64,000 nt of DNA, taken from Pseudanabaena galeata CCNP1313 (GTDB taxonomy: Bacteria > Cyanobacteriota > Cyanobacteriia > Pseudanabaenales > Pseudanabaenaceae). The translations under genes and the position numbers were made by a program. Positions 1-64,000 of the stretch are shown piece by piece. The notes below the pieces were generated by a model. It saw only the letters and a program-made list of their open reading frames with translations, was not told the DNA's origin and did not search any database. Position 1 is the first letter of the stretch. Each line of letters starts with the position of its first letter. The DNA lies in contig NZ_CP112874.1 of the NCBI RefSeq assembly GCF_029910235.1, positions 1,798,001 through 1,862,000 on the forward strand, in the 5' to 3' direction.

Positions 1-527
1 GGAATCACTTCACGGGCAATAAAAGGCATACTTACAAAGATGGTCGCCAACAGCATTCCTGGGAAGGCAAATACAATTTTGATGTTGTTTGCTTCTAGAA
101 ATGATCCGAACCAACCAATGCGACCGTATAGCAAAACGATCATTAAACCTGCAACTACTGGAGAAATCGAGAAAGGCAGGTCAATAATGCTAAGTAATAG
201 TGCTTTCCCAGGGAACTTATTGCGGGCGATCGCCCAAGCGGCACTCAAGCCAAAAATAGTATTTAACGGCAAAGCGATCGCCGCTAATAGAGCCGTTAAC
301 TTAATCGCTTCCAGCAAATCGTCACGCTTAAAAGCCTCGATAAGCGGGGTTAGCCCCTTAGAAAAGGCCTGCACAAATACATTGATGGCGGGAATGAACA
401 GCACTAATCCTAGATAGAGAAAGGCGATCGTAATTAAAATCGCAGGAGCTAAGCTTTTTTTGCGTTTACTTTTTGATTCAGGCGCACTTTGAGGATAGTT
501 ACTGACTGAGGGATTGAGATTAGCCAT
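1..527 (-). CDS. cysW: Sulfate ABC transporter permease CysW (3' end outside window)
   Basis: Inner-membrane permease subunit of the CysTWA-Sbp sulfate/thiosulfate importer. Read on the minus strand from ATG at 527-525, it begins MANLNPSVSN and continues through hydrophobic segments into the permease core, with the ABC-permease stretches IDLPFSISPVVAGLM and SMPFIAREVI near the window edge. The reading frame is still open at base 1, so the C-terminus, and presumably cysA after it, lies outside. The start overlaps the cysT stop by 8 bases (ATGGCTAA), which suggests translational coupling. Strong family match; the only uncertainty is the missing end. Confidence 0.93.
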   Translation of the reverse strand, partial: MANLNPSVSNYPQSAPESKSKRKKSLAPAILITIAFLYLGLVLFIPAINVFVQAFSKGLTPLIEAFKRDDLLEAIKLTALLAAIALPLNTIFGLSAAWAIARNKFPGKALLLSIIDLPFSISPVVAGLMIVLLYGRIGWFGSFLEANNIKIVFAFPGMLLATIFVSMPFIAREVI

Positions 528-1377
528 ACTTTTTGCTCCATGCTTGTAATAAATTGATTGCAAGTAGGCTCACAAAGGAAATCGCCAACATCACCACACC
601 GATCACGGTTGCGCCTACATAGTCATATTGCTCTAATCTTTGAAAGATCAAAATCGGTGTAATCAAGTCCTTAAATGGAGTATTGGAAGCAATAATTACG
701 GTGGAGCCATACTCACCGACAGCTCGGGAAAAGCCAAGGGCAACCCCTGTCAAGATCGAAGGCGCAAGCGGTGGCAAAATCACTTTCGTAAAAGTCTGGA
801 TTTGGGAAGCTCCCAATGACCAAGCGGCTTCTTCAATTTCCTTTTCTAAATCCGTGAGTACAGGTTGCACGGTGCGAACAATGAACGGCAAAGAGATAAA
901 GGTCATCGCCACAAATACACCAATGCGACTAAAGGCAACTTTGATACCTAAAGGAGCAAGGAGAGAACCTAGCCAACCATTGTCACTGTAAACCGTAGCT
1001 AGGGTCAGTCCAGCTACGGCGGTGGGCAAGGCAAAGGGCAGATCAACGATCGCTTCGAGGAAGCGCTTGCCAAAGAAGTCGTAACGTACAATCACCCATG
1101 CAATTAATGTGCCGAAAATACCATTAATGGCGGCGGCGGCAAAGGCAGTCACAAAGGTGATTTCGTAACTAGAGAGGGCAAGGGGAGATGTGGCTGTTTT
1201 CCAGAAATTCTCGAAGGGTTCGCTCGCCGCCTTGGTGATCAATGCGATGATCGGCAATATTAGGAGAAATAGAAGATAGGTAAAGGTAATTACCCATGTC
1301 CAAGGAATTTTGGAGATCAGTTTGAGAATAGGGTTAGTTTTTTTCCTATGCTCACTCGATGAAGTTGCCACTACCAT
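520..1377 (-). CDS. cysT: Sulfate ABC transporter permease CysT (CysU)
   Basis: Partner permease of CysW in sulfate import across the cytoplasmic membrane. It is 285 residues, normal for the family, with about six membrane segments. The permease signature region is seen as EEAAWSLGASQIQTFTKVILP near residue 185, and the conserved IVDLPFALPTAVAGLTL segment lies near residue 110. It sits 69 bases downstream of sbpA and overlaps cysW by 8 bases, so sbpA-cysT-cysW form one operon. Confusion with a molybdate permease is unlikely because of the adjacent SbpA and CysW. Confidence 0.95.
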   Translation of the reverse strand: MVVATSSSEHRKKTNPILKLISKIPWTWVITFTYLLFLLILPIIALITKAASEPFENFWKTATSPLALSSYEITFVTAFAAAAINGIFGTLIAWVIVRYDFFGKRFLEAIVDLPFALPTAVAGLTLATVYSDNGWLGSLLAPLGIKVAFSRIGVFVAMTFISLPFIVRTVQPVLTDLEKEIEEAAWSLGASQIQTFTKVILPPLAPSILTGVALGFSRAVGEYGSTVIIASNTPFKDLITPILIFQRLEQYDYVGATVIGVVMLAISFVSLLAINLLQAWSKKYG

Positions 1378-1446
1378 ATTTTTTGATGTTTAAAATGCGA
1401 AAGCAAGATATGAGAACAAGGGGCTTAAGCCCCTTGTCTGAGGTGA

Positions 1447-2616
1447 TTAACGTTTAATTTTGGCTTGAATTTGGTCAAAAGCTGCACCATCAGCAAAAAA
1501 CTTCTTATTGATCGCATCCCAGCCGCCAAGATCCTTGACGGTTGACAGATTTTTGACCACAGGATAAAGATCCGCAAATTGCTTTTCCTTGGCTACAGTT
1601 TCATCGACAGGTCGAAAGCCAACCTTGGCAAATTCAGTTTGAGCTTCTGGGGAATATAGGAATTTCACAAAGGCTTCGGCAACTTCTTTCGTACCATGCT
1701 TAGCCACATTCTTATCAACAACTGCGATCGGGTTATCGATTGAGAAATTAACTTCGGGAATTACATAATTAGTCTTAATTCCTCTTTGTGAGGCAAGAAT
1801 AATTTCATTCTCATAGTTAATCAGTGCGTCACCTTGCCCCTGCTTAAAGAATGCATCGGTAGCTTCTCTGGCATCTTTAGTCAAAATCGGTACATTGGTA
1901 TAAACCCTAGTTAGAGCTTCTAGAGCCTTTTCATCGCTACCACCCTTTTTAAAAGCGGCATTCCAGAGCGCTAAGAAGTTCCAACGGGCTACACCTGATG
2001 TCTTAGGATCAGCCGTAATTAGGCTAACGCCATCTTTCTCTAGATCTGACCAATCTTTTATGTTTTTAGGATTGCCATCGCGAGTCACAATCACAGGCAC
2101 AGACTTAGAAACTATGCTGTCATTGGGGTATTCCTGTTCCCAACCCTTATCAATTAGTCCTGCCTTTTCGATTTTACTAGTATCAGCCGCCAGCGCAAGA
2201 TGGACGATATCCGCTTCTAGACCATCGATAATTGCACGAGTTTGGGAGCCTGAGCCACCATAGCTTTGTCTAAAGATAACTTTTTGGTTTTGTTCTTTTT
2301 GCCACTTCTCGACAAATTTAGGAATAATTGCTTCGTGCGCTTGTTTGGTGACGGCAAAGGATACCAGAGTTAGCTCAACATCCTTCTTGGGTGCGCCTGC
2401 GGATGTGTTTACCTGACTACCTGTGTTAGGAGTTTCTGTGGTGGCGGTGCAAGCTGTCATGGTGAAGCTGATAAGTGCACCTGCGAGAAAAAAGGCAATA
2501 AATTTACGTCCAAACTGACGGTTGAATATATTGCTGAATGTATTGCTGACTAGACTAGCGATCGCTTGCATTGCCGATTTGGACTTACCCAAAGGCTGCC
2601 GATACCTTGAACTCAT
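1447..2616 (-). CDS. sbpA: Sulfate-binding lipoprotein SbpA
   Basis: Substrate-binding component of the sulfate importer. The 389-residue protein has a long N-terminal extension of about 40 residues, a hydrophobic stretch FIAFFLAGALISF and a lipobox-like MTAC, so it is probably a lipid-anchored periplasmic protein. The mature part has the family landmarks QSYGGSGSQTRAIIDG, LITADPKTSGVARWNF and ALINYENEI. The ATG at 2616-2614 is preceded by GGAG at a good distance, supporting the long form; a shorter start at the second Met (residue 16) is possible. It is the first gene of the cysT/cysW operon, as in other cyanobacteria. Confidence 0.94.
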   Translation of the reverse strand: MSSRYRQPLGKSKSAMQAIASLVSNTFSNIFNRQFGRKFIAFFLAGALISFTMTACTATTETPNTGSQVNTSAGAPKKDVELTLVSFAVTKQAHEAIIPKFVEKWQKEQNQKVIFRQSYGGSGSQTRAIIDGLEADIVHLALAADTSKIEKAGLIDKGWEQEYPNDSIVSKSVPVIVTRDGNPKNIKDWSDLEKDGVSLITADPKTSGVARWNFLALWNAAFKKGGSDEKALEALTRVYTNVPILTKDAREATDAFFKQGQGDALINYENEIILASQRGIKTNYVIPEVNFSIDNPIAVVDKNVAKHGTKEVAEAFVKFLYSPEAQTEFAKVGFRPVDETVAKEKQFADLYPVVKNLSTVKDLGGWDAINKKFFADGAAFDQIQAKIKR

Positions 2617-3467
2617 ATGCTTGTATCTCCAAATTTTAATCTACGATATCTCAGTGGGGTTACCGTATTTAAAATTACCATACAACATTTTTGAGCTAAT
2701 GTCCAACCAAAATCTACGGTTTATTAATGGGGTATTTGGAGATTGCTTAGGGTTGATATAGCAATCCTAAATAGGTTGTGAGAGTGCGCCCCTTCGGGGC
2801 GCACTCTCACAACCCTCAAAATCTTACGACTCATTTAGTGTAGAAAGTGATTTTGACTAGCTTGGAAAGAAGCGTACATTAAGTAAAGATGGCGCTTATT
2901 GTAAACACTTTTTACATCAATTCAAAACCTTAGGCTATATCTAACTATAAGGTGGCTAAACACTATAATTCTGATTTAGTAAGGTGGTCTCTTTTATATT
3001 TATGTCATCGAAATAATGATTTTGTAATGATTTTTATTGATAGGGTCTAATGAAGCCAATTAAGCCTTTTGTCCAGAAATTATTCAACTCAGATTTAGAG
3101 GTTAATGTCAAAGTATCGCAACAATCCTAGTGGAGTTTTGTACCTTTTAACTAAATATTGAGAAGTTTATATAAGCTATGGGGACAGGTTTAAAAAACTT
3201 AAAAGCCTTATAAAAGAAGCTTTTATCGAGATTTTAATTGGTTGGTAAAAGCTATATATCATTGTATAAGGTTGAAATATTACGGAAATCTAAAGCCTAG
3301 TTAGATGCTCAATGTGAACAGAATGACTAACACTTATCTAAGTATAAAAGTTTAATACAAATCCTTTATAACCGAAAGATTTTTGTCTTATGTAAATTGC
3401 CCTACAGGTTGTTAGGTGGCTCAGAACTTATTGTCAGAAAATCTCAAAATATATTGGTGTTGTAACT
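2617..3467. other. Intergenic region between divergent sbpA and the CnfR-like gene
   Basis: About 850 AT-rich bases without a supported gene. It should contain the divergent promoters of sbpA (leftward) and the regulator gene (rightward). The only clear structure is the palindromic repeat at 2757-2838. A 27-codon frame around 3050-3130 has no supporting feature. Confidence 0.6.
2757..2838 (-). repeat. Palindromic MITE-like repeat, copy 1
   Basis: Contains a near-perfect 39-bp palindrome whose core reads GTGCGCCCCTTCGGGGCGCA, flanked by GCAATCCTAAATAGG on the left and a TCTTACGACTCATTTAG tail on the right. The same element lies in opposite orientation at 9821-9914, where both ends carry a CTATAGC-type inverted repeat. 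The right end here is degraded. Confidence 0.8.
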
Positions 3468-5102
3468 ATGGCCTATAAGATATCTAGCGATTGTGTAGCC
3501 TGTTTTTCTTGCATATCTATTTGTCCCGTAGGAGCAATCTCGATTCAGCAAGGTAATTACTGGATTGATCCTGCCATTTGCAATAACTGTGAAGGGTATG
3601 CACCTGAACCTTTATGTGTTAATACCTGTGATGTTGGCGCTTCACTTCCTTTACAGACCAAAAAAGGTCGAGTGAAATCCATCGACAATCCCTTATTAAT
3701 TAGTCCTAGTTTATTTGCTAATGGCGTTAGCGCTCCCTTCGCCTCAGCGATCGCGATTTGGGAGACTTGCAATTTACTTGCTCAAAGGCGATCGCTCCCT
3801 TGGACGTTAGACGAAAATGGGACTTTAGTATATGAAAGATCGGTTAATCAGGGCAAAGGAAAGATTGCTTTACGGCTCAATAACATTATTAATTTTAGTT
3901 ATCCGCGATCGCATTTAGAATCCCAAACGATCCTTGCTTCCGATACGTTAGATATTCGGGCAGCTTGTATGCATTTGCTCTATGCCGCCTATGCTACTAC
4001 TCTTGAAAAACCTTGGGAGCAAGAATTTAGCATTACTGATAGTCAAATTGAGGAATATCTAGGCTTAGATAAACGCAAGGATTTGTCTAAGTCAACGAAG
4101 TTAAATCTGATTAAAACACTTGCCATGCAGCCTTGCTGGGTTACGGCTCAAATTGACTGGCCAAAGCAAGGAAAAGTAGAAGCATTCTCTATCTCAGAAA
4201 GTCCACTCTGGAATTTATTAGAAATCGTGCATCACTTCCATGAAGACGAAGAAGGGTGTAAACACCTGATTGGTATAACTTTTAGAATAAAAGCAGGAGA
4301 TTGGGCGCAATATTTTCTGAACAAGAAAGAATGTCATGCAGGTAGAGCTTTTTATCAATATAGTCAATTACCCAAATCGCTACTTGGTGCGATTATGAGT
4401 ATTTGGCAGCAGCATGAAGGAGCGGCGCGAATGTTGCTATGGTTGTTATTTAAAACTCGGATGGGAGAACAGCAGAGGATCATGGTCATGACCTTAATGC
4501 GCGTCGCCTATGGTGAAGATCGGGTTAATCATGCCATTAACCAAAGAGATGAACGAAAAAGACTGCTGAGAATGTTTGAGAGTGATCTAGAAGTGGTAAA
4601 CCGCTATGGGCTTAAACCTGTCTTCGATCCTGTGACGTATCCATTAGAGATTCAGCCGCTCTGGTCAAAACTAGAGGATATTCCTGATGATGCGGAATCA
4701 GCGCTTGAATTTTGGATTAATGATGGCAGTTGCAACTTAAGGGTTACGGATATCGGTCCCCGTGGTAAGTGGCAAATGTTAATCAATGCCAGAATTTTAT
4801 CCTTTGATTTAGTTGCTGATTGGGAACAACCTGCGGAACTATCACGCAAAAAACGCAAATTTGAGCGATCGCAAGGTCAGTGTACTAAGCAGAATAACTC
4901 TAGCAAAAAAATTCAAGTAGCTAGTCAGTCATCACTTTCAGGCGAACAGATTGCGACAATGCGTAAAAATCTACAAATTAGTCAGCGTACTTTAGCTGAG
5001 AAAATAGGCAAAAGTCAAAGTTGGATTCGTGATGTGGAGAATGGTCGTTTTCAAGCTAAGCAGAGTGAACAACAATTAATCCGTCAAGCATTAGGAATAT
5101 AA
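3468..5102 (+). CDS. CnfR/PatB-like transcription activator (bacterial ferredoxin plus HTH)
   Basis: 544 residues with an N-terminal 2[4Fe-4S] ferredoxin domain: C9-x2-C12-x2-C15-x3-C19-P, then C38-x2-C41-x8-C50-x3-C54. A long middle region without recognisable motifs follows (about 80-485), then a C-terminal XRE-type helix-turn-helix (about 490-540, with ISQRTLAEKIGKSQSWIRDVENG). This architecture and length match cyanobacterial PatB/CnfR, the low-oxygen activator of nif genes in Leptolyngbya and of heterocyst functions in Anabaena. No nif gene is nearby, so the target is not shown by context. The redox or oxygen-sensing role is inferred from the family. Confidence 0.85.
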   Translation: MAYKISSDCVACFSCISICPVGAISIQQGNYWIDPAICNNCEGYAPEPLCVNTCDVGASLPLQTKKGRVKSIDNPLLISPSLFANGVSAPFASAIAIWETCNLLAQRRSLPWTLDENGTLVYERSVNQGKGKIALRLNNIINFSYPRSHLESQTILASDTLDIRAACMHLLYAAYATTLEKPWEQEFSITDSQIEEYLGLDKRKDLSKSTKLNLIKTLAMQPCWVTAQIDWPKQGKVEAFSISESPLWNLLEIVHHFHEDEEGCKHLIGITFRIKAGDWAQYFLNKKECHAGRAFYQYSQLPKSLLGAIMSIWQQHEGAARMLLWLLFKTRMGEQQRIMVMTLMRVAYGEDRVNHAINQRDERKRLLRMFESDLEVVNRYGLKPVFDPVTYPLEIQPLWSKLEDIPDDAESALEFWINDGSCNLRVTDIGPRGKWQMLINARILSFDLVADWEQPAELSRKKRKFERSQGQCTKQNNSSKKIQVASQSSLSGEQIATMRKNLQISQRTLAEKIGKSQSWIRDVENGRFQAKQSEQQLIRQALGI

Positions 5103-5110
5103 AAGTTGGG

Positions 5111-5132
5111 TTCCAATTCCAATTCCAATTCT
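5111..5132. repeat. Short tandem repeat
   Basis: Three and a half copies of the hexamer TTCCAA directly after the CnfR-like gene. This resembles cyanobacterial short tandemly repeated repetitive sequences; no function is evident. Confidence 0.6.
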
Positions 5133-5294
5133 ACTCTCTTTCCACTCAGCGATCGATTGTCATACGATCTTTTGCTGCTTTAAGGCGATCGCCTTACCAA
5201 TTCGTGAGGATGAATATTGGCGATGCTAACGATGCTAAAGGCGCGATCAAATCGCAAATATGACTATCTTTAGTAATGGAGATAATCTCTATCT

Positions 5295-5897
5295 CTAGTT
5301 TTTAGATTGCTTATATTTCCAGATAATACCTGAAAGTGCATTGGTGAGAATATGAGCAACGATCGCTGACAACAGATTACCTGTATACATCGTGACTGCA
5401 CCAAGCATCATGCCGACGGCGATCGCCCAAACCGTATATGACAAATGCTTAGTACTTGCCATATGCAAGGCTCCAAATACAACACTGGTAATAATCAATG
5501 CAATCCCATTCATGCCGAGTGCTGGCAGAGCCACGCCCCGAAATAGCATTTCTTCGCTTAATCCAGGTAACAATCCTAGCCAAATTAGATCGATTGGTTC
5601 TAAGGGTTTAAGTACCATTTCTAGATATTCTTGAGCCGCAATACGGTAACTTTCCCATATTTCATAAATTAAACTACTAAGTAGAGCTACACCTATCCCT
5701 ATTCCTGCACCGATCGCGGCATGTTCGGGTTGCCAATTTAAAGGAACCATAGGAATACCCGTTAAGTAAACCCAACCCTTGGAGATTCCCAAAAAGATGA
5801 TCGCGGTTACTGCCATCGCAATCAGTACCTGAGATCGCGATAGAGTTTGATCTTTTTTGTCGGGAGTTGGTTGAGGTGCTTGTGAAAATAGAGACAT
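5295..5897 (-). CDS. CPBP family intramembrane metalloprotease
   Basis: 200-residue polytopic membrane protein of the CPBP (CAAX protease and bacteriocin-processing, Abi) family. The diagnostic motifs are visible: SEEMLFRG at about residues 113-120 (glutamate pair plus Arg) and FGALHMASTKH at about 140-150 (metal-binding His), then an SAIVAHILTNAL segment near the C-terminus supplying the third motif. There are hydrophobic segments at about 25-45, 60-78, 104-112, 130-140 and 158-180. It is followed downstream by the HTH gene on the other strand, and the cystine lyase lies 33 bases upstream on the same strand. The substrate is unknown. Confidence 0.85.
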   Translation of the reverse strand: MSLFSQAPQPTPDKKDQTLSRSQVLIAMAVTAIIFLGISKGWVYLTGIPMVPLNWQPEHAAIGAGIGIGVALLSSLIYEIWESYRIAAQEYLEMVLKPLEPIDLIWLGLLPGLSEEMLFRGVALPALGMNGIALIITSVVFGALHMASTKHLSYTVWAIAVGMMLGAVTMYTGNLLSAIVAHILTNALSGIIWKYKQSKN

Positions 5898-5930
5898 GGT
5901 AGAGACTTGGTGGATTTAGGGAAGAGAATT

Positions 5931-7223
5931 TTAATCAATAGTTGCAAAGACAGAAATCAGACGTTCTATATCAGCAATTGAAGTCAAATAATGAACTGAA
6001 GCCCTTAAACAATCAGGATCGGTAAGCGCACGAATCAAGATTTGATGTTCTGATTCTAAGTGTTTGGCAATTAAAGCATGGGATTTATTGGCGATCGCAC
6101 TCGGAGATGATCTTGAGATTAGTTCCTGATTAACTTTAAAGGAGATGAGTCCTGACTCTGGAGGTAGTTGCCTTATGCAATCAATATGGGGTAAAGCATC
6201 TAGTTGTTCCCAGACAATTTTACTTAATTGACAAATGCGCTGATAGCGTTGCAGTTGCGTTCCCCAACTATTTGCATGGGCGATCGCAATTCGCATTGCT
6301 TCATAAAGAGCATAGGTTGAGCTAGCAACCTCAAACTTTGCCCCATCTTGTCGCCACTGCACAATTGGATTGTGGCTAGTGGGATATTTGCCTATGAGTC
6401 CACGCCAACCTACAAATACTGGCTCGATCGCCTCAAAAATCTCAGGGCGAATATACAAACCTCCCAATCCGAGGGGCGCACACCACCATTTATGACAGGT
6501 AAATGCATAAAAATCCGCCTCAGTCTCGGCAAGATTGAGCGACAGCACTCCCACGGACTGCGCGGCATCAACGGCAACTAATACATGACGATCATGGCAA
6601 GCCTTAGCGATCGCTTTCAGTGGCAAAACTTGTCCCGTATTCCAGCAAATATGGCTGAGCATCACCATCCGCGTTTGAGGTTGCAAATGCTGTACTAATA
6701 ATTCCACAACGGTTTCACTATCTTTACCTTCAGCGCTAGCATTGCGATTATTAGTCAAGGGGAAATAGTCAATTTCAATGCCAAAGCGTTTCTGAATTTG
6801 GATAGCAGCCGCAATAATTCCGGGGTGTTCGCAGTCTGAGAGCAATAAGCGATCGCCTTGCTGCCAATCCACAGACCACAGAGCAATATTGCAACCAACA
6901 GTTGTATTTTCAGTGAGTGTAATCGTGGTGGGGCTAACTTGAAATTCTTGGGCGATCGCTGTTTTCGTTGCATTATATTCAGCGACCATCCAATCTCCAG
7001 CCGCATTAGAGAAGCTACCCAGTGACTCGATATGACGAAAGTTTTTATTGATCGCATCTAGGGCATCTCCACACATAACCCCCTGACCGCCATAGTTAAA
7101 GTAAGTACGATTTTCAACGCCTAAAGCAGGAAAATGCGATCTATGCACGAATGGGTCTTCTTTGCGATCGCGCTCCAAATTGTCAGAATCCAAACTATCA
7201 GAAAGTCCTGCTGAAGAAATCAA
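5931..7223 (-). CDS. Class V aminotransferase fold protein, L-cysteine/cystine C-S lyase-like
   Basis: PLP enzyme of about 430 residues. Motifs include TYFNYGGQG near the N-terminus, SDCEHPGIIAAA, VAVDAAQSVGVLSLN (PLP-binding Asp) and AFTCHKWWCAPLGLGGLY with the Schiff-base Lys. The order and wording of these blocks match Synechocystis C-DES, a cystine C-S lyase that releases persulfide for iron-sulfur cluster assembly, more than IscS/SufS desulfurases. No ATG is available: an AGGAG lies in front of TTG codons at 7229 and 7223, and TTG at 7223 has the better spacing. A general cysteine-desulfurase-like role is the alternative. Confidence 0.82.
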   Translation of the reverse strand: MISSAGLSDSLDSDNLERDRKEDPFVHRSHFPALGVENRTYFNYGGQGVMCGDALDAINKNFRHIESLGSFSNAAGDWMVAEYNATKTAIAQEFQVSPTTITLTENTTVGCNIALWSVDWQQGDRLLLSDCEHPGIIAAAIQIQKRFGIEIDYFPLTNNRNASAEGKDSETVVELLVQHLQPQTRMVMLSHICWNTGQVLPLKAIAKACHDRHVLVAVDAAQSVGVLSLNLAETEADFYAFTCHKWWCAPLGLGGLYIRPEIFEAIEPVFVGWRGLIGKYPTSHNPIVQWRQDGAKFEVASSTYALYEAMRIAIAHANSWGTQLQRYQRICQLSKIVWEQLDALPHIDCIRQLPPESGLISFKVNQELISRSSPSAIANKSHALIAKHLESEHQILIRALTDPDCLRASVHYLTSIADIERLISVFATID

Positions 7224-7292
7224 AACCAACTCCTACAAAATATTCAGCTATTACCTATTCTATAGCTATAGCCACCTGTATCAGGATAAATC

Positions 7293-7347
7293 AAAACCCA
7301 AATAGTGTGAGGCGGCGCTTTGCGCCGCCTCACACTATTTGGGTTTT
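7293..7347. repeat. Long perfect hairpin repeat (AAAACCCA family)
   Basis: 55-bp palindrome: AAAACCCAAATAGTGTGAGG, core GCGGCGC, then the exact mirror ending TGGGTTTT. It lies between the lyase gene and the Uma2 pseudogene. A copy with nearly the same arms is at 59142-59196. Confidence 0.85.
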
Positions 7348-7481
7348 GAACAGCAGTTACTGATCAAGCAAACCAAGAGTTTTTTTAAAAGTGTTGGTTT
7401 GGGTGTAAGCGCAAAGCGCTATAGCGATCATGCTCGGCTGTGGCGCTAGAATATCAATGTTGTCTTTCAGTTACAACTCCA

Positions 7482-8068
7482 ATGATTGCCACCATTCAGC
7501 GCCATTACAGTCTTGATGAATATCGAGCGATCGCCGATACCTCTGAAGAAAAATGTGAATACCACGATGGAGAAATTATTGCAATGACTGGTGGAACTGT
7601 TAAACATAGCCGTATTAGTCGAAATATACTCAGTCTTCTAGATACTAAGCTGAAAATACGAACTTTGAAGCCATTAACAATGACTTACGGCTATGGATTC
7701 CTGATTATCGGCGTGGCGTATACCCAGATGCGATGGTTTTTGATGGGGCTTTACAATTTAACGGCGAGTCCCAAGGGGATGCGTCCCGCCGCGAGGATGA
7801 AGTTTTAAATCCTGTTCTAATTGTAGAAGTGCTTTCGCCATCGACGGAGGAATACGATCGCACAGATAAGTTTCGGATGTATCGGTCTATTCCTAGTTTC
7901 TGTGAATATCTCTTAATTCGCCAAAATAAAGTTTTTGTAGAACGCTACAGCAAGCAAGGAGACATTTGGACTTATAGCGATTTTGATAGTTTAGATCAGT
8001 CGATTTTACTGGAGTCTATAAGTATTGAAATAGCGATCGCGGAAATTTATCGTAACATTGAATTTTGA
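7482..8068 (+). pseudogene. Uma2 family (DUF820) restriction-endonuclease-fold protein, frameshifted
   Basis: The N-terminal half (MIATIQRHYSLDEYRAIAD, YHDGEIIAMTGGT) and the C-terminal half (DLRLWIPDYRRGVYPDAMVF, VLNPVLIVEVLSPSTEEYDR) of one Uma2 protein are in different frames. Shifting frame at about 7651 joins LLDTKL directly to ENTNFEAINNDLRLW, as expected for the family, so a single base has been lost there. The PD-(D/E)XK-like core residues (PDAMV, IVEVLS) remain. Uma2 proteins are abundant, biochemically uncharacterised cyanobacterial genes. The alternative is a sequencing error at that position. Confidence 0.85.
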
Positions 8069-8109
8069 AATAACTTCTGACGACATACAATGCAAAATTA
8101 TGAGAAAAG

Positions 8110-8397
8110 ATGCACGTAATTAGCAGAAAAGTTTTACGTCAGTTCTGGGAAAAGTACCCTGATAGCCAGATCCCATTGATGAGATGGTTTAAGATTATGG
8201 ATAGAGAGAGTTTTAGCAATTTTGCTAGTTTACGTTCTGTTTTTCCTAGCGTGGATCAAGTCGGTGATTTAACGGTTTTTAATATTGGTGGCAATAAGTA
8301 CCGCTTAATCGCCTCAGTTCATTTTAATCGTGACAAAATTTATATTCGTCATGTATTAACACATCTAGAGTATGACAAAGGAGGATGGAAAAAATGA
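8110..8397 (+). CDS. higB: HigB-family toxin (mRNA interferase)
   Basis: 95 residues matching the HigB toxin family: MHVISRKVLRQFWEKYPDSQ at the N-terminus, VFNIGGNKYRLIASVHFN in the middle and IRHVLTHLEYDKG at the end. HigB toxins cleave mRNA in a ribosome-dependent way. The toxin gene precedes the antitoxin gene, the inverted order typical for higBA, and overlaps it by four bases (ATGA). No disruption is visible. Confidence 0.9.
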   Translation: MHVISRKVLRQFWEKYPDSQIPLMRWFKIMDRESFSNFASLRSVFPSVDQVGDLTVFNIGGNKYRLIASVHFNRDKIYIRHVLTHLEYDKGGWKK

Positions 8398-8792
8398 GCT
8401 TACTTACAAAAGATGTGCGGATGTCTTGGGGCGTTATTCGTCCGCTTTTTTCAATTCGTAATGAAAGTGAGTACGATCGCGCTATTGAGAGATTAAATGC
8501 GTTGATTGATGAAGTGGGTACAGATGAAGAAAATCCTCTTTACGAACTATTAGATACTTTGGGGATTGTAATTCATACATACGAAGAAAAAAATCATGCC
8601 ATACCTGAAAGTAATGGCGTTCAGATGATGCAGTTTTTGATGGAAGAACATCAATTAGGTTTAGCAGATTTACCAGACCTTGGTACACCAGAAATGATTT
8701 TGGCAATACTTAATGGTCAGCAGGATCTGACTGTAAAGCATCTAAAGTCTCTATCGACAAGATTTCAGGTATCACCTGCAATTTTTATTTAG
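8394..8792 (+). CDS. higA: HigA-family antitoxin
   Basis: Antitoxin partner of HigB with a C-terminal XRE-like helix-turn-helix (LGTPEMILAILNGQQDLTVK followed by HLKSLSTRFQVSPAIFI). The start at 8394 is chosen over 8385 because it gives the ATGA overlap with higB and places AAGGAGG seven to nine bases upstream; at 8385 the Shine-Dalgarno sequence would abut the ATG. It should bind the operon promoter together with HigB. It is 132 residues, normal for this HigA subgroup. Confidence 0.9.
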   Translation: MSLLTKDVRMSWGVIRPLFSIRNESEYDRAIERLNALIDEVGTDEENPLYELLDTLGIVIHTYEEKNHAIPESNGVQMMQFLMEEHQLGLADLPDLGTPEMILAILNGQQDLTVKHLKSLSTRFQVSPAIFI

Positions 8793-8869
8793 CTAGATTA
8801 CTTTTACCAAACTCTATGAACGCAATCAAATGTAGAGCCATAGTCAAAAATGGCAGGTGCGTTTAGTGC

Positions 8870-9205
8870 TTAAACTAGTGCAAATTCTGTAAACTGTCGT
8901 AAGTTGGGGGCTTGGTAAGCTAACACAATACTTTGCTTTGGGATGCCTTTATCTACTAGTAAATTGGCAATACCTACTTCAGTTCCATCGCTTTGAATCC
9001 AGATTTTATCACCCTTAAGATCGATATGAATTAGGGAACCATAAATGCGGCGTTTTTTGTTCCAGCCAGTGCATACCAATTGATAGCGATCGCGCTGATG
9101 ATCAAAAATCAACTCCATTTCAACCTCACCATAGGCAGGTTGATGGCTACTATATTCCGTAAGAATTTGCTGCACTATATCTCGATAGGTTTCTAGGGAT
9201 ACCAT
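8870..9205 (-). CDS. xisI: XisI-like fdxN element excision controlling factor
   Basis: 111 residues, the usual XisI length, with YRDIVQQILTEYSSHQP at the N-terminus, a central LIFDHQRDRYQLVCTGWN and a GTEVGIANLLVDKGIPKQSIVLAY C-terminal block. In Anabaena XisH and XisI are needed for fdxN element excision, but cyanobacteria carry many xisHI pairs without such an element. It overlaps the xisH reading frame by 13 bases. Its sequence looks intact although its partner xisH carries a stop codon. Confidence 0.88.
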   Translation of the reverse strand: MVSLETYRDIVQQILTEYSSHQPAYGEVEMELIFDHQRDRYQLVCTGWNKKRRIYGSLIHIDLKGDKIWIQSDGTEVGIANLLVDKGIPKQSIVLAYQAPNLRQFTEFALV

Positions 9206-9606
9206 TGCACAATAACCTCTTCTGATACATCAAAAATAATCAGTTTTAGTTGATATTCAGCTATAGCTAGTTTAGCAAATTCACGCCGAAAGAATGTATT
9301 CCAAGCTGTATCTGGGATTGCTAAGTATAACAGGCGACTGGCATCATCTAATTTTAAGGCTAGACGATAATTGAGACATTGCCCCAAAACTGTATGAAAT
9401 TCAGAAATGGCAGATGGATTCAAAAAAGTTTTAACTTCTACGGCGATTTTATTTTTGTCCTTCTCTGCTGCAAATAGTTGCTCTGCAACAATATCAATAC
9501 AAATTTCAACTTCAGCAATATTCAAGTAAAGCGGATCATGGGTGATTGTCCATCCATCTTTGATCAGGGCAGTTTTTACAGATTAGTGGAATAGGTCTTT
9601 TGCCAT
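9193..9606 (-). pseudogene. xisH: XisH-like protein with premature stop at codon 8
   Basis: From ATG at 9606-9604 the frame reads MAKDLFH, stop (TAA at 9585-9583), SVKTALIKDGWTITHDPLY, then continues without interruption to the XisH C-terminus (VEICIDIVAEQLFAAEKDKN, KIAVEVKTFLNPSAISEFH). The N-terminal residues and spacing are those of full-length XisH, so only the nonsense codon breaks the gene. A protein of about 110 residues could still be made by re-initiation, but it would lack a conserved N-terminal part. XisH is related to PD-(D/E)XK nucleases. Confidence 0.85.
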
Positions 9607-9648
9607 AGCATCGCCGAAATTTAATACTGGGCTTAAATGCTTATTTAA

Positions 9649-9812
9649 CTGATGTTACGTGGAACTCAGATGGTGAACCTCTTGCTGCTAGCATGATAGG
9701 GCAACCATGGGGGGATTGTCCTTACCTGTAAATTTTAGATATTGTAGGGGCTGCGCCCCTGTGTTAGCCCTAGACTCACGCCATCGCAAGAAGTCCTTCC
9801 ACGTAACATCAG
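9649..9812. mobile_element. 164-bp MITE, copy A
   Basis: Perfect 16-bp terminal inverted repeats CTGATGTTACGTGGAA and TTCCACGTAACATCAG. Both sides are flanked by the direct repeat TTATTTAA (9641-9648 and 9813-9820), the mark of a transposition event. The interior holds a GGGGCTGCGCCCC-type palindrome and no gene. It has the same length as the copy at 34651-34814. Confidence 0.9.
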
Positions 9813-9820
9813 TTATTTAA

Positions 9821-9914
9821 CTATAGCGCTCCTAAATGAGTTGTAAGATTTTGATGGTTGTGAGAGTGCGCCCCTTCGGGGCGCACTCTCACAACCTATT
9901 TAGGATTGCTATAG
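9821..9914 (+). repeat. Palindromic MITE-like repeat, copy 2
   Basis: Opposite orientation to 2757-2838. Ends CTATAGCGCTCCTAAAT and ATTTAGGATTGCTATAG form an imperfect terminal inverted repeat around the 39-bp core palindrome. It directly abuts MITE copy A and its target duplication. Confidence 0.82.
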
Positions 9915-10043
9915 ATTTCACAAGCATATACAGTTGAAGTTATATCAAATTTTATAGGAGCGATCGCAGAAATTTATCGAGGTGTTGAGTTTTAAATATA
10001 AATAGGGCATGATCTTGGAGATCGCTCTTGCAGAGAAAAAGCA

Positions 10044-10256
10044 ATGATATCTGGTTTTAAAAATTTGAGCGTGAAACCCTTAGTCAAAAACTTGAAATTT
10101 TTACCATTGGCTCTCGTGGGGCTGGCTGCATTTGCCCTTAACGCCAATGCTGAGATGCATCCTTATCTACAAATTTCCATAGTTTTACTAGAAGCAAAAT
10201 TGGGAATCCTCATAGTATATTTACTAGCTAAGAAGATTTCCAAGCCTGTAAGATAA
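10044..10256 (+). CDS. Small hypothetical membrane protein
   Basis: 70 residues with two hydrophobic stretches: FLPLALVGLAAFALNANA (about 19-36, could also be a signal peptide) and IVLLEAKLGILIVYLLA (about 46-62). I do not recognise the family. It stands 43 bases before the TM2 gene on the same strand, so cotranscription is possible. There is no strong ribosome binding site. Confidence 0.45.
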   Translation: MISGFKNLSVKPLVKNLKFLPLALVGLAAFALNANAEMHPYLQISIVLLEAKLGILIVYLLAKKISKPVR

Positions 10257-10299
10257 GCCTGTAGTTACACATTAACAAAGTTTTAAGAGGGAGTGAGTA

Positions 10300-10635
10300 A
10301 TGAGGTCTAGAACTAGTGCAATTCTTTGGTGTTTCTTTCTGGGAGCATTTGGAGCGCACAAATTTTATCTAGGACAATCTGGCTGGGGAATCATTTACCT
10401 GCTATTTTTCTGGACAGGCTTCCCATCTATTGCTGCTTTTTTTGAATTTATTATGCTGTTATTAATGGCTGATACCGAATTTAATCGTAGATTTAACGGT
10501 GGGGCAAATCAAGCGACAGCCTCGGTTAGAGACTCTACCGCAGCACTGGGCGATCTCAAAAGACTTTATGATGACGGTATAATCACAGCTGAAGAGTACG
10601 AAGAAAAACGAAAAAAGCTACTTAAAAATATTTAA
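10300..10635 (+). CDS. TM2 domain protein with C-terminal SHOCT-like segment
   Basis: 111 residues. The N-terminal part (about 1-60) is a TM2 domain: ILWCFFLGAFGAHKFYLGQ with the conserved Gly-x-His-x-Phe-Tyr-Leu-Gly, then two membrane helices. The C-terminal 30 residues (LGDLKRLYDDGIITAEEYEE) are a short SHOCT-like helical motif found at the ends of oligomerising or membrane proteins. GGGAG precedes the ATG. Its role is unknown; it probably forms a unit with the next gene, 17 bases downstream. Confidence 0.85.
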   Translation: MRSRTSAILWCFFLGAFGAHKFYLGQSGWGIIYLLFFWTGFPSIAAFFEFIMLLLMADTEFNRRFNGGANQATASVRDSTAALGDLKRLYDDGIITAEEYEEKRKKLLKNI

Positions 10636-10652
10636 AAAAAATATTTAGAATT

Positions 10653-11363
10653 ATGTCTCAACCTTCATGGTTTGATCAAACACCATCATGGGTTTGGTGG
10701 TCTTTTGTACCAGCATTGGGTGGTGGCGCGATCGCCTATGCTGGTGTAAAGTCTGGCTCTAATATTTGGATTGGGATCGGTGCATGTTTCGTCACGGCTG
10801 GAATTGTTTTCTACTCATCCCCATATCTTTCTGGCTTTGCGATGATTGTTTGGTTGGCTCAAATTGCAACAGCCTTTGCCCTCAAGCGTGAATACTTAAC
10901 CAAGACTTATCCAAAACATTTAGCATTGCCTGAAGACGAAAAATTATTTAAGGCGATCGCGGCTACCCGTCCCAAGATTGAGTTTAATGGATGCTCTAAG
11001 AATGACTTAGTTAACGTTTTAGGATTACCAATCGTTTATGCCAATGATATTGACTCATTAAAGGCTGAAGGGCATATTTTCACTAGTCTCGAAGAACTCC
11101 ACGACATTCTCGAAATCCCTAATTCAACTCTGCAAAAAATCGCGCCAATGGTAACCTTTGCCTATGACTACCGCCAAGAGACAAGTTATTCATGGAAGCG
11201 AGTTAACTCCATGACTGCGGATGAATTGATGGCGATTGGGATAGAACCCAACGTAGCGATCGCGATCGCTGAGGAGCGACAACGACGAGGTGAATTCAAA
11301 TCGATTATGGATGTCAAAAAGCGTACTGGCATTCCCTTTAGTGCATATCGACAACTTACATAA
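10653..11363 (+). CDS. Membrane protein with helix-hairpin-helix (ComEA-like) C-terminus
   Basis: 236 residues. Three hydrophobic segments (about 14-32, 36-53, 57-73) are followed by a soluble part. The last 55 residues (MTADELMAIGIEPNVAIAIA, RRGEFKSIMDVKKRTGIPF) look like a helix-hairpin-helix fold as in ComEA-type DNA-binding proteins, and a similar degenerate block (FTSLEELHDILEIPNSTLQKI) precedes it. DNA binding at the membrane is an inference; the protein-protein HhH use seen in other families is equally possible. Confidence 0.65.
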   Translation: MSQPSWFDQTPSWVWWSFVPALGGGAIAYAGVKSGSNIWIGIGACFVTAGIVFYSSPYLSGFAMIVWLAQIATAFALKREYLTKTYPKHLALPEDEKLFKAIAATRPKIEFNGCSKNDLVNVLGLPIVYANDIDSLKAEGHIFTSLEELHDILEIPNSTLQKIAPMVTFAYDYRQETSYSWKRVNSMTADELMAIGIEPNVAIAIAEERQRRGEFKSIMDVKKRTGIPFSAYRQLT

Positions 11364-11379
11364 AACTTACTTAAATAGA

Positions 11380-11408
11380 TTAGGAGCGGTGCTTTGCGCC
11401 GCTCCTAA
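11380..11408. terminator. Hairpin between HhH gene and pentapeptide gene
   Basis: TTAGGAGCGGTGCTTTGCGC and its mirror form a stable stem 17 bases after the HhH stop. There is no long T run, so it may be a repeat-family hairpin rather than a classical terminator. Confidence 0.5.
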
Positions 11409-11425
11409 TTATTAGAGGCTTATCT

Positions 11426-12622
11426 ATGTTAATTTTTAGAGCATCTTTGAAAGAGAATTTAGCCAAGCATCAACTATGGTTAGAGAGTCATGGCGAGAAA
11501 GGACAAAGATTTAGTGCGGCTGGAGCTAATTTAGAGAATGCTGATCTCAGTGGCGCAAATCTGCGTAAAGCTAATCTCAGTGGCTCTAACCTCAGTGAAG
11601 TTAATCTCAGCAATGCGAATCTCAGTGAAGCAACTTTATTTGGCACAAAGTTGAGTGGTGCAAATCTCAATGCAGCGAATCTAAGCAGTGCATCCCTGAG
11701 TGGTGCTGAACTTCAAAATGCATCGCTTCAGAATGCAGATTTGACCGAAGTACTTCTTTGCGAAGCTAATTTAAGTAATGCGAATCTGATCAATGCTAAT
11801 TTACACAAAGCCAATCTCAGTCTCGGCATACCAGAATTTGTCAAAGCAAAAAATATTCAAGCGATCTTGCAGGGAAGCACCATTCCTTTTGTAAATGTCA
11901 ACCAGACCAATCTCAAAGAAGCCAATCTCAGTGGTGCGAATCTCAGTGAAGCAAATCTGGATTTTGCAAATCTTTTTGAAGCTACTCTCAGTGGTGCGAA
12001 TTTGCAGAAAGCAAAATTATTTGCCGTAAATCTCAGTAAGGCGAATCTCTCTAATGCAAATCTTGAGGGTGCTGATCTCTTCCGATCGCTGGCTTTAGGA
12101 ACTGACTTTAGTTCTGCAAATCTCACGGGGGCATGTATTGAGGAATGGATTATTGATCGCGATACCAAGTTAGATGAGGTGATCTGTGATTCTATCTATT
12201 TAAAGCATCTTCTGAGAAGCTTGCCTGATTACATTCTCAGGAAATATAGCGATCGCCGCCCATTTAATCCTAAGGCAAAATTTGCTCAAGGTGATTTTGT
12301 CAAATTAGTGAGCAAAGTCAATCAAGGTTCAGAATTAGAGAAGCATGGATCTGAGGTTTTACAAGAACAGATTCTCTTTGAAGAACTGCATCAAATTTTT
12401 GAACAGCTTTCTGAGCAATATTCACAGCGCTATGTTGATGCATCGGAAAGCGATCGTCTAACCATCCTCAAATTAGAAATTCGCTATCAAACTAAAAATA
12501 ATCTTGCTTTTAGTGAACGTTTATTAGAGGCAATTAATTTACCAAGTCAAGCATTAACCGATCTGTTACAAAATAATTCTTTTGTAACTGTGTCTCCTCA
12601 AGTCATTGCAACTTTCTTGTAG
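11426..12622 (+). CDS. Pentapeptide repeat protein
   Basis: 398 residues. Residues about 28-130 and 165-232 are built of A(D/N)LSx-type pentapeptides such as ANLENADLSGANLRKANLSG, which fold into a right-handed quadrilateral beta-helix. A linker near 131-160 (VKAKNIQAILQG) breaks the helix. The C-terminal 150 residues are a non-repeat, charged helical domain I do not recognise. The first residues (FRASLKENLAKHQLWLES) resemble the short N-terminal cap common in cyanobacterial relatives. Function unknown. Confidence 0.88.
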   Translation: MLIFRASLKENLAKHQLWLESHGEKGQRFSAAGANLENADLSGANLRKANLSGSNLSEVNLSNANLSEATLFGTKLSGANLNAANLSSASLSGAELQNASLQNADLTEVLLCEANLSNANLINANLHKANLSLGIPEFVKAKNIQAILQGSTIPFVNVNQTNLKEANLSGANLSEANLDFANLFEATLSGANLQKAKLFAVNLSKANLSNANLEGADLFRSLALGTDFSSANLTGACIEEWIIDRDTKLDEVICDSIYLKHLLRSLPDYILRKYSDRRPFNPKAKFAQGDFVKLVSKVNQGSELEKHGSEVLQEQILFEELHQIFEQLSEQYSQRYVDASESDRLTILKLEIRYQTKNNLAFSERLLEAINLPSQALTDLLQNNSFVTVSPQVIATFL

Positions 12623-12627
12623 CATAA

Positions 12628-12792
12628 CTAATCTTACGTGGATGGAATGCCTGCAATCATCTAAGTTTAGGGCTTGCCCTGTAGTGCAGCCCCTACAAAA
12701 TCTAAATTATTAGGGTAGGGGCAATCCCCCCGTGGTTGCCCTGTCGTGCTAGCAGCAAGAGATTCATTCTCTGAGTTCCATGTAACATCAAG
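12628..12792. mobile_element. 164-bp MITE family, copy B (decayed)
   Basis: Ends CTAATCTTACGTGGA and TCCATGTAACATCAAG are diverged versions of the 16-bp inverted repeat at 9649-9812, with a similar interior (GGGCTTGCCCTGTAGTGCAG, GGGCAATCCCCCCGTGG). The flanking bases do not match, so the target duplication is lost. Confidence 0.8.
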
Positions 12793-13096
12793 TATGACTA
12801 ACTGTTGTTACGCAGAACAAAAATAGTCACCATGTTTCGATATCATCTTGAAAGAGAATTTGGCGACCAAATCCCTACTTGTTTGTAAAGGTCGGGGCTT
12901 GGTCTCTAAATCCCAATCTCTGCTTCTTTGTGGATTAAGAAACAAACCCAGTCAGGGTTTTAAACATATAAAATGGCTAGACCATTTTATATGTAGTTCT
13001 AGAAAGTAAAGGCGGCGTATATCGCCGCCTTTACTTTCTATACCTTATGACCTAACTTTACTGACAGCTATATTTTATACAGATTGAATAAATAGA
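12793..13096. other. Repeat-filled intergenic region
   Basis: No gene seen. It holds two palindromes: 12965-12993 (CATATAAAATGG, mirrored) and 13000-13040 (TAGAAAGTAAAGGCGGCG, mirrored). The second lies about 55 bases before the transporter start. Confidence 0.6.
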
Positions 13097-14437
13097 ATGG
13101 CAACTTGGCAAGCAATAGTGTCGCTGATTACCTTTATCAGTGTAATTTTTCTACTGATTACTGAGTGGCTTCATTTTACGATCGCCGCATTCTTAGGCGC
13201 TTTAATCTTGATCGTTGCTAATGTGATGACCATGCCCGAAGCCCTTGGATATATTGGCAAAAGTCATGGCACATTAGGGCTTTTCTTTGGCGTGATGGTG
13301 ATGGTACGCGCCTTTGAACCAACTAAAGTCTTTGAGTATCTTGCCACTAAAATGGTGATTTGGGCAAAAGGAAGAGGCGATCGCTTGCTGTTAGGAATTG
13401 TCGCCTTAACCACACCAATCTGTGCGATCTTACCCAATGCTACGACCGTAATGTTGCTTGCCCCATTAATCCCGCCTATTGCTCAGGAAATCGGCGTAGA
13501 TTTTGTGCCATTACTGATTTTGATGGTATTTGTGGCAAATAGCGCAGGCTTATTGACCATCGTTGGTGATCCCGTCACCTACATCGTTGGTGATGCCATC
13601 AATATGAGCTTTGTAGATTACTTATTGCAGCTAAGTCTTGGTGGGGTAATCGCTGTAGGCGTAATCGTTGCCACTCTTCCATTCCTATTTCGCAAAATCT
13701 GGCACAAGAAATTAGAAAATCTGGAGAGTCTTCCACATCCTAAGATCAACCACCATCGCACCCTCTTTATTGGAGCAATTATCACTACCTTTGTGCTGAT
13801 ATTTTTTGTGATTGGCGAATCCCTACCGATTCCTGTATCACCAGCAACCGTAGCTCTTCTGGGGGCTGCTCTTGCCTTGATGCTGTCACACCATAGCAAA
13901 ATTGACTCAGTACAGAATATTCTGCGAGACGTAGATTGGAGTACTTTAATTTTCTTTATGTGCTTTTTTGTGCTGATTGGGGGACTCGAAAAAACAGGGG
14001 TAATCAGCAGTATGTCAGGATTTTTGGGAGTGCTTTTAGGCAAAAATATTGCCCTTGGTACGATTATTCTGATCTTCTTTGTAGGGTTAATTTCCAGTGT
14101 TGTACCGAATATTCCCCTCGTGGTGGCGATGGTTCCCTTACTCAAGCAATATGTAGTTAATGTTGGTTTAGCTGGTTCGGAGATTATCTCTCCCGATTTT
14201 GCAGGACAATTACCAGCGATCGTGTTACCTCTGTTTTACGCGATGATGTATGGCGCAACCCTTGGCGGAAATGGAACTTTAGTAGGAGCTTCGGCAAACA
14301 TTGTCGCCGCAGGTGTTGCTGAGCAGCATGGGCGGCGAATATCATTTAAGACATTTTTGCGCTATGGCATTCCTGTAATGATTTTGCAACTTGTAGTAGC
14401 CGCAATCTATATCACCTTACGATTTTTGATCTTTTGA
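13097..14437 (+). CDS. ArsB/NhaD (SLC13-type) ion transporter
   Basis: 446-residue polytopic membrane protein with about 11 hydrophobic segments. Family features: PTKVFEYLATKMVIWAKGRG in the first third, the conserved re-entrant motif LPNATTVMLLAPLI with VANSAGLLTIVGDPVTYIVG, and its C-terminal counterpart GATLGGNGTLVGASANIV. Members move arsenite, sodium/proton or organic anions; nothing here fixes the substrate, and no ars gene is adjacent. It is monocistronic, bounded on both sides by hairpin repeats. Confidence 0.85.
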   Translation: MATWQAIVSLITFISVIFLLITEWLHFTIAAFLGALILIVANVMTMPEALGYIGKSHGTLGLFFGVMVMVRAFEPTKVFEYLATKMVIWAKGRGDRLLLGIVALTTPICAILPNATTVMLLAPLIPPIAQEIGVDFVPLLILMVFVANSAGLLTIVGDPVTYIVGDAINMSFVDYLLQLSLGGVIAVGVIVATLPFLFRKIWHKKLENLESLPHPKINHHRTLFIGAIITTFVLIFFVIGESLPIPVSPATVALLGAALALMLSHHSKIDSVQNILRDVDWSTLIFFMCFFVLIGGLEKTGVISSMSGFLGVLLGKNIALGTIILIFFVGLISSVVPNIPLVVAMVPLLKQYVVNVGLAGSEIISPDFAGQLPAIVLPLFYAMMYGATLGGNGTLVGASANIVAAGVAEQHGRRISFKTFLRYGIPVMILQLVVAAIYITLRFLIF

Positions 14438-14441
14438 TGCT

Positions 14442-14496
14442 TAAACCCAACTAAATGAAGGCGGCGCGATGCGCCGCCTTCATTTAGCTGGGTTTT
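14442..14496. terminator. Hairpin repeat (AAAACCCA family) after the transporter gene
   Basis: AAACCCAACTAAATGAAGGC with mirrored arm ending GGGTTTT starts 4 bases after the transporter stop. It could end transcripts from either side. The middle arm differs from that of other family members. Confidence 0.7.
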
Positions 14497-14554
14497 GATT
14501 TTGCCTAGGGCAAAATCAAATTATTAATCTACTTGACACACCGTATAAATTTTT

Positions 14555-14800
14555 ACACCCCAGCCCCCCCTTGGGAAGCTACCGTGTACACATAAGTCTG
14601 TCTATCTACGTTTGAGATTTTAGATCCCCCCCTTAAAAAGGGGGGAGAATTTTCTTCTTCCCCCTTTTTAAGGGGGATTGAGGGGGATCATTAGTAACTC
14701 ATGCTATAGCTGATGACTTGTGTGTAAACGGTAGCCTTGGGAAGGAGGGAAGTCTAAGTTCTCCCCCTTCCCAAGGGGGAGTTAGAGGGGGTTTTAGAGA
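14555..14800. repeat. C-rich/G-rich intergenic repeats
   Basis: Several blocks of CCCCCCTT and AAGGGGGG type, including two inverted copies around 14624-14690 (GATCCCCCCCTTAAAAAGG and its partner) and one near 14760-14795. This is a common cyanobacterial intergenic repeat; a related block is at 28530-28612. Confidence 0.6.
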
Positions 14801-14839
14801 TTTGGTGCGCCAAGTAGATTAATGCCAAAATCCAAATTG

Positions 14840-17230
14840 CTATAAAGGATAGATTTTAATTGGGAGTAATCGCATGAGAACTTGTCCTAAGCGATAAGCT
14901 TGCGTATCATACATTGGTAACTCGATCGCCGCAGGGAGACTTTGCATAAAGCGCCGCGCAATCTCCAGATCGCAGCCTGAAATATTTTTAAGCTTATTGC
15001 CAGCATCAAGCAAGACACTAGAATTAAGAGGTGGTTTGGCGCGTAGCTGCCAACGTTTTGGTAAATGGAGGTTACCCAGTTCAATGCGTCTCAGTCCTGA
15101 AATTGAAGCTAATAGTGTCAGGCGATCGCCTACTTTCATCACCTCATCATCGGATGGCATATAAAACTCACTATGTCCATCAGCTTTAGGAGCGCTAGTT
15201 TTGAGATAAACTGGCACAACGATATAACCATAGGCAATTTGCGAAAGATTTTTGCCAATTAATGTGTCATTCTCGGAAATGATATATTCTGCAACTAAAA
15301 CTGTGCGTTGATTGAGGCGAAATAGACTTAGCATGTTTTCACCAAATGCTGCTCCTGCAAACGCTTCAGCAGAGAGCGCATAGGCACAAAAAGATTGAGA
15401 ACTGGGCAGAAGTTCTGCTAGGTTTTCACTGAAGTAGCGATCATAAGTACGAATAGCAAGATTCATTTGCCGATTAATTTTTTTTGCTGCATCACGAGCC
15501 AGTAAGGCAGTTTCAAGATTAAGCATTTGATCATCAGTGACAGAGAGAATGCTCTTAGCTTTAGCCAGATTGGTTTTCGATAGCTCTTCAATAATATTGC
15601 CTGTAAACCAAGGTACTTTGTCGGCTAGATCGCAGTCGTGGGGATTTTCACTAACGATCACAAAGGGAAGTTGCAACTTGAATAGAAGATCCGCTATTCT
15701 CTGCCCCAACCGACCAAATCCAATCAGAATAATATGATCGCGACTAGGAAGAGGTAGCGATCGCTTAAAAAACTCAAATTTGGAACTGAGAATACTATCA
15801 GCAATCAATCCAACTACCCCCAAAACAAATAGCAGACTGATCAAGGTAATGGACAAGCAAAATATGACCACCCACAAGGGTACTTGGTCTTCATCTAGTC
15901 CTCCAAATACATCGCCAAATCCTCCTAACAACAAAATCATGCTTGTAGAAGTTGCCTTTTGCCATGAAATATTTGGCACATTAAAGAATAAAACTACTGA
16001 GCTAATTCCCCACAGTATAATTGCGGTTATCACCCCCCACAGAATGAGCCGACGCGATCGCACCGCTTGAAACCAAGAGCTAAGCTGATGCCATTTCGAT
16101 TTCCAAAATGTTAAACCTGTGATTTTTAGTAATAGTTGTTCAATTCTTTTCAAAGTTGAAGAATTGGGATCAAGGGAAGACTCAATTAGTTGAAAATTTC
16201 GGCTAGTGGTGGAGAAATCGTTTTCGACAAATTCAATGAAGGCAACTCGATCGTCAACTTGGACAATTGTATCAGGCTCCCATTGAAAGAAGAGGCGATC
16301 AGAGTTGGCATCGGTGATACTCAAAAGTCGAGAATACTTTTTATGTAAGAGATATGCAGGTGTTCTCAAAAAACGATAGTCATTTGGCTCTACTACACGT
16401 TCTACTACCCGTAATTTGCGATCGCCAAGTTGAAATAATCCTAATGTGCCTCCGCCTAAGCCTGCTACGGCAAAGGAGGCAGCAGGCAGATCTACTGGAT
16501 CAAGGGCGACAAAGTTTCCTAATTGATCTTTAAGTAACTGATTGAGATTTTGACGGGAGGAGCGAACGACAATATGCACATCAGGATTGAGGCGACGGGC
16601 GGCGATCGCGGTTTCAATGTTCACATTCTCATTACTTGTGACTAGCAAAATCGCCCGACAGTTATCGATTCCTGCTTTGATTAGGATTTCAGAACGCCGA
16701 CAATCTCCCAAAATTATGGATTGATCTAGGAATTCTGAGAAGTTATCAAACTCCATAATTTCTGGCTGGACTTTATCGATCGCACAAATTTTTACTTCAT
16801 ATTCGCGATAGGCAAATTTCTTTAAGTTAAAGACTGAATGCTGCCCCAAACTTCCCAAGCCACAGACAATAAAGCGATCGCAGACAATCTCATTCTCTGC
16901 GCCTAAATTAGTTCCTGAATTTATAGTTGGCTTTGGAGTTTCTTTTTCTTTGTTGTTTATCGATAGATGATCTGGATCAAACTCTATGGTTTCAACCCAC
17001 TGCGGTAATGGCTGCCCAAACCAAAATGCATAAATTCGTGCTGCCTTAAAATTACGCTGGTCAAGATCATGACAACATTTGGTGATCGCCTCTAATAACA
17101 TTTGGCGATCACCAAAATAAGTAGACTCTAGTAGAATATGTAATTCTTGAGGCTTTTGTCTGACTGTGACATTTACTTTGATTTCTAGGTCAAGTAAGCA
17201 ACTTTTAATTTGTACAGCAAGCGATCGCAT
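14840..17230 (-). CDS. Double-RCK (TrkA-N) potassium-channel-like protein
   Basis: 796 residues. Order: an N-terminal domain of unknown type (1-110); RCK/TrkA-N domain 1 (about 120-345, with FIVCGLGSLGQHSVFNL as nucleotide-binding Gly motif); two or three membrane helices (about 390-480) around a pore-like loop LLLGGFGDVFGG; RCK domain 2 (about 495-770, HIILIGFGRLGQRIADLLF). The design resembles CASTOR/POLLUX-type channels or TrkA-coupled channels. The loop lacks the canonical TVGYG filter, so potassium selectivity is uncertain. Confidence 0.8.
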   Translation of the reverse strand: MRSLAVQIKSCLLDLEIKVNVTVRQKPQELHILLESTYFGDRQMLLEAITKCCHDLDQRNFKAARIYAFWFGQPLPQWVETIEFDPDHLSINNKEKETPKPTINSGTNLGAENEIVCDRFIVCGLGSLGQHSVFNLKKFAYREYEVKICAIDKVQPEIMEFDNFSEFLDQSIILGDCRRSEILIKAGIDNCRAILLVTSNENVNIETAIAARRLNPDVHIVVRSSRQNLNQLLKDQLGNFVALDPVDLPAASFAVAGLGGGTLGLFQLGDRKLRVVERVVEPNDYRFLRTPAYLLHKKYSRLLSITDANSDRLFFQWEPDTIVQVDDRVAFIEFVENDFSTTSRNFQLIESSLDPNSSTLKRIEQLLLKITGLTFWKSKWHQLSSWFQAVRSRRLILWGVITAIILWGISSVVLFFNVPNISWQKATSTSMILLLGGFGDVFGGLDEDQVPLWVVIFCLSITLISLLFVLGVVGLIADSILSSKFEFFKRSLPLPSRDHIILIGFGRLGQRIADLLFKLQLPFVIVSENPHDCDLADKVPWFTGNIIEELSKTNLAKAKSILSVTDDQMLNLETALLARDAAKKINRQMNLAIRTYDRYFSENLAELLPSSQSFCAYALSAEAFAGAAFGENMLSLFRLNQRTVLVAEYIISENDTLIGKNLSQIAYGYIVVPVYLKTSAPKADGHSEFYMPSDDEVMKVGDRLTLLASISGLRRIELGNLHLPKRWQLRAKPPLNSSVLLDAGNKLKNISGCDLEIARRFMQSLPAAIELPMYDTQAYRLGQVLMRLLPIKIYPL

Positions 17231-17316
17231 TCTTTATTCACGTTTTCAAACTAATAAATCTGCAAAAAACTTAATCATAACCCACGAACATTAATAGAAG
17301 GTTATCTTGACACTTT

Positions 17317-17365
17317 AGCAAGAATGAAAATGGCGGCGCTTCGCGCCGCAATTTTCATTCTTGCT
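17317..17365. repeat. Hairpin repeat that supplies the stop of the NurA-domain gene
   Basis: AGCAAGAATGAAAATGGCGG with mirrored right arm ending TTCTTGCT. The TAG stop of the leftward NurA-domain gene (17366-17364) lies at its right edge. Confidence 0.75.
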
Positions 17366-18551
17366 AAGCAATGCTGCTCCGCTTACGGGACTCCTTATAA
17401 GAAGTTGTCACATTCCGTAACCCCGACCTCACCATTTGCTGCTCAAGAATTGCAAAAAAGCGGCGGCGATCGCTACCAGAGACCACTGCTTGATTATGAG
17501 CCTCGGCAAGTGCTACAGGATAGCCATAGCCTTTCTGCACTTGCGCGAGAACGATTTGCAAAGCTTGTGATCGCAAGTTTTGATCCAGAGCCGTCCAAGC
17601 AGGCATCTCAATTCTGGCGATTTCTGTACCAACATGGAGATAGCAAAAATAAATCTGATGCTCACCATATTCCTGCAAAATCCGCGCATGACTTTTCCAA
17701 AGAGGACTACATTCACCCACTTTCAGTAACCGACTCCATAAAGTACCATCGCGCAATGGCTGGATTTGGCTACAAGGTGCAGAATCCAAAGGCATAGCTG
17801 AACAATGGGTATTGCAATCAGGTTGCTCAAAGGCGCAGATTTCTAAACGAAGAAAATTAGTGGTTTCGGCGGCACGGGGCGCACTGATATAGCCTGCTAA
17901 GGGAATCCTTTGAGCTTTGAGGTTATCCCATGCGGAGAGGATATCTGGCAAAAGCTGCGATCGCGCATCAGATGGAATCTCATCAAATTCCCAATGAACT
18001 AAAGCCCCATCGGTGAAGGCTAACATTGGCGATTTGGGCGAACTAGCGATCGTTTCGATAGCCAAATTTCCTAGAGCCACATTTTCGGCAACAGTACGCC
18101 GCAAAGTCATCCATTGTTCAGTCTGAATTCCCCATTGCCGAGCTTTGTAGAGATCTTCGGTTTTATAAAACACTTCAGGAACATTATCAAGTAATGGATA
18201 GATACCAGAGTTATAGTAAATTGCCACTCTCCCGATGTTAATCAAATAGCAGTAGGCGATTTCGTGACGGCTAGGAGCAATTTGCGAGCCATCGGTGGCC
18301 AAGACTATGTGTGGAGTAGTAATAGGAGTGATCGCTTGAATTCGCAATAAAGGTTCTACTGGTTCCGCACAATTAAAAATTAGGCGATCGTGAAATTGCT
18401 GGCTTTGTTGGCAGAGTAATGCTTGATGTGTATTAGCTTGATAAAATATAGTTTCAGCGCGATCAAGTTTAACTGTTAATTGCTGTGCTTCTTTCTGTAA
18501 TTGCTCGGACATTCCTTGCATCTGTCCCATCAGTTTCTGTAAGTCAAGCAT
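17364..18551 (-). CDS. NurA-domain nuclease-like protein
   Basis: 395 residues. An N-terminal coiled segment (QGMSEQLQKEAQQLTVKLD) is followed by a NurA/RNase H-like core with VLATDGSQIAPSRHE at about residues 83-97 (first acidic motif) and MLAFTDGALVHWEFDE near 190. NurA is a 5'-3' nuclease working with HerA in archaeal break repair; cyanobacterial homologues lack a tested role. The C-terminal residues after QQMVRSGLRNVT run into the hairpin repeat at 17317-17365, which provides the stop, so the native end may have been altered. Confidence 0.78.
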   Translation of the reverse strand: MLDLQKLMGQMQGMSEQLQKEAQQLTVKLDRAETIFYQANTHQALLCQQSQQFHDRLIFNCAEPVEPLLRIQAITPITTPHIVLATDGSQIAPSRHEIAYCYLINIGRVAIYYNSGIYPLLDNVPEVFYKTEDLYKARQWGIQTEQWMTLRRTVAENVALGNLAIETIASSPKSPMLAFTDGALVHWEFDEIPSDARSQLLPDILSAWDNLKAQRIPLAGYISAPRAAETTNFLRLEICAFEQPDCNTHCSAMPLDSAPCSQIQPLRDGTLWSRLLKVGECSPLWKSHARILQEYGEHQIYFCYLHVGTEIARIEMPAWTALDQNLRSQALQIVLAQVQKGYGYPVALAEAHNQAVVSGSDRRRFFAILEQQMVRSGLRNVTTSYKESRKRSSIA

Positions 18552-18638
18552 AATCGCCTTTCAATAAATTTTAACCGAGATCTCTCTGTTAACTTACCTT
18601 ACGCAGAGCCAGCAGCCCCTTGTCCCCTCTTGGTATAA

Positions 18639-18735
18639 TTCCAATCCACGAAAGTGTGGCCACACTTTTGTGGATTGGAAACCAAAACCAGTAAGGTTTC
18701 TAAAATTAAGAAATGGCTACGCCATTTCTTAATTT
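18639..18735. repeat. Two-hairpin intergenic repeat
   Basis: Hairpin 1 (18639-18680) has the core AAAGTGTGGCCACACTTTT; then AAACCAAAACCAGTAAGG, then hairpin 2 (18703-18735) with AAGAAATGGC mirrored. Relatives with the same order are at 48731-48838 and, degraded, at 45000-45066. Confidence 0.75.
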
Positions 18736-18737
18736 GG

Positions 18738-18842
18738 TAAGTAGCTAGGCATAAGCAAACTAACAACCTAGAAAGCTGTTCCGCCCGCGTAGCGGGCGGA
18801 ACAGCTTCTGGTTTTAGGTTTTAATTATAGTGAGCTACTTAT
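18738..18842 (+). repeat. 105-bp palindromic element, copy 1
   Basis: Runs from GGTAAGTAGCTAGGCATAAG to TATAGTGAGCTACTTA with the central stem AGCTGTTCCGCCCGC. An inverted copy lies at 38501-38606; the conserved ends make it a likely small mobile element. Confidence 0.75.
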
Positions 18843-18868
18843 ACATGAGCTATTAAATCTATCCTTGC

Positions 18869-18908
18869 ACCAAAACACAAAAGTGTGGCCACACTTTTGT
18901 GTTTTGGT
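18869..18908. repeat. Perfect 40-bp palindrome
   Basis: ACCAAAACACAAAAGTGTGG and its exact reverse complement, with the same GTGTGGCCACAC centre as 18639-18680. Confidence 0.75.
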
Positions 18909-19038
18909 ATTACAGCAATTTTCGATCAAATGAACCACAAGAAAAAGTTTGAAAGCAAGGCAAAGCAACATTTTCAAGCTTTTTCTTGATTTGGGTTTGA
19001 GCGCAAAGCGTTGTAGTTTGTCGAACTGACGTTAAATT

Positions 19039-19151
19039 AACGTGAGTTCGATATAGCCATTTGCGGCGTGCTTCGCACGCCGCAAATGGCGAAAAATGGT
19101 AAGAATCGCTTAGCGATTCTTACCATTTTTCGCTTTCGTCAAACTGACGTT
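19039..19151 (+). mobile_element. 113-bp double-hairpin MITE, copy 1
   Basis: Terminal inverted repeats AACGTGAGTTCGA and TCAAACTGACGTT enclose two stems (CCATTTGCGGCGTGC mirrored; GAAAAATGGTAAGAATCGC mirrored). It is flanked by the direct repeat AAATT (19034-19038 and 19152-19156). A solo end TCGAACTGACGTT lies just to the left (19021-19033). The right end overlaps the folK stop codon. Confidence 0.85.
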
Positions 19152-19686
19152 AAATTAAGACAATTTCCTTAGTATCAAGTGCAATTGGATAGCTCAAATC
19201 TAAGTCGGGGGGATTTTGAGATAGCTCAGAGATGGCTAAACCTTGTACAGGATGAATCCAATCGGCAGCAATTTCGGCTAGGGGTAACAGCACAAAGGCG
19301 CGATCGCTCATTCTGGGATGCGGTAAAACTAATTCGGGTGTATCAATTTGGCGATCGCCATAAAGTAATAAATCAAGATCAAGCGTTCTTGCCCCCCAAC
19401 GTTCGCGACGCTCGCGCCCAAAAAACTGCTCTGTATAAAATAGCGCTTGCAATAACTGAAACGGATTAAGCGTAGTTCTTAGAACTGCACAGCCATTGAT
19501 GTAGTCTGGCTGCGGGGCAGAATTGGGTAAAGTGATCGCCTTAGTGCGATACCAACGGGAAACCTTAACCACTTCTATTTCAGGATGGGTAGCGAGTTGG
19601 GCGATCGCTGCTTGGACAATTTTTTGAGAGTCACCAATTTCACTGCTCAGGTTACTACCTAGGGCGATCGCGCAAAGCTCTGTCAT
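19150..19686 (-). CDS. folK: 2-amino-4-hydroxy-6-hydroxymethyldihydropteridine pyrophosphokinase
   Basis: HPPK of folate biosynthesis: transfers pyrophosphate from ATP to 6-hydroxymethyl-7,8-dihydropterin. It is 178 residues with ALGSNLSSEIGDS at the N-terminus, GRERRERWGARTLDLDLLLYG with the two catalytic aspartates, and LPHPRMSDRAFVLLPLAEIA. It lies 51 bases downstream of murA on the same strand, separated by a hairpin. Its TAA stop (19152-19150) is at the junction with the 113-bp repeat, so the final residues may derive from insertion. Confidence 0.95.
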   Translation of the reverse strand: MTELCAIALGSNLSSEIGDSQKIVQAAIAQLATHPEIEVVKVSRWYRTKAITLPNSAPQPDYINGCAVLRTTLNPFQLLQALFYTEQFFGRERRERWGARTLDLDLLLYGDRQIDTPELVLPHPRMSDRAFVLLPLAEIAADWIHPVQGLAISELSQNPPDLDLSYPIALDTKEIVLI

Positions 19687-19701
19687 GGATTTTTATTAAT
19701 A

Positions 19702-19735
19702 ACAACAAAGACGCTGCTAAGCAGCGCCTTTGTTG
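19702..19735. terminator. Hairpin between murA and folK
   Basis: CAACAAAGACGCTGC pairs with GCAGCGCCTTTGTTG, 2 bases after the murA stop. It may attenuate readthrough into folK. Confidence 0.6.
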
Positions 19736-19737
19736 AA

Positions 19738-21129
19738 TTATACGGGAACAGCTTCACTCGTGCGATAGAGCTTAGCGCCAACATTGCGTAACTTCTCTTC
19801 GATGCGATCGTAGCCGCGATCGAGGTGATGCAGTCCCATGACCGTGGTTTCACCATCGGCGGCTAGTCCTGCGATGACTAGTGCGGCTGAAGCGCGTAAA
19901 TCCGTTGCCATCACAGGCGCACCTGACAATTGGGGAACGCCTGTGACTACTGCCACATTGTTTTTGAGACGAATATTTGCACCCATGCGATTGAGTTCGG
20001 CAACATGCTGCAAGCGGTTTTCAAATACGGTTTCGGTGACTACCCCATTGCCTTCGCAAATGCTTAGAAGTGCCATAAATTGTGCTTGCATATCTGTGGG
20101 GAAGCCGGGGTAAGGCAAGGTTTCAATATCGACAGCACGATAGCGATCGCCACCAATAACGGTGATCATATTGTCAGAATCTTGGCGAACTGTCACCCCA
20201 ATATCCTGTAATTTGGAAATCGCGGCGGTGAGATGCGCGGGAATCACAGGGGACATCGATAGGGTTGAGCGGGTAATTGCGGCGGCAACCATAAAAGTTG
20301 CGGCTTCAACGCGATCGGGAATGGCGGTGAAATCAGCAAAATGTAGCTTCTCAACACCATCAATGATGATCGTACTAGTACCAGCACCCCTAATTTTTGC
20401 GCCCATAGCCATGCAGAGATCAGCAAGATCGGCGACTTCAGGCTCTAATGCGGCATTTTCAATAATCGTTTCACCTTCGGCAAGCGTTGCCGCCATCATT
20501 AGGGTTTCGGTTGCGCCTACACTGGGATAATCCAAATAAATTTTTGCACCTTGCAAACGTCCATTACGGCTCTTGGCATAGGCTTGAACGATGCCATGCT
20601 CAATCTGTACATCTGCACCTAAGGCTTGCAAACCACGCACATGCAATTCTACTGGACGCGCACCGATCGCACAGCCACCGGGTAAAGGCATTCTGGCTGA
20701 GCCTAGTCTTGCTAATAATGAACCGAGAGCGAAGAAACTCGCTCTCATTTTGCTGACTAGCTCGTAAGGAGCAGAGTTGGTGGTCAAGTTACTGGTATCA
20801 AGATCAAGAACTTCACCATTGCGCGAAATTTTCACACCGAGGGTTTCGAGAATGTCACCCATACGCTGCACATCAGCGAGGTTAGGGACATTACGAATAC
20901 GGCAGCCTTCGGAGGATAAAAGTGTGCCTGCCATCAGGGCAAGGATCGAATTTTTTGCGCCGCTAATGGGGACATGCCCTGATAATGGTGCTTTGCCAAT
21001 GATGCGGAGGACGGGGGCGTTGGGTTCGATTTGGGGCATTTGCGAAGATTCGAGCGTGGTTAGTTCGATTGGCTCAATAATTTGTGAAGCATCGTGCAAA
21101 TTTTTGGCGAGATCCATCGTCGATTGCAT
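19738..21129 (-). CDS. murA: UDP-N-acetylglucosamine 1-carboxyvinyltransferase
   Basis: First committed step of peptidoglycan synthesis: transfers enolpyruvate from PEP to UDP-GlcNAc. 463 residues, with Lys59-Asn60 in [16 protein letters not shown] and the catalytic Cys153 in [15 protein letters not shown], so it should be fosfomycin sensitive. The first 38 residues extend beyond the usual family start ([12 protein letters not shown]). A strong AGGAGGACAAGG lies about 65 bases upstream of the first ATG, with the frame open through it, so the true start could be upstream at a non-ATG codon. Confidence 0.95.
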
Positions 21130-21472
21130 AGGCTGTTGTAAATTGGTGGTTGTACCTGCATTGGTTGAACTGGTTGTAGAAACGATCGCCTTGTCCTCCT
21201 CACATCAGAATTAGCGTAGCCAAAAGTTTAACGGAGTATATCCGAAAAACTGTTAACTTTTGTACAGTAAGTGTATTTACTCATTATTAGCGATCAAGTC
21301 ATATATGGCTATAAGTAACTAGACGCAGTTAAATCTAAAACCTTAAAATCTTTGGCGCACGCTGCGCGTGCGCCAAAGATTTTGGTTCTATTTTTTTTAA
21401 TTATGCCCAGCTACTTAGCTATTAGCCGTTAGCTTAATTTTTTCCTTTTTCCTTTTTCCTTTTTCCTTGTCC
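21130..21472. other. Intergenic region with hairpin and pyrimidine tract
   Basis: Holds the presumed murA promoter side, the hairpin 21345-21383 (AAAATCTTTGGCGCACGC mirrored) inside an element with AGCTACTTA-type ends, and a TTTTTCC heptamer tract at 21438-21468 directly before the dipeptidase gene. No further gene seen. Confidence 0.6.
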
Positions 21473-22159
21473 ATGAAGCCCTATCAAAGCATCCCGATCG
21501 CTGAATGTGGTGAGCCTCTGGTAGCGATCGCCTCAAACATCATCACCATCGATCCCCATCCCTATATGTCATTGGGCGCACCCTATGGCGATCGCTCTCC
21601 TTTTTGGGTACGTCAGGGCATTTTAGAAAGATTGCAAAAATCCCAAGCCTATTTACAAACTATTCGCCCCCATTATCAAATTGCAATTTTTGATGCCTAT
21701 CGCCCTATTCCTGTGCAGCAGTTTATGGTGGACTATAGCTTCGCGCAGTTAGCCGAAAGTAAGGGCTTAGAAGTTAATTCTCTTTCTGAAGAACAAAAAA
21801 ACTCACTCATGGGGGAAGTGATGAAGTTTTGGGCAATTCCTAGCCATGATCCGAAAATGCCGCCGCCTCACAGTACGGGTGCAGCGATCGATGTGACTTT
21901 ATTTGATGCCCAAGGGTTGGAAGTGAATTTGGGATCACCGATTGATGAAATTAGCGATCGCTCTTTACCTAATTATTTTGCAACTTCTAGTGATAAGCAA
22001 GAAATGGAATTTCATTGCGATCGCCAATTATTAAATGAAGTGATGAACCGTAGCGGATTAGTAAGACATCCGAATGAGTGGTGGCATTTCTCCTATGGCG
22101 ATCAACTTTGGGCATGGATTAGTAATGAGAAAAGGGCAATTTATGGAGGAGTTGTATAG
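21473..22159 (+). CDS. D-alanyl-D-alanine dipeptidase (VanX/DdpX-like, M15D)
   Basis: Zinc dipeptidase of 228 residues that cleaves D-Ala-D-Ala. Motifs: IFDAYRPIPVQQ (catalytic Arg), PPPHSTGAAIDVTLF (zinc His and Asp) and NEWWHFSYGD (catalytic Glu, zinc His). No vanA/vanH ligase is near, so turnover or recycling of D-Ala dipeptide is more likely than glycopeptide resistance. Start ATG at 21473 is preferred over TTG at 21467. The upstream sequence is a pure pyrimidine tract without a Shine-Dalgarno sequence. Confidence 0.9.
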   Translation: MKPYQSIPIAECGEPLVAIASNIITIDPHPYMSLGAPYGDRSPFWVRQGILERLQKSQAYLQTIRPHYQIAIFDAYRPIPVQQFMVDYSFAQLAESKGLEVNSLSEEQKNSLMGEVMKFWAIPSHDPKMPPPHSTGAAIDVTLFDAQGLEVNLGSPIDEISDRSLPNYFATSSDKQEMEFHCDRQLLNEVMNRSGLVRHPNEWWHFSYGDQLWAWISNEKRAIYGGVV

Positions 22160-22163
22160 TTCA

Positions 22164-22213
22164 CCCAAAAAATTGAAGGCGTTGCCAAGCAACGCCTTCA
22201 ATTTTTTGTTGGG
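22164..22213. terminator. Bidirectional hairpin between convergent dipeptidase and aspS
   Basis: CCCAAAAAATTGAAGGCGTT pairs with a right arm ending TTCAATTTTTTGTTGGG, giving A- and T-rich flanks on both strands. Its place between two convergent genes supports terminator use in both directions. Confidence 0.75.
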
Positions 22214-22241
22214 ATTCGAGCGCAAAGCGCTGTAAAACACT

Positions 22242-24038
22242 TTAATTTTTAGCAGGCGGTAGTGACAGCTTAACATGTAGCTCTTTTAACTGCGAATCAT
22301 CCACAGTTGATGGAGCATCAGTCAACAGATCGCGTGCTTGCTGTGTTTTCGGGAAGGCAATTACATCACGAATCGAGTCTGCACCAGCGATTAGCATCAC
22401 TAATCGATCCAGCCCAAAGGCTAAACCACCGTGGGGAGGAGTGCCATATTCAAAGGCTTCCATAAGGAATCCAAACTTCTCCTTTGCCTGCTCATCGCTT
22501 AGCCCGATCGCCGCAAATACTTTCTCTTGAACTTCGCGCTTGTGAATCCGAATACTACCACCACCAATTTCTGTCCCATTGAGTACAAGGTCATAGGCTT
22601 GGGCGATCGTATTCACATCAATGGGTTGACCATCGGCAATATCTTCAGCACGAGGCGAGGTAAAGGGATGGTGCAGAGCTTCTAATCTTTTCTCATCAGC
22701 ATTCCACTCAAACATCGGGAAGTCAGTGATCCAGACAAAATTGAGCTTGTCATGATCGATCAGTCCTAACTCATGACCGAGGGCTAAACGCAAACGGTAG
22801 AGAGATTCATTAACGATCGCCTTTTCACCAGCACCAAATAATAGGATCGTGCCTGCGGTTGCGCCTGTACACTCTAGCAGTTCCTTTTTAACTTCTTCAG
22901 TGATGCTATCCTTGAGAGCGCCGATGGTATCGATTACGCCACCTTCTCTCACACGGATAAAGGCTAATCCCTTCGCACCGTACTGAGCAACAAGGTTAGA
23001 TAAATCTCCACCTGGCTTGATGCGGGTGTTAGAAATAGCTTCATCGCCACCAATGACAGGTAAGACTTTGATAATGCCACCATTGGCGACGGTGTTGGCA
23101 AATACTTTAAAGCCAGAATTGGCAAACAAATCAGTGACATTGACTAATTCCATGCCAAAACGCGTGTCAGGGCGATCGCATCCATAGCGATCCATTGAAT
23201 CGGCATAGGTAAGACGTGGAAAATCGCCAAGTTCTACACCTTTAACGGTTTTAAAAATGTAGCGAATCAGATTCTCATTTAACTCAATGATTTCTTCCTG
23301 AGACATGAAACTCATTTCCATGTCCAGTTGCGTAAATTCAGGTTGGCGATCGGCGCGAAGATCTTCATCACGGAAACATCGGGCAATTTGATAATAGCGA
23401 TCGCATCCGCCCACCATCAGCAATTGCTTAAATAGTTGAGGCGATTGCGGCAAAGCATACCATTGTCCAGCATTGACTCGGCTCGGCACAAGATAATCCC
23501 GCGCTCCTTCAGGAGTGGAACGACAAAGAATGGGAGTTTCCACTTCCATAAAGCCATATTCATCTTCAAGGAAGCGCCTGATCGATTTGACAACTTCAAA
23601 GCGCAACTTGAGATTATTGGCTAAGCGATCGCCCCGCATATCGAGATAACGATATTTCAGGCGCAATTCTTCTTTAATCGTGTCAGCTTCCGAAATCAAG
23701 AACGGCAGGGGCTTGCTGACAGCGTTCAATAATTCAATGGATTCAGCATAGATTTCGACTTCACCTGTGGCTAGTTTTGGATTAAGCGATTCGTCAGGAC
23801 GCTTAGAAACTTTACCGATAATCCTGACCACATATTCATTTCGCATCTCACCTGCGAGGTTATAGGAGGCGGGAGTACGCTGAGGGTCGCTGACGATTTG
23901 GAGGATTCCTGTGCGATCGCGCAAATCTAAAAAGATCACACCACCATGATCCCGTCTGCGATCGATCCAACCGCACAAGCTAACTGTTTGTCCGATATGT
24001 TCGGCATTGAGGTGACCGCAATAGTTGCTACGCATCAT
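22242..24038 (-). CDS. aspS: Aspartyl-tRNA synthetase
   Basis: Class IIb synthetase, 598 residues. It has an N-terminal OB-fold anticodon domain ([20 protein letters not shown]), class II motif 1-3 regions including [10 protein letters not shown] and the C-terminal [13 protein letters not shown], plus the bacterial insertion (GAD) domain between. It charges tRNA-Asp and, in bacteria lacking AsnRS, possibly tRNA-Asn. The start is MM; the second Met (24035) fits family alignments as well. It is convergent with the dipeptidase gene. Confidence 0.97.
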
Positions 24039-24167
24039 GATGTTATTGGCGAAACTTTAGATAAAAAAGTGAAAATTGTAATTTTGACCATTTACTATCA
24101 TAACTTGTAAAGGATTCAAAACTTAAAAAACTAAAATTAGCTCCATCAATTCTCATTAAATAACTGA

Positions 24168-24197
24168 TTTCGCTTTCATCGAACTGACGTTAAATCA
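24168..24197. repeat. Solo end of the 113-bp repeat
   Basis: TTCGCTTTCATCGAACTGACGTTAAAT-type sequence matching only the right end of 19039-19151. It provides the TGA stop of the Rpn pseudogene. Confidence 0.65.
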
Positions 24198-25051
24198 AAC
24201 AAGACCTCACTCAAGGCATCTAATTTTTCTTGATCTAGCTGAGTTAACAGAACTTTAATTTCATCGGGTATGGTTCCTAGTTTGCGAGAAAGCTGTTTTA
24301 GCAAAAGCGATCGCATACCTTCTTCTCTTGTGGTTTCTATCACACCTTTCATGTCTCGATAGTACTTCAAGCTGTTTTCATAAGTATCTCTTTCCTCTTG
24401 AGAAAAGTTCGTTATCTGTGCGACTTCAAACAATTGAATAAATATATTTTCTTGCAAAGGCAAAGGTGGTTCTTCTAAGTCAGGGAGATGTTTGAGCAAA
24501 AATAGCCACTTATCAAAATGGTCATTTAATTGATTGATCGTTTTCTTGAACTTTGGTAATTCCACATAAATAAATTTCAGCTTTTCATAAAAAACCCTAC
24601 AATCTTGATCTTTTAATTCAACGATATGTACGAAAGTATCATCATTTTTATCCTCATCAAAAACAAAATCTAAAATGCCGATGGTATAAACAGGCATAAG
24701 CTTGTAGTTCCAATCTCCTTTTTCTGCTTGTTCTTGGATGGGAAAAGAGGCGTAATAAATGCTGCGATCTTTAAATTAGTTATGTTTGGCTTTCTGCATT
24801 TCGACAATAAATTTTTCGCCTCTTTCGCTTTGGCAGTAAAGATCGAAGATGGCTTTACGATCGCTTGGGCTATTGCCAAGATTTTCGGTGCTGCGGTAGG
24901 TGAGATCTTTGACTCGATGTTGGGGTGGCAATATTACATTAAGGAAGTCAATCAATAGTTTTTTATTTGGCTCTGTTCAAAATAGTCGCTTGAAGCCAAA
25001 GTCTGTAAGTGGATTGATATAGCGATCGCCACTAAGTCGAGGATAAAACAT
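24176..25051 (-). pseudogene. Rpn family recombination-promoting nuclease (PD-(D/E)XK), two in-frame stops
   Basis: From ATG at 25051 the frame reads MFYPRLSGDRYINPLTDFGF-KRLF, TGA (24979-24977, Gly expected), TEPNKKLLIDFLNVILPPQH, the nuclease block IFDLYCQSERGEKFIVEMQK, KAKHN, TAA (24778-24776, Tyr or Phe expected), FKDRSIYYASFPIQEQ, then the intact C-terminal part (TIGILDFVF, ending LTSVR). No frameshift is needed. The fragment after the second stop would lack the catalytic core. Full-length relatives are usually around 280-300 residues. Confidence 0.85.
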
Positions 25052-25391
25052 GGTGTTTTGACTTAACTGAGATCTTGCACCATTCTAAAAAGGGGTTGCG
25101 AAAAGACGAGAGATGTGAAAAAAAGGGCGTAGTACTAATTTAAATAACGATATGGAAACCATCGTTAAGCACGCCCAAAGGCTAGTTTATAGTCTTCTTT
25201 GCTTAGTCGTAACTCGCAATCAAAAGGATTTTGGTAAAGTGCCAAATCTACAAGTAGAAAATTGGGCAGTTTAACAAATAAAAAATAAAAACGCGATCGC
25301 CCCCTCATTCCACAAATCAACGATCGCACCTCATCTCAAATCAAACAGCGATCGCTGCAATCACTGAGACATTTCTCAAAAGCAACAGATT
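25052..25391. other. Intergenic, decayed sequence and HIP1-rich repeat
   Basis: A 41-codon frame starting at 25152 (METIVKHAQRLVYSLL) could be a remnant of a lost gene, but I cannot assign it. Positions 25290-25380 carry a first copy of the HIP1-rich repeat (CATCTCAAATCAAACAGCGA) seen four more times up to 28.45 kb. Confidence 0.5.
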
Positions 25392-25712
25392 TCACGATTC
25401 TTGATAATCACTGAGGAGAATCGGTTCTTTGTTAGGTACTCTAACGATAATTTCGATGGTTCCACCTAAAGCGTTTACTACTGCTCGAAGTGTATTGAGT
25501 TCTAGATTTTGTCTGCGTTCGAGCTTAGATATGGCTGGTTGTTGTACTTCAAGACGTTCGGCTAGTTCTGATTGAGATAAACCAAGCTTTTCACGCAGAT
25601 GTCTAAGCGTGATTTCTTCAAGATGAATTTGAGAGGCTCTTGCTTCAATAAGTTCTTGACGCTCTCTTGGAAGTTTGTTTAATTCTTCGGATAGGGTTGT
25701 ATATTGGGTCAT
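25392..25712 (-). CDS. XRE-family antitoxin
   Basis: 106 residues with a helix-turn-helix at about 35-85 (LREKLGLSQSELAERLEVQQ, PAISKLERRQNLELNTLRAV), typical of antitoxins paired with Gp49/RelE-like toxins. It begins with an ATGA overlap (25712-25709) at the end of the toxin reading frame upstream. The gene is intact although its toxin partner carries three stop codons, so it may act as an orphan repressor or as an antitoxin against related toxins. Confidence 0.85.
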   Translation of the reverse strand: MTQYTTLSEELNKLPRERQELIEARASQIHLEEITLRHLREKLGLSQSELAERLEVQQPAISKLERRQNLELNTLRAVVNALGGTIEIIVRVPNKEPILLSDYQES

Positions 25713-26065
25713 TTGTTTTCTTCCTTCAGTATTTCCAGATATTTTCTGTACCGTTTATCTGCGATCGGAATATTTTCCTTGTACCAGCGTTTGTTTCCTG
25801 TTTTGTTGCCACCAACCAGCAACACGGCTTGGCGTTTAGGATCGAAGGCAAATAAAATACGTCAAGGCTCTCCTTGATATTGAATACGAAGTTCTTTCAT
25901 ATTCTGAAATGAAGATCCTTCAAGGGTATCAACTCGCGGTCTACCAAGTTTTGGTCAAAATTCTCCCAATACACTTAGCACCGCAAATGTTTCGTCTTGA
26001 AGCCCTTGTTCTTGTTGGTAAAACCAGATTTTAAAGTCTGGGTCGAATATGATATTTCATTTCAT
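25709..26065 (-). pseudogene. RelE/Gp49-like toxin with three in-frame TGA codons
   Basis: From ATG at 26065 the frame reads MK, TGA (26059-26057), NIIFDPDFKIWFYQQEQG to VLGEF, TGA (25957-25955), PKLGRPRVDTLEGSSFQNMK to QYQGEP, TGA (25864-25862), RILFAFDPKRQAVLLVGGNK, then RYRKYLEILKEENK and the normal stop. Trp is expected at the first and third stop and Gly at the second. The frame is otherwise continuous and the key Arg/Lys/Tyr residues remain. The intact toxin would cleave mRNA on ribosomes. Confidence 0.88.
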
Positions 26066-26099
26066 AGCTTCATTATATTCTATACATGGAATATTTTTA

Positions 26100-26225
26100 A
26101 TATTTGTTTTGTAATGATCGCCTATTTCTATCAGACACACTAAATGTTCAAAGTGATCGCTCCAAATTTCATCTCAAAAAAACGATCGCAACTCATCTCA
26201 CATCAAACTGTGATCGCCTCGGCTA
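26100..26225. repeat. HIP1-rich dispersed repeat
   Basis: Shares TAATGATCGCCTATTTC, CAGACACACTAAATGTTCAA and CTCATCTCACATCAAACTG blocks with copies near 25290-25380, 26905-27020, 27598-27730 and 28330-28440. Confidence 0.65.
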
Positions 26226-26247
26226 TGAAAAAACATTTAAACTCAGA

Positions 26248-26496
26248 TCATGCTGTAACTAATTGAGGTTTTGGATTAGGTAATGCTGGCTCGAAACGGA
26301 GGATCATAAATTCTTCTGGAGTTAATCCTAGAGATTCGTATGTGCGACCATTGCGATCGCTAAATTCGACTTCAAAGGCTTGACCATTGGCAAGTATCTC
26401 AACAACTGTACCTACCTGTCCGCGCCATAAATTATCTTGGGGAAGATCGATGGTTAGAGCTACGACATCTAGAAGTTTTACTGAACTTGTTAACAT
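26248..26496 (-). CDS. DUF4926 domain protein
   Basis: About 82 residues with the DUF4926 pattern: VKLLDVVALTIDLPQDNLWR, GQVGTVVEILANGQAFEVEF and GRTYESLGLTPEEFMIL, a small all-beta fold. ATG at 26496 is chosen because GGAG stands 9 bases before it; an in-frame TTG at 26511 is less likely. It lies just downstream of a DUF6883-type frame with two stops, its common genomic partner. The pair behaves like a toxin-antitoxin-like accessory module in gene neighbourhoods, but the activity is unknown. Confidence 0.82.
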   Translation of the reverse strand: MLTSSVKLLDVVALTIDLPQDNLWRGQVGTVVEILANGQAFEVEFSDRNGRTYESLGLTPEEFMILRFEPALPNPKPQLVTA

Positions 26497-26514
26497 ATTT
26501 ATCATCTCCAATGA

Positions 26515-26847
26515 CTATAAAGGGTAGCAAGTCGTTAGTTTTGGAACATTTGAACTATGTTCAATAATCTATCCACTCCACAGGGTTGCATTTCTATTTT
26601 GCCATGTAATCTCAAAATCCACAGTATATCGTTGCCCAAATCTATCAGATCTGCCTAATTTAGCTTCATGGGTTTTGATAATATCTAGCAGAATCAGCCT
26701 TAATTCTTCAGCATTTTCTGCTTTCATGCCAAGGATTGAGGAAAAAAGTCTGGCTTTATGTTAACCGTCATCATGTTCTAGATTAAGACAGTAATCCCGT
26801 AATTTACGAATATCAACAATGGCGTTGTTGGCATAGGGAATTAGCAT
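26515..26847 (-). pseudogene. DUF6883-type partner gene with two in-frame stops
   Basis: Read from ATG at 26847: MLIPYANNAIVDIRKLRDYC, LNLEHDDG, TAA (26763-26761, Lys expected), HKARLFSSILGMKAENAEEL, ILLDIIKTHEAKLG, GQRYTVDFEITWQNRNATLW-SG, TAG (26581-26579, Trp expected), IIEHSSNVPKLTTCYPL, stop. The frame is continuous apart from these stops and matches the protein usually encoded directly before DUF4926. It is too disrupted to make the native product. Confidence 0.8.
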
Positions 26848-26904
26848 ATTTAGCTATGACTGTAACAATCGTTTTTATTTTGCCATGTTTGATTGTTTTA
26901 TAAA

Positions 26905-27020
26905 AGCGATCGCCACTTCACGCCATCAACCAATGATCGCCCCCTAATTCCACAAACCAGCGATCAAAACTCATCTCAAATCAAAAAGCGATCGCCTATT
27001 TTCTCAGACACGCTAAATGT
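26905..27020. repeat. HIP1-rich dispersed repeat
   Basis: Copy containing CCCCCTAATTCCACAAACCA, CTCATCTCAAATCAAAAAGC and CAGACACGCTAAATGTTCAC, downstream of yoeB. Confidence 0.65.
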
Positions 27021-27029
27021 TCACAATAT

Positions 27030-27290
27030 TTATTCGTAATGACTCCACATCCGATAGATTTTGATCAATTTTTCTGATTCAAAGATTTCGTAAACTATCC
27101 TATGCTGTTTGTTGATGCGGCGACTGATTAGCCCTTTCATGTCTCCTTTTAAAAATTCATAATCTGGTGGATATTGTAATGGGTCTTCTTCAATTATTTT
27201 GATGAGTTGCAGAACTTTGGGTTTCAATCCACTGGAAGCAAGCTTTTTGGCATCCTTTTGAGCTTGCGTCATGAAAATTATTTTGTACAT
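27030..27290 (-). CDS. yoeB: YoeB/Txe-family toxin
   Basis: About 86 residues with the family core RRINKQHRIVYEIFESEKLI and the C-terminal IYRMWSHYE containing the catalytic His-Tyr. It is a ribosome-dependent mRNA interferase. ATG at 27290 overlaps the antitoxin stop by one base (TAATG), typical translational coupling; the TTG at 27296 is less likely. The gene appears intact, unlike other toxins in this region. Confidence 0.92.
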   Translation of the reverse strand: MYKIIFMTQAQKDAKKLASSGLKPKVLQLIKIIEEDPLQYPPDYEFLKGDMKGLISRRINKQHRIVYEIFESEKLIKIYRMWSHYE

Positions 27291-27508
27291 TACCAATCCA
27301 GCTTATCTAGAGTTATGCCTTGTTCAATGGGTTCAGTACGGGCTGAATTGATACTTTGAACCATTCCTTCAATTCCTCTAAGATATTCATCATCACTGAT
27401 GTAATCGGATTGGTCTAAAATTTTAATTTCGTCTCTAGAGAAGCGATCGAGTAACCATAGGAATTTGTCGCTAACGCTATCATCAATTTGTAGGGTGATT
27501 GTCCGCAT
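27290..27508 (-). CDS. Antitoxin partner of YoeB
   Basis: 72 residues, acidic C-terminal half (DQSDYISDDEYLRGIEGMVQ) and a beta-rich N-terminus (RTITLQIDDSVSDKFLWLL), as in short antitoxins cotranscribed with YoeB toxins. Its stop overlaps the toxin start. I infer antitoxin function from position; the DNA-binding domain is not clearly of the Phd or RHH type. Confidence 0.8.
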   Translation of the reverse strand: MRTITLQIDDSVSDKFLWLLDRFSRDEIKILDQSDYISDDEYLRGIEGMVQSINSARTEPIEQGITLDKLDW

Positions 27509-27597
27509 AAGTTAACTCCTAATTTCTCTGTATAAGTCGCTTGTATCTTGAGGTTTATACTTTGATATCTTATCATTTTTGCTTTGAGTCGCAGTAA

Positions 27598-27730
27598 CGG
27601 CGATCGCAACTCATCTCAAATCAAACAACGATCGCCTATTTCCATCAGACACGCTAAATGTTCAAAGAGATCGCCCACTAATTCCACAAACCAACGATCT
27701 CAACTCATCTCAAATCAAACAGCGACTCAA
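27598..27730. repeat. HIP1-rich dispersed repeat (two tandem units)
   Basis: Two partial units in a row, each with CTCATCTCAAATCAAACA; one also has CAGACACGCTAAATGTTCAA. Confidence 0.65.
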
Positions 27731-27760
27731 CCACAGACCAATGCTTTAAAAATTCTATCC

Positions 27761-28050
27761 CTAAACACTTTTAGCTTTAGGAGCTATTTCAAAAGCTAAT
27801 TGAGAGCCATAGAAACATACATCAAATTCTTGAAAAAAGTTAATTCTTCCTAAAAGTAAAGGTATATTCTCGGCTTTTGTCCAAGCAAAAACTAATGAAG
27901 AACATTGACACTCGCTCCTGTATCTAATAAGCCTGATGTTGAAATGGAAGTATTTTGGAATGATAAGGTCAAGGGAAGATAGGGGACAAGGCTAGTTTCT
28001 CCCGCAGAGTTGGACTTTTCGACAAAGTTAAAGCGTTTTTTCAATGTCAT
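27761..28050 (-). pseudogene. Retropepsin-like aspartic protease, internally deleted and frameshifted
   Basis: From ATG at 28050: MTLKKRFNFVEKSNSAGETS, LVPYLPLTLSFQN, GLLDTGASVNVLH then TAG. The catalytic DTGA triad of retropepsin-like proteins is present. The homologous C-terminal part (LVFAWTKAENIPLLLGRINF, FDVCFYGSQLAFEI) continues in another frame immediately afterwards, so a segment of roughly 30 codons plus frame has been lost at about 27895-27905. It sits two bases after the stop of the small gene upstream. Confidence 0.78.
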
Positions 28051-28051
28051 T

Positions 28052-28276
28052 TTATTTTGCTTCTTTTTGTAGCAAATGTTGTTGCAACATATCAGTTAAA
28101 ACTTTTTCTGCGGAAAAAGCATCGTATGGCGACCAAATTTCATAGGTTTTTCCATCTTCGAGAAGATCTGAGGGGTGTTCGTCTTTAGTTAGTTCTGTGG
28201 CTAAAAACTGGATGGCTTTAACTTTTTCAAAATGGGATAGCTTTTGTAGTGATGGCAAGATCTCTGTTAATGTCAT
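28052..28276 (-). CDS. Hypothetical small protein upstream of aspartic protease remnant
   Basis: 74 residues, helical and charged (LTEILPSLQKLSHFEKVKAI, SAEKVLTDMLQQHLLQKEAK). It is cotranscribed with the retropepsin-like frame two bases downstream, an arrangement that suggests a two-gene module now missing a functional protease. I do not know its role. Confidence 0.6.
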   Translation of the reverse strand: MTLTEILPSLQKLSHFEKVKAIQFLATELTKDEHPSDLLEDGKTYEIWSPYDAFSAEKVLTDMLQQHLLQKEAK

Positions 28277-28329
28277 AGAAATACAGGAGAAATATTAGTT
28301 AGATTATAGTGCGATATTTTATCAAGTCA

Positions 28330-28440
28330 AAAAATCGCCCACTAACACACAAAACAGCGATTGCCCCTTCTACAAACAACGATCGCAACTCACCTCAAAT
28401 TAAACAGCGATCGCCTATTTTGTCACAAACACTAAATGTG
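28330..28440. repeat. HIP1-rich dispersed repeat
   Basis: Diverged copy with CTCACCTCAAATTAAACAGC and GCGATCGCCTATTTTGTC. Confidence 0.6.
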
Positions 28441-28519
28441 GAAGAAATACAGCATTCTTGCAGGAATTTATGAATTCTCAGATCCTCTCGATTTGGGAAT
28501 GCGTTTCAGCGCGTGTTTG

Positions 28520-28738
28520 AGAAGTTTTGCTTTAGCCCCCCTAGCCCCCCAATTCTGGGGGGAACCAGATTAAAGTCCCCCAGAATTGGGGGATTTAGGG
28601 GGCAGAAAAATTGGCTTAAGCCGAAAAACTTATATGCATTAACTTCTCAAACACGCTCTCAAGGAAAAAGGAAAATTTAAAATGGAAAAAGATATACAAA
28701 TAAAATTTTTCCTTTTTCCTTTTTCCTTTTTCCTTGAC
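28520..28738. repeat. C/G-rich inverted repeat followed by TTTTTCC tract
   Basis: 28530-28600 is an inverted repeat around CCCCCCAATTCTGGGGG. 28664-28738 holds AAAAAGG on the left and several TTTTTCC heptamers on the right, the same motif as at 21438-21468 and 45180-45220. There is no gene in 28277-28818. Confidence 0.65.
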
Positions 28739-28818
28739 AGGCGAATGGGGGGATAAAGAAGGGCTAAGAAAGAGAAGAAGTGCAAAGGGCTGAGGCAAAA
28801 GAACAGAGAAGGGAGTCC

Positions 28819-30765
28819 TCACCGCAAAACGCACACAACCCGAAAACCGACGTTGCTGCGCTGAACACGCGCATAGAAGTAGTAGCGATACGCAGACCGA
28901 CAACCCTGAGCAGAGGTGTTCCACGAACCACCGCGAAGCAGGCGAGAACGATTATCATTCTCTTTTACGATAGCTTTACCAGTTTTCCGAATCAGGTCGC
29001 TTTCACCGCCATATTTTTCGTAACTGTCCTGACACCATTCCCAGACATTGCCGTGCATATCATATAACCCCCAAGCGTTTGGCTTTTTCTGCCCAACTGG
29101 ATGAGTTTGGCATTCATTCTTACTTAGTACTTCTAGATATTTTGTCGCGTCCTGTTGGACTTCCTGCCATATGCGATCTGTGTCTAAAGGCTGCTTCCCA
29201 CTGTTGTTACCAAACCACCCATATCCTCCTAGTTCTTTTTCGTCCTCTCCAAAATAATATCGAGTAGTTGTTCCTGCGCGACAGGCATATTCCCATTCTG
29301 CCTCGCTAGGCAATCTAAACTCTCGTTCCGTCTTCTGTGATAGCTTCTTACAAAACTCTTGGGCATCATCCCAAGAAACTGATTCCACAGGATTTTGTAA
29401 GTTGTTTTTGAATTTAGCAGGATTATTCCCCATAATTGCTTGCCACTGGGCTTGTGTGACTTCGTACTTCCCCATATAAAAAGCCGCAACATTCACATCC
29501 TTAATCTGCGGACGCTCATCTTCATAGCCATTTTCTTCAGGCGGCGAACCCATCATAAACTTGCCGCTAGGGATATAGACCATCTCTAGATTGATGCCAT
29601 TGCCAATTTCAAACTTAAGGATAGGATCTGGCTGTTTTGGGGTAACTATTACAGGTTCGTCTTTAACTACAAATGACTTAGCAACTGCTGGCGTTTGCGG
29701 AGATGGTTCTACAGCAACAGTGATAAATCGTTGGTGAATAGAAATAACGTCTTCATCTCTCAAGCCCAAGATATCTTGCAAATCTTTAAGCTGTCCAAGT
29801 ATTTTGTTAGACAGTGGCAAGCCTTGCTTAACTACTCTTTCAAGACTTTTTTGATAGCGAGCAAGATTTTTTAGTCGCTTACGATCTGGCTCTAAGACCT
29901 CATTCTCGATCGCAATAGCCACCTCATCTGACAAACCCCACCTCTCGCGCTGCACCTCCAAAATATCCTGACCCACAAAAGAGATCTCGCCATTCTCAGC
30001 ATATCTCTCCACCAAACGGCGATACTCCAACTTCGCATCAACCCTTGCCCTAGCAAGACGAATCTTAATTCCCTGCCTAATCCCATAAATCTCAGGCTTC
30101 ATCGCAGGCTTAGCCGACTGCACATGCCGCTTAGCATACTCATGTAACTCATCCGCCGAGATCATCCCATCACCATCAGACTCCGCCGCCCCCGACTCAA
30201 TCCCCTGCACGATGTAGTTCGTATAGAGCGACAGTTCCCCCTCCTTATCCTCATAGGATTTTTGCGTCGAAGTCGAAGAAGTCAACACCACACTCCCCTC
30301 CACCTCAAGTTGTGGCTTCAAATTAATATCCGCACTCTTCGCCAGCCAACCCTCCGCAAACGCCCCACTATAGCAACAGTCCAAAATCAAAACATGCTGA
30401 CGTTGATAGCCGCGATCGCGCATGATCCCCTGAATAAAACTCGCCGATACCGCCGTAGAGCGAAACGTGTCCTTACCCGTGCGGCGTGTTGCCAAATATA
30501 GGCGATCGCTATCATCCGTAATCCCATGCCCCGAAAAATAGAGCAACCCCAAATCACCTTTTTGACAACTTTGAAATAAGCGATCAATCGCCGTTTGCAT
30601 TGCCTCCAAATCAGGATCGATTAGCGTCTTGACCTCATCAAAAGCCCCAAGCTCAGGACTTTGCAGCACGCGCAACATCGCCGCTACATCCTTTGGTGCA
30701 GCCGCAAGGGGTGGCAAACCCGCCTCATACTGACTTACGCCTATCAGTAGAGCCTTCTTAGCCAT
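28819..30765 (-). CDS. Caspase-like protease fused to a SUMF1/FGE-type domain
   Basis: 648 residues from ATG at 30765. Residues 1-230 form a caspase/metacaspase p20-like domain with His80 in YFSGHGITD and the catalytic Cys131 in LDCCYSG. A linker follows, then from about 405 a formylglycine-generating-enzyme-like domain (MVYIPSGKFMMGSPPEENGY, LPSEAEWEYACRAGTTTRYY, DMHGNVWEWCQD, LLRGGSW, RSNVGFRVV). Such fusions are common in cyanobacteria and are thought to act in regulated cell death or conflict systems. The start overlaps the EACC1-like gene by 8 bases, so both form one operon. Confidence 0.92.
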   Translation of the reverse strand: MAKKALLIGVSQYEAGLPPLAAAPKDVAAMLRVLQSPELGAFDEVKTLIDPDLEAMQTAIDRLFQSCQKGDLGLLYFSGHGITDDSDRLYLATRRTGKDTFRSTAVSASFIQGIMRDRGYQRQHVLILDCCYSGAFAEGWLAKSADINLKPQLEVEGSVVLTSSTSTQKSYEDKEGELSLYTNYIVQGIESGAAESDGDGMISADELHEYAKRHVQSAKPAMKPEIYGIRQGIKIRLARARVDAKLEYRRLVERYAENGEISFVGQDILEVQRERWGLSDEVAIAIENEVLEPDRKRLKNLARYQKSLERVVKQGLPLSNKILGQLKDLQDILGLRDEDVISIHQRFITVAVEPSPQTPAVAKSFVVKDEPVIVTPKQPDPILKFEIGNGINLEMVYIPSGKFMMGSPPEENGYEDERPQIKDVNVAAFYMGKYEVTQAQWQAIMGNNPAKFKNNLQNPVESVSWDDAQEFCKKLSQKTEREFRLPSEAEWEYACRAGTTTRYYFGEDEKELGGYGWFGNNSGKQPLDTDRIWQEVQQDATKYLEVLSKNECQTHPVGQKKPNAWGLYDMHGNVWEWCQDSYEKYGGESDLIRKTGKAIVKENDNRSRLLRGGSWNTSAQGCRSAYRYYFYARVQRSNVGFRVVCVLR

Positions 30766-31156
30766 TAGCAACATCCCCACGCAGAGCCGATTGTATATCA
30801 ATAGCCGCCTGTTTTGCTTGAGCGATCGCCTTTTCGCCAGTGCCTTTAATCGTCACTTCGCGATCGCCAATTTTCACATGCACCTCAATCGGCTTTTCCG
30901 CAAATTTCTCACCAACAAAACCAAAAAAGCTGATTACTTTGTCGAACTTAACCTCAGCCGTCAATGCTCCAACCAGTTTATCAATACCGCCTTTACTACC
31001 AACTTCAGAGCCAAGATCATCAGTGCGTTCTAGGCTCTCTGCATCACCCTGTTCTCGGAGTTGTTTCAATAATTTCTTAGTAAACTCTTGGCGTTCGTGG
31101 TCATCTAAACTGGGATCATCTAGCGCAAAAGTAACTTCAACTAAGGACTCGCTCAC
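30758..31156 (-). CDS. EACC1-like effector-associated constant component
   Basis: 132 residues: an N-terminal acidic segment (VEVTFALDDPSLDDHERQEF), a central GSKGGIDKLVGALTAEVKFD stretch and a final beta-hairpin region VHVKIGDREVTIKGTGEKAI. This pattern fits EACC1, a small protein described computationally as a constant partner of caspase, trypsin and other effectors in bacterial conflict systems. It starts with GTG at 31156 and overlaps the caspase gene. The role as adaptor or recruiter is inferred. Confidence 0.7.
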   Translation of the reverse strand: MSESLVEVTFALDDPSLDDHERQEFTKKLLKQLREQGDAESLERTDDLGSEVGSKGGIDKLVGALTAEVKFDKVISFFGFVGEKFAEKPIEVHVKIGDREVTIKGTGEKAIAQAKQAAIDIQSALRGDVANG

Positions 31157-31303
31157 CGCAAAAGCTCCAAGAATAAATACTAAAAATAACTATAAACCGA
31201 AATCTTATTCTAAAAGGTAGAAATCCTCAAAATTTGTGGTCAAAAGTAATGTCTGTGGCGATCAACTTGTCAATTAGATTAAGGCGATCGCACTCTTTAC
31301 AAA

Positions 31304-34249
31304 TCATAGCGATCGCAAATGTTTCCGCCTTCTAGAACGTAGGAACAACTTGCGAAGCTCTTCTAACCCAATCAAGATTGGTGGACAGGCTAACAAAATT
31401 AACCAATGCCAATTAGTTAATGAGGCAGTTCCGAATACTTGTCTAAAGGGAGGGAAGTCGATAAAAGCGAAGAGAGCCATACATTCAACAGTGAGTCCTA
31501 ACCAGATCAAACTATTACTTGACAAGGACTGACGGAATACGGAACCCCAAGACGAACGACAGGCGAATAAATTGCCCACTTGACAAGCGACGATCGCCGC
31601 TAAGGTCATAGTTGTCGCTTGGCGATAGATACCTGTCACCGTGGGATCGGCAGTATGATTGAGAATCATCGGAGTCACTTGTTGCAAATCTGCTAGCGAG
31701 TAGCCATAGCTCCACCAGACAATAAAGAATCCCAACATTGAGAGAACTGCCTCAATTACTCCTAGAAATAGATAGGCGCGAATTAGTAAGGGAACATTGA
31801 GCAGAAATTCCTGTTTAGGACGGGGTGGACGATCCATAATTCCTGCTTCGGGCGTTTCTGCTCCCAACGCGAGGGCAGGAACCATGTCCGTACCTAAATC
31901 CACCGCCAGAATTTGTAAAATCGTCAGCGCAGGCGGAATCTTAAAGGCAACCATTCCTAGAAATGGCACGATTTGTGGCACATTTGAGGCAAGTATATAG
32001 GTCATGAACTTGCGAATATTCTGATAAATTGCCCGACCCTGCTCGATCGCCACCACAATCGTCGCAAAGTTATCATCGGTTAATACAATATCCGCCGCTT
32101 CCCGCGCCACATCCGTACCATTTTGTCCCATCGCAATGCCAATATTTGCGGCTCGTAAGGCGGGAGCATCATTCACCCCATCCCCTGTCACCGCCACGAT
32201 TTCACCAATATCTTTGTACGCTTGTACCAATCGCAATTTATGCTCAGGCGACATCCGCGCAAATACCAAACCAAAGCGATATTTCACCACCTGTTTTAGT
32301 TGTGCGTCCGAGAGATGTCCCATACCTTCACCCGTTACCACCCGCACTTTTTCGCTGACTAGTCCGATCTGACGAGCGATCGCTTCGGCGGTCAGTCCAT
32401 AATCACCCGTCACCATTGTGACTTTGATCCCCGCTTGATGACATTGGGCGATCGCCTTCGGTACTTCGTCACGCGGTGGATCGAACATGGCAACTAATCC
32501 GATGAAGACCAGATCTTGCTCTAAATCCTGAGCCTTGAGATCGAGCAGTTCCTGTCCTCCCTGACGTGCCGCTAAACCTAACACCCGAAATCCTTGTCTT
32601 GCTAAGTCATCATTGGCTCGGACAACTTCATCCCAATAGTCATGGGTCAACTCCTGAGATTTGCCATCGCGTAAAATCCAATGACAATGTTTGAGAACTT
32701 CTAAGGGTGCGCCTTTGGTGAAAGCAAGATTAGGAGATGGACTTGACCATAGTTCTGAATCTTGCCAATGCAAAACCACGGTCATCATTAAGCGACGCGA
32801 ATCAAAGGGAAGTTCTCGCAAGCGGGGATATTGCTTTTGTAACTCTTCTAAATTTAGTTCTGCTTTTCCTGCCGCGACTAAGAGAGCCGCCTCGGTGGGA
32901 TCACCAATTTCTTGCCAACGACTCGGCGCATTGAGATGAACCAGACGGGCATTAGAGCAAAGCGCCGAACCAATTAGTAAAACCTTGGCTTTCCAAGCAG
33001 TTTCTGAATCAGGAGGAATATTTACCTTGCCATTGCTAGGATCGTAACCAGCACCTGTAACTTCAATTAGCCTGTTAGTCAGTACATCATTAGCATCATC
33101 AGGCTTGGGATTTGGATTGTCAGCTTGCGTTGGTTCTGTAGGTAGCCAGAGGTAGCGCACGGTCATTTCATTTTTAGTTAATGTGCCAGTCTTATCAGTG
33201 CAAATTACCGTAGTCGCACTCAGAGTCTCAACAGCCGAAAGCCGCCGCACAAGCGCATTACGTCGCGCCATTCTCTTTACGCCAAGGGCTAAAGCAAGGG
33301 TTACCGTCGGCAATAAACCTTCAGGGACATTAGCGACGATAATCCCGATCGCAAAAATAAAGCTCTCAGTCACATTCATCCCAATCAACAAGTAGCTAAG
33401 CGCAAATACAGTTGCTCCCATACCGAGGGCGATCGCCGTAATCAGCCTTACAATCCTTGCCACTTGGATTTCTAGCGTACTGGGTTCGCGCTTTACGACC
33501 GTAGTTAAATGCGCCACCTGTCCAAACTCAGTTTCGGAACCCGTCGCATAGACTACTGCCACAGCCCGACCTGCGGCTATGGTCGAACCTGCTAAAACAA
33601 GATTGGCGATTTCCGATGGATTTACCTTTTCTTGCATGGGTTGTTCGCCTTGACGCAGCATGGTTTTACCGCCACGAATGGAAACGGCTTCACGCAGTCT
33701 CACAGGATAAGGACTTCGAGCCACAGGCAAGGATTCGCCTGTCATCACGGAGACATCCAGATATAAACTTTCGGCAGAGATTAATCTGGCATCTGCGGAA
33801 ATGCGATCGCCTTCTTCCAATTGCATGACATCGCCGCGCACCAGTTCTCTTGCAGGAATTTGCTTTAATTCTCCATCTCGATAAACTTTCACCTGCATCG
33901 GCAAGACTTTCTTCAATGCTGATAGTGCTTTCTCTGCTTGAAACTCTTGCCAAAAGCTGAATATCGCGTTAATCCAAATTACCGCCCAGACTGCCCAGCC
34001 CAATTCAGGGGTACGCGAAATAAAAGCAAGAATTCCTGCTACCCATAGCAACAGCGCCATAAAATGCGTTAATTGATCAGCAAACCTTAGCCACAATGGA
34101 CGATGGGCAGGTTCAGGTAATTCGTTTGCACCAAATTTTTCTAGTCTCTGTTGGGCTTCGTTTTGGGATAGTCCATTGGCAGTAGTACCTAAAGATTGGT
34201 ATACCTCTTCAAAGGACAAAGCCCATAGCGGTTGATGAAGTGATGCCAT
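31304..34249 (-). CDS. P-type cation-transporting ATPase (type II)
   Basis: 981 residues. A cation-ATPase N-terminal domain (SLGTTANGLSQNEAQQRLEK) is followed by the actuator motif MTGESLP, the membrane motif VANVPEGLLPTVTLALALG, the phosphorylation site CTDKTGTLTKNEMTV near residue 350, the hinge TGDGVNDAPALRAANIGIAM and a six-helix C-terminal part. NVPEGLL resembles type IIC (Na/K, H/K) rather than SERCA-type pumps, so Na+ or another monovalent cation is as plausible as Ca2+. GGAG precedes the ATG. Confidence 0.9.
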   Translation of the reverse strand: MASLHQPLWALSFEEVYQSLGTTANGLSQNEAQQRLEKFGANELPEPAHRPLWLRFADQLTHFMALLLWVAGILAFISRTPELGWAVWAVIWINAIFSFWQEFQAEKALSALKKVLPMQVKVYRDGELKQIPARELVRGDVMQLEEGDRISADARLISAESLYLDVSVMTGESLPVARSPYPVRLREAVSIRGGKTMLRQGEQPMQEKVNPSEIANLVLAGSTIAAGRAVAVVYATGSETEFGQVAHLTTVVKREPSTLEIQVARIVRLITAIALGMGATVFALSYLLIGMNVTESFIFAIGIIVANVPEGLLPTVTLALALGVKRMARRNALVRRLSAVETLSATTVICTDKTGTLTKNEMTVRYLWLPTEPTQADNPNPKPDDANDVLTNRLIEVTGAGYDPSNGKVNIPPDSETAWKAKVLLIGSALCSNARLVHLNAPSRWQEIGDPTEAALLVAAGKAELNLEELQKQYPRLRELPFDSRRLMMTVVLHWQDSELWSSPSPNLAFTKGAPLEVLKHCHWILRDGKSQELTHDYWDEVVRANDDLARQGFRVLGLAARQGGQELLDLKAQDLEQDLVFIGLVAMFDPPRDEVPKAIAQCHQAGIKVTMVTGDYGLTAEAIARQIGLVSEKVRVVTGEGMGHLSDAQLKQVVKYRFGLVFARMSPEHKLRLVQAYKDIGEIVAVTGDGVNDAPALRAANIGIAMGQNGTDVAREAADIVLTDDNFATIVVAIEQGRAIYQNIRKFMTYILASNVPQIVPFLGMVAFKIPPALTILQILAVDLGTDMVPALALGAETPEAGIMDRPPRPKQEFLLNVPLLIRAYLFLGVIEAVLSMLGFFIVWWSYGYSLADLQQVTPMILNHTADPTVTGIYRQATTMTLAAIVACQVGNLFACRSSWGSVFRQSLSSNSLIWLGLTVECMALFAFIDFPPFRQVFGTASLTNWHWLILLACPPILIGLEELRKLFLRSRRRKHLRSL

Positions 34250-34469
34250 GCTCGTCTACTCCTGTAGTGAAGACTACACGCTGATAGTCTGGAATTGTTG
34301 GCATAGCTAAAAACTCAAACCCTTTGTAATGGGTTATTTATAAAGCTTAAAAAATATCCTTGAGTCTGCTTCAGCAGGACTTGAGCTTTTAGCCAAGAAC
34401 TTGGCTTCTTAGTTTGGTTACCATGAACTAAATCTATCACTAGAAGCTTTCGCAAAATCTTAAGACTCT

Positions 34470-34522
34470 AAAACCCAAGAGAGAATGGCAGCACTTCGCG
34501 CTGCCTATTCTCTCTTGGGTTT
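34470..34522. repeat. Hairpin repeat (AAAACCCA family)
   Basis: AAAACCCAAGAGAGAATGGC with a mirrored right arm TATTCTCTCTTGGGTTT; a few mismatches lie near the loop. It is fused directly to a 5'-truncated 113-bp repeat. Confidence 0.75.
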
Positions 34523-34526
34523 AAAT

Positions 34527-34611
34527 CGTGTTTCGCACGTCGCAAATGGCGAAAAATGGGAAGAATCGCTAAGCGATTCTTCCCATTTTTCGCTTTCGGC
34601 GAACTGACGTT
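34527..34611 (+). mobile_element. 113-bp double-hairpin MITE, truncated copy 2
   Basis: Retains the right stem (GAAAAATGGGAAGAATCGC mirrored) and the right end GCGAACTGACGTT; the left inverted repeat is missing. Confidence 0.7.
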
Positions 34612-34650
34612 AAAATAGTGAACGTGTTTTAAAGACCCTCTAACTTATAA

Positions 34651-34814
34651 CTGGTGTTACGTGAAAGGAATTTTTGCGATGGCATAAGTCTAGGGCTTGC
34701 CCTGTGGCGCAGCCCCTACGAGATCTAAAATTTACAGGTAGGGGCAATCCCCCCGTGGTTGCCCTGTTATGCTAGCAGCAAGAGGTTCATCATCTGAGTT
34801 CTACGTAACATCAG
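34651..34814. mobile_element. 164-bp MITE, copy C
   Basis: Ends CTGGTGTTACGTGAAAGG and TTCTACGTAACATCAG; direct flanking repeats TTATAA at 34645-34650 and 34815-34820. It ends 13 bases before the kinase ATG. With the flank, the right junction creates TATAAT at 34816-34821. Confidence 0.88.
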
Positions 34815-34827
34815 TTATAATGCCAAT

Positions 34828-36369
34828 ATGTTAGGCAAGCTACTTGATCGCCGCTATCGCATTGTCAAAGAACTCGCTGAAGGAGGTTTCTCGCAAACTT
34901 ACCTTGCGGAAGATACGCGCTTGCCCAAAAATCCCCAATGCGTCGTCAAACACCTTAATCCCACCATTGACGATCCTGTTTTTACTCAAAAGGCGCTAGA
35001 ACTATTTAAAGCTGAAGCTGAAACATTACAAGAATTGGGAAAGCATGATCTCATTCCCCAACTTTACGCATATTTCCAAGAGAATAAAGAATTCTATCTC
35101 GTTCAAGAATTTATTGCAGGACATCCACTCAGTAAGGAAATGTCCCCAGGTAGTCAAATGGCTGAGGCGCGGGTTGCCCAAATTGTTAAAGAAGTTTTAG
35201 AAATATTGCAATTTGTCCATAAATACAATGTCATTCATCGAGATATTAAACCTAGCAACTTAATCCGTCGGCACAGTGATGGCAAGCTAGTGTTGATTGA
35301 TTTTGGTACTGTCAAACAAGTACAAATGGAAGTTGCTAGCGCCCACCACAAAGCAAGGGTAACCTTACCCATTGGCACACCTGGATATATGTCCTACGAA
35401 CAAGAGCGGGGTCAATCGGTATCCTGTAGTGATATCTATTCTTTGGGAATGGTGGCTCTACAAGCTCTCACAGGTAAACATCCTAGTCAATTTCCAAGAG
35501 ATCGCGATTATGAGATTAACTGGCGGAGCTATGCCAAAGTCAGTCGTGAATTTGCCGCAGTTTTAGATCGGATGACCCGATGCAATCCTCGCGATCGCTA
35601 TCAGACAGTTGATGAAGTCTTAAGGGATATGGCGAGACTGCCAAAATTAAGTACTGCTTCTCCCAGAATTACTGATGATAGGGATGAGGTTAAGCCAAAT
35701 ACTTGGTTATTACCATCAGCGATCGCTTTATTAGCATTAGCTGGCGGGACTTATTTGTTAATTACAGGATGGAATCCTTTTAAAAGCAATATCCTGCCGA
35801 GTAACACCCCTAGTCTTTCTATCTCCACACCTACCTCTGCACCGACGATCGCTCCCTCACCATCTGTTGTAGTTCCGCCTTCACCCATACCTATGCCCGA
35901 TCGCAAAATTAGCTATGCTCAACTAAGCAGCTATCTCCAAGCAAAAAACTGGAAAGCTGCCGATCTCGAAACCTATCTATTGCTTCTTAAGGCTGCTGGC
36001 AGTCAATCTGATCGTGATGGGACATTTCACCCCGATGAATTTAATCGGATTAGTTGCGCGGATTTGGTTTTAGTCGATCAACTATGGACACAGGCAAGTA
36101 ATGGCAAACAGGGATTAACGGCTCAGAAAAAGATTTACGAAGATTTTGCTAAAGATATTCGTAAAACATACGAAAATATTGGTTGGCTGAGTCCGACGGG
36201 TGAACTTGCGATCGATACAGCCTACGATCGCCAAACTGCGCGTTGGGAATATATCGAAGGTCGTCAACCTAATTTCAAGTCTCCGCCCGTTGGTCATCTG
36301 CCATTTTTACTACGCGATTCCAACAAAAACTTAGAGCGTATGGCTACGCTCTATCGATGCTCGTCTTAG
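34828..36369 (+). CDS. Ser/Thr protein kinase with C-terminal GUN4 domain
   Basis: 513 residues. Kinase domain at 1-275: Gly loop LAEGGFSQTYLAED, catalytic loop VIHRDIKPSNLI, LIDFGTVK as DFG motif, and GTPGYMSYEQ. A transmembrane helix follows at about 292-312 (LPSAIALLALAGGTYLLI), then a Ser/Pro linker and a GUN4-like domain from about 362 (LSSYLQAKNWKAADLETYLL, ISCADLVLVDQLW, GLTAQKKIYED). GUN4 binds porphyrins and stimulates Mg-chelatase, so a tetrapyrrole-sensing membrane kinase is possible. In this topology the kinase is cytoplasmic and GUN4 would be outside the inner membrane. Confidence 0.9.
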   Translation: MLGKLLDRRYRIVKELAEGGFSQTYLAEDTRLPKNPQCVVKHLNPTIDDPVFTQKALELFKAEAETLQELGKHDLIPQLYAYFQENKEFYLVQEFIAGHPLSKEMSPGSQMAEARVAQIVKEVLEILQFVHKYNVIHRDIKPSNLIRRHSDGKLVLIDFGTVKQVQMEVASAHHKARVTLPIGTPGYMSYEQERGQSVSCSDIYSLGMVALQALTGKHPSQFPRDRDYEINWRSYAKVSREFAAVLDRMTRCNPRDRYQTVDEVLRDMARLPKLSTASPRITDDRDEVKPNTWLLPSAIALLALAGGTYLLITGWNPFKSNILPSNTPSLSISTPTSAPTIAPSPSVVVPPSPIPMPDRKISYAQLSSYLQAKNWKAADLETYLLLLKAAGSQSDRDGTFHPDEFNRISCADLVLVDQLWTQASNGKQGLTAQKKIYEDFAKDIRKTYENIGWLSPTGELAIDTAYDRQTARWEYIEGRQPNFKSPPVGHLPFLLRDSNKNLERMATLYRCSS

Positions 36370-36393
36370 TTCAAAACATAATATGACTACAAA

Positions 36394-36433
36394 ACCCAAG
36401 AATTAGCGGCGCTTCGCGCCGCTAATTCTTGGG
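36394..36433. repeat. Hairpin repeat after kinase gene (AAAACCCA family)
   Basis: CCCAAGAATTAGCGGCGC and its mirror, 25 bases after the kinase stop. A second small hairpin (AAAGTGTCTTCACACTTTT, 36461-36479) follows before the next gene. Confidence 0.7.
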
Positions 36434-36511
36434 AAGAAAGTTTGTTTTTTAGTTCATAAAAGTGTCTTCACACTTTTATGAACTGGTGTAAACGCTAAAC
36501 AGGATAAAAAC

Positions 36512-37105
36512 ATGAGATTAAATTCGTGTAAACTCTTTCTCTTGTCGATGATTGGTAGCTCTCTTAGCTCTATATTTTTGGCTCATCCTGCGATCGCTCA
36601 AGTTGCCGAAGTCCCTAGCCCTAAGCCCAATGGCGACTTTAGCACGGCTTTTCAACGTGGTAATCGAGGTTTCTATACGATTAATAAATGGTTAGTCGTG
36701 CAGTCAGCAGGATCTGGTGCAGAAGACTATGCCTTAAATTGTCGCTATACACCGAATGGACAGATTAGGTCGCAAATCCTCAGAGGAGCGATCATTACTG
36801 CGGTTTTTAAGGAACCTGTAAATTTAGGTCGCCCAGAGCCTCCTGATGCTGCCACTGATGCGATCGTTTTAGATAGCGAAGGTTCTCCTTGGCTGCGTGT
36901 TCAAGGGTCCCAGAATGAATTAGCCTATCCAGTCAAACCTGCAAGTTTTGAGCAATTAGGAGAATGCTACGTCAAAGCAAATTTGAAGTACATAGCTCCG
37001 ATCAATCCCGAATCTGTGATTGCTTACAACAGAGAATCGCTTACATACTGTAAGAATCAGTCCTTGTATTGCCAACCTAAACTTTCAAAATGGCTATCGT
37101 TGTAA
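36512..37105 (+). CDS. Secreted protein of unknown function
   Basis: 197 residues with a signal peptide (about 1-29: LFLLSMIGSSLSSIFLAHPA, cleavage near AIA-QV). The mature part has three or four cysteines and a beta-rich look (LRVQGSQNELAYPVKPASFE), perhaps an SH3-like fold. I do not recognise a named family. It probably acts in the periplasm. Confidence 0.7.
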   Translation: MRLNSCKLFLLSMIGSSLSSIFLAHPAIAQVAEVPSPKPNGDFSTAFQRGNRGFYTINKWLVVQSAGSGAEDYALNCRYTPNGQIRSQILRGAIITAVFKEPVNLGRPEPPDAATDAIVLDSEGSPWLRVQGSQNELAYPVKPASFEQLGECYVKANLKYIAPINPESVIAYNRESLTYCKNQSLYCQPKLSKWLSL

Positions 37106-37662
37106 GCGATTAGCTTAGAGCTAGTTTGAGAAGTATCCTAGCTAGTAAGTAGCTATAGCAATGCAATAGATAGGACAAATCAAAACCCAAAAGATGAGTG
37201 GCGGCGCTACTTGTTTTTTGGGTATTACAGCGCTTTGCGCTCAAAACCCAACCAAAAAATTTTGTCTGTCACAGCTTTATAGCACTTTTCAAAATTTTTC
37301 TGGATTTTCACTCATAGCAAAGCGCTCTATGCTATTGTGACTATGGGAATAGGTAAAAAATTTAACCAATTTAACAAGTACCTGCTTGGAAGTAGTCTTT
37401 AGCGACTATATTCTTAAGCTCATGTTTTGTCTAAAAATTTCGTATGTCAGGGAATAGGCGCATCAGATTGCACAATCAAATATTTGAAGATCGAATTGAG
37501 CGATCGCCTTTTCTTTGCATATTTTAAAAATGCTTCATTATTCATGCTCCCCCATGAAAATGAAGCAGGTCGTAAGGCGCAGTTGTCCACCGCTACATAC
37601 TGAGATATCTGTGCCTTGCTTTTGCTTTCGATATTACAGTGCTTTGCGCTGTAATATCCAAT

Positions 37663-37694
37663 AAAAAAGGTCAGCGCTAGCGCTGACCTTTTTT
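37663..37694. terminator. Bidirectional terminator-like palindrome
   Basis: Stem GGTCAGCGCTAGCGCTGACC with AAAAAA before and TTTTTT after. It abuts the left end of the 113-bp repeat. Confidence 0.7.
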
Positions 37695-37807
37695 AACGTC
37701 AGTTCGACGAAAGCGAAAAATGGTAAGAATTGCTAAGCGATTCTTACCATTTTTCGCCATTTGCGGCGTGCTTCGCACGCCGCAAATGGCTATATCGAAC
37801 TCACGTT
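37695..37807 (-). mobile_element. 113-bp double-hairpin MITE, copy 3
   Basis: Complete element in the orientation opposite to 19039-19151, with ends AACGTCAGTTCGA and TCGAACTCACGTT and the same length. Flanks are T-rich on both sides (TTTTTT left, TTTTT right), compatible with a target duplication but too simple to prove it. Confidence 0.85.
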
Positions 37808-37810
37808 TTT

Positions 37811-38461
37811 TTATGTGAAGAATCCAGACAAATCATAGAGACGACGAAGAATAGCCATAATTTTTTTATCGTAATTGGTATCTTCCGCCCAACGTCCTGA
37901 AAGCTGACTTAGCAATGGCGCAGTACCACGTTTGACAAGACTAAACCTTGGATCAACTAGCGGCTGTACCAAGGGTTTGGTGGTGGCATAGGCTTTGAGA
38001 TGTTGGATCTGCGCCCTGACCCCGATGCGCCGATCGCTAAAGCTATCACCTCTAACGCCATTACCGATCGCCCCTATACCAGCAAAATTATTTTGTTCAG
38101 GTTTAACATCCCCACCAAATTGGAGGAACCCAGTTTCTAAACACATCTGACAAAATGCGATGTCATAGTTAACGCCCTCGATCGCGGCTTCTTCACGATA
38201 GATTGCGGGTAAGTCACCATAGAGATTTAAAGGCGCTTTATTGAGCCTTAGAAGTCGTAAAAGTTGAACTTCGGAGGTACTACCATCGCCCATGATCCGA
38301 TCCATGCTACCCGTGAGGACACGGGAACATAATTTTTCGCGACTAGATGCTTGGGTATTTACTAAAGCATTTTGGGCTTGAACAGAATTTTGACCGAGAC
38401 GATCCAACGTAAATAATGCGATCGCCCCAGCCCCAAATTGAAGAAACTGCTTTCTTCTCAT
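37811..38461 (-). CDS. Glucosaminidase-domain (GH73-like) protein with signal peptide
   Basis: 216 residues. The N-terminal MRRKQFLQFGAGAIALFTLD looks like a twin-arginine-type or Sec signal. The rest matches the mannosyl-glycoprotein endo-beta-N-acetylglucosaminidase (FlgJ-like) domain: IAFCQMCLETGFLQFGGDVK with the catalytic Glu in CLETG, NNFAGIGAIGNG and VRAQIQHLKAYA. It would cut peptidoglycan glycan strands in the periplasm. Its stop is 3 bases from the end of a 113-bp repeat. Confidence 0.83.
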   Translation of the reverse strand: MRRKQFLQFGAGAIALFTLDRLGQNSVQAQNALVNTQASSREKLCSRVLTGSMDRIMGDGSTSEVQLLRLLRLNKAPLNLYGDLPAIYREEAAIEGVNYDIAFCQMCLETGFLQFGGDVKPEQNNFAGIGAIGNGVRGDSFSDRRIGVRAQIQHLKAYATTKPLVQPLVDPRFSLVKRGTAPLLSQLSGRWAEDTNYDKKIMAILRRLYDLSGFFT

Positions 38462-38500
38462 AACTGTTCTGTTTTATCTAAATTAATAGTTGATCTTGTT

Positions 38501-38606
38501 GTAAGTAGCTCACCATAATTACAACCTAAAACCAGAAGCTGTCCCGCCCGCTACGCAGGCGGGACAGCTTTCTAGGTTTTTAGTTTACTTATGCCTAGCT
38601 ACTTAA
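38501..38606 (-). repeat. 105-bp palindromic element, copy 2
   Basis: Inverted relative to 18738-18842; GTAAGTAGCTCACCATAAT to ATGCCTAGCTACTTA with the stem AGCTGTCCCGCCCGC. Its right end overlaps the stop codon of the small peptide gene. Confidence 0.75.
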
Positions 38607-38767
38607 TAAACGTTAAGTAAATTTTGTGGTTTTTGACAAGGGGGATTTGACGGATATTGAGTTCTGGGGTCATTGCAACTGCGCGGGTCTTGGGAGTAGG
38701 CTGATGCACTGGAAATAAATGGCATTAACAAAGCGGAAACGGAAAGAACAGACAGTAAAAACTTCAT
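38603..38767 (-). CDS. Small secreted peptide (54 residues)
   Basis: ATG at 38767-38765 opens a 54-codon frame with a classic signal peptide, MKFLLSVLSVSALLMPFISS followed by ASA-YSQ as cleavage site, and a short mature part with two cysteines (DPRSCNDPRTQYPSNPPCQK). Composition and signal make chance unlikely. I know no homologue; a cell-surface or signalling peptide is conceivable. The stop lies in the repeat at 38501-38606. Confidence 0.6.
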   Translation of the reverse strand: MKFLLSVLSVSALLMPFISSASAYSQDPRSCNDPRTQYPSNPPCQKPQNLLNVY

Positions 38768-38826
38768 GGTTTTAACCTTGGTTGTAAATGAGTTAACTAT
38801 GATAAAAAACTAAATATCTAAAGAAT

Positions 38827-39213
38827 TTAACAGGCTTTTTGCTTGAGGAAATTCGGTATATCAAGCCCAGCTTGATTAGTAGCCTGCGAATTGCCTGTGT
38901 AGAGAAGGCTTTCAGAAACAGCAGAGATTATTTCTGGGTCTTGAGTTGAGACTTTAGCTAAGTCCAGAAACAAGCTCTCGATCATCTGCATTGACTCAAT
39001 GACGCGATGCTTGATCTTGATGCGATCGGTGGCTGACCAAAAGGATTGAGACTCGTCAATCGAACAGTCCGTCATCAATAGCTCAATCTCATCTAGTAAA
39101 TGATTTAGAGGGCGATCGCAGTTTTGCTGTAGATCATCTTCAGGCTGCTGCACCAACCGAGGCTGAAAATGATGGGTATAGATGGGCGGCGTGGGGAAAG
39201 CATCACTTTGCAT
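38827..39213 (-). CDS. Hypothetical protein, paralogue of the upstream gene
   Basis: 128 residues, cytoplasmic, helical centre LNHLLDEIELLMTDCSIDES followed by SFWSATDRIKI. The same pattern is present in the upstream gene (LLHEIEAFLLACTYEEMCSF-WNA), so the two are diverged tandem duplicates, 10 bases apart and cotranscribed. Function unknown. Confidence 0.65.
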   Translation of the reverse strand: MQSDAFPTPPIYTHHFQPRLVQQPEDDLQQNCDRPLNHLLDEIELLMTDCSIDESQSFWSATDRIKIKHRVIESMQMIESLFLDLAKVSTQDPEIISAVSESLLYTGNSQATNQAGLDIPNFLKQKAC

Positions 39214-39223
39214 ATGTCCTCCC

Positions 39224-39628
39224 TTATCGCTGTGTTACTAAGTGAGGATAAACATGATGCGTGCAGCGATCGGCTCTTTCAGCCAAATGCTTAGATAGGT
39301 GCATCTGGGGGTAGGGCAAATCTGCTAGCACCTCTAAAATGCGGCAAAAATCTCGCTGTTGCCTTCTACCATTGAGGAACTGCGGCATTTCCGATGAATT
39401 AGAGTTTTTTTGCAAGTATTGGCGCAAATTGGCGATCGCATTCCAAAAGCTACACATTTCCTCATAGGTACAAGCCAGTAAAAACGCTTCGATTTCATGC
39501 AGTAGCTGCGAAAAGCGATCGGCAATACTGGGTCGAATCGCAAACTGTGATCTTAGGGGCGATCTTTCGCTTGGGTGACTCGGTATTAATCTAAGGTGAC
39601 GTTGGGGCAAATGATGGGGTGCGCTCAT
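39224..39628 (-). CDS. Hypothetical protein, paralogue of the downstream gene
   Basis: 134 residues, basic N-terminus rich in His and Pro (PHHLPQRHLRLIPSHPSERS), then the shared helical block FSQLLHEIEAFLLACTYEEM-CSFWNAI. It is the first gene of a two-gene unit. No known family; a cyanobacterial lineage-specific protein is likely. Confidence 0.65.
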   Translation of the reverse strand: MSAPHHLPQRHLRLIPSHPSERSPLRSQFAIRPSIADRFSQLLHEIEAFLLACTYEEMCSFWNAIANLRQYLQKNSNSSEMPQFLNGRRQQRDFCRILEVLADLPYPQMHLSKHLAERADRCTHHVYPHLVTQR

Positions 39629-40510
39629 GTTTCAAGGCCTCTGTTTGTGAGGTTATATGAGGAAAAGTCGTTTTTTGTCGGAAAACATTATTTCCCTATT
39701 GCTATATGCACTTACCAGTGATACAAGAGTTAAATATTCTTTATGTGAGGATAAGTGAGTTTAGCGGTCACAGGTTGATTGAAGTTGTATAAATCAACTG
39801 CAATAGCCCTTGTTGACAAACACAATACAGTTCAAATTTCAATTTGCACACCAGAAAAAATAGTATTTTTTGTCAGTAAATACATGAATAAAGCCCAGAA
39901 TACTAATTAGTAAGATTCTGAATTCTTTGTATTTATCTAATACAAAAATAGTTCACTACTTAATAAGTAGTTTAGAAGTTGTATTTGTATTAGCCTGAAA
40001 AAATAATTTTCATTTAAAAGTCGCCAATCAAGTCGCTAGTATGTTGTAAAAAGTCAAAACAAGATCTTTAAATATTTTGTTTGTAAAAACAAGATTTTAA
40101 GATAAATTTGTCTGCGAGTATGGATTAGCCAATACCTACAAGGCTCTATTTATGTAGATATATCAGAAAAGACAAGAAAAAATTGGTGCATATCCAAGCC
40201 AATGTCAGACTAAATCAGGATTTAGGAAAAAGCTGGATAAATCCATTGCAAATACAAAAATATATGTTATTTATCTAACGTGAAAAAACAAGAATATGTT
40301 GATTTAATTATCTGCAATTGCTGTAATTAGTCATTATAAAAATGTGGCTCATTAAATTGCTAGATAAATTTAGATCACAAGTAGATCGCAAGACAAATTC
40401 AAACAAATGTAAAACATTTATTTGAATTCTAAAGTTTGAATTCTAAAGTTAATCCAACTTTTGCATTACTAATCCGATACCGAGACATTAAATTGAGAGG
40501 AGTTACGACC
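39629..40510. other. Long AT-rich intergenic region before the NB-ARC gene
   Basis: About 880 bases without a credible gene or repeat family member, unusual in this window. It must contain the promoters of two divergent units. A 14-bp tandem duplication, TTTGAATTCTAAAG twice, is at 40421-40448. Confidence 0.6.
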
Positions 40511-42637
40511 ATGACTACGATGACTATTGAAGACGCGATCGCAATTGTTGATACAGCCCTACAGCACAAGCGCTTGAGTAATATTCAGGAGCAAGTATTT
40601 CGCCAAACATGGGATGGCAAGACTTATGCTGAGATTGCGGAGACTTGCGGATACGATTCTTCTTATATTCGTGACGTGGGTTATCGTCTGTGGAAAATCT
40701 TGTCCGATGGCTTGGGAGAACGGGTGACTAAGCACAATCTTCAAGTCGTAGTGCGGACTCAAGCCAAGAATTTTCAGGTTAAGGCAACTCAACAGGAGTC
40801 AAATCAGACGAGCGCTCACAATCCTCACAACCCTTTGAGTCTCGTCAATCCTCACAATCCTGAGTCGATTGCTACCGAACTAAATACCAAGCGCTGTGAC
40901 TGGGGCAATGCGATTGATACTTCAATTTTTTATGGTCGTACCGAAGAACTTAGCAGGGTCAAAAGTTGGGTGATTGACGATCGCTGCCGACTTTTAGGGG
41001 TATTCGGTATGGGTGGTATTGGTAAAACCGCTTTTGCCACAAAGCTTGCTGAACAGGTGCAGTCAGAATTTACATTAATTGCTTGGAAATCCCTACGCAA
41101 TGCGCCCACTGTAGAAACAATGCTTGCCGAATTGGTCAGCTTTTTGACCAACCAAGCGATCGCTACTTTGCCCCAAGATTTAAACAGTCTCTTGGGTATG
41201 TTCATTCCTGCCTTGAAGCAATCACGCTGCTTGATCGTGTTGGACAATGTGGAATCAATCCTACGCAGTGGCGAAACCACAGGACAATATAGTGAAGGTT
41301 ATGAAGGCTATGGCGAATTATTCCGTCAAGTTGGTGAAGTACGTCATCAAAGTTGCTTGATTTTGACTAGTCGCGAAAAACCCCATGATGTATTGCCTCC
41401 CGATAGCAGCGATCTCATGGTACGTTCTCTGCAATTAACAGGGCTAAAGGAAGAAGCGCGGCAAATGTTTCAGCCAGAATTGGCGATCGCCCCTGCAACT
41501 CGTAAATTGATCGATTTCTACTGTGGAAATCCTCTTGCCCTGACAGTGGTATCACGTTCGATTAACAGCATGTTCGATGGTGACATCCAAGAATTTCTCG
41601 ATCAAGATGCCAATGTGTTTGGCGATATTCGTTATCTCCTCGATCAACAATATGGTCGCCTTTCAGAACGCGAGCAACAGGTCATGTATTGGCTAGCGAT
41701 CGAGCGCGAACCCATCACCACCGACAATCTACGTCAAGACATCGTGCCAATGGTTTCCAAATCCCAAATTTTGGAATCAGTGATTTCTCTACGCTGGCGA
41801 TCTCTAATTGAGAAGAATGCCAATAGCTTCACGCAGCAGCCTGTGGTAATGGAATATATGACCGATCGCTTGATCGATATGGCTTACAACGCGGCGATCG
41901 AGCGTAGTCCTGAATTCTTGATGAGCTATGCCCTCGTTCAACATCGCGCCGAAGACTATATTCGCGAAACTCAGATTCGTTATATTTTGCAACCTCTGAC
42001 CAATCGCCTCTTGGCGCACTATGGCAGTGTCGATACTTTACAACGTGAATTGCATAGCTTACTTGAGACTTTGCGCGATCACCAAACAGCGATCGGCTAT
42101 GCCCAAGGCAATATCATGAATCTCCTGCGGGCTTCGCAAACCGATCTCACTAAAAGCTTTTGTCGTTTCCCTGAAAGGGTGACAGAGCATTCTGATCTAC
42201 AAATTTTAGGGAGATTGCTCGAAAGCGATCGCGCTGGCGGACTTGCCACATGGGATCACCGCATTCCTTGGGCAAATAATCCCCTCGCTCAACAGACTTC
42301 CGAATCCAAAACCCAGATCCGCAGCAAAAATCTCTACTACCAATGGACAGAAGGTTCTCTCGAACAGTTGCAACAGGAACTGAAGCAACAACCCAAATTC
42401 CGCAAGAAATATCATGCTTGGTTAAATGAGACAGAATTTGCAGCGATCGATGCTGATTTTGAAGCCGTAAAAATTACCGACACGCTCAATCAACCCGTTG
42501 ATGCCAGATTGGTTTTCATTAATGAGGTCAACATTGTTGAGCCTCCTGTCGGACTGCCAACACCTAGCGATCGCCGCGCCCAAGCCAGAAAACAAAAGCA
42601 AGATTTGCGAGCCAATCGCTCTAAGCGACTCGGCTAA
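40511..42637 (+). CDS. NB-ARC STAND NTPase with vMAP-type N-terminal domain
   Basis: 708 residues from ATG at 40511, preceded by GAGAGGAG. The N-terminal 85 residues (EDAIAIVDTALQHKRLSNIQ, VFRQTWDGKTYAEIAE) match the helical domain typical of cyanobacterial STAND proteins. NB-ARC domain from about 137: Walker A GMGGIGKT (166-173), Walker B CLIVLDNVES, the TSRE sensor, and GNPLALTVV. The C-terminal 250 residues have neither WD40 nor TPR repeats; they end in a basic tail. STAND NTPases act as switch platforms in signalling or antiphage defence. The effector and sensor are not obvious. Confidence 0.88.
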   Translation: MTTMTIEDAIAIVDTALQHKRLSNIQEQVFRQTWDGKTYAEIAETCGYDSSYIRDVGYRLWKILSDGLGERVTKHNLQVVVRTQAKNFQVKATQQESNQTSAHNPHNPLSLVNPHNPESIATELNTKRCDWGNAIDTSIFYGRTEELSRVKSWVIDDRCRLLGVFGMGGIGKTAFATKLAEQVQSEFTLIAWKSLRNAPTVETMLAELVSFLTNQAIATLPQDLNSLLGMFIPALKQSRCLIVLDNVESILRSGETTGQYSEGYEGYGELFRQVGEVRHQSCLILTSREKPHDVLPPDSSDLMVRSLQLTGLKEEARQMFQPELAIAPATRKLIDFYCGNPLALTVVSRSINSMFDGDIQEFLDQDANVFGDIRYLLDQQYGRLSEREQQVMYWLAIEREPITTDNLRQDIVPMVSKSQILESVISLRWRSLIEKNANSFTQQPVVMEYMTDRLIDMAYNAAIERSPEFLMSYALVQHRAEDYIRETQIRYILQPLTNRLLAHYGSVDTLQRELHSLLETLRDHQTAIGYAQGNIMNLLRASQTDLTKSFCRFPERVTEHSDLQILGRLLESDRAGGLATWDHRIPWANNPLAQQTSESKTQIRSKNLYYQWTEGSLEQLQQELKQQPKFRKKYHAWLNETEFAAIDADFEAVKITDTLNQPVDARLVFINEVNIVEPPVGLPTPSDRRAQARKQKQDLRANRSKRLG

Positions 42638-42672
42638 ATAAAAAAGCTTCCTTTTGGGAAGCTTTTTTATTT
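42636..42672 (+). terminator. Intrinsic terminator of the NB-ARC gene
   Basis: AAAAAAGCTTCC, loop TTTT, GGAAGCTTTTTT immediately at the stop codon. The T-rich tail is the insertion target of MITE copy D. Confidence 0.85.
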
Positions 42673-42673
42673 A

Positions 42674-42994
42674 CTGGTGTTACGTGGAAGGAATTCCTGC
42701 GATCATCAAGGTTGGGGGCTGGCACGGGGGCACAGCCCCTACAGTTTCTAAAATTGTACAGGTAGGGGGAATTCCTGCGATCATCAAGGTTGGGGGCTGG
42801 CACGGGGGCACAGCCCCTACAGTTTCTAAAATTGTACAGGTAGGGGGAATTCCTGCGATCATCAAGGTTGGGGGCTGGCACGGGGGCACAGCCCCTACAG
42901 TTTCTAAAATTGTACAGGTAGGGGCAATGCCCCCGTGCTTGCCCTGTCACGCTAGCAGTAGAAGATTCATCATCTGCGTTCCACGTAACATCAG
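42674..42994. mobile_element. 164-bp MITE family, copy D, enlarged to 321 bp
   Basis: Ends CTGGTGTTACGTGGAA and TTCCACGTAACATCAG with direct flanking repeats TTATTTA at 42667-42673 and 42995-43001. The interior contains three tandem 78-bp units where other copies have one. The right duplication includes the stop codon of the SDR gene. Confidence 0.9.
42691..42924. repeat. Three tandem 78-bp units inside MITE copy D
   Basis: Units start at 42691, 42769 and 42847 with GAATTCCTGCGATCATCAAG and are essentially identical. Because 78 is a multiple of three they create artefactual repeat-peptide frames on both strands. Confidence 0.93.
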
Positions 42995-43930
42995 TTATTT
43001 AACCTCTTTAAGTAAATTTGCTAGACGGGGATACTTAGAAACTAGACCGAAAGTTTCGGGAGAAACAACATCATAGGTGAAGTGACGCTGGGCAATGCAG
43101 AAACGATCCCACTCAGCAACTTCAATGCGGAATAGTTTGATCACCGTATCCACTAGCCACGGAGTTAATTCAAACTGCCAGCCCACTTTTAAGTTCAAAT
43201 GTTCGCAGAATTGTGTAATTAAATCCTGTACAGTTAAACGCTGCATTCCTAAAACCAGACGGGCGGGGGATGTGGGTACTGAGGTAGCCGTGAGCAAATG
43301 TGTAACGATTTGAGCGATATCGATCGCATGGACAAAATGGAAACTACCGTCTGTTTTTAAAAATCTCGCATAGGGTACATATTTGAGAATGTCTTTGAGT
43401 CCCTTGGAAAGATGGGAATAGGGCTTATCCGCAGCACCACCAAAAACAAGAGTAGGAAAAACAGTAATTAGGCGATCGCGAATAATTGAATTTTCTAGAG
43501 TCTCTAGACAAGAGTGTTTGGAAGCGATGTAAGCTGTGCCAATTTCCCCTGCTTCGTGAATAATTTGATTATGAGAATCGAGAATGCTAGCGGTGGAGAA
43601 ATAGATCGCCCGTTCGCATACCTGTGGATCGAGCATTGAAAACAGTTCAATGGTTTTATCGCGATTAACGATAAAGGCTTCTTCCCCACCCCAACCTGCG
43701 GCTGTACTCACCACAAATTCCATTGTCCGCAGCAAGTCTTTATGATTACCGATATTCTGCATTGAATCTTCGATTACATGTACATTCGGGCGATCGCTGA
43801 GGCTGATTTGTAATTTGCGGCGATCGCGTACTAGCAGATATAGCTCATAGTCAGTTTTTGCTAAGAGTTCTTCAATCAAATAATGTCCAACACAACCACT
43901 CGCACCTGTAATAAAAACTTTTTTTGGCAT
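42995..43930 (-). CDS. NAD-dependent epimerase/SDR family protein
   Basis: 311 residues, extended SDR Rossmann fold: VFITGASGCVGHYLIEELLA at the N-terminus (nucleotide-binding Gly motif), STAAGWGGEE, and the active-site region TAYIASKHSCLE with Tyr-x3-Lys. Relatives act on nucleotide sugars, flavonoids or similar; the substrate is unknown. The last codons and TAA stop (42997-42995) reach into the target duplication of MITE D. Confidence 0.85.
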   Translation of the reverse strand: MPKKVFITGASGCVGHYLIEELLAKTDYELYLLVRDRRKLQISLSDRPNVHVIEDSMQNIGNHKDLLRTMEFVVSTAAGWGGEEAFIVNRDKTIELFSMLDPQVCERAIYFSTASILDSHNQIIHEAGEIGTAYIASKHSCLETLENSIIRDRLITVFPTLVFGGAADKPYSHLSKGLKDILKYVPYARFLKTDGSFHFVHAIDIAQIVTHLLTATSVPTSPARLVLGMQRLTVQDLITQFCEHLNLKVGWQFELTPWLVDTVIKLFRIEVAEWDRFCIAQRHFTYDVVSPETFGLVSKYPRLANLLKEVK

Positions 43931-43964
43931 TCTCTTAATAGCTCTTAGATTTTAATAATGGATA

Positions 43965-44016
43965 ATCAAGTCATTGCTAAGCAATGACTTGATTGCTGAC
44001 TTGATTGCTGACTTGA
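43965..44016. repeat. Hairpin and 12-bp tandem repeat before SDR gene
   Basis: ATCAAGTCATTGC and its mirror form a stem (43965-43993), followed by GATTGCTGACTT repeated directly. It ends at the stop of the pilin-like gene and may serve as terminator. Confidence 0.65.
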
Positions 44017-44970
44017 TTACTGTCGTGAAAGATTGATATATCCTTCAGGACAAGTTGGGTCAGAAGATAGTTTAAATTTGGGAGGCATTCTACGGGTTGG
44101 CTTTAGACTTTCACAGATGAGGGAGAGAGAAATATCCTCATTCATTTCAGATGACTTTGTGATGTAAACTAAGCCAGTATAGGATTTTAAATTATCTACT
44201 TTAGCCAAAGCCGTTGTTTGCACGGCTTTTTTGTTATCCAAAACCACAATTTGATATTTGTAGTTTTCGGATTCAGACCCGATTCCTAAACCTAGATCCT
44301 TCAGTTTGTTAGTAAAGTACTCTTTTTCTAAAAAGAACGCTTGATGACCTCGATTTATAGCTCCAATATATGTCTCGCCTTCCCTTTGCATTGCAAGCGA
44401 TGCGGGAGAAACTGAACTTGGGAATTCGATGTTTGCATCAAGTTTGGAGTCAGTAGAAATGCGAGTTAGTCGAAACATATTCGGCATCAGCACAGTACCG
44501 ACAATATTAGGTAAATTACCTAAAGAGCTTGCATACTGCATTGCCGCAGGTACAATTAATTGCTGGATAATTAGTTGCCCTTTCGAGTTAAACGAAAAAG
44601 TTGTTCGGGAACCAAAACTACCCTGAAAAACATCTAGATATGTCTGTCCATCCAAAGAATTAATTTGATATTCAGATGCAACTCCGATCTTTCTAGTCGG
44701 ATGAATCAGATAAAGCTTGCCGTCAGGCGTAAATACCATAGTGAGAGGCTCTGATTCATTGTTTGGCTCTGTTAGTCGCCATGTGCCAAACAATTTCTGG
44801 GCTTCAGCAGGTAGCTCGACTGGCTCAGCCGCGAGCGCCTGACTGAGGGGAGCTAAACTATCACGGGGCATAGCCAATAATGCAGTATTTACACCAATAG
44901 CGATCGCGAGAGTGATCATTAATTGATTCAGCCAGCGATGGGATGAGATTTTAAAGAGAAGATATTGCAT
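44017..44970 (-). CDS. Type IV pilin-like G/H family protein
   Basis: 317 residues with an N-terminal membrane or signal segment (LMITLAIAIGVNTALLAMPR). A beta-rich domain (about 58-175, FGTWRLTEPNNESEPLTMVF) is followed by the cyanobacterial pilin-like G/H domain from about 190 (ETYIGAINRGHQAFFLEKEY, LKDLGLGIGSESENYKYQI). The hydrophobic pilin N-terminal helix with its prepilin peptidase site is absent, so it is a secreted pilin-domain protein rather than a canonical pilin. Confidence 0.75.
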   Translation of the reverse strand: MQYLLFKISSHRWLNQLMITLAIAIGVNTALLAMPRDSLAPLSQALAAEPVELPAEAQKLFGTWRLTEPNNESEPLTMVFTPDGKLYLIHPTRKIGVASEYQINSLDGQTYLDVFQGSFGSRTTFSFNSKGQLIIQQLIVPAAMQYASSLGNLPNIVGTVLMPNMFRLTRISTDSKLDANIEFPSSVSPASLAMQREGETYIGAINRGHQAFFLEKEYFTNKLKDLGLGIGSESENYKYQIVVLDNKKAVQTTALAKVDNLKSYTGLVYITKSSEMNEDISLSLICESLKPTRRMPPKFKLSSDPTCPEGYINLSRQ

Positions 44971-44999
44971 AAGTACTAATTATATCTACAGTAGGGCAT

Positions 45000-45065
45000 A
45001 AGAAATGGCATAGCCATTTCTTAATTTAATATAAATTCACCAAAGTGAACCAACACTTTCGTGAA
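45000..45065. repeat. Degraded two-hairpin repeat
   Basis: AAGAAATGGCATAGCCATTTCTT followed by a CACCAAAGTGAACCAACACTTT-type partial hairpin; related to 18639-18735 and adjoining the recN stop. Confidence 0.65.
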
Positions 45066-46904
45066 TTAGAAATCAAACCGAGTAAGGGGTTTAGCTTTGA
45101 TCGCAGCAGCCTGCTCCAGCAAGGACTCAGCAAAAGCGATCGCCTGAGACACCGTATTACTAACGCCCTCCTTATCAATATTTTTTCCTTTTTCCTTTTT
45201 CCTTTTTCCTTCCTTCCCTTCCTTCCCTTCCTCAACATTCATTCCCGAAGCAATCTGCGCTAGCTCCTGTTTCCGTTCTTCCAATTCTAATAGACGAATT
45301 TGTACTTGAGTCCGATCGCCGATTACCTGTTTGCTGACATGGAAATGCCGATCAGCGATCGCGGCGATTAATGGCTGGTGAGTCACGCAAAGGACTTGAG
45401 AACTGCGGCTCAGTTGCCAGAGTTGCGTCGCGATCGCTTGGGCGACGCGACCTGATACTCCTGCATCAATTTCATCAAATACCATTGTGCCGACATTCGC
45501 ATGATTAAATTCTGTAGATGCTGTTTGAGATTCTTGGGTTTTCTGCTTCACAAAACAGGTTTTCAGCGCTAATAAAAATCGACTCATTTCTCCTCCTGAA
45601 GCTGTTTCTGCAAGAGGTTGTAGAGGCTCACCAAGATTGGGGCTGAACTCAAAGACTATGCGATCGCCGCCTAATGCGTTGGGTTCACTCGGATAAATCC
45701 CGACCTGAAATCGAACTTTTTCCATCGCTAGCATTTTCAAAGCATCGATTTGCACTTGTTCGAGAGCGATCGCCGTTTGCCGACGTAATTCTGTCAATTT
45801 TTTACAAGCTTTCAGTAAGGATTGCAAATCAGCCGCCGCTTTACGTTCCAGATCTTCAATAGAAATACTTTGATCGGTGAGTTCAGCAAGTTCAAGTTGA
45901 AGCTTTTCGGTATAGGCGATCGCTTCGGGAAGCGTGCCATATTTACGACAGATTTGCTTGATTTGATTAATTCGTTGTTCGATCGCTTCCAATTGTTCAG
46001 GGTCAGATTCCAGACGATTGGCATAATTGTTGATCTGTCTCCCTGCTTCTTCGACTTGAGCAAGGGCGCTAGAAACTAATTCGAGAATGCCCTCAGCTTC
46101 ATGATCGAGCGTGACCATTTCCGTAAGAATCGATTCTGCTTGTCCTAACAAATCCGCGCAAGCATTACCACTGTCATTCTGATAGAGCGCTTCATACACG
46201 GCATAGCCCTGCTTTTGTAATTCCACACTATGGGCTAGCCGATTGCGATCGCTTTCGAGATTTTCCAATTCATCGGGATCGTCTAAATTCGCCGCCTCTA
46301 GTTCCTTAAGCTGATAACGCAACATGTCCAAATGCTGCAACCGATTGCGTTCATTTTGCTGACGATCAAATAGGGCTTTACGCGATCGCTCCTTTGCTTC
46401 AAATAGTTTCGCGACTTTTTGCCTTTGCAATAACAAAGCCTGATTAAAAGCTTGATCGCCAAAACTATCTAGCCATTCCCTCTGTTGAGCAGCTTGACTC
46501 AGTAAAATCGTCTGACCTTGGGCTGTAATCTCGACAAGGCGATCGCGCAATTCTTGAATCTGTTGCTTATTTACAACCACGCCATTAATGCGGGTGCGAT
46601 TGCTCTTTGCTGTAATTTCACGGCTACAAATCAGCGTTTCGGCATCAATTGCATCAATTTCTTGAATCTCTAGCCACTGGGCGATCGCCTCATTAGTCGA
46701 AAAAGTTGCTTCGATATTGGCGCGATCTGCTCCAGTTCGTAGCATTCTCGCTGATACTTTGCCTCCAAGAGCAGCATCTAGAGCATCGAGGACAATTGAT
46801 TTACCTGCTCCTGTTTCACCTGTGAGAATATTTAGCCCTGCATATAGCTCAAGCTCTAAGCGATCGATCAGGGCAAAATTTTCAATTTTGAGACTTAGGA
46901 GCAT
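45066..46904 (-). CDS. recN: DNA repair protein RecN
   Basis: SMC-like ATPase of double-strand break repair, 612 residues. Walker A LTGETGAGKS near residue 28, long coiled-coil arms (about 155-390), ABC signature TASGGEMSRF and Walker B VFDEIDAGVSG, then CVTHQPLIAA. A lysine/glutamate-rich insert (EEGKEGKEGKRKKEKGKN) interrupts the C-terminal region just after IASGMN; at DNA level it is made of TTTTTCC/TTCCC repeats also found between genes. The ATPase core is unaffected, so function is probably kept. Confidence 0.94.
   Translation of the reverse strand: MLLSLKIENFALIDRLELELYAGLNILTGETGAGKSIVLDALDAALGGKVSARMLRTGADRANIEATFSTNEAIAQWLEIQEIDAIDAETLICSREITAKSNRTRINGVVVNKQQIQELRDRLVEITAQGQTILLSQAAQQREWLDSFGDQAFNQALLLQRQKVAKLFEAKERSRKALFDRQQNERNRLQHLDMLRYQLKELEAANLDDPDELENLESDRNRLAHSVELQKQGYAVYEALYQNDSGNACADLLGQAESILTEMVTLDHEAEGILELVSSALAQVEEAGRQINNYANRLESDPEQLEAIEQRINQIKQICRKYGTLPEAIAYTEKLQLELAELTDQSISIEDLERKAAADLQSLLKACKKLTELRRQTAIALEQVQIDALKMLAMEKVRFQVGIYPSEPNALGGDRIVFEFSPNLGEPLQPLAETASGGEMSRFLLALKTCFVKQKTQESQTASTEFNHANVGTMVFDEIDAGVSGRVAQAIATQLWQLSRSSQVLCVTHQPLIAAIADRHFHVSKQVIGDRTQVQIRLLELEERKQELAQIASGMNVEEGKEGKEGKRKKEKGKNIDKEGVSNTVSQAIAFAESLLEQAAAIKAKPLTRFDF
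45180..45220. repeat. TTTTTCC/TTCCC heptamer tract inside recN
   Basis: Same motif as the intergenic tracts at 21438-21468 and 28664-28738, here in frame in a coding sequence. Confidence 0.75.
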
Positions 46905-46908
46905 AATT

Positions 46909-46992
46909 CTAGTCTTCGTTATCCACAGCTGTATCGTCAGAATCTGTTAATTCGTCGCTGGTGGGTAGATATTGACGATCTATTTGTAGCAT
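46909..46992 (-). pseudogene. Duplicated 5' fragment of the Uma2 gene
   Basis: 27 codons, MLQIDRQYLPTSDEL then TDSDDTAVDNED and stop, nearly identical to the first codons of the Uma2 gene at 47944-48693; the similarity continues upstream (CAGCTAACCCCAAA). A partial duplication left only the start region directly before recN. Confidence 0.85.
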
Positions 46993-47095
46993 CAGCTAAC
47001 CCCAAATGTGTCTTGCTATCTGATTGTTATTATATCGTGATATCTAGGTTAGGATCGGCGGAATAATGATCGCCTATCCTAACCTAAGTATGCAC

Positions 47096-47902
47096 CTAAA
47101 ATAGACTCAACTGTTCCGAACCATCTAAACCAATTTTGCGGGGCATTCTTTTTTTATCATCTTTTAATCCACCTAGATTTTTGATATTTTCTAGAATTGT
47201 AGGAATGCAATATTCCGTCATTTCTTCTTTGACATGTTGAGAATTGAAACGGATAGTTCGCCAACCAACAGTCTCAAGATCGTTATCCCTAAGATTATCT
47301 TCCGCTATACGTTCTCTGACTGAGTGCCAAGTATCACCATCTGTCTCTGCATCTATTTTTCCTTTTTCACAGTAAATTGCAAAGTCCAGGAGATAAGTTT
47401 TATTCTTAACTTTCTCTTCCTGTTGGCGCTCGGCCTCTATGGAATAACGCTTTAATTCAGCCCAAAGCTTATCTTCTAACGGACTTTCATCCCATAAATC
47501 GTTAATTTCGACTGCATTTATAAGCTTTTCTCAAGTTGTAGAAATGAACAATATACGTCTGAGCCTACGGCTATAGATTGGCTGCGGTAGTTTTTCCATA
47601 GACTGTATATCTATTTTGTAATAACGCTTCTGACTTTTTTGATTTTGTGATTCATCAGGGAAAAGCTCGTATCTGAAAACCTGACGAATAGACTTTATGG
47701 AAGCATAATAATTGACAGCAAAAGCCTCATCACCAAAAACCTTTGGTTGATAAAAGGCTAACCATTTCGGTTCCCACACATCGCGTTGTTTAAGGCGTTC
47801 TACTTGATCGATAGGAATTCGATACCAGTATTGCTCACGAGCAATTTTCATGTCAGATTTTGTTGGAATAATTGCTACAAGTACCTCGCCGCGCTTTGCC
47901 AT
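47096..47902 (-). pseudogene. DUF559-type endonuclease-domain protein with in-frame TGA
   Basis: The N-terminal part (MAKRGEVLVAIIPTKSDMKI, QYWYRIPIDQVERL, RRILFISTT) ends at TGA 47533-47531. The same frame continues for 144 codons: EKLINAVEINDLWDESPLED, YLLDFAIYCEKGKIDAETDG, DTWHSVRERIAEDNLRDN, GWRTIRFNSQHVKEEM, ending QLSLF. Trp is the expected residue at the stop. The C-terminal part is a Vsr/DUF559-like endonuclease domain with its catalytic acid (DAETDGD). Unless read through, only the N-terminal half is made. Confidence 0.88.
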
Positions 47903-47943
47903 TTTTTCTAAACCTATTCCTAAGTGTCAATAATAATTTGCCA

Positions 47944-48693
47944 TCAATTTTCATCAATACCAAGCGATCGCAGCTTTTCCATTAACAACTCAACCTGTTT
48001 CTGTGCGGCATCAGCCCGTTGTTTTTCAGATTTTGCTTTTTGGCGCTCAATATCAGCTCGATGCATCTCAATATCAGCTTTTTCTTCACCTGTAAGATAA
48101 CGCTGTCCCTGTTCATCAAACCAGCTTAAAACTTCTCGCCTAAAGCGATCGCTTGGCAATACACAGCGTCCGATCCCTAGTCCAATTTCTGGCATCCATA
48201 ATGGTTCACCAATCTGTAACTGGTAACTACCATCAACTAATTTGTAAATCTCTAAAGGCAAATGTCCATCTCGCCGCCAGAATTGAGGATTATAAATCAC
48301 ATAATATTTGACACCTAATTTGCGATAAATATCTAATTTCTTTTCATACTCATCGCCATAGCTATGAGATACAACTTCTAAGGTCAAGATCGGTGCGGTA
48401 TCTTCTTCTTCCCACATCACATAACTGCTGCGAGATCCACCATTTTTTCGACGCTCTACACCCAAGCTCAAAAATCCATCGGGAATTACAGGAACTCTTG
48501 GACTCACGCCAGTAGTGTGATAGATACCCATATCCACACCAAAGTACCAATCGTCACGATTTTTCCAAATATATTCCAACAAGAATAATAGTAAATTCGG
48601 TACAAAATTCTGGTCTTCTTTATCCACAGGTGTATCGTCAGAATCTGGTAATTCATCGCTGGTGGGTAGATATTGACGATCTATTTGTAGCAT
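47944..48693 (-). CDS. Uma2 family endonuclease-fold protein with coiled-coil tail
   Basis: 249 residues. Uma2/DUF820 core with VPVIPDGFLSLGVERR, APILTLEVVSHSYGDEYEKK (acidic PD-(D/E)XK-like motif) and YYVIYNPQFW, then a helical coiled-coil tail (ADIEMHRADIERQKAKSEKQ). It is the intact member of two or three Uma2 sequences in the window; its 5' end is duplicated at 46909-46992. Function unknown, nuclease fold by family. Confidence 0.87.
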   Translation of the reverse strand: MLQIDRQYLPTSDELPDSDDTPVDKEDQNFVPNLLLFLLEYIWKNRDDWYFGVDMGIYHTTGVSPRVPVIPDGFLSLGVERRKNGGSRSSYVMWEEEDTAPILTLEVVSHSYGDEYEKKLDIYRKLGVKYYVIYNPQFWRRDGHLPLEIYKLVDGSYQLQIGEPLWMPEIGLGIGRCVLPSDRFRREVLSWFDEQGQRYLTGEEKADIEMHRADIERQKAKSEKQRADAAQKQVELLMEKLRSLGIDEN

Positions 48694-48730
48694 CAGCTAA
48701 CCCCAAAAGTATCCTAGCTATCTAGTTGGT

Positions 48731-48838
48731 ATTATACCAATCAACGAAAGTGTGACAACACTTTCGTTGATTGAAACCCAAACCCAGCAAGGTTTTTTAA
48801 ATCAAGAAATGGCGCAGCCATTTCTTGATTTGTATTAT
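48731..48838. repeat. Two-hairpin intergenic repeat, copy
   Basis: CAATCAACGAAAGTGTG mirrored, then AAACCCAAACCCAGCAAGG, then TCAAGAAATGGC mirrored; same order as at 18639-18735, with different outer arm sequence. Confidence 0.78.
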
Positions 48839-48856
48839 AGGTGATCGCCCCTTGGC

Positions 48857-51800
48857 TTAGATAGGTAGAGTTTCTCCAGCTAGTAGACGCTTCGAGGCAC
48901 TCAGTAATTCTTCTTCGAGGTAGGGTTTAGTGAAGTAACCCTTTGCCCCAAGTTGAATTGCTGACTGACGATGGCGATCGGCTCCGCGTGAAGTTAACAT
49001 AGCCACAGGAATCTCTTTCAGTCGAGAATCCTTTTGTAATCTCGACAGTAGATCCAATCCATCCATACGAGGCATTTCAATATCGCAGAAGATCATGTCG
49101 CAAGGCAGACCAGCACGAAGTTTTTCCCAAGCATCCTGTCCATCCTTGGCTTGTTCCACACGATAGCCAACTTTTGCAAAGGTCAACGATAGTAGCTCAC
49201 GTACCGTAATCGAATCATCAACAATCAGTACCGTCGGATCAACAGCCACATCTTCTTCGACAGTTGGCTGGATCGTGACACCCGAAGTTGAAGGACGTAA
49301 CCTGCCACTAGCAATGTCAAATAATTCCAACACGTTAGCGATCGCCATGACTCGACCATCCCCTAACACAGTTGCCCCTGCAATTCCCGCAGGTTGGGGA
49401 ATGGGTCCCTCAAGTTGCTTGATTACAATTTCGTATTCACCAAGGAATTGATCGACCTGTAGCGCAAGATAACTAGTGTCATTACGAAGAATAATAATGC
49501 AAAGTTCATCATTTTCCTGCTTACCATAAATGCTGCTGCGGCTGAGGTGACGGCTATAGGAAAGCAAATTGGAAAGATGTTGGAATGGCAAAATCGTATC
49601 GCGCCAAGGTAAGCAAGGTTGCCCTTTCTCGTTGAGAATAATCTGACCCTGTGGTACTTCCACCATGTCCTCAAAGCCATCAACGGGGAATGCAATCCGA
49701 GCGCGATCGCTAATACAGAACATCGCCTTAGAAATACTCAGGGTAAGCGGTAAGCGAATTGTAAAGGTTGTACCCTTACCAACTACTGATTCCACAATAA
49801 TTACGCCACGAATATCATCAAGACAGGTTTTGACCACATCCAGACCAACTCCGCGCCCTTTAAATTCATCGGCTTGAGCCGCAGTACTAAATCCAGCTTC
49901 AAATAGCAAAGCATAAACTTCAGTGTCATTAAGGCGATCAACTTCAGCTTGCGATCGTACTCCCTTCGCAACAGCGCTTTTCTTCACTTTGTCAGTACTA
50001 ATGCCTGCGCCATCATCACTGATGGAAATTACAGTTTGGTTACCTTGGTGATAAGCTCTGACAGTCAGTCTACCAGTTGCCGATTTACCTGCCGCTTGAC
50101 GAGTAGCAGGATCTTCTAAGCCATGGTCGATCGCATTATTCACAAGATGTGTTAACGGATCGGTCAGCGATTCTAGAATCGCCTTGTCGATCAGAGTCTC
50201 ACGCCCAAAAATTTCTAGCTCCGCCTGTTTGCCAGTTTTGAGAGCGCGATCGCGTATACCTCTAGGCAAGCGATCGGCTATTTGCGCGAAAGGAACCATG
50301 CGCGATTGTTTCAAATCGTCTTGAACTTGGGTGGTAATCGTTCCTAACTGACGAGTTACCTGATCTGTCTCACCAACCACGAACTCAATATCAGAAGCCG
50401 ACTCACGAACTCGGACAATTAACTCAATGATCTCTTGCGATAAAACGTGGAAAGTATTGTAGCGATCAAACTCAATGCCCTCAAAGTCATTGCTAACTGA
50501 ACTATTTGAGCTAGATCCATCACCCGAATATGATGATGTCTCAAAACTACTACTGAACGAACGTCCTCGTCCAGCGGTTAAAGATGCTTCCAGCAAAGAG
50601 CGATCGTATTGATCGCGCATCCTTTGCGATACATCGCTCAATAGTTGTACTTGATGCAATAGATTTGTAATAAATTGCTGTAATCTCTCCTGATCCTGCT
50701 CCAAAAGGTTACGGTTAACAACTAATTCTCCAACAAGGTTATTAAGACTATCGAGATACTTTACATCAACACGCATAGTCGAGTCCGTCAACCTTGGCTT
50801 GCGCGTAGTAACAGGTTGACGGATAGGAGCTTTAGTTTTGATGGGTCCGACATCTTTGGCAAAAGCGCTCTGGAGCATGTTCTCTAACTCATCAAAGTCA
50901 TCAGTAGAACTTGCTGGTGTGCTAGAAGTAGTATTTCCTGAGCCAGTGGAGGGTATTACAGGGTTTGAGTCAGAGCCATCAAAGTTACCAGCGTCACCTA
51001 AAAGAGCTTCTAATTCATCAAAATCCATGTCATCAGAAATCATGGATGACTGAACATTGATAGAAGTTTCCGTACTTTGGTTATCAAATTTCAGATTGCT
51101 CTGATCGTTAATATCATTTGGCATATTACCAGAGCTACTAATCATTGCTTCTAAATCGTCAAAGTCGAAATTATCATCAATTTCATTTAATTCTTCAGTT
51201 TGTAATTGATGCTCGGCTAGTAAGGCATTCATTTCTGAATTTTGAGTAGGAGCATAATCCAAAGTTTCAGAGCGATCTTCGTTGAAGGGTTCAAACTCAT
51301 TAAGTTCTCCAAAACTCAGAGGTTCATCAGTTGCTATGTTCTCACTTACAAACTCCTCTGGCATCTGTAGCAAACTTGCTTCTGAATCATCATCACCTTG
51401 GAAAAAATCCACCAAACTATCAATAGTTGTGTTTGCTGTAATGTCATTGTTGTCAAGAATGATCTCTTCTTGAGAATCTGTCAATTCCGATCCTAAAGTC
51501 GGTAAAGTATCGTACTCAAAGGATTGATCCGATGTGCTTCCAAAATCATCGATATTATTAACTTGAGTTAAAGATTTATCCTGATCAAAGTTATCTTGAT
51601 TAAAGTTAAGATCATTTTCTAGTAGAGATAAATCTTCTTCAGACAACTCTGATTTAGCAAATAAATCAGCCAAATCAGAGTTGTCTGAAGAACTCATCTG
51701 TTCAAATAGTCCGTCTGATGAACCTATTGAATTCACATCAGACAGGTTCTCATCTGCCTCTATCCTTGCCAAGAAATCAGAATTGATATCTTGAGGAGTA

Positions 51801-54800
51801 TCAAAATCAATGAAGTCTTCTGTCTCTTCTTCATAAGTGTCAACTTGATCAACCACATTAATAGCAGCAACCCCATTGTTATCAGTCAGATTGCTGCTAA
51901 ATTCTTCGTTTGCAACATCCTCTACTAAACTATGATGTTCTTCTTGTACTTCACTAAAGGAGTCAGTTAAATCACCAATATCATTTACATCAGAATATTC
52001 ATCTAGTTCATTATTGACATTGCCTGAAATAATTTCAGACTCGTCAGAATCTGCGAAGAAATCACCTAAATCATCAGCCGTATTAGTTAATTCGTCAAAA
52101 ATTTCACTGCTGTCAGGAATACTGTCAGGAATATTGATAGTGGCAACTTCCATCTCTTCAGAATCTGCGAAGAAATCACTTAAATCATCAGTGCTAATTA
52201 ATTCATCAGCAATTTCACGATTATCAGAAATATCACTAGCATTAATCTCAAGTTCTTTAGAATCTGAGAAGAACTCGCCTAGATTATCAGTGCTAGTTAA
52301 TTCTTGATCAAAATCATTAAAATCATCAACATAATCGCTAATATCATCAGAAATAATTGCAGGCTCGTCGGAAGTAATGAAGGAATTATTTAGTTCATCA
52401 GAGTGATCAACCTGTTCAGTGAATACAGCAAACTCATTATTTACATCATCCGAAACTTCAATCTCTTCGGTAAAATCAAGGGAATCACCTGCGTCAACAT
52501 TGTTAGCAAATTCTAGATCAAAACTATCAACTATATTGTTAGAAGTGATTTCAGGTTCTTCAGAAGCTTCATCGATAGACAAATCATTTAACTGGTTGTT
52601 TTGACCAGTTAAATCGACTGATTCACTAGCTGATTCGTCATCTATGCTATCAAGCAGTTCAGGTTCTTCAAATGTCGTAGAAGCAAAGAAATCTCCTAAG
52701 TCATCAGCGCTGTTAAATTCATCTAGATCATTGTCAACATCATAGATATCTGTAGTAATTACAGGAGCTTCAGGCTTTGCGAAGAAATCACCTAATTCAT
52801 CAATGTTAGTAAATTCAGCATTAAAGTCTTCATTAGCGATTGCTTCAGAGTCGTCTTCTTCATATTCTGATTCTGCAAAGAAATTAGTAAGATCATCGGC
52901 ATCATGAATTGCTTCATTAATTTCATTGTCTTCGGAGAAATTCACAAAATCTAAGGTTGATCTATCTTCGGCTAAAGCACCTAAGTCATCATCTAATTCA
53001 GTACTATTGACATCTAAGACCGCCTCTTCTATCAACTCAATACCTTCATCAAAAAGGTTTAGATCATTGATATCTGAAGTGTCCGTTGCATTTATCTGAA
53101 TGTTATCAGGATTTTCATCAAATGTATTCTGCAATGCGCTTGTTGATTCCGCTAACTCTTGAGAGCTAACGGCTTCATCAAATTCATCATTGTCAAACCC
53201 CAGTTCATCAAATAAATTCAATCCTGTAGTATCGATGCCCTCAAAGTCACTACTTTCTGATATTACCTCTGCGTAATCATTAACAGATTCAATTGTTTTA
53301 GGCTCTTCCCAAAAATCATTAACATCAGAATTATCGCCTTCCTCATTGCCTATATTCGGAGGTTCATCCAAAAGGATTTTGTCAAGATTTTCATCGATCG
53401 CAAAGGGATCTTCAAGCAAATTCATGCCCTCTTCCGAAAAAGTCAAGGCAAAGGGGTCGCTGGGGTTATCATTGTTGTCATCACTATCGATCGCATTTTC
53501 GTTCATGGCGATCGTCGCAAAATATTCTTCACTAGAGAGCGTTTGAGACTCATCCGTATCAGTAAATCCACCATCTATAAACTGATCAATAGCTGTAGTG
53601 TGTTCTGGCAAATCAGAAAAATCAATATCATCAATATTGATTTCACTAACATCCATATCACTTACATCTATATCGTCAAACTGATCATTGATCGCAATCG
53701 CACCATCAATTTGAGAATCACTAATTTGTTCAACAACCTCTGAATCTACATCTCTTAAATCCACATCAAATTGAGATTCTAGGGAATCCTCAGAAGTAAA
53801 ATCGTCAGAAAATAGAGAGTCTAAGCTGGACTGTTCACTTTCTAGAACCATCTCAGAATTAATTTCCGAAACAATATCAGTAGATTGCTGCCATGAATCA
53901 TCAAGATCATCTGGGAACAGAGAATTACCGCTCTCTTCACCCTCAAAATTTTGGACGGAATCTTGGGCAGAAAAATCTCCAAATAGTTGATCAATGCTAG
54001 ATTCCTCACTGTTTAGATTAGGAACTATTGAGTCATTATTCTCAGAGCTATCGCTAAGCAAATCAGCAAATTCATCTTGACTGTCTGAATTTGCCGTGGC
54101 TCCATGATTTGCTATATTTGTTTCATTGGATTCTATATCTTCCCAAGCAGCATCAAAATCAATATCATCATTTTCAAACAAAATCGCTAGAGATTTTAAC
54201 TCTGAAGCACCAACTTTTGGTCCATCAATATGTTGGTTTTCAGTAATCTCATATTCACCATCCATCCAATCCATTTGGTTCTCATGGATATCCGTCAAAT
54301 CAAATGCTTCTTTATTGACCTGATCTGCAAATAGATCGATATCCACATCTGGATTGATGGCTATATCCCCACTAGATGTATCAGTAGTATTATCAAAACC
54401 ATCTACTACTGAGTCCTCGCTAATATCCTCAGAAGCAGTTGTAAAAATTGTACTAACCTCGTCATCCTCTGGCTCCGAAAATCGATAGGGTAATAGATTT
54501 TGCAGTTGTTGAGATACTGCAATTTCTGATTCCCGATTTGAGAGTACGAGATCTTGAGCTTCCTTTAGCTCTCGGATTAGGATAGGTGCAAGGGTACGAT
54601 ATGTGTTACTCGGCTGAGCGATCGCATTTTTCATTTGGACGACTAAATTAGTCCAACTTCGCAAATCAAATTGATTGCCAATCTCTTGGAAGTAATTGCA
54701 AACTGCTTGTAACTGCGATCGGCTTTCTGCATCATCTGCCGACCGAAACAATTGCAGCATATCTCGCATTTTAGTCGTAATTTCTTGCTGAAATATTGAT

Positions 54801-55312
54801 TGCTGAGAAGCAACTACTGGTTGTGGTTGAGGGATGCTCTTTTGTTCTTGACTAAATGTATCCGTAGATATCTGCCCACCAGAATCTGAAACCAACTGAT
54901 TTAGATAGGATTCTAACTCAGCAAATACAGGCTTAACGCGATTATTAGTTTCAATTGTTAGCTCATCAGATATTTTGTAACCCCCTTGCAACTCATCTAG
55001 AAGTTCTGACAGGGGATCAAATCCTGCAAGTAGCAAGCTTTTTAAGCGCTCATCGACGGTTATTTGTGAATTTTCTTTGAGAATCTTAAAAAAGTCTTCT
55101 AATCTGTGAGCAACATGCTGAATACTTCCAACCCCTAGCATTGCAGCGCCGCCCTTTATCGAATGAGCAGCACGAAAAAGCTCATTAATAGATTCTGAGT
55201 CGTGAAGAACATCTTGTAAGTTTAATACGCCTTGCTCAATTGTCTGAAGATGTTCACGGGCTTCTTCAATAAAGTAACCCATGATTCGCTGCTGTTGTTG
55301 TTCCGAGTTCAT
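48857..55312 (-). CDS. pilL: Giant CheA-type hybrid histidine kinase PilL (HmpE-like)
   Basis: 2151 residues. N-terminal Hpt domain with phosphoaccepting His50 (FRAAHSIKGGAAMLG). An exceptionally long acidic region (about 280-1480) holds many degenerate copies of a motif like DDLGDFFADSEE. Then CheA dimerisation (about 1510), HATPase (LTHLVNNAIDHGLEDP, DDGAGISTDKV, GRGVGLDVVKT), CheW-like domain and a C-terminal receiver (VLIVDDSITVRELL, MIFCDIEMPRMDG). It controls type IV pilus motility and phototaxis, or hormogonium development in relatives. Last gene of pilHIJL. Confidence 0.93.
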   Translation of the reverse strand: MNSEQQQQRIMGYFIEEAREHLQTIEQGVLNLQDVLHDSESINELFRAAHSIKGGAAMLGVGSIQHVAHRLEDFFKILKENSQITVDERLKSLLLAGFDPLSELLDELQGGYKISDELTIETNNRVKPVFAELESYLNQLVSDSGGQISTDTFSQEQKSIPQPQPVVASQQSIFQQEITTKMRDMLQLFRSADDAESRSQLQAVCNYFQEIGNQFDLRSWTNLVVQMKNAIAQPSNTYRTLAPILIRELKEAQDLVLSNRESEIAVSQQLQNLLPYRFSEPEDDEVSTIFTTASEDISEDSVVDGFDNTTDTSSGDIAINPDVDIDLFADQVNKEAFDLTDIHENQMDWMDGEYEITENQHIDGPKVGASELKSLAILFENDDIDFDAAWEDIESNETNIANHGATANSDSQDEFADLLSDSSENNDSIVPNLNSEESSIDQLFGDFSAQDSVQNFEGEESGNSLFPDDLDDSWQQSTDIVSEINSEMVLESEQSSLDSLFSDDFTSEDSLESQFDVDLRDVDSEVVEQISDSQIDGAIAINDQFDDIDVSDMDVSEINIDDIDFSDLPEHTTAIDQFIDGGFTDTDESQTLSSEEYFATIAMNENAIDSDDNNDNPSDPFALTFSEEGMNLLEDPFAIDENLDKILLDEPPNIGNEEGDNSDVNDFWEEPKTIESVNDYAEVISESSDFEGIDTTGLNLFDELGFDNDEFDEAVSSQELAESTSALQNTFDENPDNIQINATDTSDINDLNLFDEGIELIEEAVLDVNSTELDDDLGALAEDRSTLDFVNFSEDNEINEAIHDADDLTNFFAESEYEEDDSEAIANEDFNAEFTNIDELGDFFAKPEAPVITTDIYDVDNDLDEFNSADDLGDFFASTTFEEPELLDSIDDESASESVDLTGQNNQLNDLSIDEASEEPEITSNNIVDSFDLEFANNVDAGDSLDFTEEIEVSDDVNNEFAVFTEQVDHSDELNNSFITSDEPAIISDDISDYVDDFNDFDQELTSTDNLGEFFSDSKELEINASDISDNREIADELISTDDLSDFFADSEEMEVATINIPDSIPDSSEIFDELTNTADDLGDFFADSDESEIISGNVNNELDEYSDVNDIGDLTDSFSEVQEEHHSLVEDVANEEFSSNLTDNNGVAAINVVDQVDTYEEETEDFIDFDTPQDINSDFLARIEADENLSDVNSIGSSDGLFEQMSSSDNSDLADLFAKSELSEEDLSLLENDLNFNQDNFDQDKSLTQVNNIDDFGSTSDQSFEYDTLPTLGSELTDSQEEIILDNNDITANTTIDSLVDFFQGDDDSEASLLQMPEEFVSENIATDEPLSFGELNEFEPFNEDRSETLDYAPTQNSEMNALLAEHQLQTEELNEIDDNFDFDDLEAMISSSGNMPNDINDQSNLKFDNQSTETSINVQSSMISDDMDFDELEALLGDAGNFDGSDSNPVIPSTGSGNTTSSTPASSTDDFDELENMLQSAFAKDVGPIKTKAPIRQPVTTRKPRLTDSTMRVDVKYLDSLNNLVGELVVNRNLLEQDQERLQQFITNLLHQVQLLSDVSQRMRDQYDRSLLEASLTAGRGRSFSSSFETSSYSGDGSSSNSSVSNDFEGIEFDRYNTFHVLSQEIIELIVRVRESASDIEFVVGETDQVTRQLGTITTQVQDDLKQSRMVPFAQIADRLPRGIRDRALKTGKQAELEIFGRETLIDKAILESLTDPLTHLVNNAIDHGLEDPATRQAAGKSATGRLTVRAYHQGNQTVISISDDGAGISTDKVKKSAVAKGVRSQAEVDRLNDTEVYALLFEAGFSTAAQADEFKGRGVGLDVVKTCLDDIRGVIIVESVVGKGTTFTIRLPLTLSISKAMFCISDRARIAFPVDGFEDMVEVPQGQIILNEKGQPCLPWRDTILPFQHLSNLLSYSRHLSRSSIYGKQENDELCIIILRNDTSYLALQVDQFLGEYEIVIKQLEGPIPQPAGIAGATVLGDGRVMAIANVLELFDIASGRLRPSTSGVTIQPTVEEDVAVDPTVLIVDDSITVRELLSLTFAKVGYRVEQAKDGQDAWEKLRAGLPCDMIFCDIEMPRMDGLDLLSRLQKDSRLKEIPVAMLTSRGADRHRQSAIQLGAKGYFTKPYLEEELLSASKRLLAGETLPI

Positions 55313-55367
55313 GACAGAATCCTCTCAATGATTAGGGTGTGAGTAGCATAGCTAGAAGGTAATAATC

Positions 55368-57719
55368 CTAACGAACTCCCGTTGTTTTATCACCCGAATC
55401 AACGCGGAATCGTTCCACAGAATCTTGTAGGCTGCGGGCAACACCCACGAGATTTTGTAGTGAAGCTGACACCCTTTGAGACTCTTGCGAAGTTTCTTGA
55501 GCGGTCAACTCAACTGATTGCATAACTTGCGATACTGTCCTTGAAGTCTCAGTTTGTTTAACTGTATCTTCAGTAATGGATAGTACCAAAGTTTCAATGC
55601 GATGGGAAACTTGGATAATGTCTGTGAGTGATTGACGCGCCTGTTCAGCACGTTTTGTCCCATCGATAACCTGTTGTGTGCCGACTTCCATCGCTTGTTG
55701 CACGTTACTGGTTTCACTCTGAATTTGCAATACGATTTGTTCGATTTCTTTAGATGCTTTCGCAGCGCGGTCGGCAAGCTGTCGAACTTCGTCCGCAACG
55801 ATCGCAAAACCACGACCTGCATCACCTGCCCTCGCTGCTTCAATACTAGCGTTAAGCGCGAGTAAGTTAGTCCGCGAAGCAATTTGTGAAATCAAACCAA
55901 CGATCTTAGAAATTTCCTGTGATGATTCGCCTAACCGTTTTACCTTACGGGTAGTTTCGGCAACTGTTTCGCGAATGTCTAAAATACCAGCCACAGTACG
56001 TTCTACCGCGTCGCCGCCCTTAATTGCGGTTTCAGATGCAAGCTTAGCAACCTGATCAGCTTCACGCGCACTTTCAGCAACACGTTGAATCGATTCGGTC
56101 ATCATTTGTACTGAGTTTAGGGTGACGCTCAATTCTTCAGCTTGACGTAACGCATCCGATGACAAACTACGGGCGAATGCTTCATTTTCGCGAGAGCTTT
56201 CATTTACCTGACGCGCCGCAATTTTTACTTGGTTAACAATTTCGCGCAGGTTTTGAATCGTGAGGTTAAATGAGTCAGCTACGGCTCCAAGTACGTCGGC
56301 GGTCACCTCAGCCTGCACAGTCAAGTCGCCTCGAGCCGCACCTTCCACGTCATCAAGTAGTCGAATTACCTGACGTTGTAAATCTTCCTTAGCTTGTTCT
56401 TGTTCAGCCGCTTTGCGCTGGGCTTCCGTAGTGTTGGAGACAATCGACTGAATCATTTGGTTAAAGCTTGTCGCAAGTCTGCCAAACTCATCTTCGCTAT
56501 ATACAGTGGCGCGAGGACTCATATCACCACGAATAACAGCCTCAAATTGAGCTTGTAAGTTAGCAGTTGATTGATCTATCAGCCTCGAAGATCGTTTGCC
56601 AAGTCCCCAAGCGATCGCCCCACTTGCCAAGGCGGCTGCACCACCCATCATCCAGCCCGTATTTCGTACTTGCTCGCGTGAGCCTTTATCGGCAATTGAA
56701 CCTGTGGCAAAGTTTGTAACTACACCTGCGGCAACCATGGCAACCACCCCTGCGGCGATCGCCGTGATCACACTCTTAGTCTTAAGCGGCATATTATCAA
56801 AAGGAGAAAATAAACCACCTTGTTCAGATGATTCAGAGACAATATCAGCACCAGCTCTTTTTGCCCCTACTGGTGTATTAATAGCCCCTAATCCAAATAG
56901 CTCAGCTTCATTTCCTGTTTGGTTAAACCGCGCTGCGGATATATCCTGATTGGCTAATGATGTTGTATTTGAGCGCCCCGAAGTTGTAAAGTCTTGGTTT
57001 CCAAAATCTGTCATAGATCTTTCAGAAACCATCTGTGTTGCTTCTGAATCACCAAATGAACTCGAAAAGGATGATTCGCTAATGTCATCAAAGTCATCAA
57101 ACTCATCCATAAAGACAACATCAGAGTCGGCATTTAGGTTGCTTGAAGAGCCACTGGTTTTGTAACCAGAGTTAAAACTTGATTCGCCTGTGAGTTGAGT
57201 TTCGGTACTATAGGTATACTGGCTAGTCCCATTCATTGAAGTATCAGAACTAAAATCTTCAAAATCAAAGTCATCAACCCGATTTGATCCAGTACTTTGC
57301 CCGCCACTATCATCGGTAGACCAAGATCCCTGCATATAAGCTGATTGATTATAGGTATTATCTTCGTAAGCGTATTGCTGATTACTAAATTCGCTTACTG
57401 AGTTATCTATAGAACCTAGCCCATAGCTATTGTCATCATTGAGATCTAGTCTTTCTTTGGCAGCCGCAATACCACTATGGGCATATTCCAAAATTGAGTT
57501 GTCGTCAGTCAGATGTAAGACCGTTTCATATTCACCAATTGAATCTTGATAGCGCTCAAGGGCAAGATTAATATGGGCATGAAGTAGGCGATACATGGGA
57601 TCACTAGGGCAGACCTTAACTAGTTCCTGTGTCAATTTACCAGCTTGACTGTAGTCTCCTTGCATGTAGGCTAAGGAAGCCTTTTCATATTCTTTTTGAT
57701 ATTGTGTACTTGAGGCCAT
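55368..57719 (-). CDS. pilJ: Methyl-accepting chemotaxis protein PilJ (HmpD-like)
   Basis: 783 residues. A TPR-like N-terminus (about 1-95, [20 protein letters not shown]) and a Ser/Asp-rich linker are followed by two membrane helices at about 318-375 ([37 protein letters not shown]), HAMP-like segments (about 375-500) and the signalling domain with the hairpin [20 protein letters not shown]. It couples through PilI to PilL. The usual extracytoplasmic sensor domain is nearly absent between the helices. GGAG precedes the ATG. Confidence 0.92.
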
Positions 57720-57784
57720 GTGCTTTCTCCTAAAATCCCTAAAGTCTCTGACATTTGTGCGAAATCATCTTGAAATTACTTTAT

Positions 57785-58312
57785 CTAGGATGCCCACCGT
57801 GCTGATCGTAAAATGTTGACTTGATCTAGCAACTTCAGGGGATCGCTATCTTCCATTATCCACTCACCTTTAATAAACGGAGCCATACTGTCAGAGCTAT
57901 TTCTAGAGACATTGATTTGTGAAGAATCAAGCCAAGCCATTACGCCAATTTGTTCTACCGCTAAACCTAACATCATGCCCTGATCTTCGATCGCAATAAT
58001 TGAAATTTCTGCGCGATCAGTATTAACTGGAGGAGCTTCTCCCAAAAACTGACCGAGATCTCCTACCCAAACTACTCTACCCCGAATATTTACTGTACCT
58101 AACAATAGTGGGGAGACATTGGGCATGGGGTTGATCCGATCTGGAGCATATTCCAAAACTTGACTGACTCCAATTGCTGGTAAAGCAAACTCAATTCCAG
58201 AAGCCACAAAAAAACGTAAGTGTAGCTCACCTTCTGGAGCTTCGATACCTTGATCAAAGTCTGTAGCCTGATCTTGTCCGATGCCAGGGAAGAATTCTTG
58301 GTTTCCTACCAT
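57785..58312 (-). CDS. pilI: CheW-like adaptor PilI (HmpC-like)
   Basis: CheW domain protein of about 175 residues: LRFFVASGIEFALPAIGVSQ, LLLGTVNIRGRVVWVGDLGQ and GLAVEQIGVMAWLD. It links PilJ receptors to the PilL kinase. ATG at 58312 (MVGNQEFFPG) is preferred; an in-frame TTG at 58336 is the alternative. It lies 65 bases upstream of pilJ in the operon. Confidence 0.92.
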   Translation of the reverse strand: MVGNQEFFPGIGQDQATDFDQGIEAPEGELHLRFFVASGIEFALPAIGVSQVLEYAPDRINPMPNVSPLLLGTVNIRGRVVWVGDLGQFLGEAPPVNTDRAEISIIAIEDQGMMLGLAVEQIGVMAWLDSSQINVSRNSSDSMAPFIKGEWIMEDSDPLKLLDQVNILRSARWAS

Positions 58313-58486
58313 AATTTGAGGATCTCTACCTTGCAAAATAGCTGATTTTAAATGTCTTCAAGTTTTAAGAAATAAACTGAAAAATAAATATTGAGAACAT
58401 TGAGAAAATATTAAAGTATTGATGTTAACCAACAGTCATTAAATAATCAAGAATTGTCTACACTTTTAGCATTCTTCATGAAATTC

Positions 58487-58855
58487 TTAAGCTTTTCTAA
58501 GTAACTGCTTTACAGTGCCTACTAGTTCTTGAGGCTGAAATGGCTTTGCTATATAAGCATCAGCACCTTGCTTCATTCCCCAGTAGCGATCAAATTCTTC
58601 ACCTTTAGATGAACACATTACGACGGGAACGCGCTCAGTTTTGGGATCAGTTTTAATACGACGACATAGCTCGTAACCATTCATGCGGGGCATGACAATA
58701 TCCATAACTACGATGTCTGGGCAATTGCCTTGCATTTGTTCTAGTGCTTCCACACCATCACCTGCTGTCTTAACGGTTAGACCGCTACCCTTGAGTAAGT
58801 CCTCAATCATTTCTCTTTGTGTCACGCTATCTTCAACCACCAGAACTGTACTCAT
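58487..58855 (-). CDS. pilH: CheY-like response regulator PilH (HmpB-like)
   Basis: 122-residue single receiver domain: acidic pocket VVEDS (residues 7-9), phosphoacceptor Asp52 in VVMDIVMPRMNGYE, and Lys104 in AYIAKPFQP. First gene of the pilHIJL unit seen here; the PatA-like pilG/hmpA that often precedes it is not in the window. Output is by protein interaction with the pilus motors, as no DNA-binding domain is present. Confidence 0.92.
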   Translation of the reverse strand: MSTVLVVEDSVTQREMIEDLLKGSGLTVKTAGDGVEALEQMQGNCPDIVVMDIVMPRMNGYELCRRIKTDPKTERVPVVMCSSKGEEFDRYWGMKQGADAYIAKPFQPQELVGTVKQLLRKA

Positions 58856-59141
58856 ACATGAATGCCCCGATAGGATTCTTCCACTAGCAACTCACCAAAC
58901 AAATATATTAGGGTTAATATGATTGGCATTGTGCTTTGCCCATCTTAATAATTTTAAGTTAGCGCTTAACCATTTATAAAACTGTTCATATTTTATTCTT
59001 CTCCGATATAGAGATTAAGAGTACAGCCGAAAGACAAGACACAAAATAGCATGTATAGGGCTTTACTCTTGCATTAAAGCCAAAATAATTTTTTTAATCA
59101 TTCGACAAGCGGCTCTGGCTATAGCTGTATCAGGACAAATC

Positions 59142-59196
59142 AAAACCCAGATAGTGTGAGGCGGCGCTTCGCGCCGCCTCACACTATCTGGGTTTT
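59142..59196. repeat. Hairpin repeat (AAAACCCA family)
   Basis: AAAACCCAGATAGTGTGAGG, core GCGGCGC, mirror. Nearly identical to 7293-7347; the one arm substitution (AAATAG to AGATAG) is compensated in the opposite arm (CTATTT to CTATCT). Confidence 0.85.
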
Positions 59197-59279
59197 ATGT
59201 TCTAACAAGAATGGCGACAGCTATAAAACCCTTACGGGGTTTGTTTTTTAATTCACAAAAGTGTTGTCATACTTTAATC

Positions 59280-59334
59280 AAAACCAAAAAGATGAGTTGC
59301 GGCGCTTCGCGCCGCAACTCATCTTTTTGGTTTT
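59280..59334. repeat. Hairpin repeat (AAAACC family)
   Basis: AAAACCAAAAAGATGAGTTG, core CGGCGCTTCGCGCCG, mirror. Middle arm different from 59142-59196, only 84 bases away. Confidence 0.85.
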
Positions 59335-59388
59335 AAGTCCTAAGCAAAACTTGCATTGCTATATAACCTATTCCAGCGCTTTAGGTTC

Positions 59389-59436
59389 AAACCAAGAAAG
59401 TGAGAAAGCACTGCTTTCTCACTTTCTTGGTTTTTT
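59389..59436. terminator. Hairpin with T run at the yifB 3' end
   Basis: AAACCAAGAAAGTGAGAAAG mirrored, followed by TTTTTT on the right; it lies 3 bases from the yifB stop and could terminate transcripts from both sides. Confidence 0.7.
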
Positions 59437-59439
59437 GAT

Positions 59440-59945
59440 TTAAGTAACACGATCAAGGGTGCGATATTGAACCGCCTCAGCTACATGGACTACTTGAATA
59501 TTTTCAGCATTAGCGAGATCGGCGATCGTGCGGGATACTTTGAGTATGCGATCGGTTGCGCGGGCAGATAAACCTAAACGTTTAATTGCTGACTCTAACA
59601 AGTCACGGGAAGGGTTGTCTAGTTGACACCATTGACGTAAATGTCTGGACTGCATCTGAGCATTGCAATTTACTTTTGCTTCTTTCTGGAAGCGGGCTTG
59701 TTGAATTTTGCGTGAGGCTTGTACTCTCTCTTTGACAGCACTAGAGGTCTCTCCTTCTGGCGATCGCGTCATTTCTTCAGGCTTTAATCTTGCTACAGTC
59801 ACTTGTAAGTCGATGCGATCCATCAAGGGTCCTGATAGCTTTGCCCAGTATTGTTCACGCTGGCGTGGGGTGCAAGTACAAGGCTGAACTGAATCACCGT
59901 AATATCCACACTGGCAAGGGTTTGTACTTGCTACTAGTGTAAATA
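59440..59945 (-). pseudogene. yifB: YifB/ComM-type Mg-chelatase-like ATPase, only the C-terminal part
   Basis: Minus-strand frame from about 59945 reads VFTLVASTNPCQCGYYGDSV, QPCTCTPRQREQYWAKLSGP, LMDRIDLQVTVARL and the normal C-terminus with LSARATDRILKVSRTIADLA. In complete YifB this is about the last third of some 510 residues. The sequence before FTLVASTNPC (Walker-type AAA core and Lon-like N-terminus) is absent; at that point a rightward HNH gene begins. ComM is a helicase for branch migration in natural transformation. The gene is broken here by insertion or rearrangement. Confidence 0.85.
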
Positions 59946-59960
59946 CTAATGGGACAAACC

Positions 59961-60284
59961 ATGAAAAGATGTAGCAAAGTTGTTAAAGAGGTCAGGAATC
60001 GTGATGACAAAACCTGTCAATGCTGTGGATTAAAGTGCGATATCGAAGTTCACCATATTCACCCATTAGTTTTTGGCGGCAGCGACACGGCGAACAATGC
60101 GATCGCCTTATGTCCAACTTGTCATCAGGGAGCGCCTAACAATCCTGACGAATTTCTTAAATATCAAAAATCTGGCGGCTTGAGAATTACCTTAGCAGTT
60201 GCCAAATGTGGCGAGGTTATGACACCAGAACTACAAGAAGAATTGGCGAAATTACGGCTAGCTGTCTTTGGTATGGGTAAATGA
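59961..60284 (+). CDS. HNH endonuclease
   Basis: 107 residues from ATG at 59961 (59949 also possible). HNH/McrA-like motif with zinc ligands: CQCCGLKCDIEVHHIHPLVF, GGSDTANNAIALCPTCHQG. Its first bases lie next to the broken yifB end, and it is divergent from yifB, so it is not an intein or an in-frame intron protein. It may be part of the mobile unit that interrupts yifB. Confidence 0.85.
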   Translation: MKRCSKVVKEVRNRDDKTCQCCGLKCDIEVHHIHPLVFGGSDTANNAIALCPTCHQGAPNNPDEFLKYQKSGGLRITLAVAKCGEVMTPELQEELAKLRLAVFGMGK

Positions 60285-60329
60285 CTAATTTCATTAGGTT
60301 TGTAAATAATTGTTGCTAGTGGCGAGTTA

Positions 60330-61166
60330 ATGACCATGGAAAACTTTAGACAAGCAGAAATTGATCAGGCGATCGCATCACTAGAAACAAACCAATCACT
60401 TTTGATAATCGGTGAAGAGGGATCGGGCAAAACGGCGATCGCCGAATCGGTGCGGACTGCTTTTAAAAGTCGTGGTTGGAATGTGGCGATCGCAGACTTT
60501 AGCGGATCGGCAAAGACTACCCTGCTAGAAATTTGCGATCAATTAGGTTGTGATACCGAGGATACTTCAGGTAAAAAGCCAGTTCCCTACACAGCCGACC
60601 AATTGCGCGGAGAAATTGCCAAGGAACTTGATCGATCCAATGTATTACTAATCTGTGATAACGCCCACCGTTACCCCGTCAGTTTGCGCTACTGGTTACA
60701 AGATTGTTTGGGGGATCGGGCACTGTTACTGATGCTTGCGACTAAGCCACCAGTGGGCGGTATTTTTTTTAAAATGCCCCGCATATCTATACAGCCGATG
60801 GCATCGCAAGAAATTCGGGAGATCATGTTGGAGGAAGCGGCGGAAATTAATTTAAAGTTACCAGCCTCGACAATTGCCGATCTTGAGCAGAGGTGTGGGG
60901 GCAATCCCTTCCTAGCGCGTAGAGTTGTGCGCGAGCATTCTTTGAATTTGGGTGCAGATGAACAAGGCGATCGCATCGACTATATAGATGGGACACCGTT
61001 TTTAATTGCAGCACTAAGCGCTGTCAGCGTTGTTAGGCTTATTGGTTTAGGGCTTGGAGATCGCAGTCTTTACATCATTGGCGGGATGCTTGGACTATCT
61101 GCGATCGTATTGCGAATAATCGCCAACAGAATTAACTATCGGAATAAGTCGAGGATTGAGTCATGA
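60330..61166 (+). CDS. P-loop ATPase with C-terminal membrane anchor
   Basis: 278 residues. AAA-like NTPase: Walker A IIGEEGSGKTAIAE near residue 27, Walker B VLLICDNAHR near 108, then a C-terminal hydrophobic part (about 225-265). It resembles ExeA/TniB-like ATPases of secretion or transposition modules, but the membrane anchor is unusual for TniB. It overlaps the next gene by 4 bases (ATGA) and begins a tightly packed cluster. Confidence 0.75.
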   Translation: MTMENFRQAEIDQAIASLETNQSLLIIGEEGSGKTAIAESVRTAFKSRGWNVAIADFSGSAKTTLLEICDQLGCDTEDTSGKKPVPYTADQLRGEIAKELDRSNVLLICDNAHRYPVSLRYWLQDCLGDRALLLMLATKPPVGGIFFKMPRISIQPMASQEIREIMLEEAAEINLKLPASTIADLEQRCGGNPFLARRVVREHSLNLGADEQGDRIDYIDGTPFLIAALSAVSVVRLIGLGLGDRSLYIIGGMLGLSAIVLRIIANRINYRNKSRIES

Positions 61167-61387
61167 GTATCAAGGGTATTTATGGCGATGAGTCCCACTT
61201 GTTTAGCCCCGAACAATGGGTGAATCTGTATGTTAATCAATGCGATCGCGCAATTTATTACTGCACTACTCAGGTTAAATATGTGGCGGCTCAGCCAGAT
61301 TACGATCTTGAGGACTTCCTGCTAGAACCGACTACTGAGGATGGCGAAATTATGACTATTGCGGAGGCGAAACAATGCTGTCAGTGA
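61163..61387 (+). CDS. Hypothetical small acidic protein
   Basis: 74 residues, acidic (DYDLEDFLLEPTTEDGEIMT), with several cysteines at the end. It overlaps both neighbours (4 and 13 bases), which supports real translation. No family recognised. Confidence 0.6.
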   Translation: MSIKGIYGDESHLFSPEQWVNLYVNQCDRAIYYCTTQVKYVAAQPDYDLEDFLLEPTTEDGEIMTIAEAKQCCQ

Positions 61388-62511
61388 CCCATGCTGCGAT
61401 CGCAACTTGCGCGACATCTTTAATAATTGGCACTGCCGATCCCGCTGTTCTGGCAGCAAGTGCGATCGCCTCACAGTTGCCCGATGTGGACACAACTAAG
61501 AGTCACATAGGCTTAGTTTTATATCCGATCGCCCGTTGGTTTGAGGAGCGATACCCACACCGAGGCGTAACCCATAGCTTTATGGCAAGTGCGATCGTTA
61601 CCGCAGTCACCGCACCGATCGCCCTATGGTTTTCATGGCAAATTTGGCTAGGCATTGCGATCGGCTATTTCTTTGGATGGTTTAGCGATGTATTCACTAA
61701 GTCGGGAGTAGCGGCGTTTTACCCTAGCAATGCAAGGCTAGTTATTCCCGGAAATCCCAAGGCGCGATTGTCAACTGGGTCGAGCGGTGAATATTGGGTG
61801 CTTAGTATTGCGATCGCATTATTAGTAATTTCCTGTCAGTTCATCAGCAATGGTGGCATTACCGAATTATTTGAAAGGTCATTTTTTCGTAGTCCCCAGA
61901 CCGCAGCCGACATTTTCAAAAAAGAGGGTGCGACGCGACAGGTATTTGTAAAGGTGACGGGTGTAAATATTTACACCTCAGAAAAGATCGATGGTCAGGA
62001 ATACAAGGTCATCGCCGCCAATGAAGCTTCAGTGATTGGCAAAGATGCCAACGGTGACTTGTACCAGATTGGCAACAACGAAGCATCGCAAATTCGGGCT
62101 ACTAGCGTAGAAACTAGGCTAGGCGATAGGATCGAGATACAGGCGAACGAGGTTAGCCCCAAGGATCAATTTGTGTCTGAGTGGCTTGTTTCTGTCCCAG
62201 AAAATGCCTATTTAACGGGCAGTTTGCTAGTTGATAATGTCGAGGATTTACGACTTCCACTAGAACAAATAAAATTCAATGTTTTTAGAATTACAGTTGG
62301 ACAAATTCAAATCTTAAATGCCCGTAAACAAAATCTAGAGCCAATTTTGGACAGTTTTATAATTGATGGAAGAGTGATTTTAAAGGTGAGAAGTGATGAA
62401 CAATCGATACGACAATCTACCAGAACAATTAGGGGAGGCGATCGCCCAACAATTGATATTGAATGGTGCAGAGCATCGGATCAAATCTTCGGCATTGGCA
62501 ACTTTGGCTAA
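61375..62511 (+). CDS. DUF457/YdjM-type membrane metal-dependent hydrolase
   Basis: 378 residues. The N-terminal 170 residues match the YdjM/DUF457 family: VTHAAIATC with His, ASQLPDVDTTKSHIG, YPHRGVTHSFMASAIV and FFGWFSDVFTKSG, with membrane helices around them. The C-terminal part (about 190-330) is a soluble nuclease- or OB-like beta domain (VFVKVTGVNIYTSEKIDGQE) of unknown type. The last 119 bases overlap the next gene in another frame. Confidence 0.75.
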   Translation: MLSVTHAAIATCATSLIIGTADPAVLAASAIASQLPDVDTTKSHIGLVLYPIARWFEERYPHRGVTHSFMASAIVTAVTAPIALWFSWQIWLGIAIGYFFGWFSDVFTKSGVAAFYPSNARLVIPGNPKARLSTGSSGEYWVLSIAIALLVISCQFISNGGITELFERSFFRSPQTAADIFKKEGATRQVFVKVTGVNIYTSEKIDGQEYKVIAANEASVIGKDANGDLYQIGNNEASQIRATSVETRLGDRIEIQANEVSPKDQFVSEWLVSVPENAYLTGSLLVDNVEDLRLPLEQIKFNVFRITVGQIQILNARKQNLEPILDSFIIDGRVILKVRSDEQSIRQSTRTIRGGDRPTIDIEWCRASDQIFGIGNFG

Positions 62512-63523
62512 ACACCGTGACGGGCGGCGTAAATCTCGCAGGAATAAGATCCTCACAGCGATCGCTATTACTTGGATATTTGGATCATTTGGTTATTGGA
62601 TAGGCGGTAAACTGCCCTTTGCAGTGGCACAGTCGGAAAGCAAAACTACTTTGCCAAGTGCAGCCGCCACACAGCCAAGGTTATTAAGAATTAATTTGAG
62701 TCTGTCGAGTCCTTCAGATCTCAAGGTTGTCCAAGGTCAGCGACTAGTCGCAGGTCAGGTCATTAGCGATCGCGATGAAGAACGTAAACGGCTCACCTCA
62801 CAGCTTGAAAGTTATCGAAATACGATCAAGCGCTTAGAACTTGACGTACCTAAGCCCTTGGAGCCATTGACTATTAATCGGTCTAGGGAATTGCCAGCCC
62901 AGAGTTTTGCCGAGTTTGAGGCGGAAACGGACTTGCAACGGGTAAAAGTTGAAGCGGCGAAGGAAAAAGTTACTTTGCAGCAAAGGAAACTTGATCTCAT
63001 GGCAACCATTGATCCCAAAGACTTGCCAGCAGGTGCGGATGCTCACGAACAGCAAAAATTGGCACAGGCTAAATCAGATTTAGCTAAGGAAGAAGCGGTT
63101 ATGCAGTTGAAACTAGGTCAATTTGAGACGGCTAAGGCTAATCGTTCTTTGAAAGAATACGATGCCGAACAGGAAAAGGTACGCGCCGCCATTGCTGCTA
63201 ATCAAACACAGCTTGAATATCAAAAGGCTCTTGCTGATTGGAATCGTGGGGAGCAGGATCGGCAATTTCGGATCGCTGACTTGCGTAGCAAGATTGGTGA
63301 AGTTGAAAATAAGCTTCAGGAAATTTCGACAGTGAGGGCGCAATATGCCAGTGAAGTTAAACGGATTCGCTATGTTAAGCAAGTTAACAACAATATTGAT
63401 GTTGAATTGCTTTTGTATGTCGCCGATGGCAGCGATCGCCCAAAAGTTACCCAGTCCCAACGGTCAACAGTTGAGCAGCCCTTTAATCAAGAATCCTTCA
63501 CCAAGCCAAGCGCCAAGCCTTAA
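62396..63523 (+). CDS. HlyD-like membrane-fusion/coiled-coil protein
   Basis: 375 residues. A membrane helix at about 50-70 (ILTAIAITWIFGSFGYWIGG) is followed by a half-lipoyl-like motif (LKVVQGQRLVAGQVISD) and a long coiled coil (about 130-330), as in periplasmic adaptor proteins. Start ATG at 62396 (GTG at 62393 also possible), with AAGGTGAGAAGTG before it. It precedes a TolC-like gene, so an export system is likely. Overlaps of 116 and 107 bases with the neighbours are unusually long. Confidence 0.7.
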   Translation: MNNRYDNLPEQLGEAIAQQLILNGAEHRIKSSALATLAKHRDGRRKSRRNKILTAIAITWIFGSFGYWIGGKLPFAVAQSESKTTLPSAAATQPRLLRINLSLSSPSDLKVVQGQRLVAGQVISDRDEERKRLTSQLESYRNTIKRLELDVPKPLEPLTINRSRELPAQSFAEFEAETDLQRVKVEAAKEKVTLQQRKLDLMATIDPKDLPAGADAHEQQKLAQAKSDLAKEEAVMQLKLGQFETAKANRSLKEYDAEQEKVRAAIAANQTQLEYQKALADWNRGEQDRQFRIADLRSKIGEVENKLQEISTVRAQYASEVKRIRYVKQVNNNIDVELLLYVADGSDRPKVTQSQRSTVEQPFNQESFTKPSAKP

Positions 63524-64000
63524 ATTACAACGCGATCGCCAAGGTAATCCCGTTATTGATATCGTGCGACCCACTGTAAATATTTACAGTCGTTCTAGTA
63601 GAGATTCCGACACTCCCGAAGATATCCCAGAGGAGGGATCGGGGCTTGATGAGAAATTGGAGGGCAGGGAAGAAGCCGAACAAGAGGAGATGCTTAAGGG
63701 TGACTTGCCTTGCTTGGATAGTAAGCCCGAATGTATTACTCAGTTGCAAAATTTGGCTATTCAAAATAGTCCCGAAATCAGATCTATCGAAACCCAGATT
63801 GCTAATAGTAGCGATGCTGTCAAGTTAGCGCGGGTACAAGGTCAAGGCAGTTTTGTGGAAAGTATTCAGCCCTATGTGTCAGCGATCGCGCCGATCTTGC
63901 TGCAAAATGCTAGACCGCAGGGGATAGGTGAACTGCGAACGCCTTTAGAATCAAGGCTATTGTTTGAAGCTTTGCCCACGATCATCTCTGGACAGGCGAC
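63417..64000 (+). CDS. TolC-like outer-membrane protein (3' end outside window)
   Basis: From ATG at 63417 the frame stays open to the window end (194 codons): a Ser/Pro/Gln-rich beginning (IAQKLPSPNGQQLSSPLIKN), an acidic linker, then LDSKPECITQLQNLAIQNSP with EIRSIETQIANSSDAVKLAR, the N-terminal helical pattern of TolC family efflux proteins. The first part overlaps the HlyD-like gene by 107 bases in another frame. A later start is possible. The family assignment rests on the helical pattern only. Confidence 0.6.
   Translation, partial: MSPMAAIAQKLPSPNGQQLSSPLIKNPSPSQAPSLKLQRDRQGNPVIDIVRPTVNIYSRSSRDSDTPEDIPEEGSGLDEKLEGREEAEQEEMLKGDLPCLDSKPECITQLQNLAIQNSPEIRSIETQIANSSDAVKLARVQGQGSFVESIQPYVSAIAPILLQNARPQGIGELRTPLESRLLFEALPTIISGQA

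Follow-up and report, generated by a model that had tools for sequence, protein, structure and literature searches.

How did a MITE come to hold three identical copies of part of its own interior? The question is raised by an element that we call copy D, which lies in a window of 64,000 nucleotides from Pseudanabaena galeata CCNP1313. The initial annotation described D as a 321-bp element that has kept its inverted repeats and a TTATTTA duplication and contains three exact 78-bp units, and it proposed a recent tandem amplification inside a mobile element. Reading of the sequence, Tandem Repeats Finder and the pairing of terminal inverted repeats (TIRs) with target site duplications (TSDs) bear out every one of these structural points and support a MITE with an apparently recent internal amplification (Table 1). 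Our joint reading, to which we assign a probability of about 0.8, is that D is a MITE mobilised in trans, that its insertion is specific to this lineage, and that the G-rich arm of the family has been duplicated by slippage or template switching on no fewer than three separate occasions.

Table 1. Features of copy D, its surroundings and related elements. Positions without a prefix are those of the window; G000 is the window's genome.
Feature	Position	Strand	Remarks
Copy D, MITE with internal tandem expansion	42674..42994	+	321 bp; sequence read, Tandem Repeats Finder, TIR pair and TSD
D left TIR CTGGTGTTACGTGGAA	42674..42689	+	one mismatch against family end CTGATGTTACGTGGAA
D right TIR TTCCACGTAACATCAG	42979..42994	-	exact reverse complement of CTGATGTTACGTGGAA
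D TSD, left copy TTATTTA	42667..42673	.	7 bp
D TSD, right copy TTATTTA	42995..43001	.	first three bases supply the TAA stop of the 42995-43930 gene (-)
D unit 1, 78 bp	42690..42767	+	left arm of internal palindrome plus loop; starts at inner edge of left TIR
D unit 2, 78 bp	42768..42845	+	identical
D unit 3, 78 bp	42846..42923	+	identical
D right arm, single	42924..42978	+	unduplicated
Neighbour gene, NB-ARC/AAA ATPase protein	40436..42637	+	
Terminator-like stem AAAAAAGCTTCC...GGAAGCTTTTTT after upstream gene	42640..42668	+	by reading; D inserted beside it
Neighbour gene, NAD-dependent epimerase family	42995..43930	-	convergent
Copy A, unexpanded	9649..9812	.	164 bp; TSD TTATTTAA
Copy B, unexpanded	12628..12791	.	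164 bp; ends mismatched; no exact TSD
Copy C, unexpanded	34651..34814	.	164 bp; TSD TTATAA
Expanded copy E (L002)	C1:2419988-2420381		394 bp; 7-bp TSD
Expanded copy F	C1:2738912-2739166		255 bp; 7-bp TSD
Unrelated cores inside family ends	L082:968-1119, L150, L167, L085:1755-2008, L168:951-1262, L169:426-679		
IS1380-like element	L077:4356-6151 = G000:C1:4216355-4218150		454-aa transposase, PF13701
G012 elements with family ends and other core	L215:198-494, L216:219-564		nested palindromic insertion bounded by AGCTACnGTGTACAC
Insertion sequences with family ends	L236 (G015), L237 (G020), L238 (G005), L239 (G038), L240 (G007), L252 (G038)		

The three units of D are identical letter for letter. 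Among the 13 rows returned by Tandem Repeats Finder the array scores 471 (period 78, 3.1 copies, 99% matches), and the next best score is 88. The TIRs of D are 16 bp long with one mismatch between the pair, and its longest + strand frame has no Pfam match and encodes no transposase. When D is reduced to one unit it measures 165 bp, as does its closest unexpanded relative, from Pseudanabaena sp. UWO311, which explains the odd extra base in D. These data indicate that D is a real and apparently recent feature. The identity of the units suggests that the amplification itself is recent.

The window holds three further copies. Copies A and C were described correctly as 164-bp elements with target duplications (Table 1). 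Copy B had been placed at 12628-12792 (165 bp); it ends at 12791, measures 164 bp and has imperfect ends without an exact TSD. Scanning the window for the family end gave 11 matches at up to 3 mismatches, whereas shuffles gave 2.96 on average. An isolated variant end, CTGTTGTTACGCAGAA, is found at 12802-12817, starting 11 bp after copy B, and related CTGATGTTACGCAGAA ends occur elsewhere in the genome.

Across G000, the family end occurs 139 + 145 = 284 times at up to 2 mismatches, while the reversed control occurs 0 + 0 times. The 164-bp type is short, lacks a transposase and is present in high copy, as expected of a MITE. We paired the ends in fetched stretches into a census of 93 distinct TIR pairs, 73 of them with the 164-bp core, a core that the census favours (the 284 ends would give about 140 pairs). 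Pairs with more than 6 mismatches, after weighting for a TSD, or longer than 700 bp were dropped before counting, and the census contains a small number of composites made up of adjacent copies (L019 and L025, for example). Exact TSDs were 6 bp long in 26 pairs, 7 bp in 38 and 8 bp in 2, with none in 27 and TTAATTA the commonest (8); these shares are not unbiased because pairing gave weight to pairs with a TSD. The same 16-bp ends also flank unrelated palindromic cores of a CCCTCACCCCTAGCCCC type and a GGCTTGGTCTCCAAGCC type, and the mobile unit is therefore defined by its ends rather than by its core. A single set of ends seems to have picked up several dispersed repeats.

Two candidates drawn from longer structures were set aside. 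A TIR "pair" 1.8 kb apart in L077, considered as an autonomous partner, turned out to be a 164-bp MITE copy into which an IS1380-like element (PF13701) has inserted. Elements of 297 and 346 bp in G012, considered as tandem arrays, are nested palindrome insertions instead. Separately, two MITE copies, L159 (G000:C1 near 4541100) and L183 (near 1266200), are interrupted at the same point, AGCCCC/TTGTATCTAGG, and the MITE core may be a target of the interrupting sequence. In L159 this sequence runs into a frame that, by eye, presumably resembles an IS110-type transposase.

What moved these elements? The initial annotation had proposed a genome search for an autonomous transposase with the 16-bp ends, and had warned that matching ends might lie near no transposase gene at all. 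The warning is overturned at the level of the genus. Six insertion sequences of 1121-1134 bp, in five related genomes, have the same 16-bp ends as the MITE; the ends are exact on both sides in five of the six and carry 1 mismatch in the other. Exact 6-7-bp direct repeats flank four of the six, the exceptions being L237 and L238, so that insertion sequence and MITE share both the ends and the kind of target duplication. The ATG frame is 354 aa in L236, L237 and L238 and 353 aa in L240, and L239 and L252 have an ATG frame of at most 205 aa within a frame that stays open for 364. The L236 transposase, the one scanned at full length, matches NCBIfam NF049921 "IS701 family" at 353.3 bits (cut-off 250) and also Pfam DDE_5 and DDE_Tnp_1. 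We were led to this transposase by G021, where a solo end adjoins a transposase frame that terminates, at a TAA, inside the terminal repeat. The transposase stop TAA also sits within the TIR TTCCACGTAACATCAG of the insertion sequence in L236 and L228. MITE copies A, C and D resemble the insertion sequences only over the terminal 16-22 bp.

Target duplications of the IS701 family are usually 4 bp, whereas they are 6-8 bp for this MITE and 6-7 bp for its insertion sequences. We take the IS701 name from the transposase, and we infer from the shared ends that a transposase of this family probably moved the MITE in trans.

Searching the genus with the G021 transposase (E up to 1e-20) recovered relatives in 17 of 26 genomes and none in G000 at that threshold. 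The best match to NF049921 in G000 reaches 43.9 bits, below the cut-off of 250. G000 has 70 matches to PF01609; none of the 30 loci scanned for ends is bracketed by a TIR pair. The same is true of further G000 stretches representing one copy of most remaining size classes; outside these stretches lie some 30 more copies belonging to those classes, a 321-aa frame interrupted by a stop, and the shorter variants of the 454-aa class. Inspected by eye, the ends in G008, G012 and G021 form no long-spaced pair (for G021, among the matches listed). The proposed search thus succeeded in five relatives and found no close transposase copy in the window's own genome. Therefore, the present mobility of the family is doubtful, and these results suggest that it has outlived its transposase in G000.

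We next consider when D inserted, for which relatives with a comparable site are informative. In G005 both flanks align without the element, the left at 96% and the right at 91% identity. The flanks also stand side by side, with the element absent, in G008 (Pseudanabaena sp. UWO311) and G019. In G020, too, both flanks align; about 80 bp of other sequence precedes the stem and, by reading, the element does not follow it. G017 and G010 differ in carrying other sequence between the two flanks, and the right flank did not align at the remaining loci. No second genome has the element at D's site among the loci compared (one genome per species). The empty sites indicate that the D insertion is specific to this lineage among comparable genomes. 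The initial annotation had also raised the prospect that all copies in relatives might carry the same three units. This is not so, both because D's site is empty in G005, G008 and G019 and because the 21-base core of its expanded arm, GGTTGGGGGCTGGCACGGGGG, occurs in five stretches from named relatives, once in each and unexpanded. The site is a (TTTA)n run of varying length, and the length of D's TSD is therefore ambiguous to the base. Near-identical flanks on both sides are shared by two other copies with the 21-base core, L203 (G000:C1 near 4514300) and L171 (P. tenue FACHB-1050), so that insertion predates the split of these two genomes, unlike D.

The site also bears on whether the array is functional, either as a transcription barrier between convergent genes or as a repeat peptide. 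An intergenic position between convergent genes would suit a barrier, and open frames on both strands would suit a peptide, since 78 = 3 x 26 and a 140-aa frame stays open. However, the terminator-like stem is already there and, by reading, is also found in relatives whose D site is empty, and the insertion is absent from aligned relatives. No Pfam match was obtained for the open frame, which begins outside the element, and a coding role for it was rejected on these grounds. We found no function indicated for the array and consider a function very improbable.

D is one of three expanded copies in the genome. E and F (Table 1) likewise have intact ends around an internal tandem array, so that all three are minisatellite-bearing MITEs. 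E holds five units, of 59, 55, 55, 61 and 59 bp, and F holds a 13-bp unit eight times. Short changes in the E units, GCGATCCTCAAGG, GCGGATCGG and GCGGATCTCTCAAGG, look like small inversions or template switches round GATC. When the one-unit form of each element was compared with 64 unexpanded copies, D was nearest to the UWO311 copy (95.8%), E to L004 from its own genome (98.2%) and F to a copy from Phormidium tenue FACHB-1050 (G012; 97.6%).

D, E and F belong to one sub-lineage and are expanded in the same arm, as they would be if a single expanded ancestor had been spread by transposition. Such an ancestor would have to account for units that differ in length and endpoints (78, 55-61 and 13 bp) and for one-unit forms that are nearest to different unexpanded copies, two of them in other genomes. 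On these differences we reject a common expanded ancestor, which is strongly disfavoured. Different units and different unexpanded nearest relatives therefore point to three independent amplifications, and the simple reading of the sequences would be three independent expansions of the same arm. Other tandem duplications in the family are L186 (70 bp x2), L204 (38 bp x2) and L084, which has another core (40 bp x2). By eye, L008 and L080 have tandem duplications of 8 and 10 bp.

It could be argued that the arrays, known from assembled contigs alone, are artefacts of assembly or polishing. A search for GGCTGGCACG repeated at a period of 46-76 bp, a range that misses D's 78 bp, returned only E and F, and such an array is absent from all 25 relatives. 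However, G000 is a 5.84-Mb genome in 6 contigs with 100% estimated completeness, whereas many of the relatives are in tens to hundreds of contigs and could hide arrays themselves. Three unit types at three loci, with the E units diverged from one another, are also unlike one misassembly. We regard an artefact as unlikely.

What distinguishes the elements that expanded? An exact 23-base core, AAGGTTGGGGGCTGGCACGGGGG, is present in four elements of G000, namely D, E, F and the unexpanded L004, so that three of the four are expanded. The 21-base core adds the unexpanded L203 to these (3/5 expanded, P = 1.5e-3). A shorter motif, GGCTGGCACGGGGG, forms 75 clusters in G000, and in only three of these, D, E and F, does it recur on one strand. 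Exact direct repeats of 18 bp or more occur in 3/4 elements with the 23-base core compared to 3/89 other census elements (Fisher P = 6e-4); motif repeats alone give 3/4 against 0/71 clusters with L186 and L204 left out (P = 6e-5) and 3/4 against 2/71 with both counted (P = 6e-4), and all P values for the core are descriptive because D, E and F had already been seen when the G-rich core was chosen. Duplication does not require the G-run, as L186, L204 and L084 are duplicated without GGTTGGGGG. Nor is the G-run sufficient, since L004, L203 and the five named-relative copies carry the 21-base core unexpanded.

The left arm was compared by G4Hunter, with scores of 1.76-1.80 in four unexpanded members of the G-rich sub-lineage and a median of 1.2 in 60 others, two of which reach 1.76 and 1.8. 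F has gained a canonical G-quadruplex motif, and none of the 64 unexpanded copies has one. One possible account, which we put forward tentatively, is that the GGTTGGGGGCTGGCACGGGGG arm is a mobile repeat-expansion allele, in which a few point changes that lengthen the G-run make a formerly inert arm give rise, time and again, to minisatellites of differing period that transposition then scatters. If this is true, the G-quadruplex motif of F could feed further growth.

Direct repeats are also commoner in the family than outside it. Of the 93 elements, 6 have an exact direct repeat of 18 bp or longer, against 14/1913 control windows (P = 2e-4). The control windows had a fixed length of 180 bp and were taken from genic as well as intergenic DNA, whereas expansion itself makes the expanded elements longer, and 5 of the 14 control matches come from one array in L083. 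The enrichment would fit units made during transposition, by an aberrant transposase or hairpin-processing reaction and not by replication. The D and E units also begin at the inner edge of the left TIR or one base inside it. However, the opposite unit ends fall well within the element, as do the units of F, L186 and L204 at both of their ends; the terminal repeat is never duplicated, and the E units vary stepwise, as repeated slippage would give. An origin during transposition is therefore improbable.

Replication slippage or template switching at the hairpin or G-rich arm, with 1-5 bp of homology, is the most likely cause of the duplications. A single-unit copy folds as one long hairpin at -41.6 kcal/mol, compared to -20.3 +/- 2.8 kcal/mol in shuffles, and D folds at -75 against -44.5 +/- 4.4. 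Exact homology at the ends of the duplications is 1 bp in D, 5 bp in E and 3+1 bp in F. With only 1 bp of exact homology at its junction, simple direct-repeat slippage is poorly supported for D itself; by eye, this junction has an imperfect 8-bp match, GGAATTCC/GCAATGCC. Stalling at the hairpin or the G-run may cause the duplication, an idea that fits these data and falls short of proof.

Taken together, the history of D would run as follows. D would be a non-autonomous element whose 16-bp ends are recognised by an IS701-family transposase acting in trans. The parent insertion sequence appears to survive in sister genomes, with no close copy found in G000. The insertion of D probably postdates the divergence from G005, the closest relative compared, and lies in an AT-rich stretch bounded by the terminator-like stem and the end of the convergent gene. 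The element is predicted to fold as one long imperfect hairpin, and its left arm, reading GGTTGGGGGCTGGCACGGGGG, would have been duplicated when replication slipped or switched template between very short direct repeats. Existing repeats may then have grown to multi-unit arrays by slippage or unequal exchange. Expansion would have occurred at least three separate times in the ancestry of the G000 copies, giving 78 bp x3 in D, 55-61 bp x5 in E and 13 bp x8 in F.

These elements make up a naturally occurring series in a bacterium, in which three unexpanded variants stand beside three independent expansions, with a transposase-bearing relative in sister genomes. The series opens the birth of minisatellites inside mobile elements, and with it the long-G-run arm hypothesis, to direct test. 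No published account of this Pseudanabaena/IS701-type MITE family was among the literature matches listed, in a search that mostly excluded subscription journals. Compared to the IS701 family (NF049921), the MITE has the same 16-bp ends as the matching insertion sequence and lacks the coding part. Like cyanobacterial MITEs such as Nezha, it is short and non-autonomous; Nezha was reportedly described as a cyanobacterial MITE by Zhou et al. in 2008 (cited in PMC10969869).

MITE-borne minisatellites are already known, and the family described here adds an unusually complete set of parents together with independent expansions. BrickBuilt of Porphyromonas gingivalis is a minisatellite inside a MITE (PMC4596501). 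Like the elements described here, it is an intergenic bacterial MITE that lacks its own transposase, has short inverted ends and holds a tandem array in its interior. The number of units in BrickBuilt varies from strain to strain. Its one unit is 23 bp long, and ATCC 33277 has 19 copies, 4 of them with both ends. Unlike BrickBuilt, most census copies of our family are unexpanded, three copies have gained different units independently, and the unexpanded counterparts are known. The Xenopus MITEs Xstir and miDNA4 illustrate a route from MITE-internal repeats to satellites (PMC12628747). Xstir resembles our elements in that its tandem repeats derive from internal MITE sequence. For miDNA4, which is thought to have captured a ready-made repeat, microhomologies of at least 5 bp are proposed to change the array. 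In contrast to these eukaryotic MITEs, the arrays described here are found in a bacterium, comprise only 2-8 units and were made from the element's own arm.
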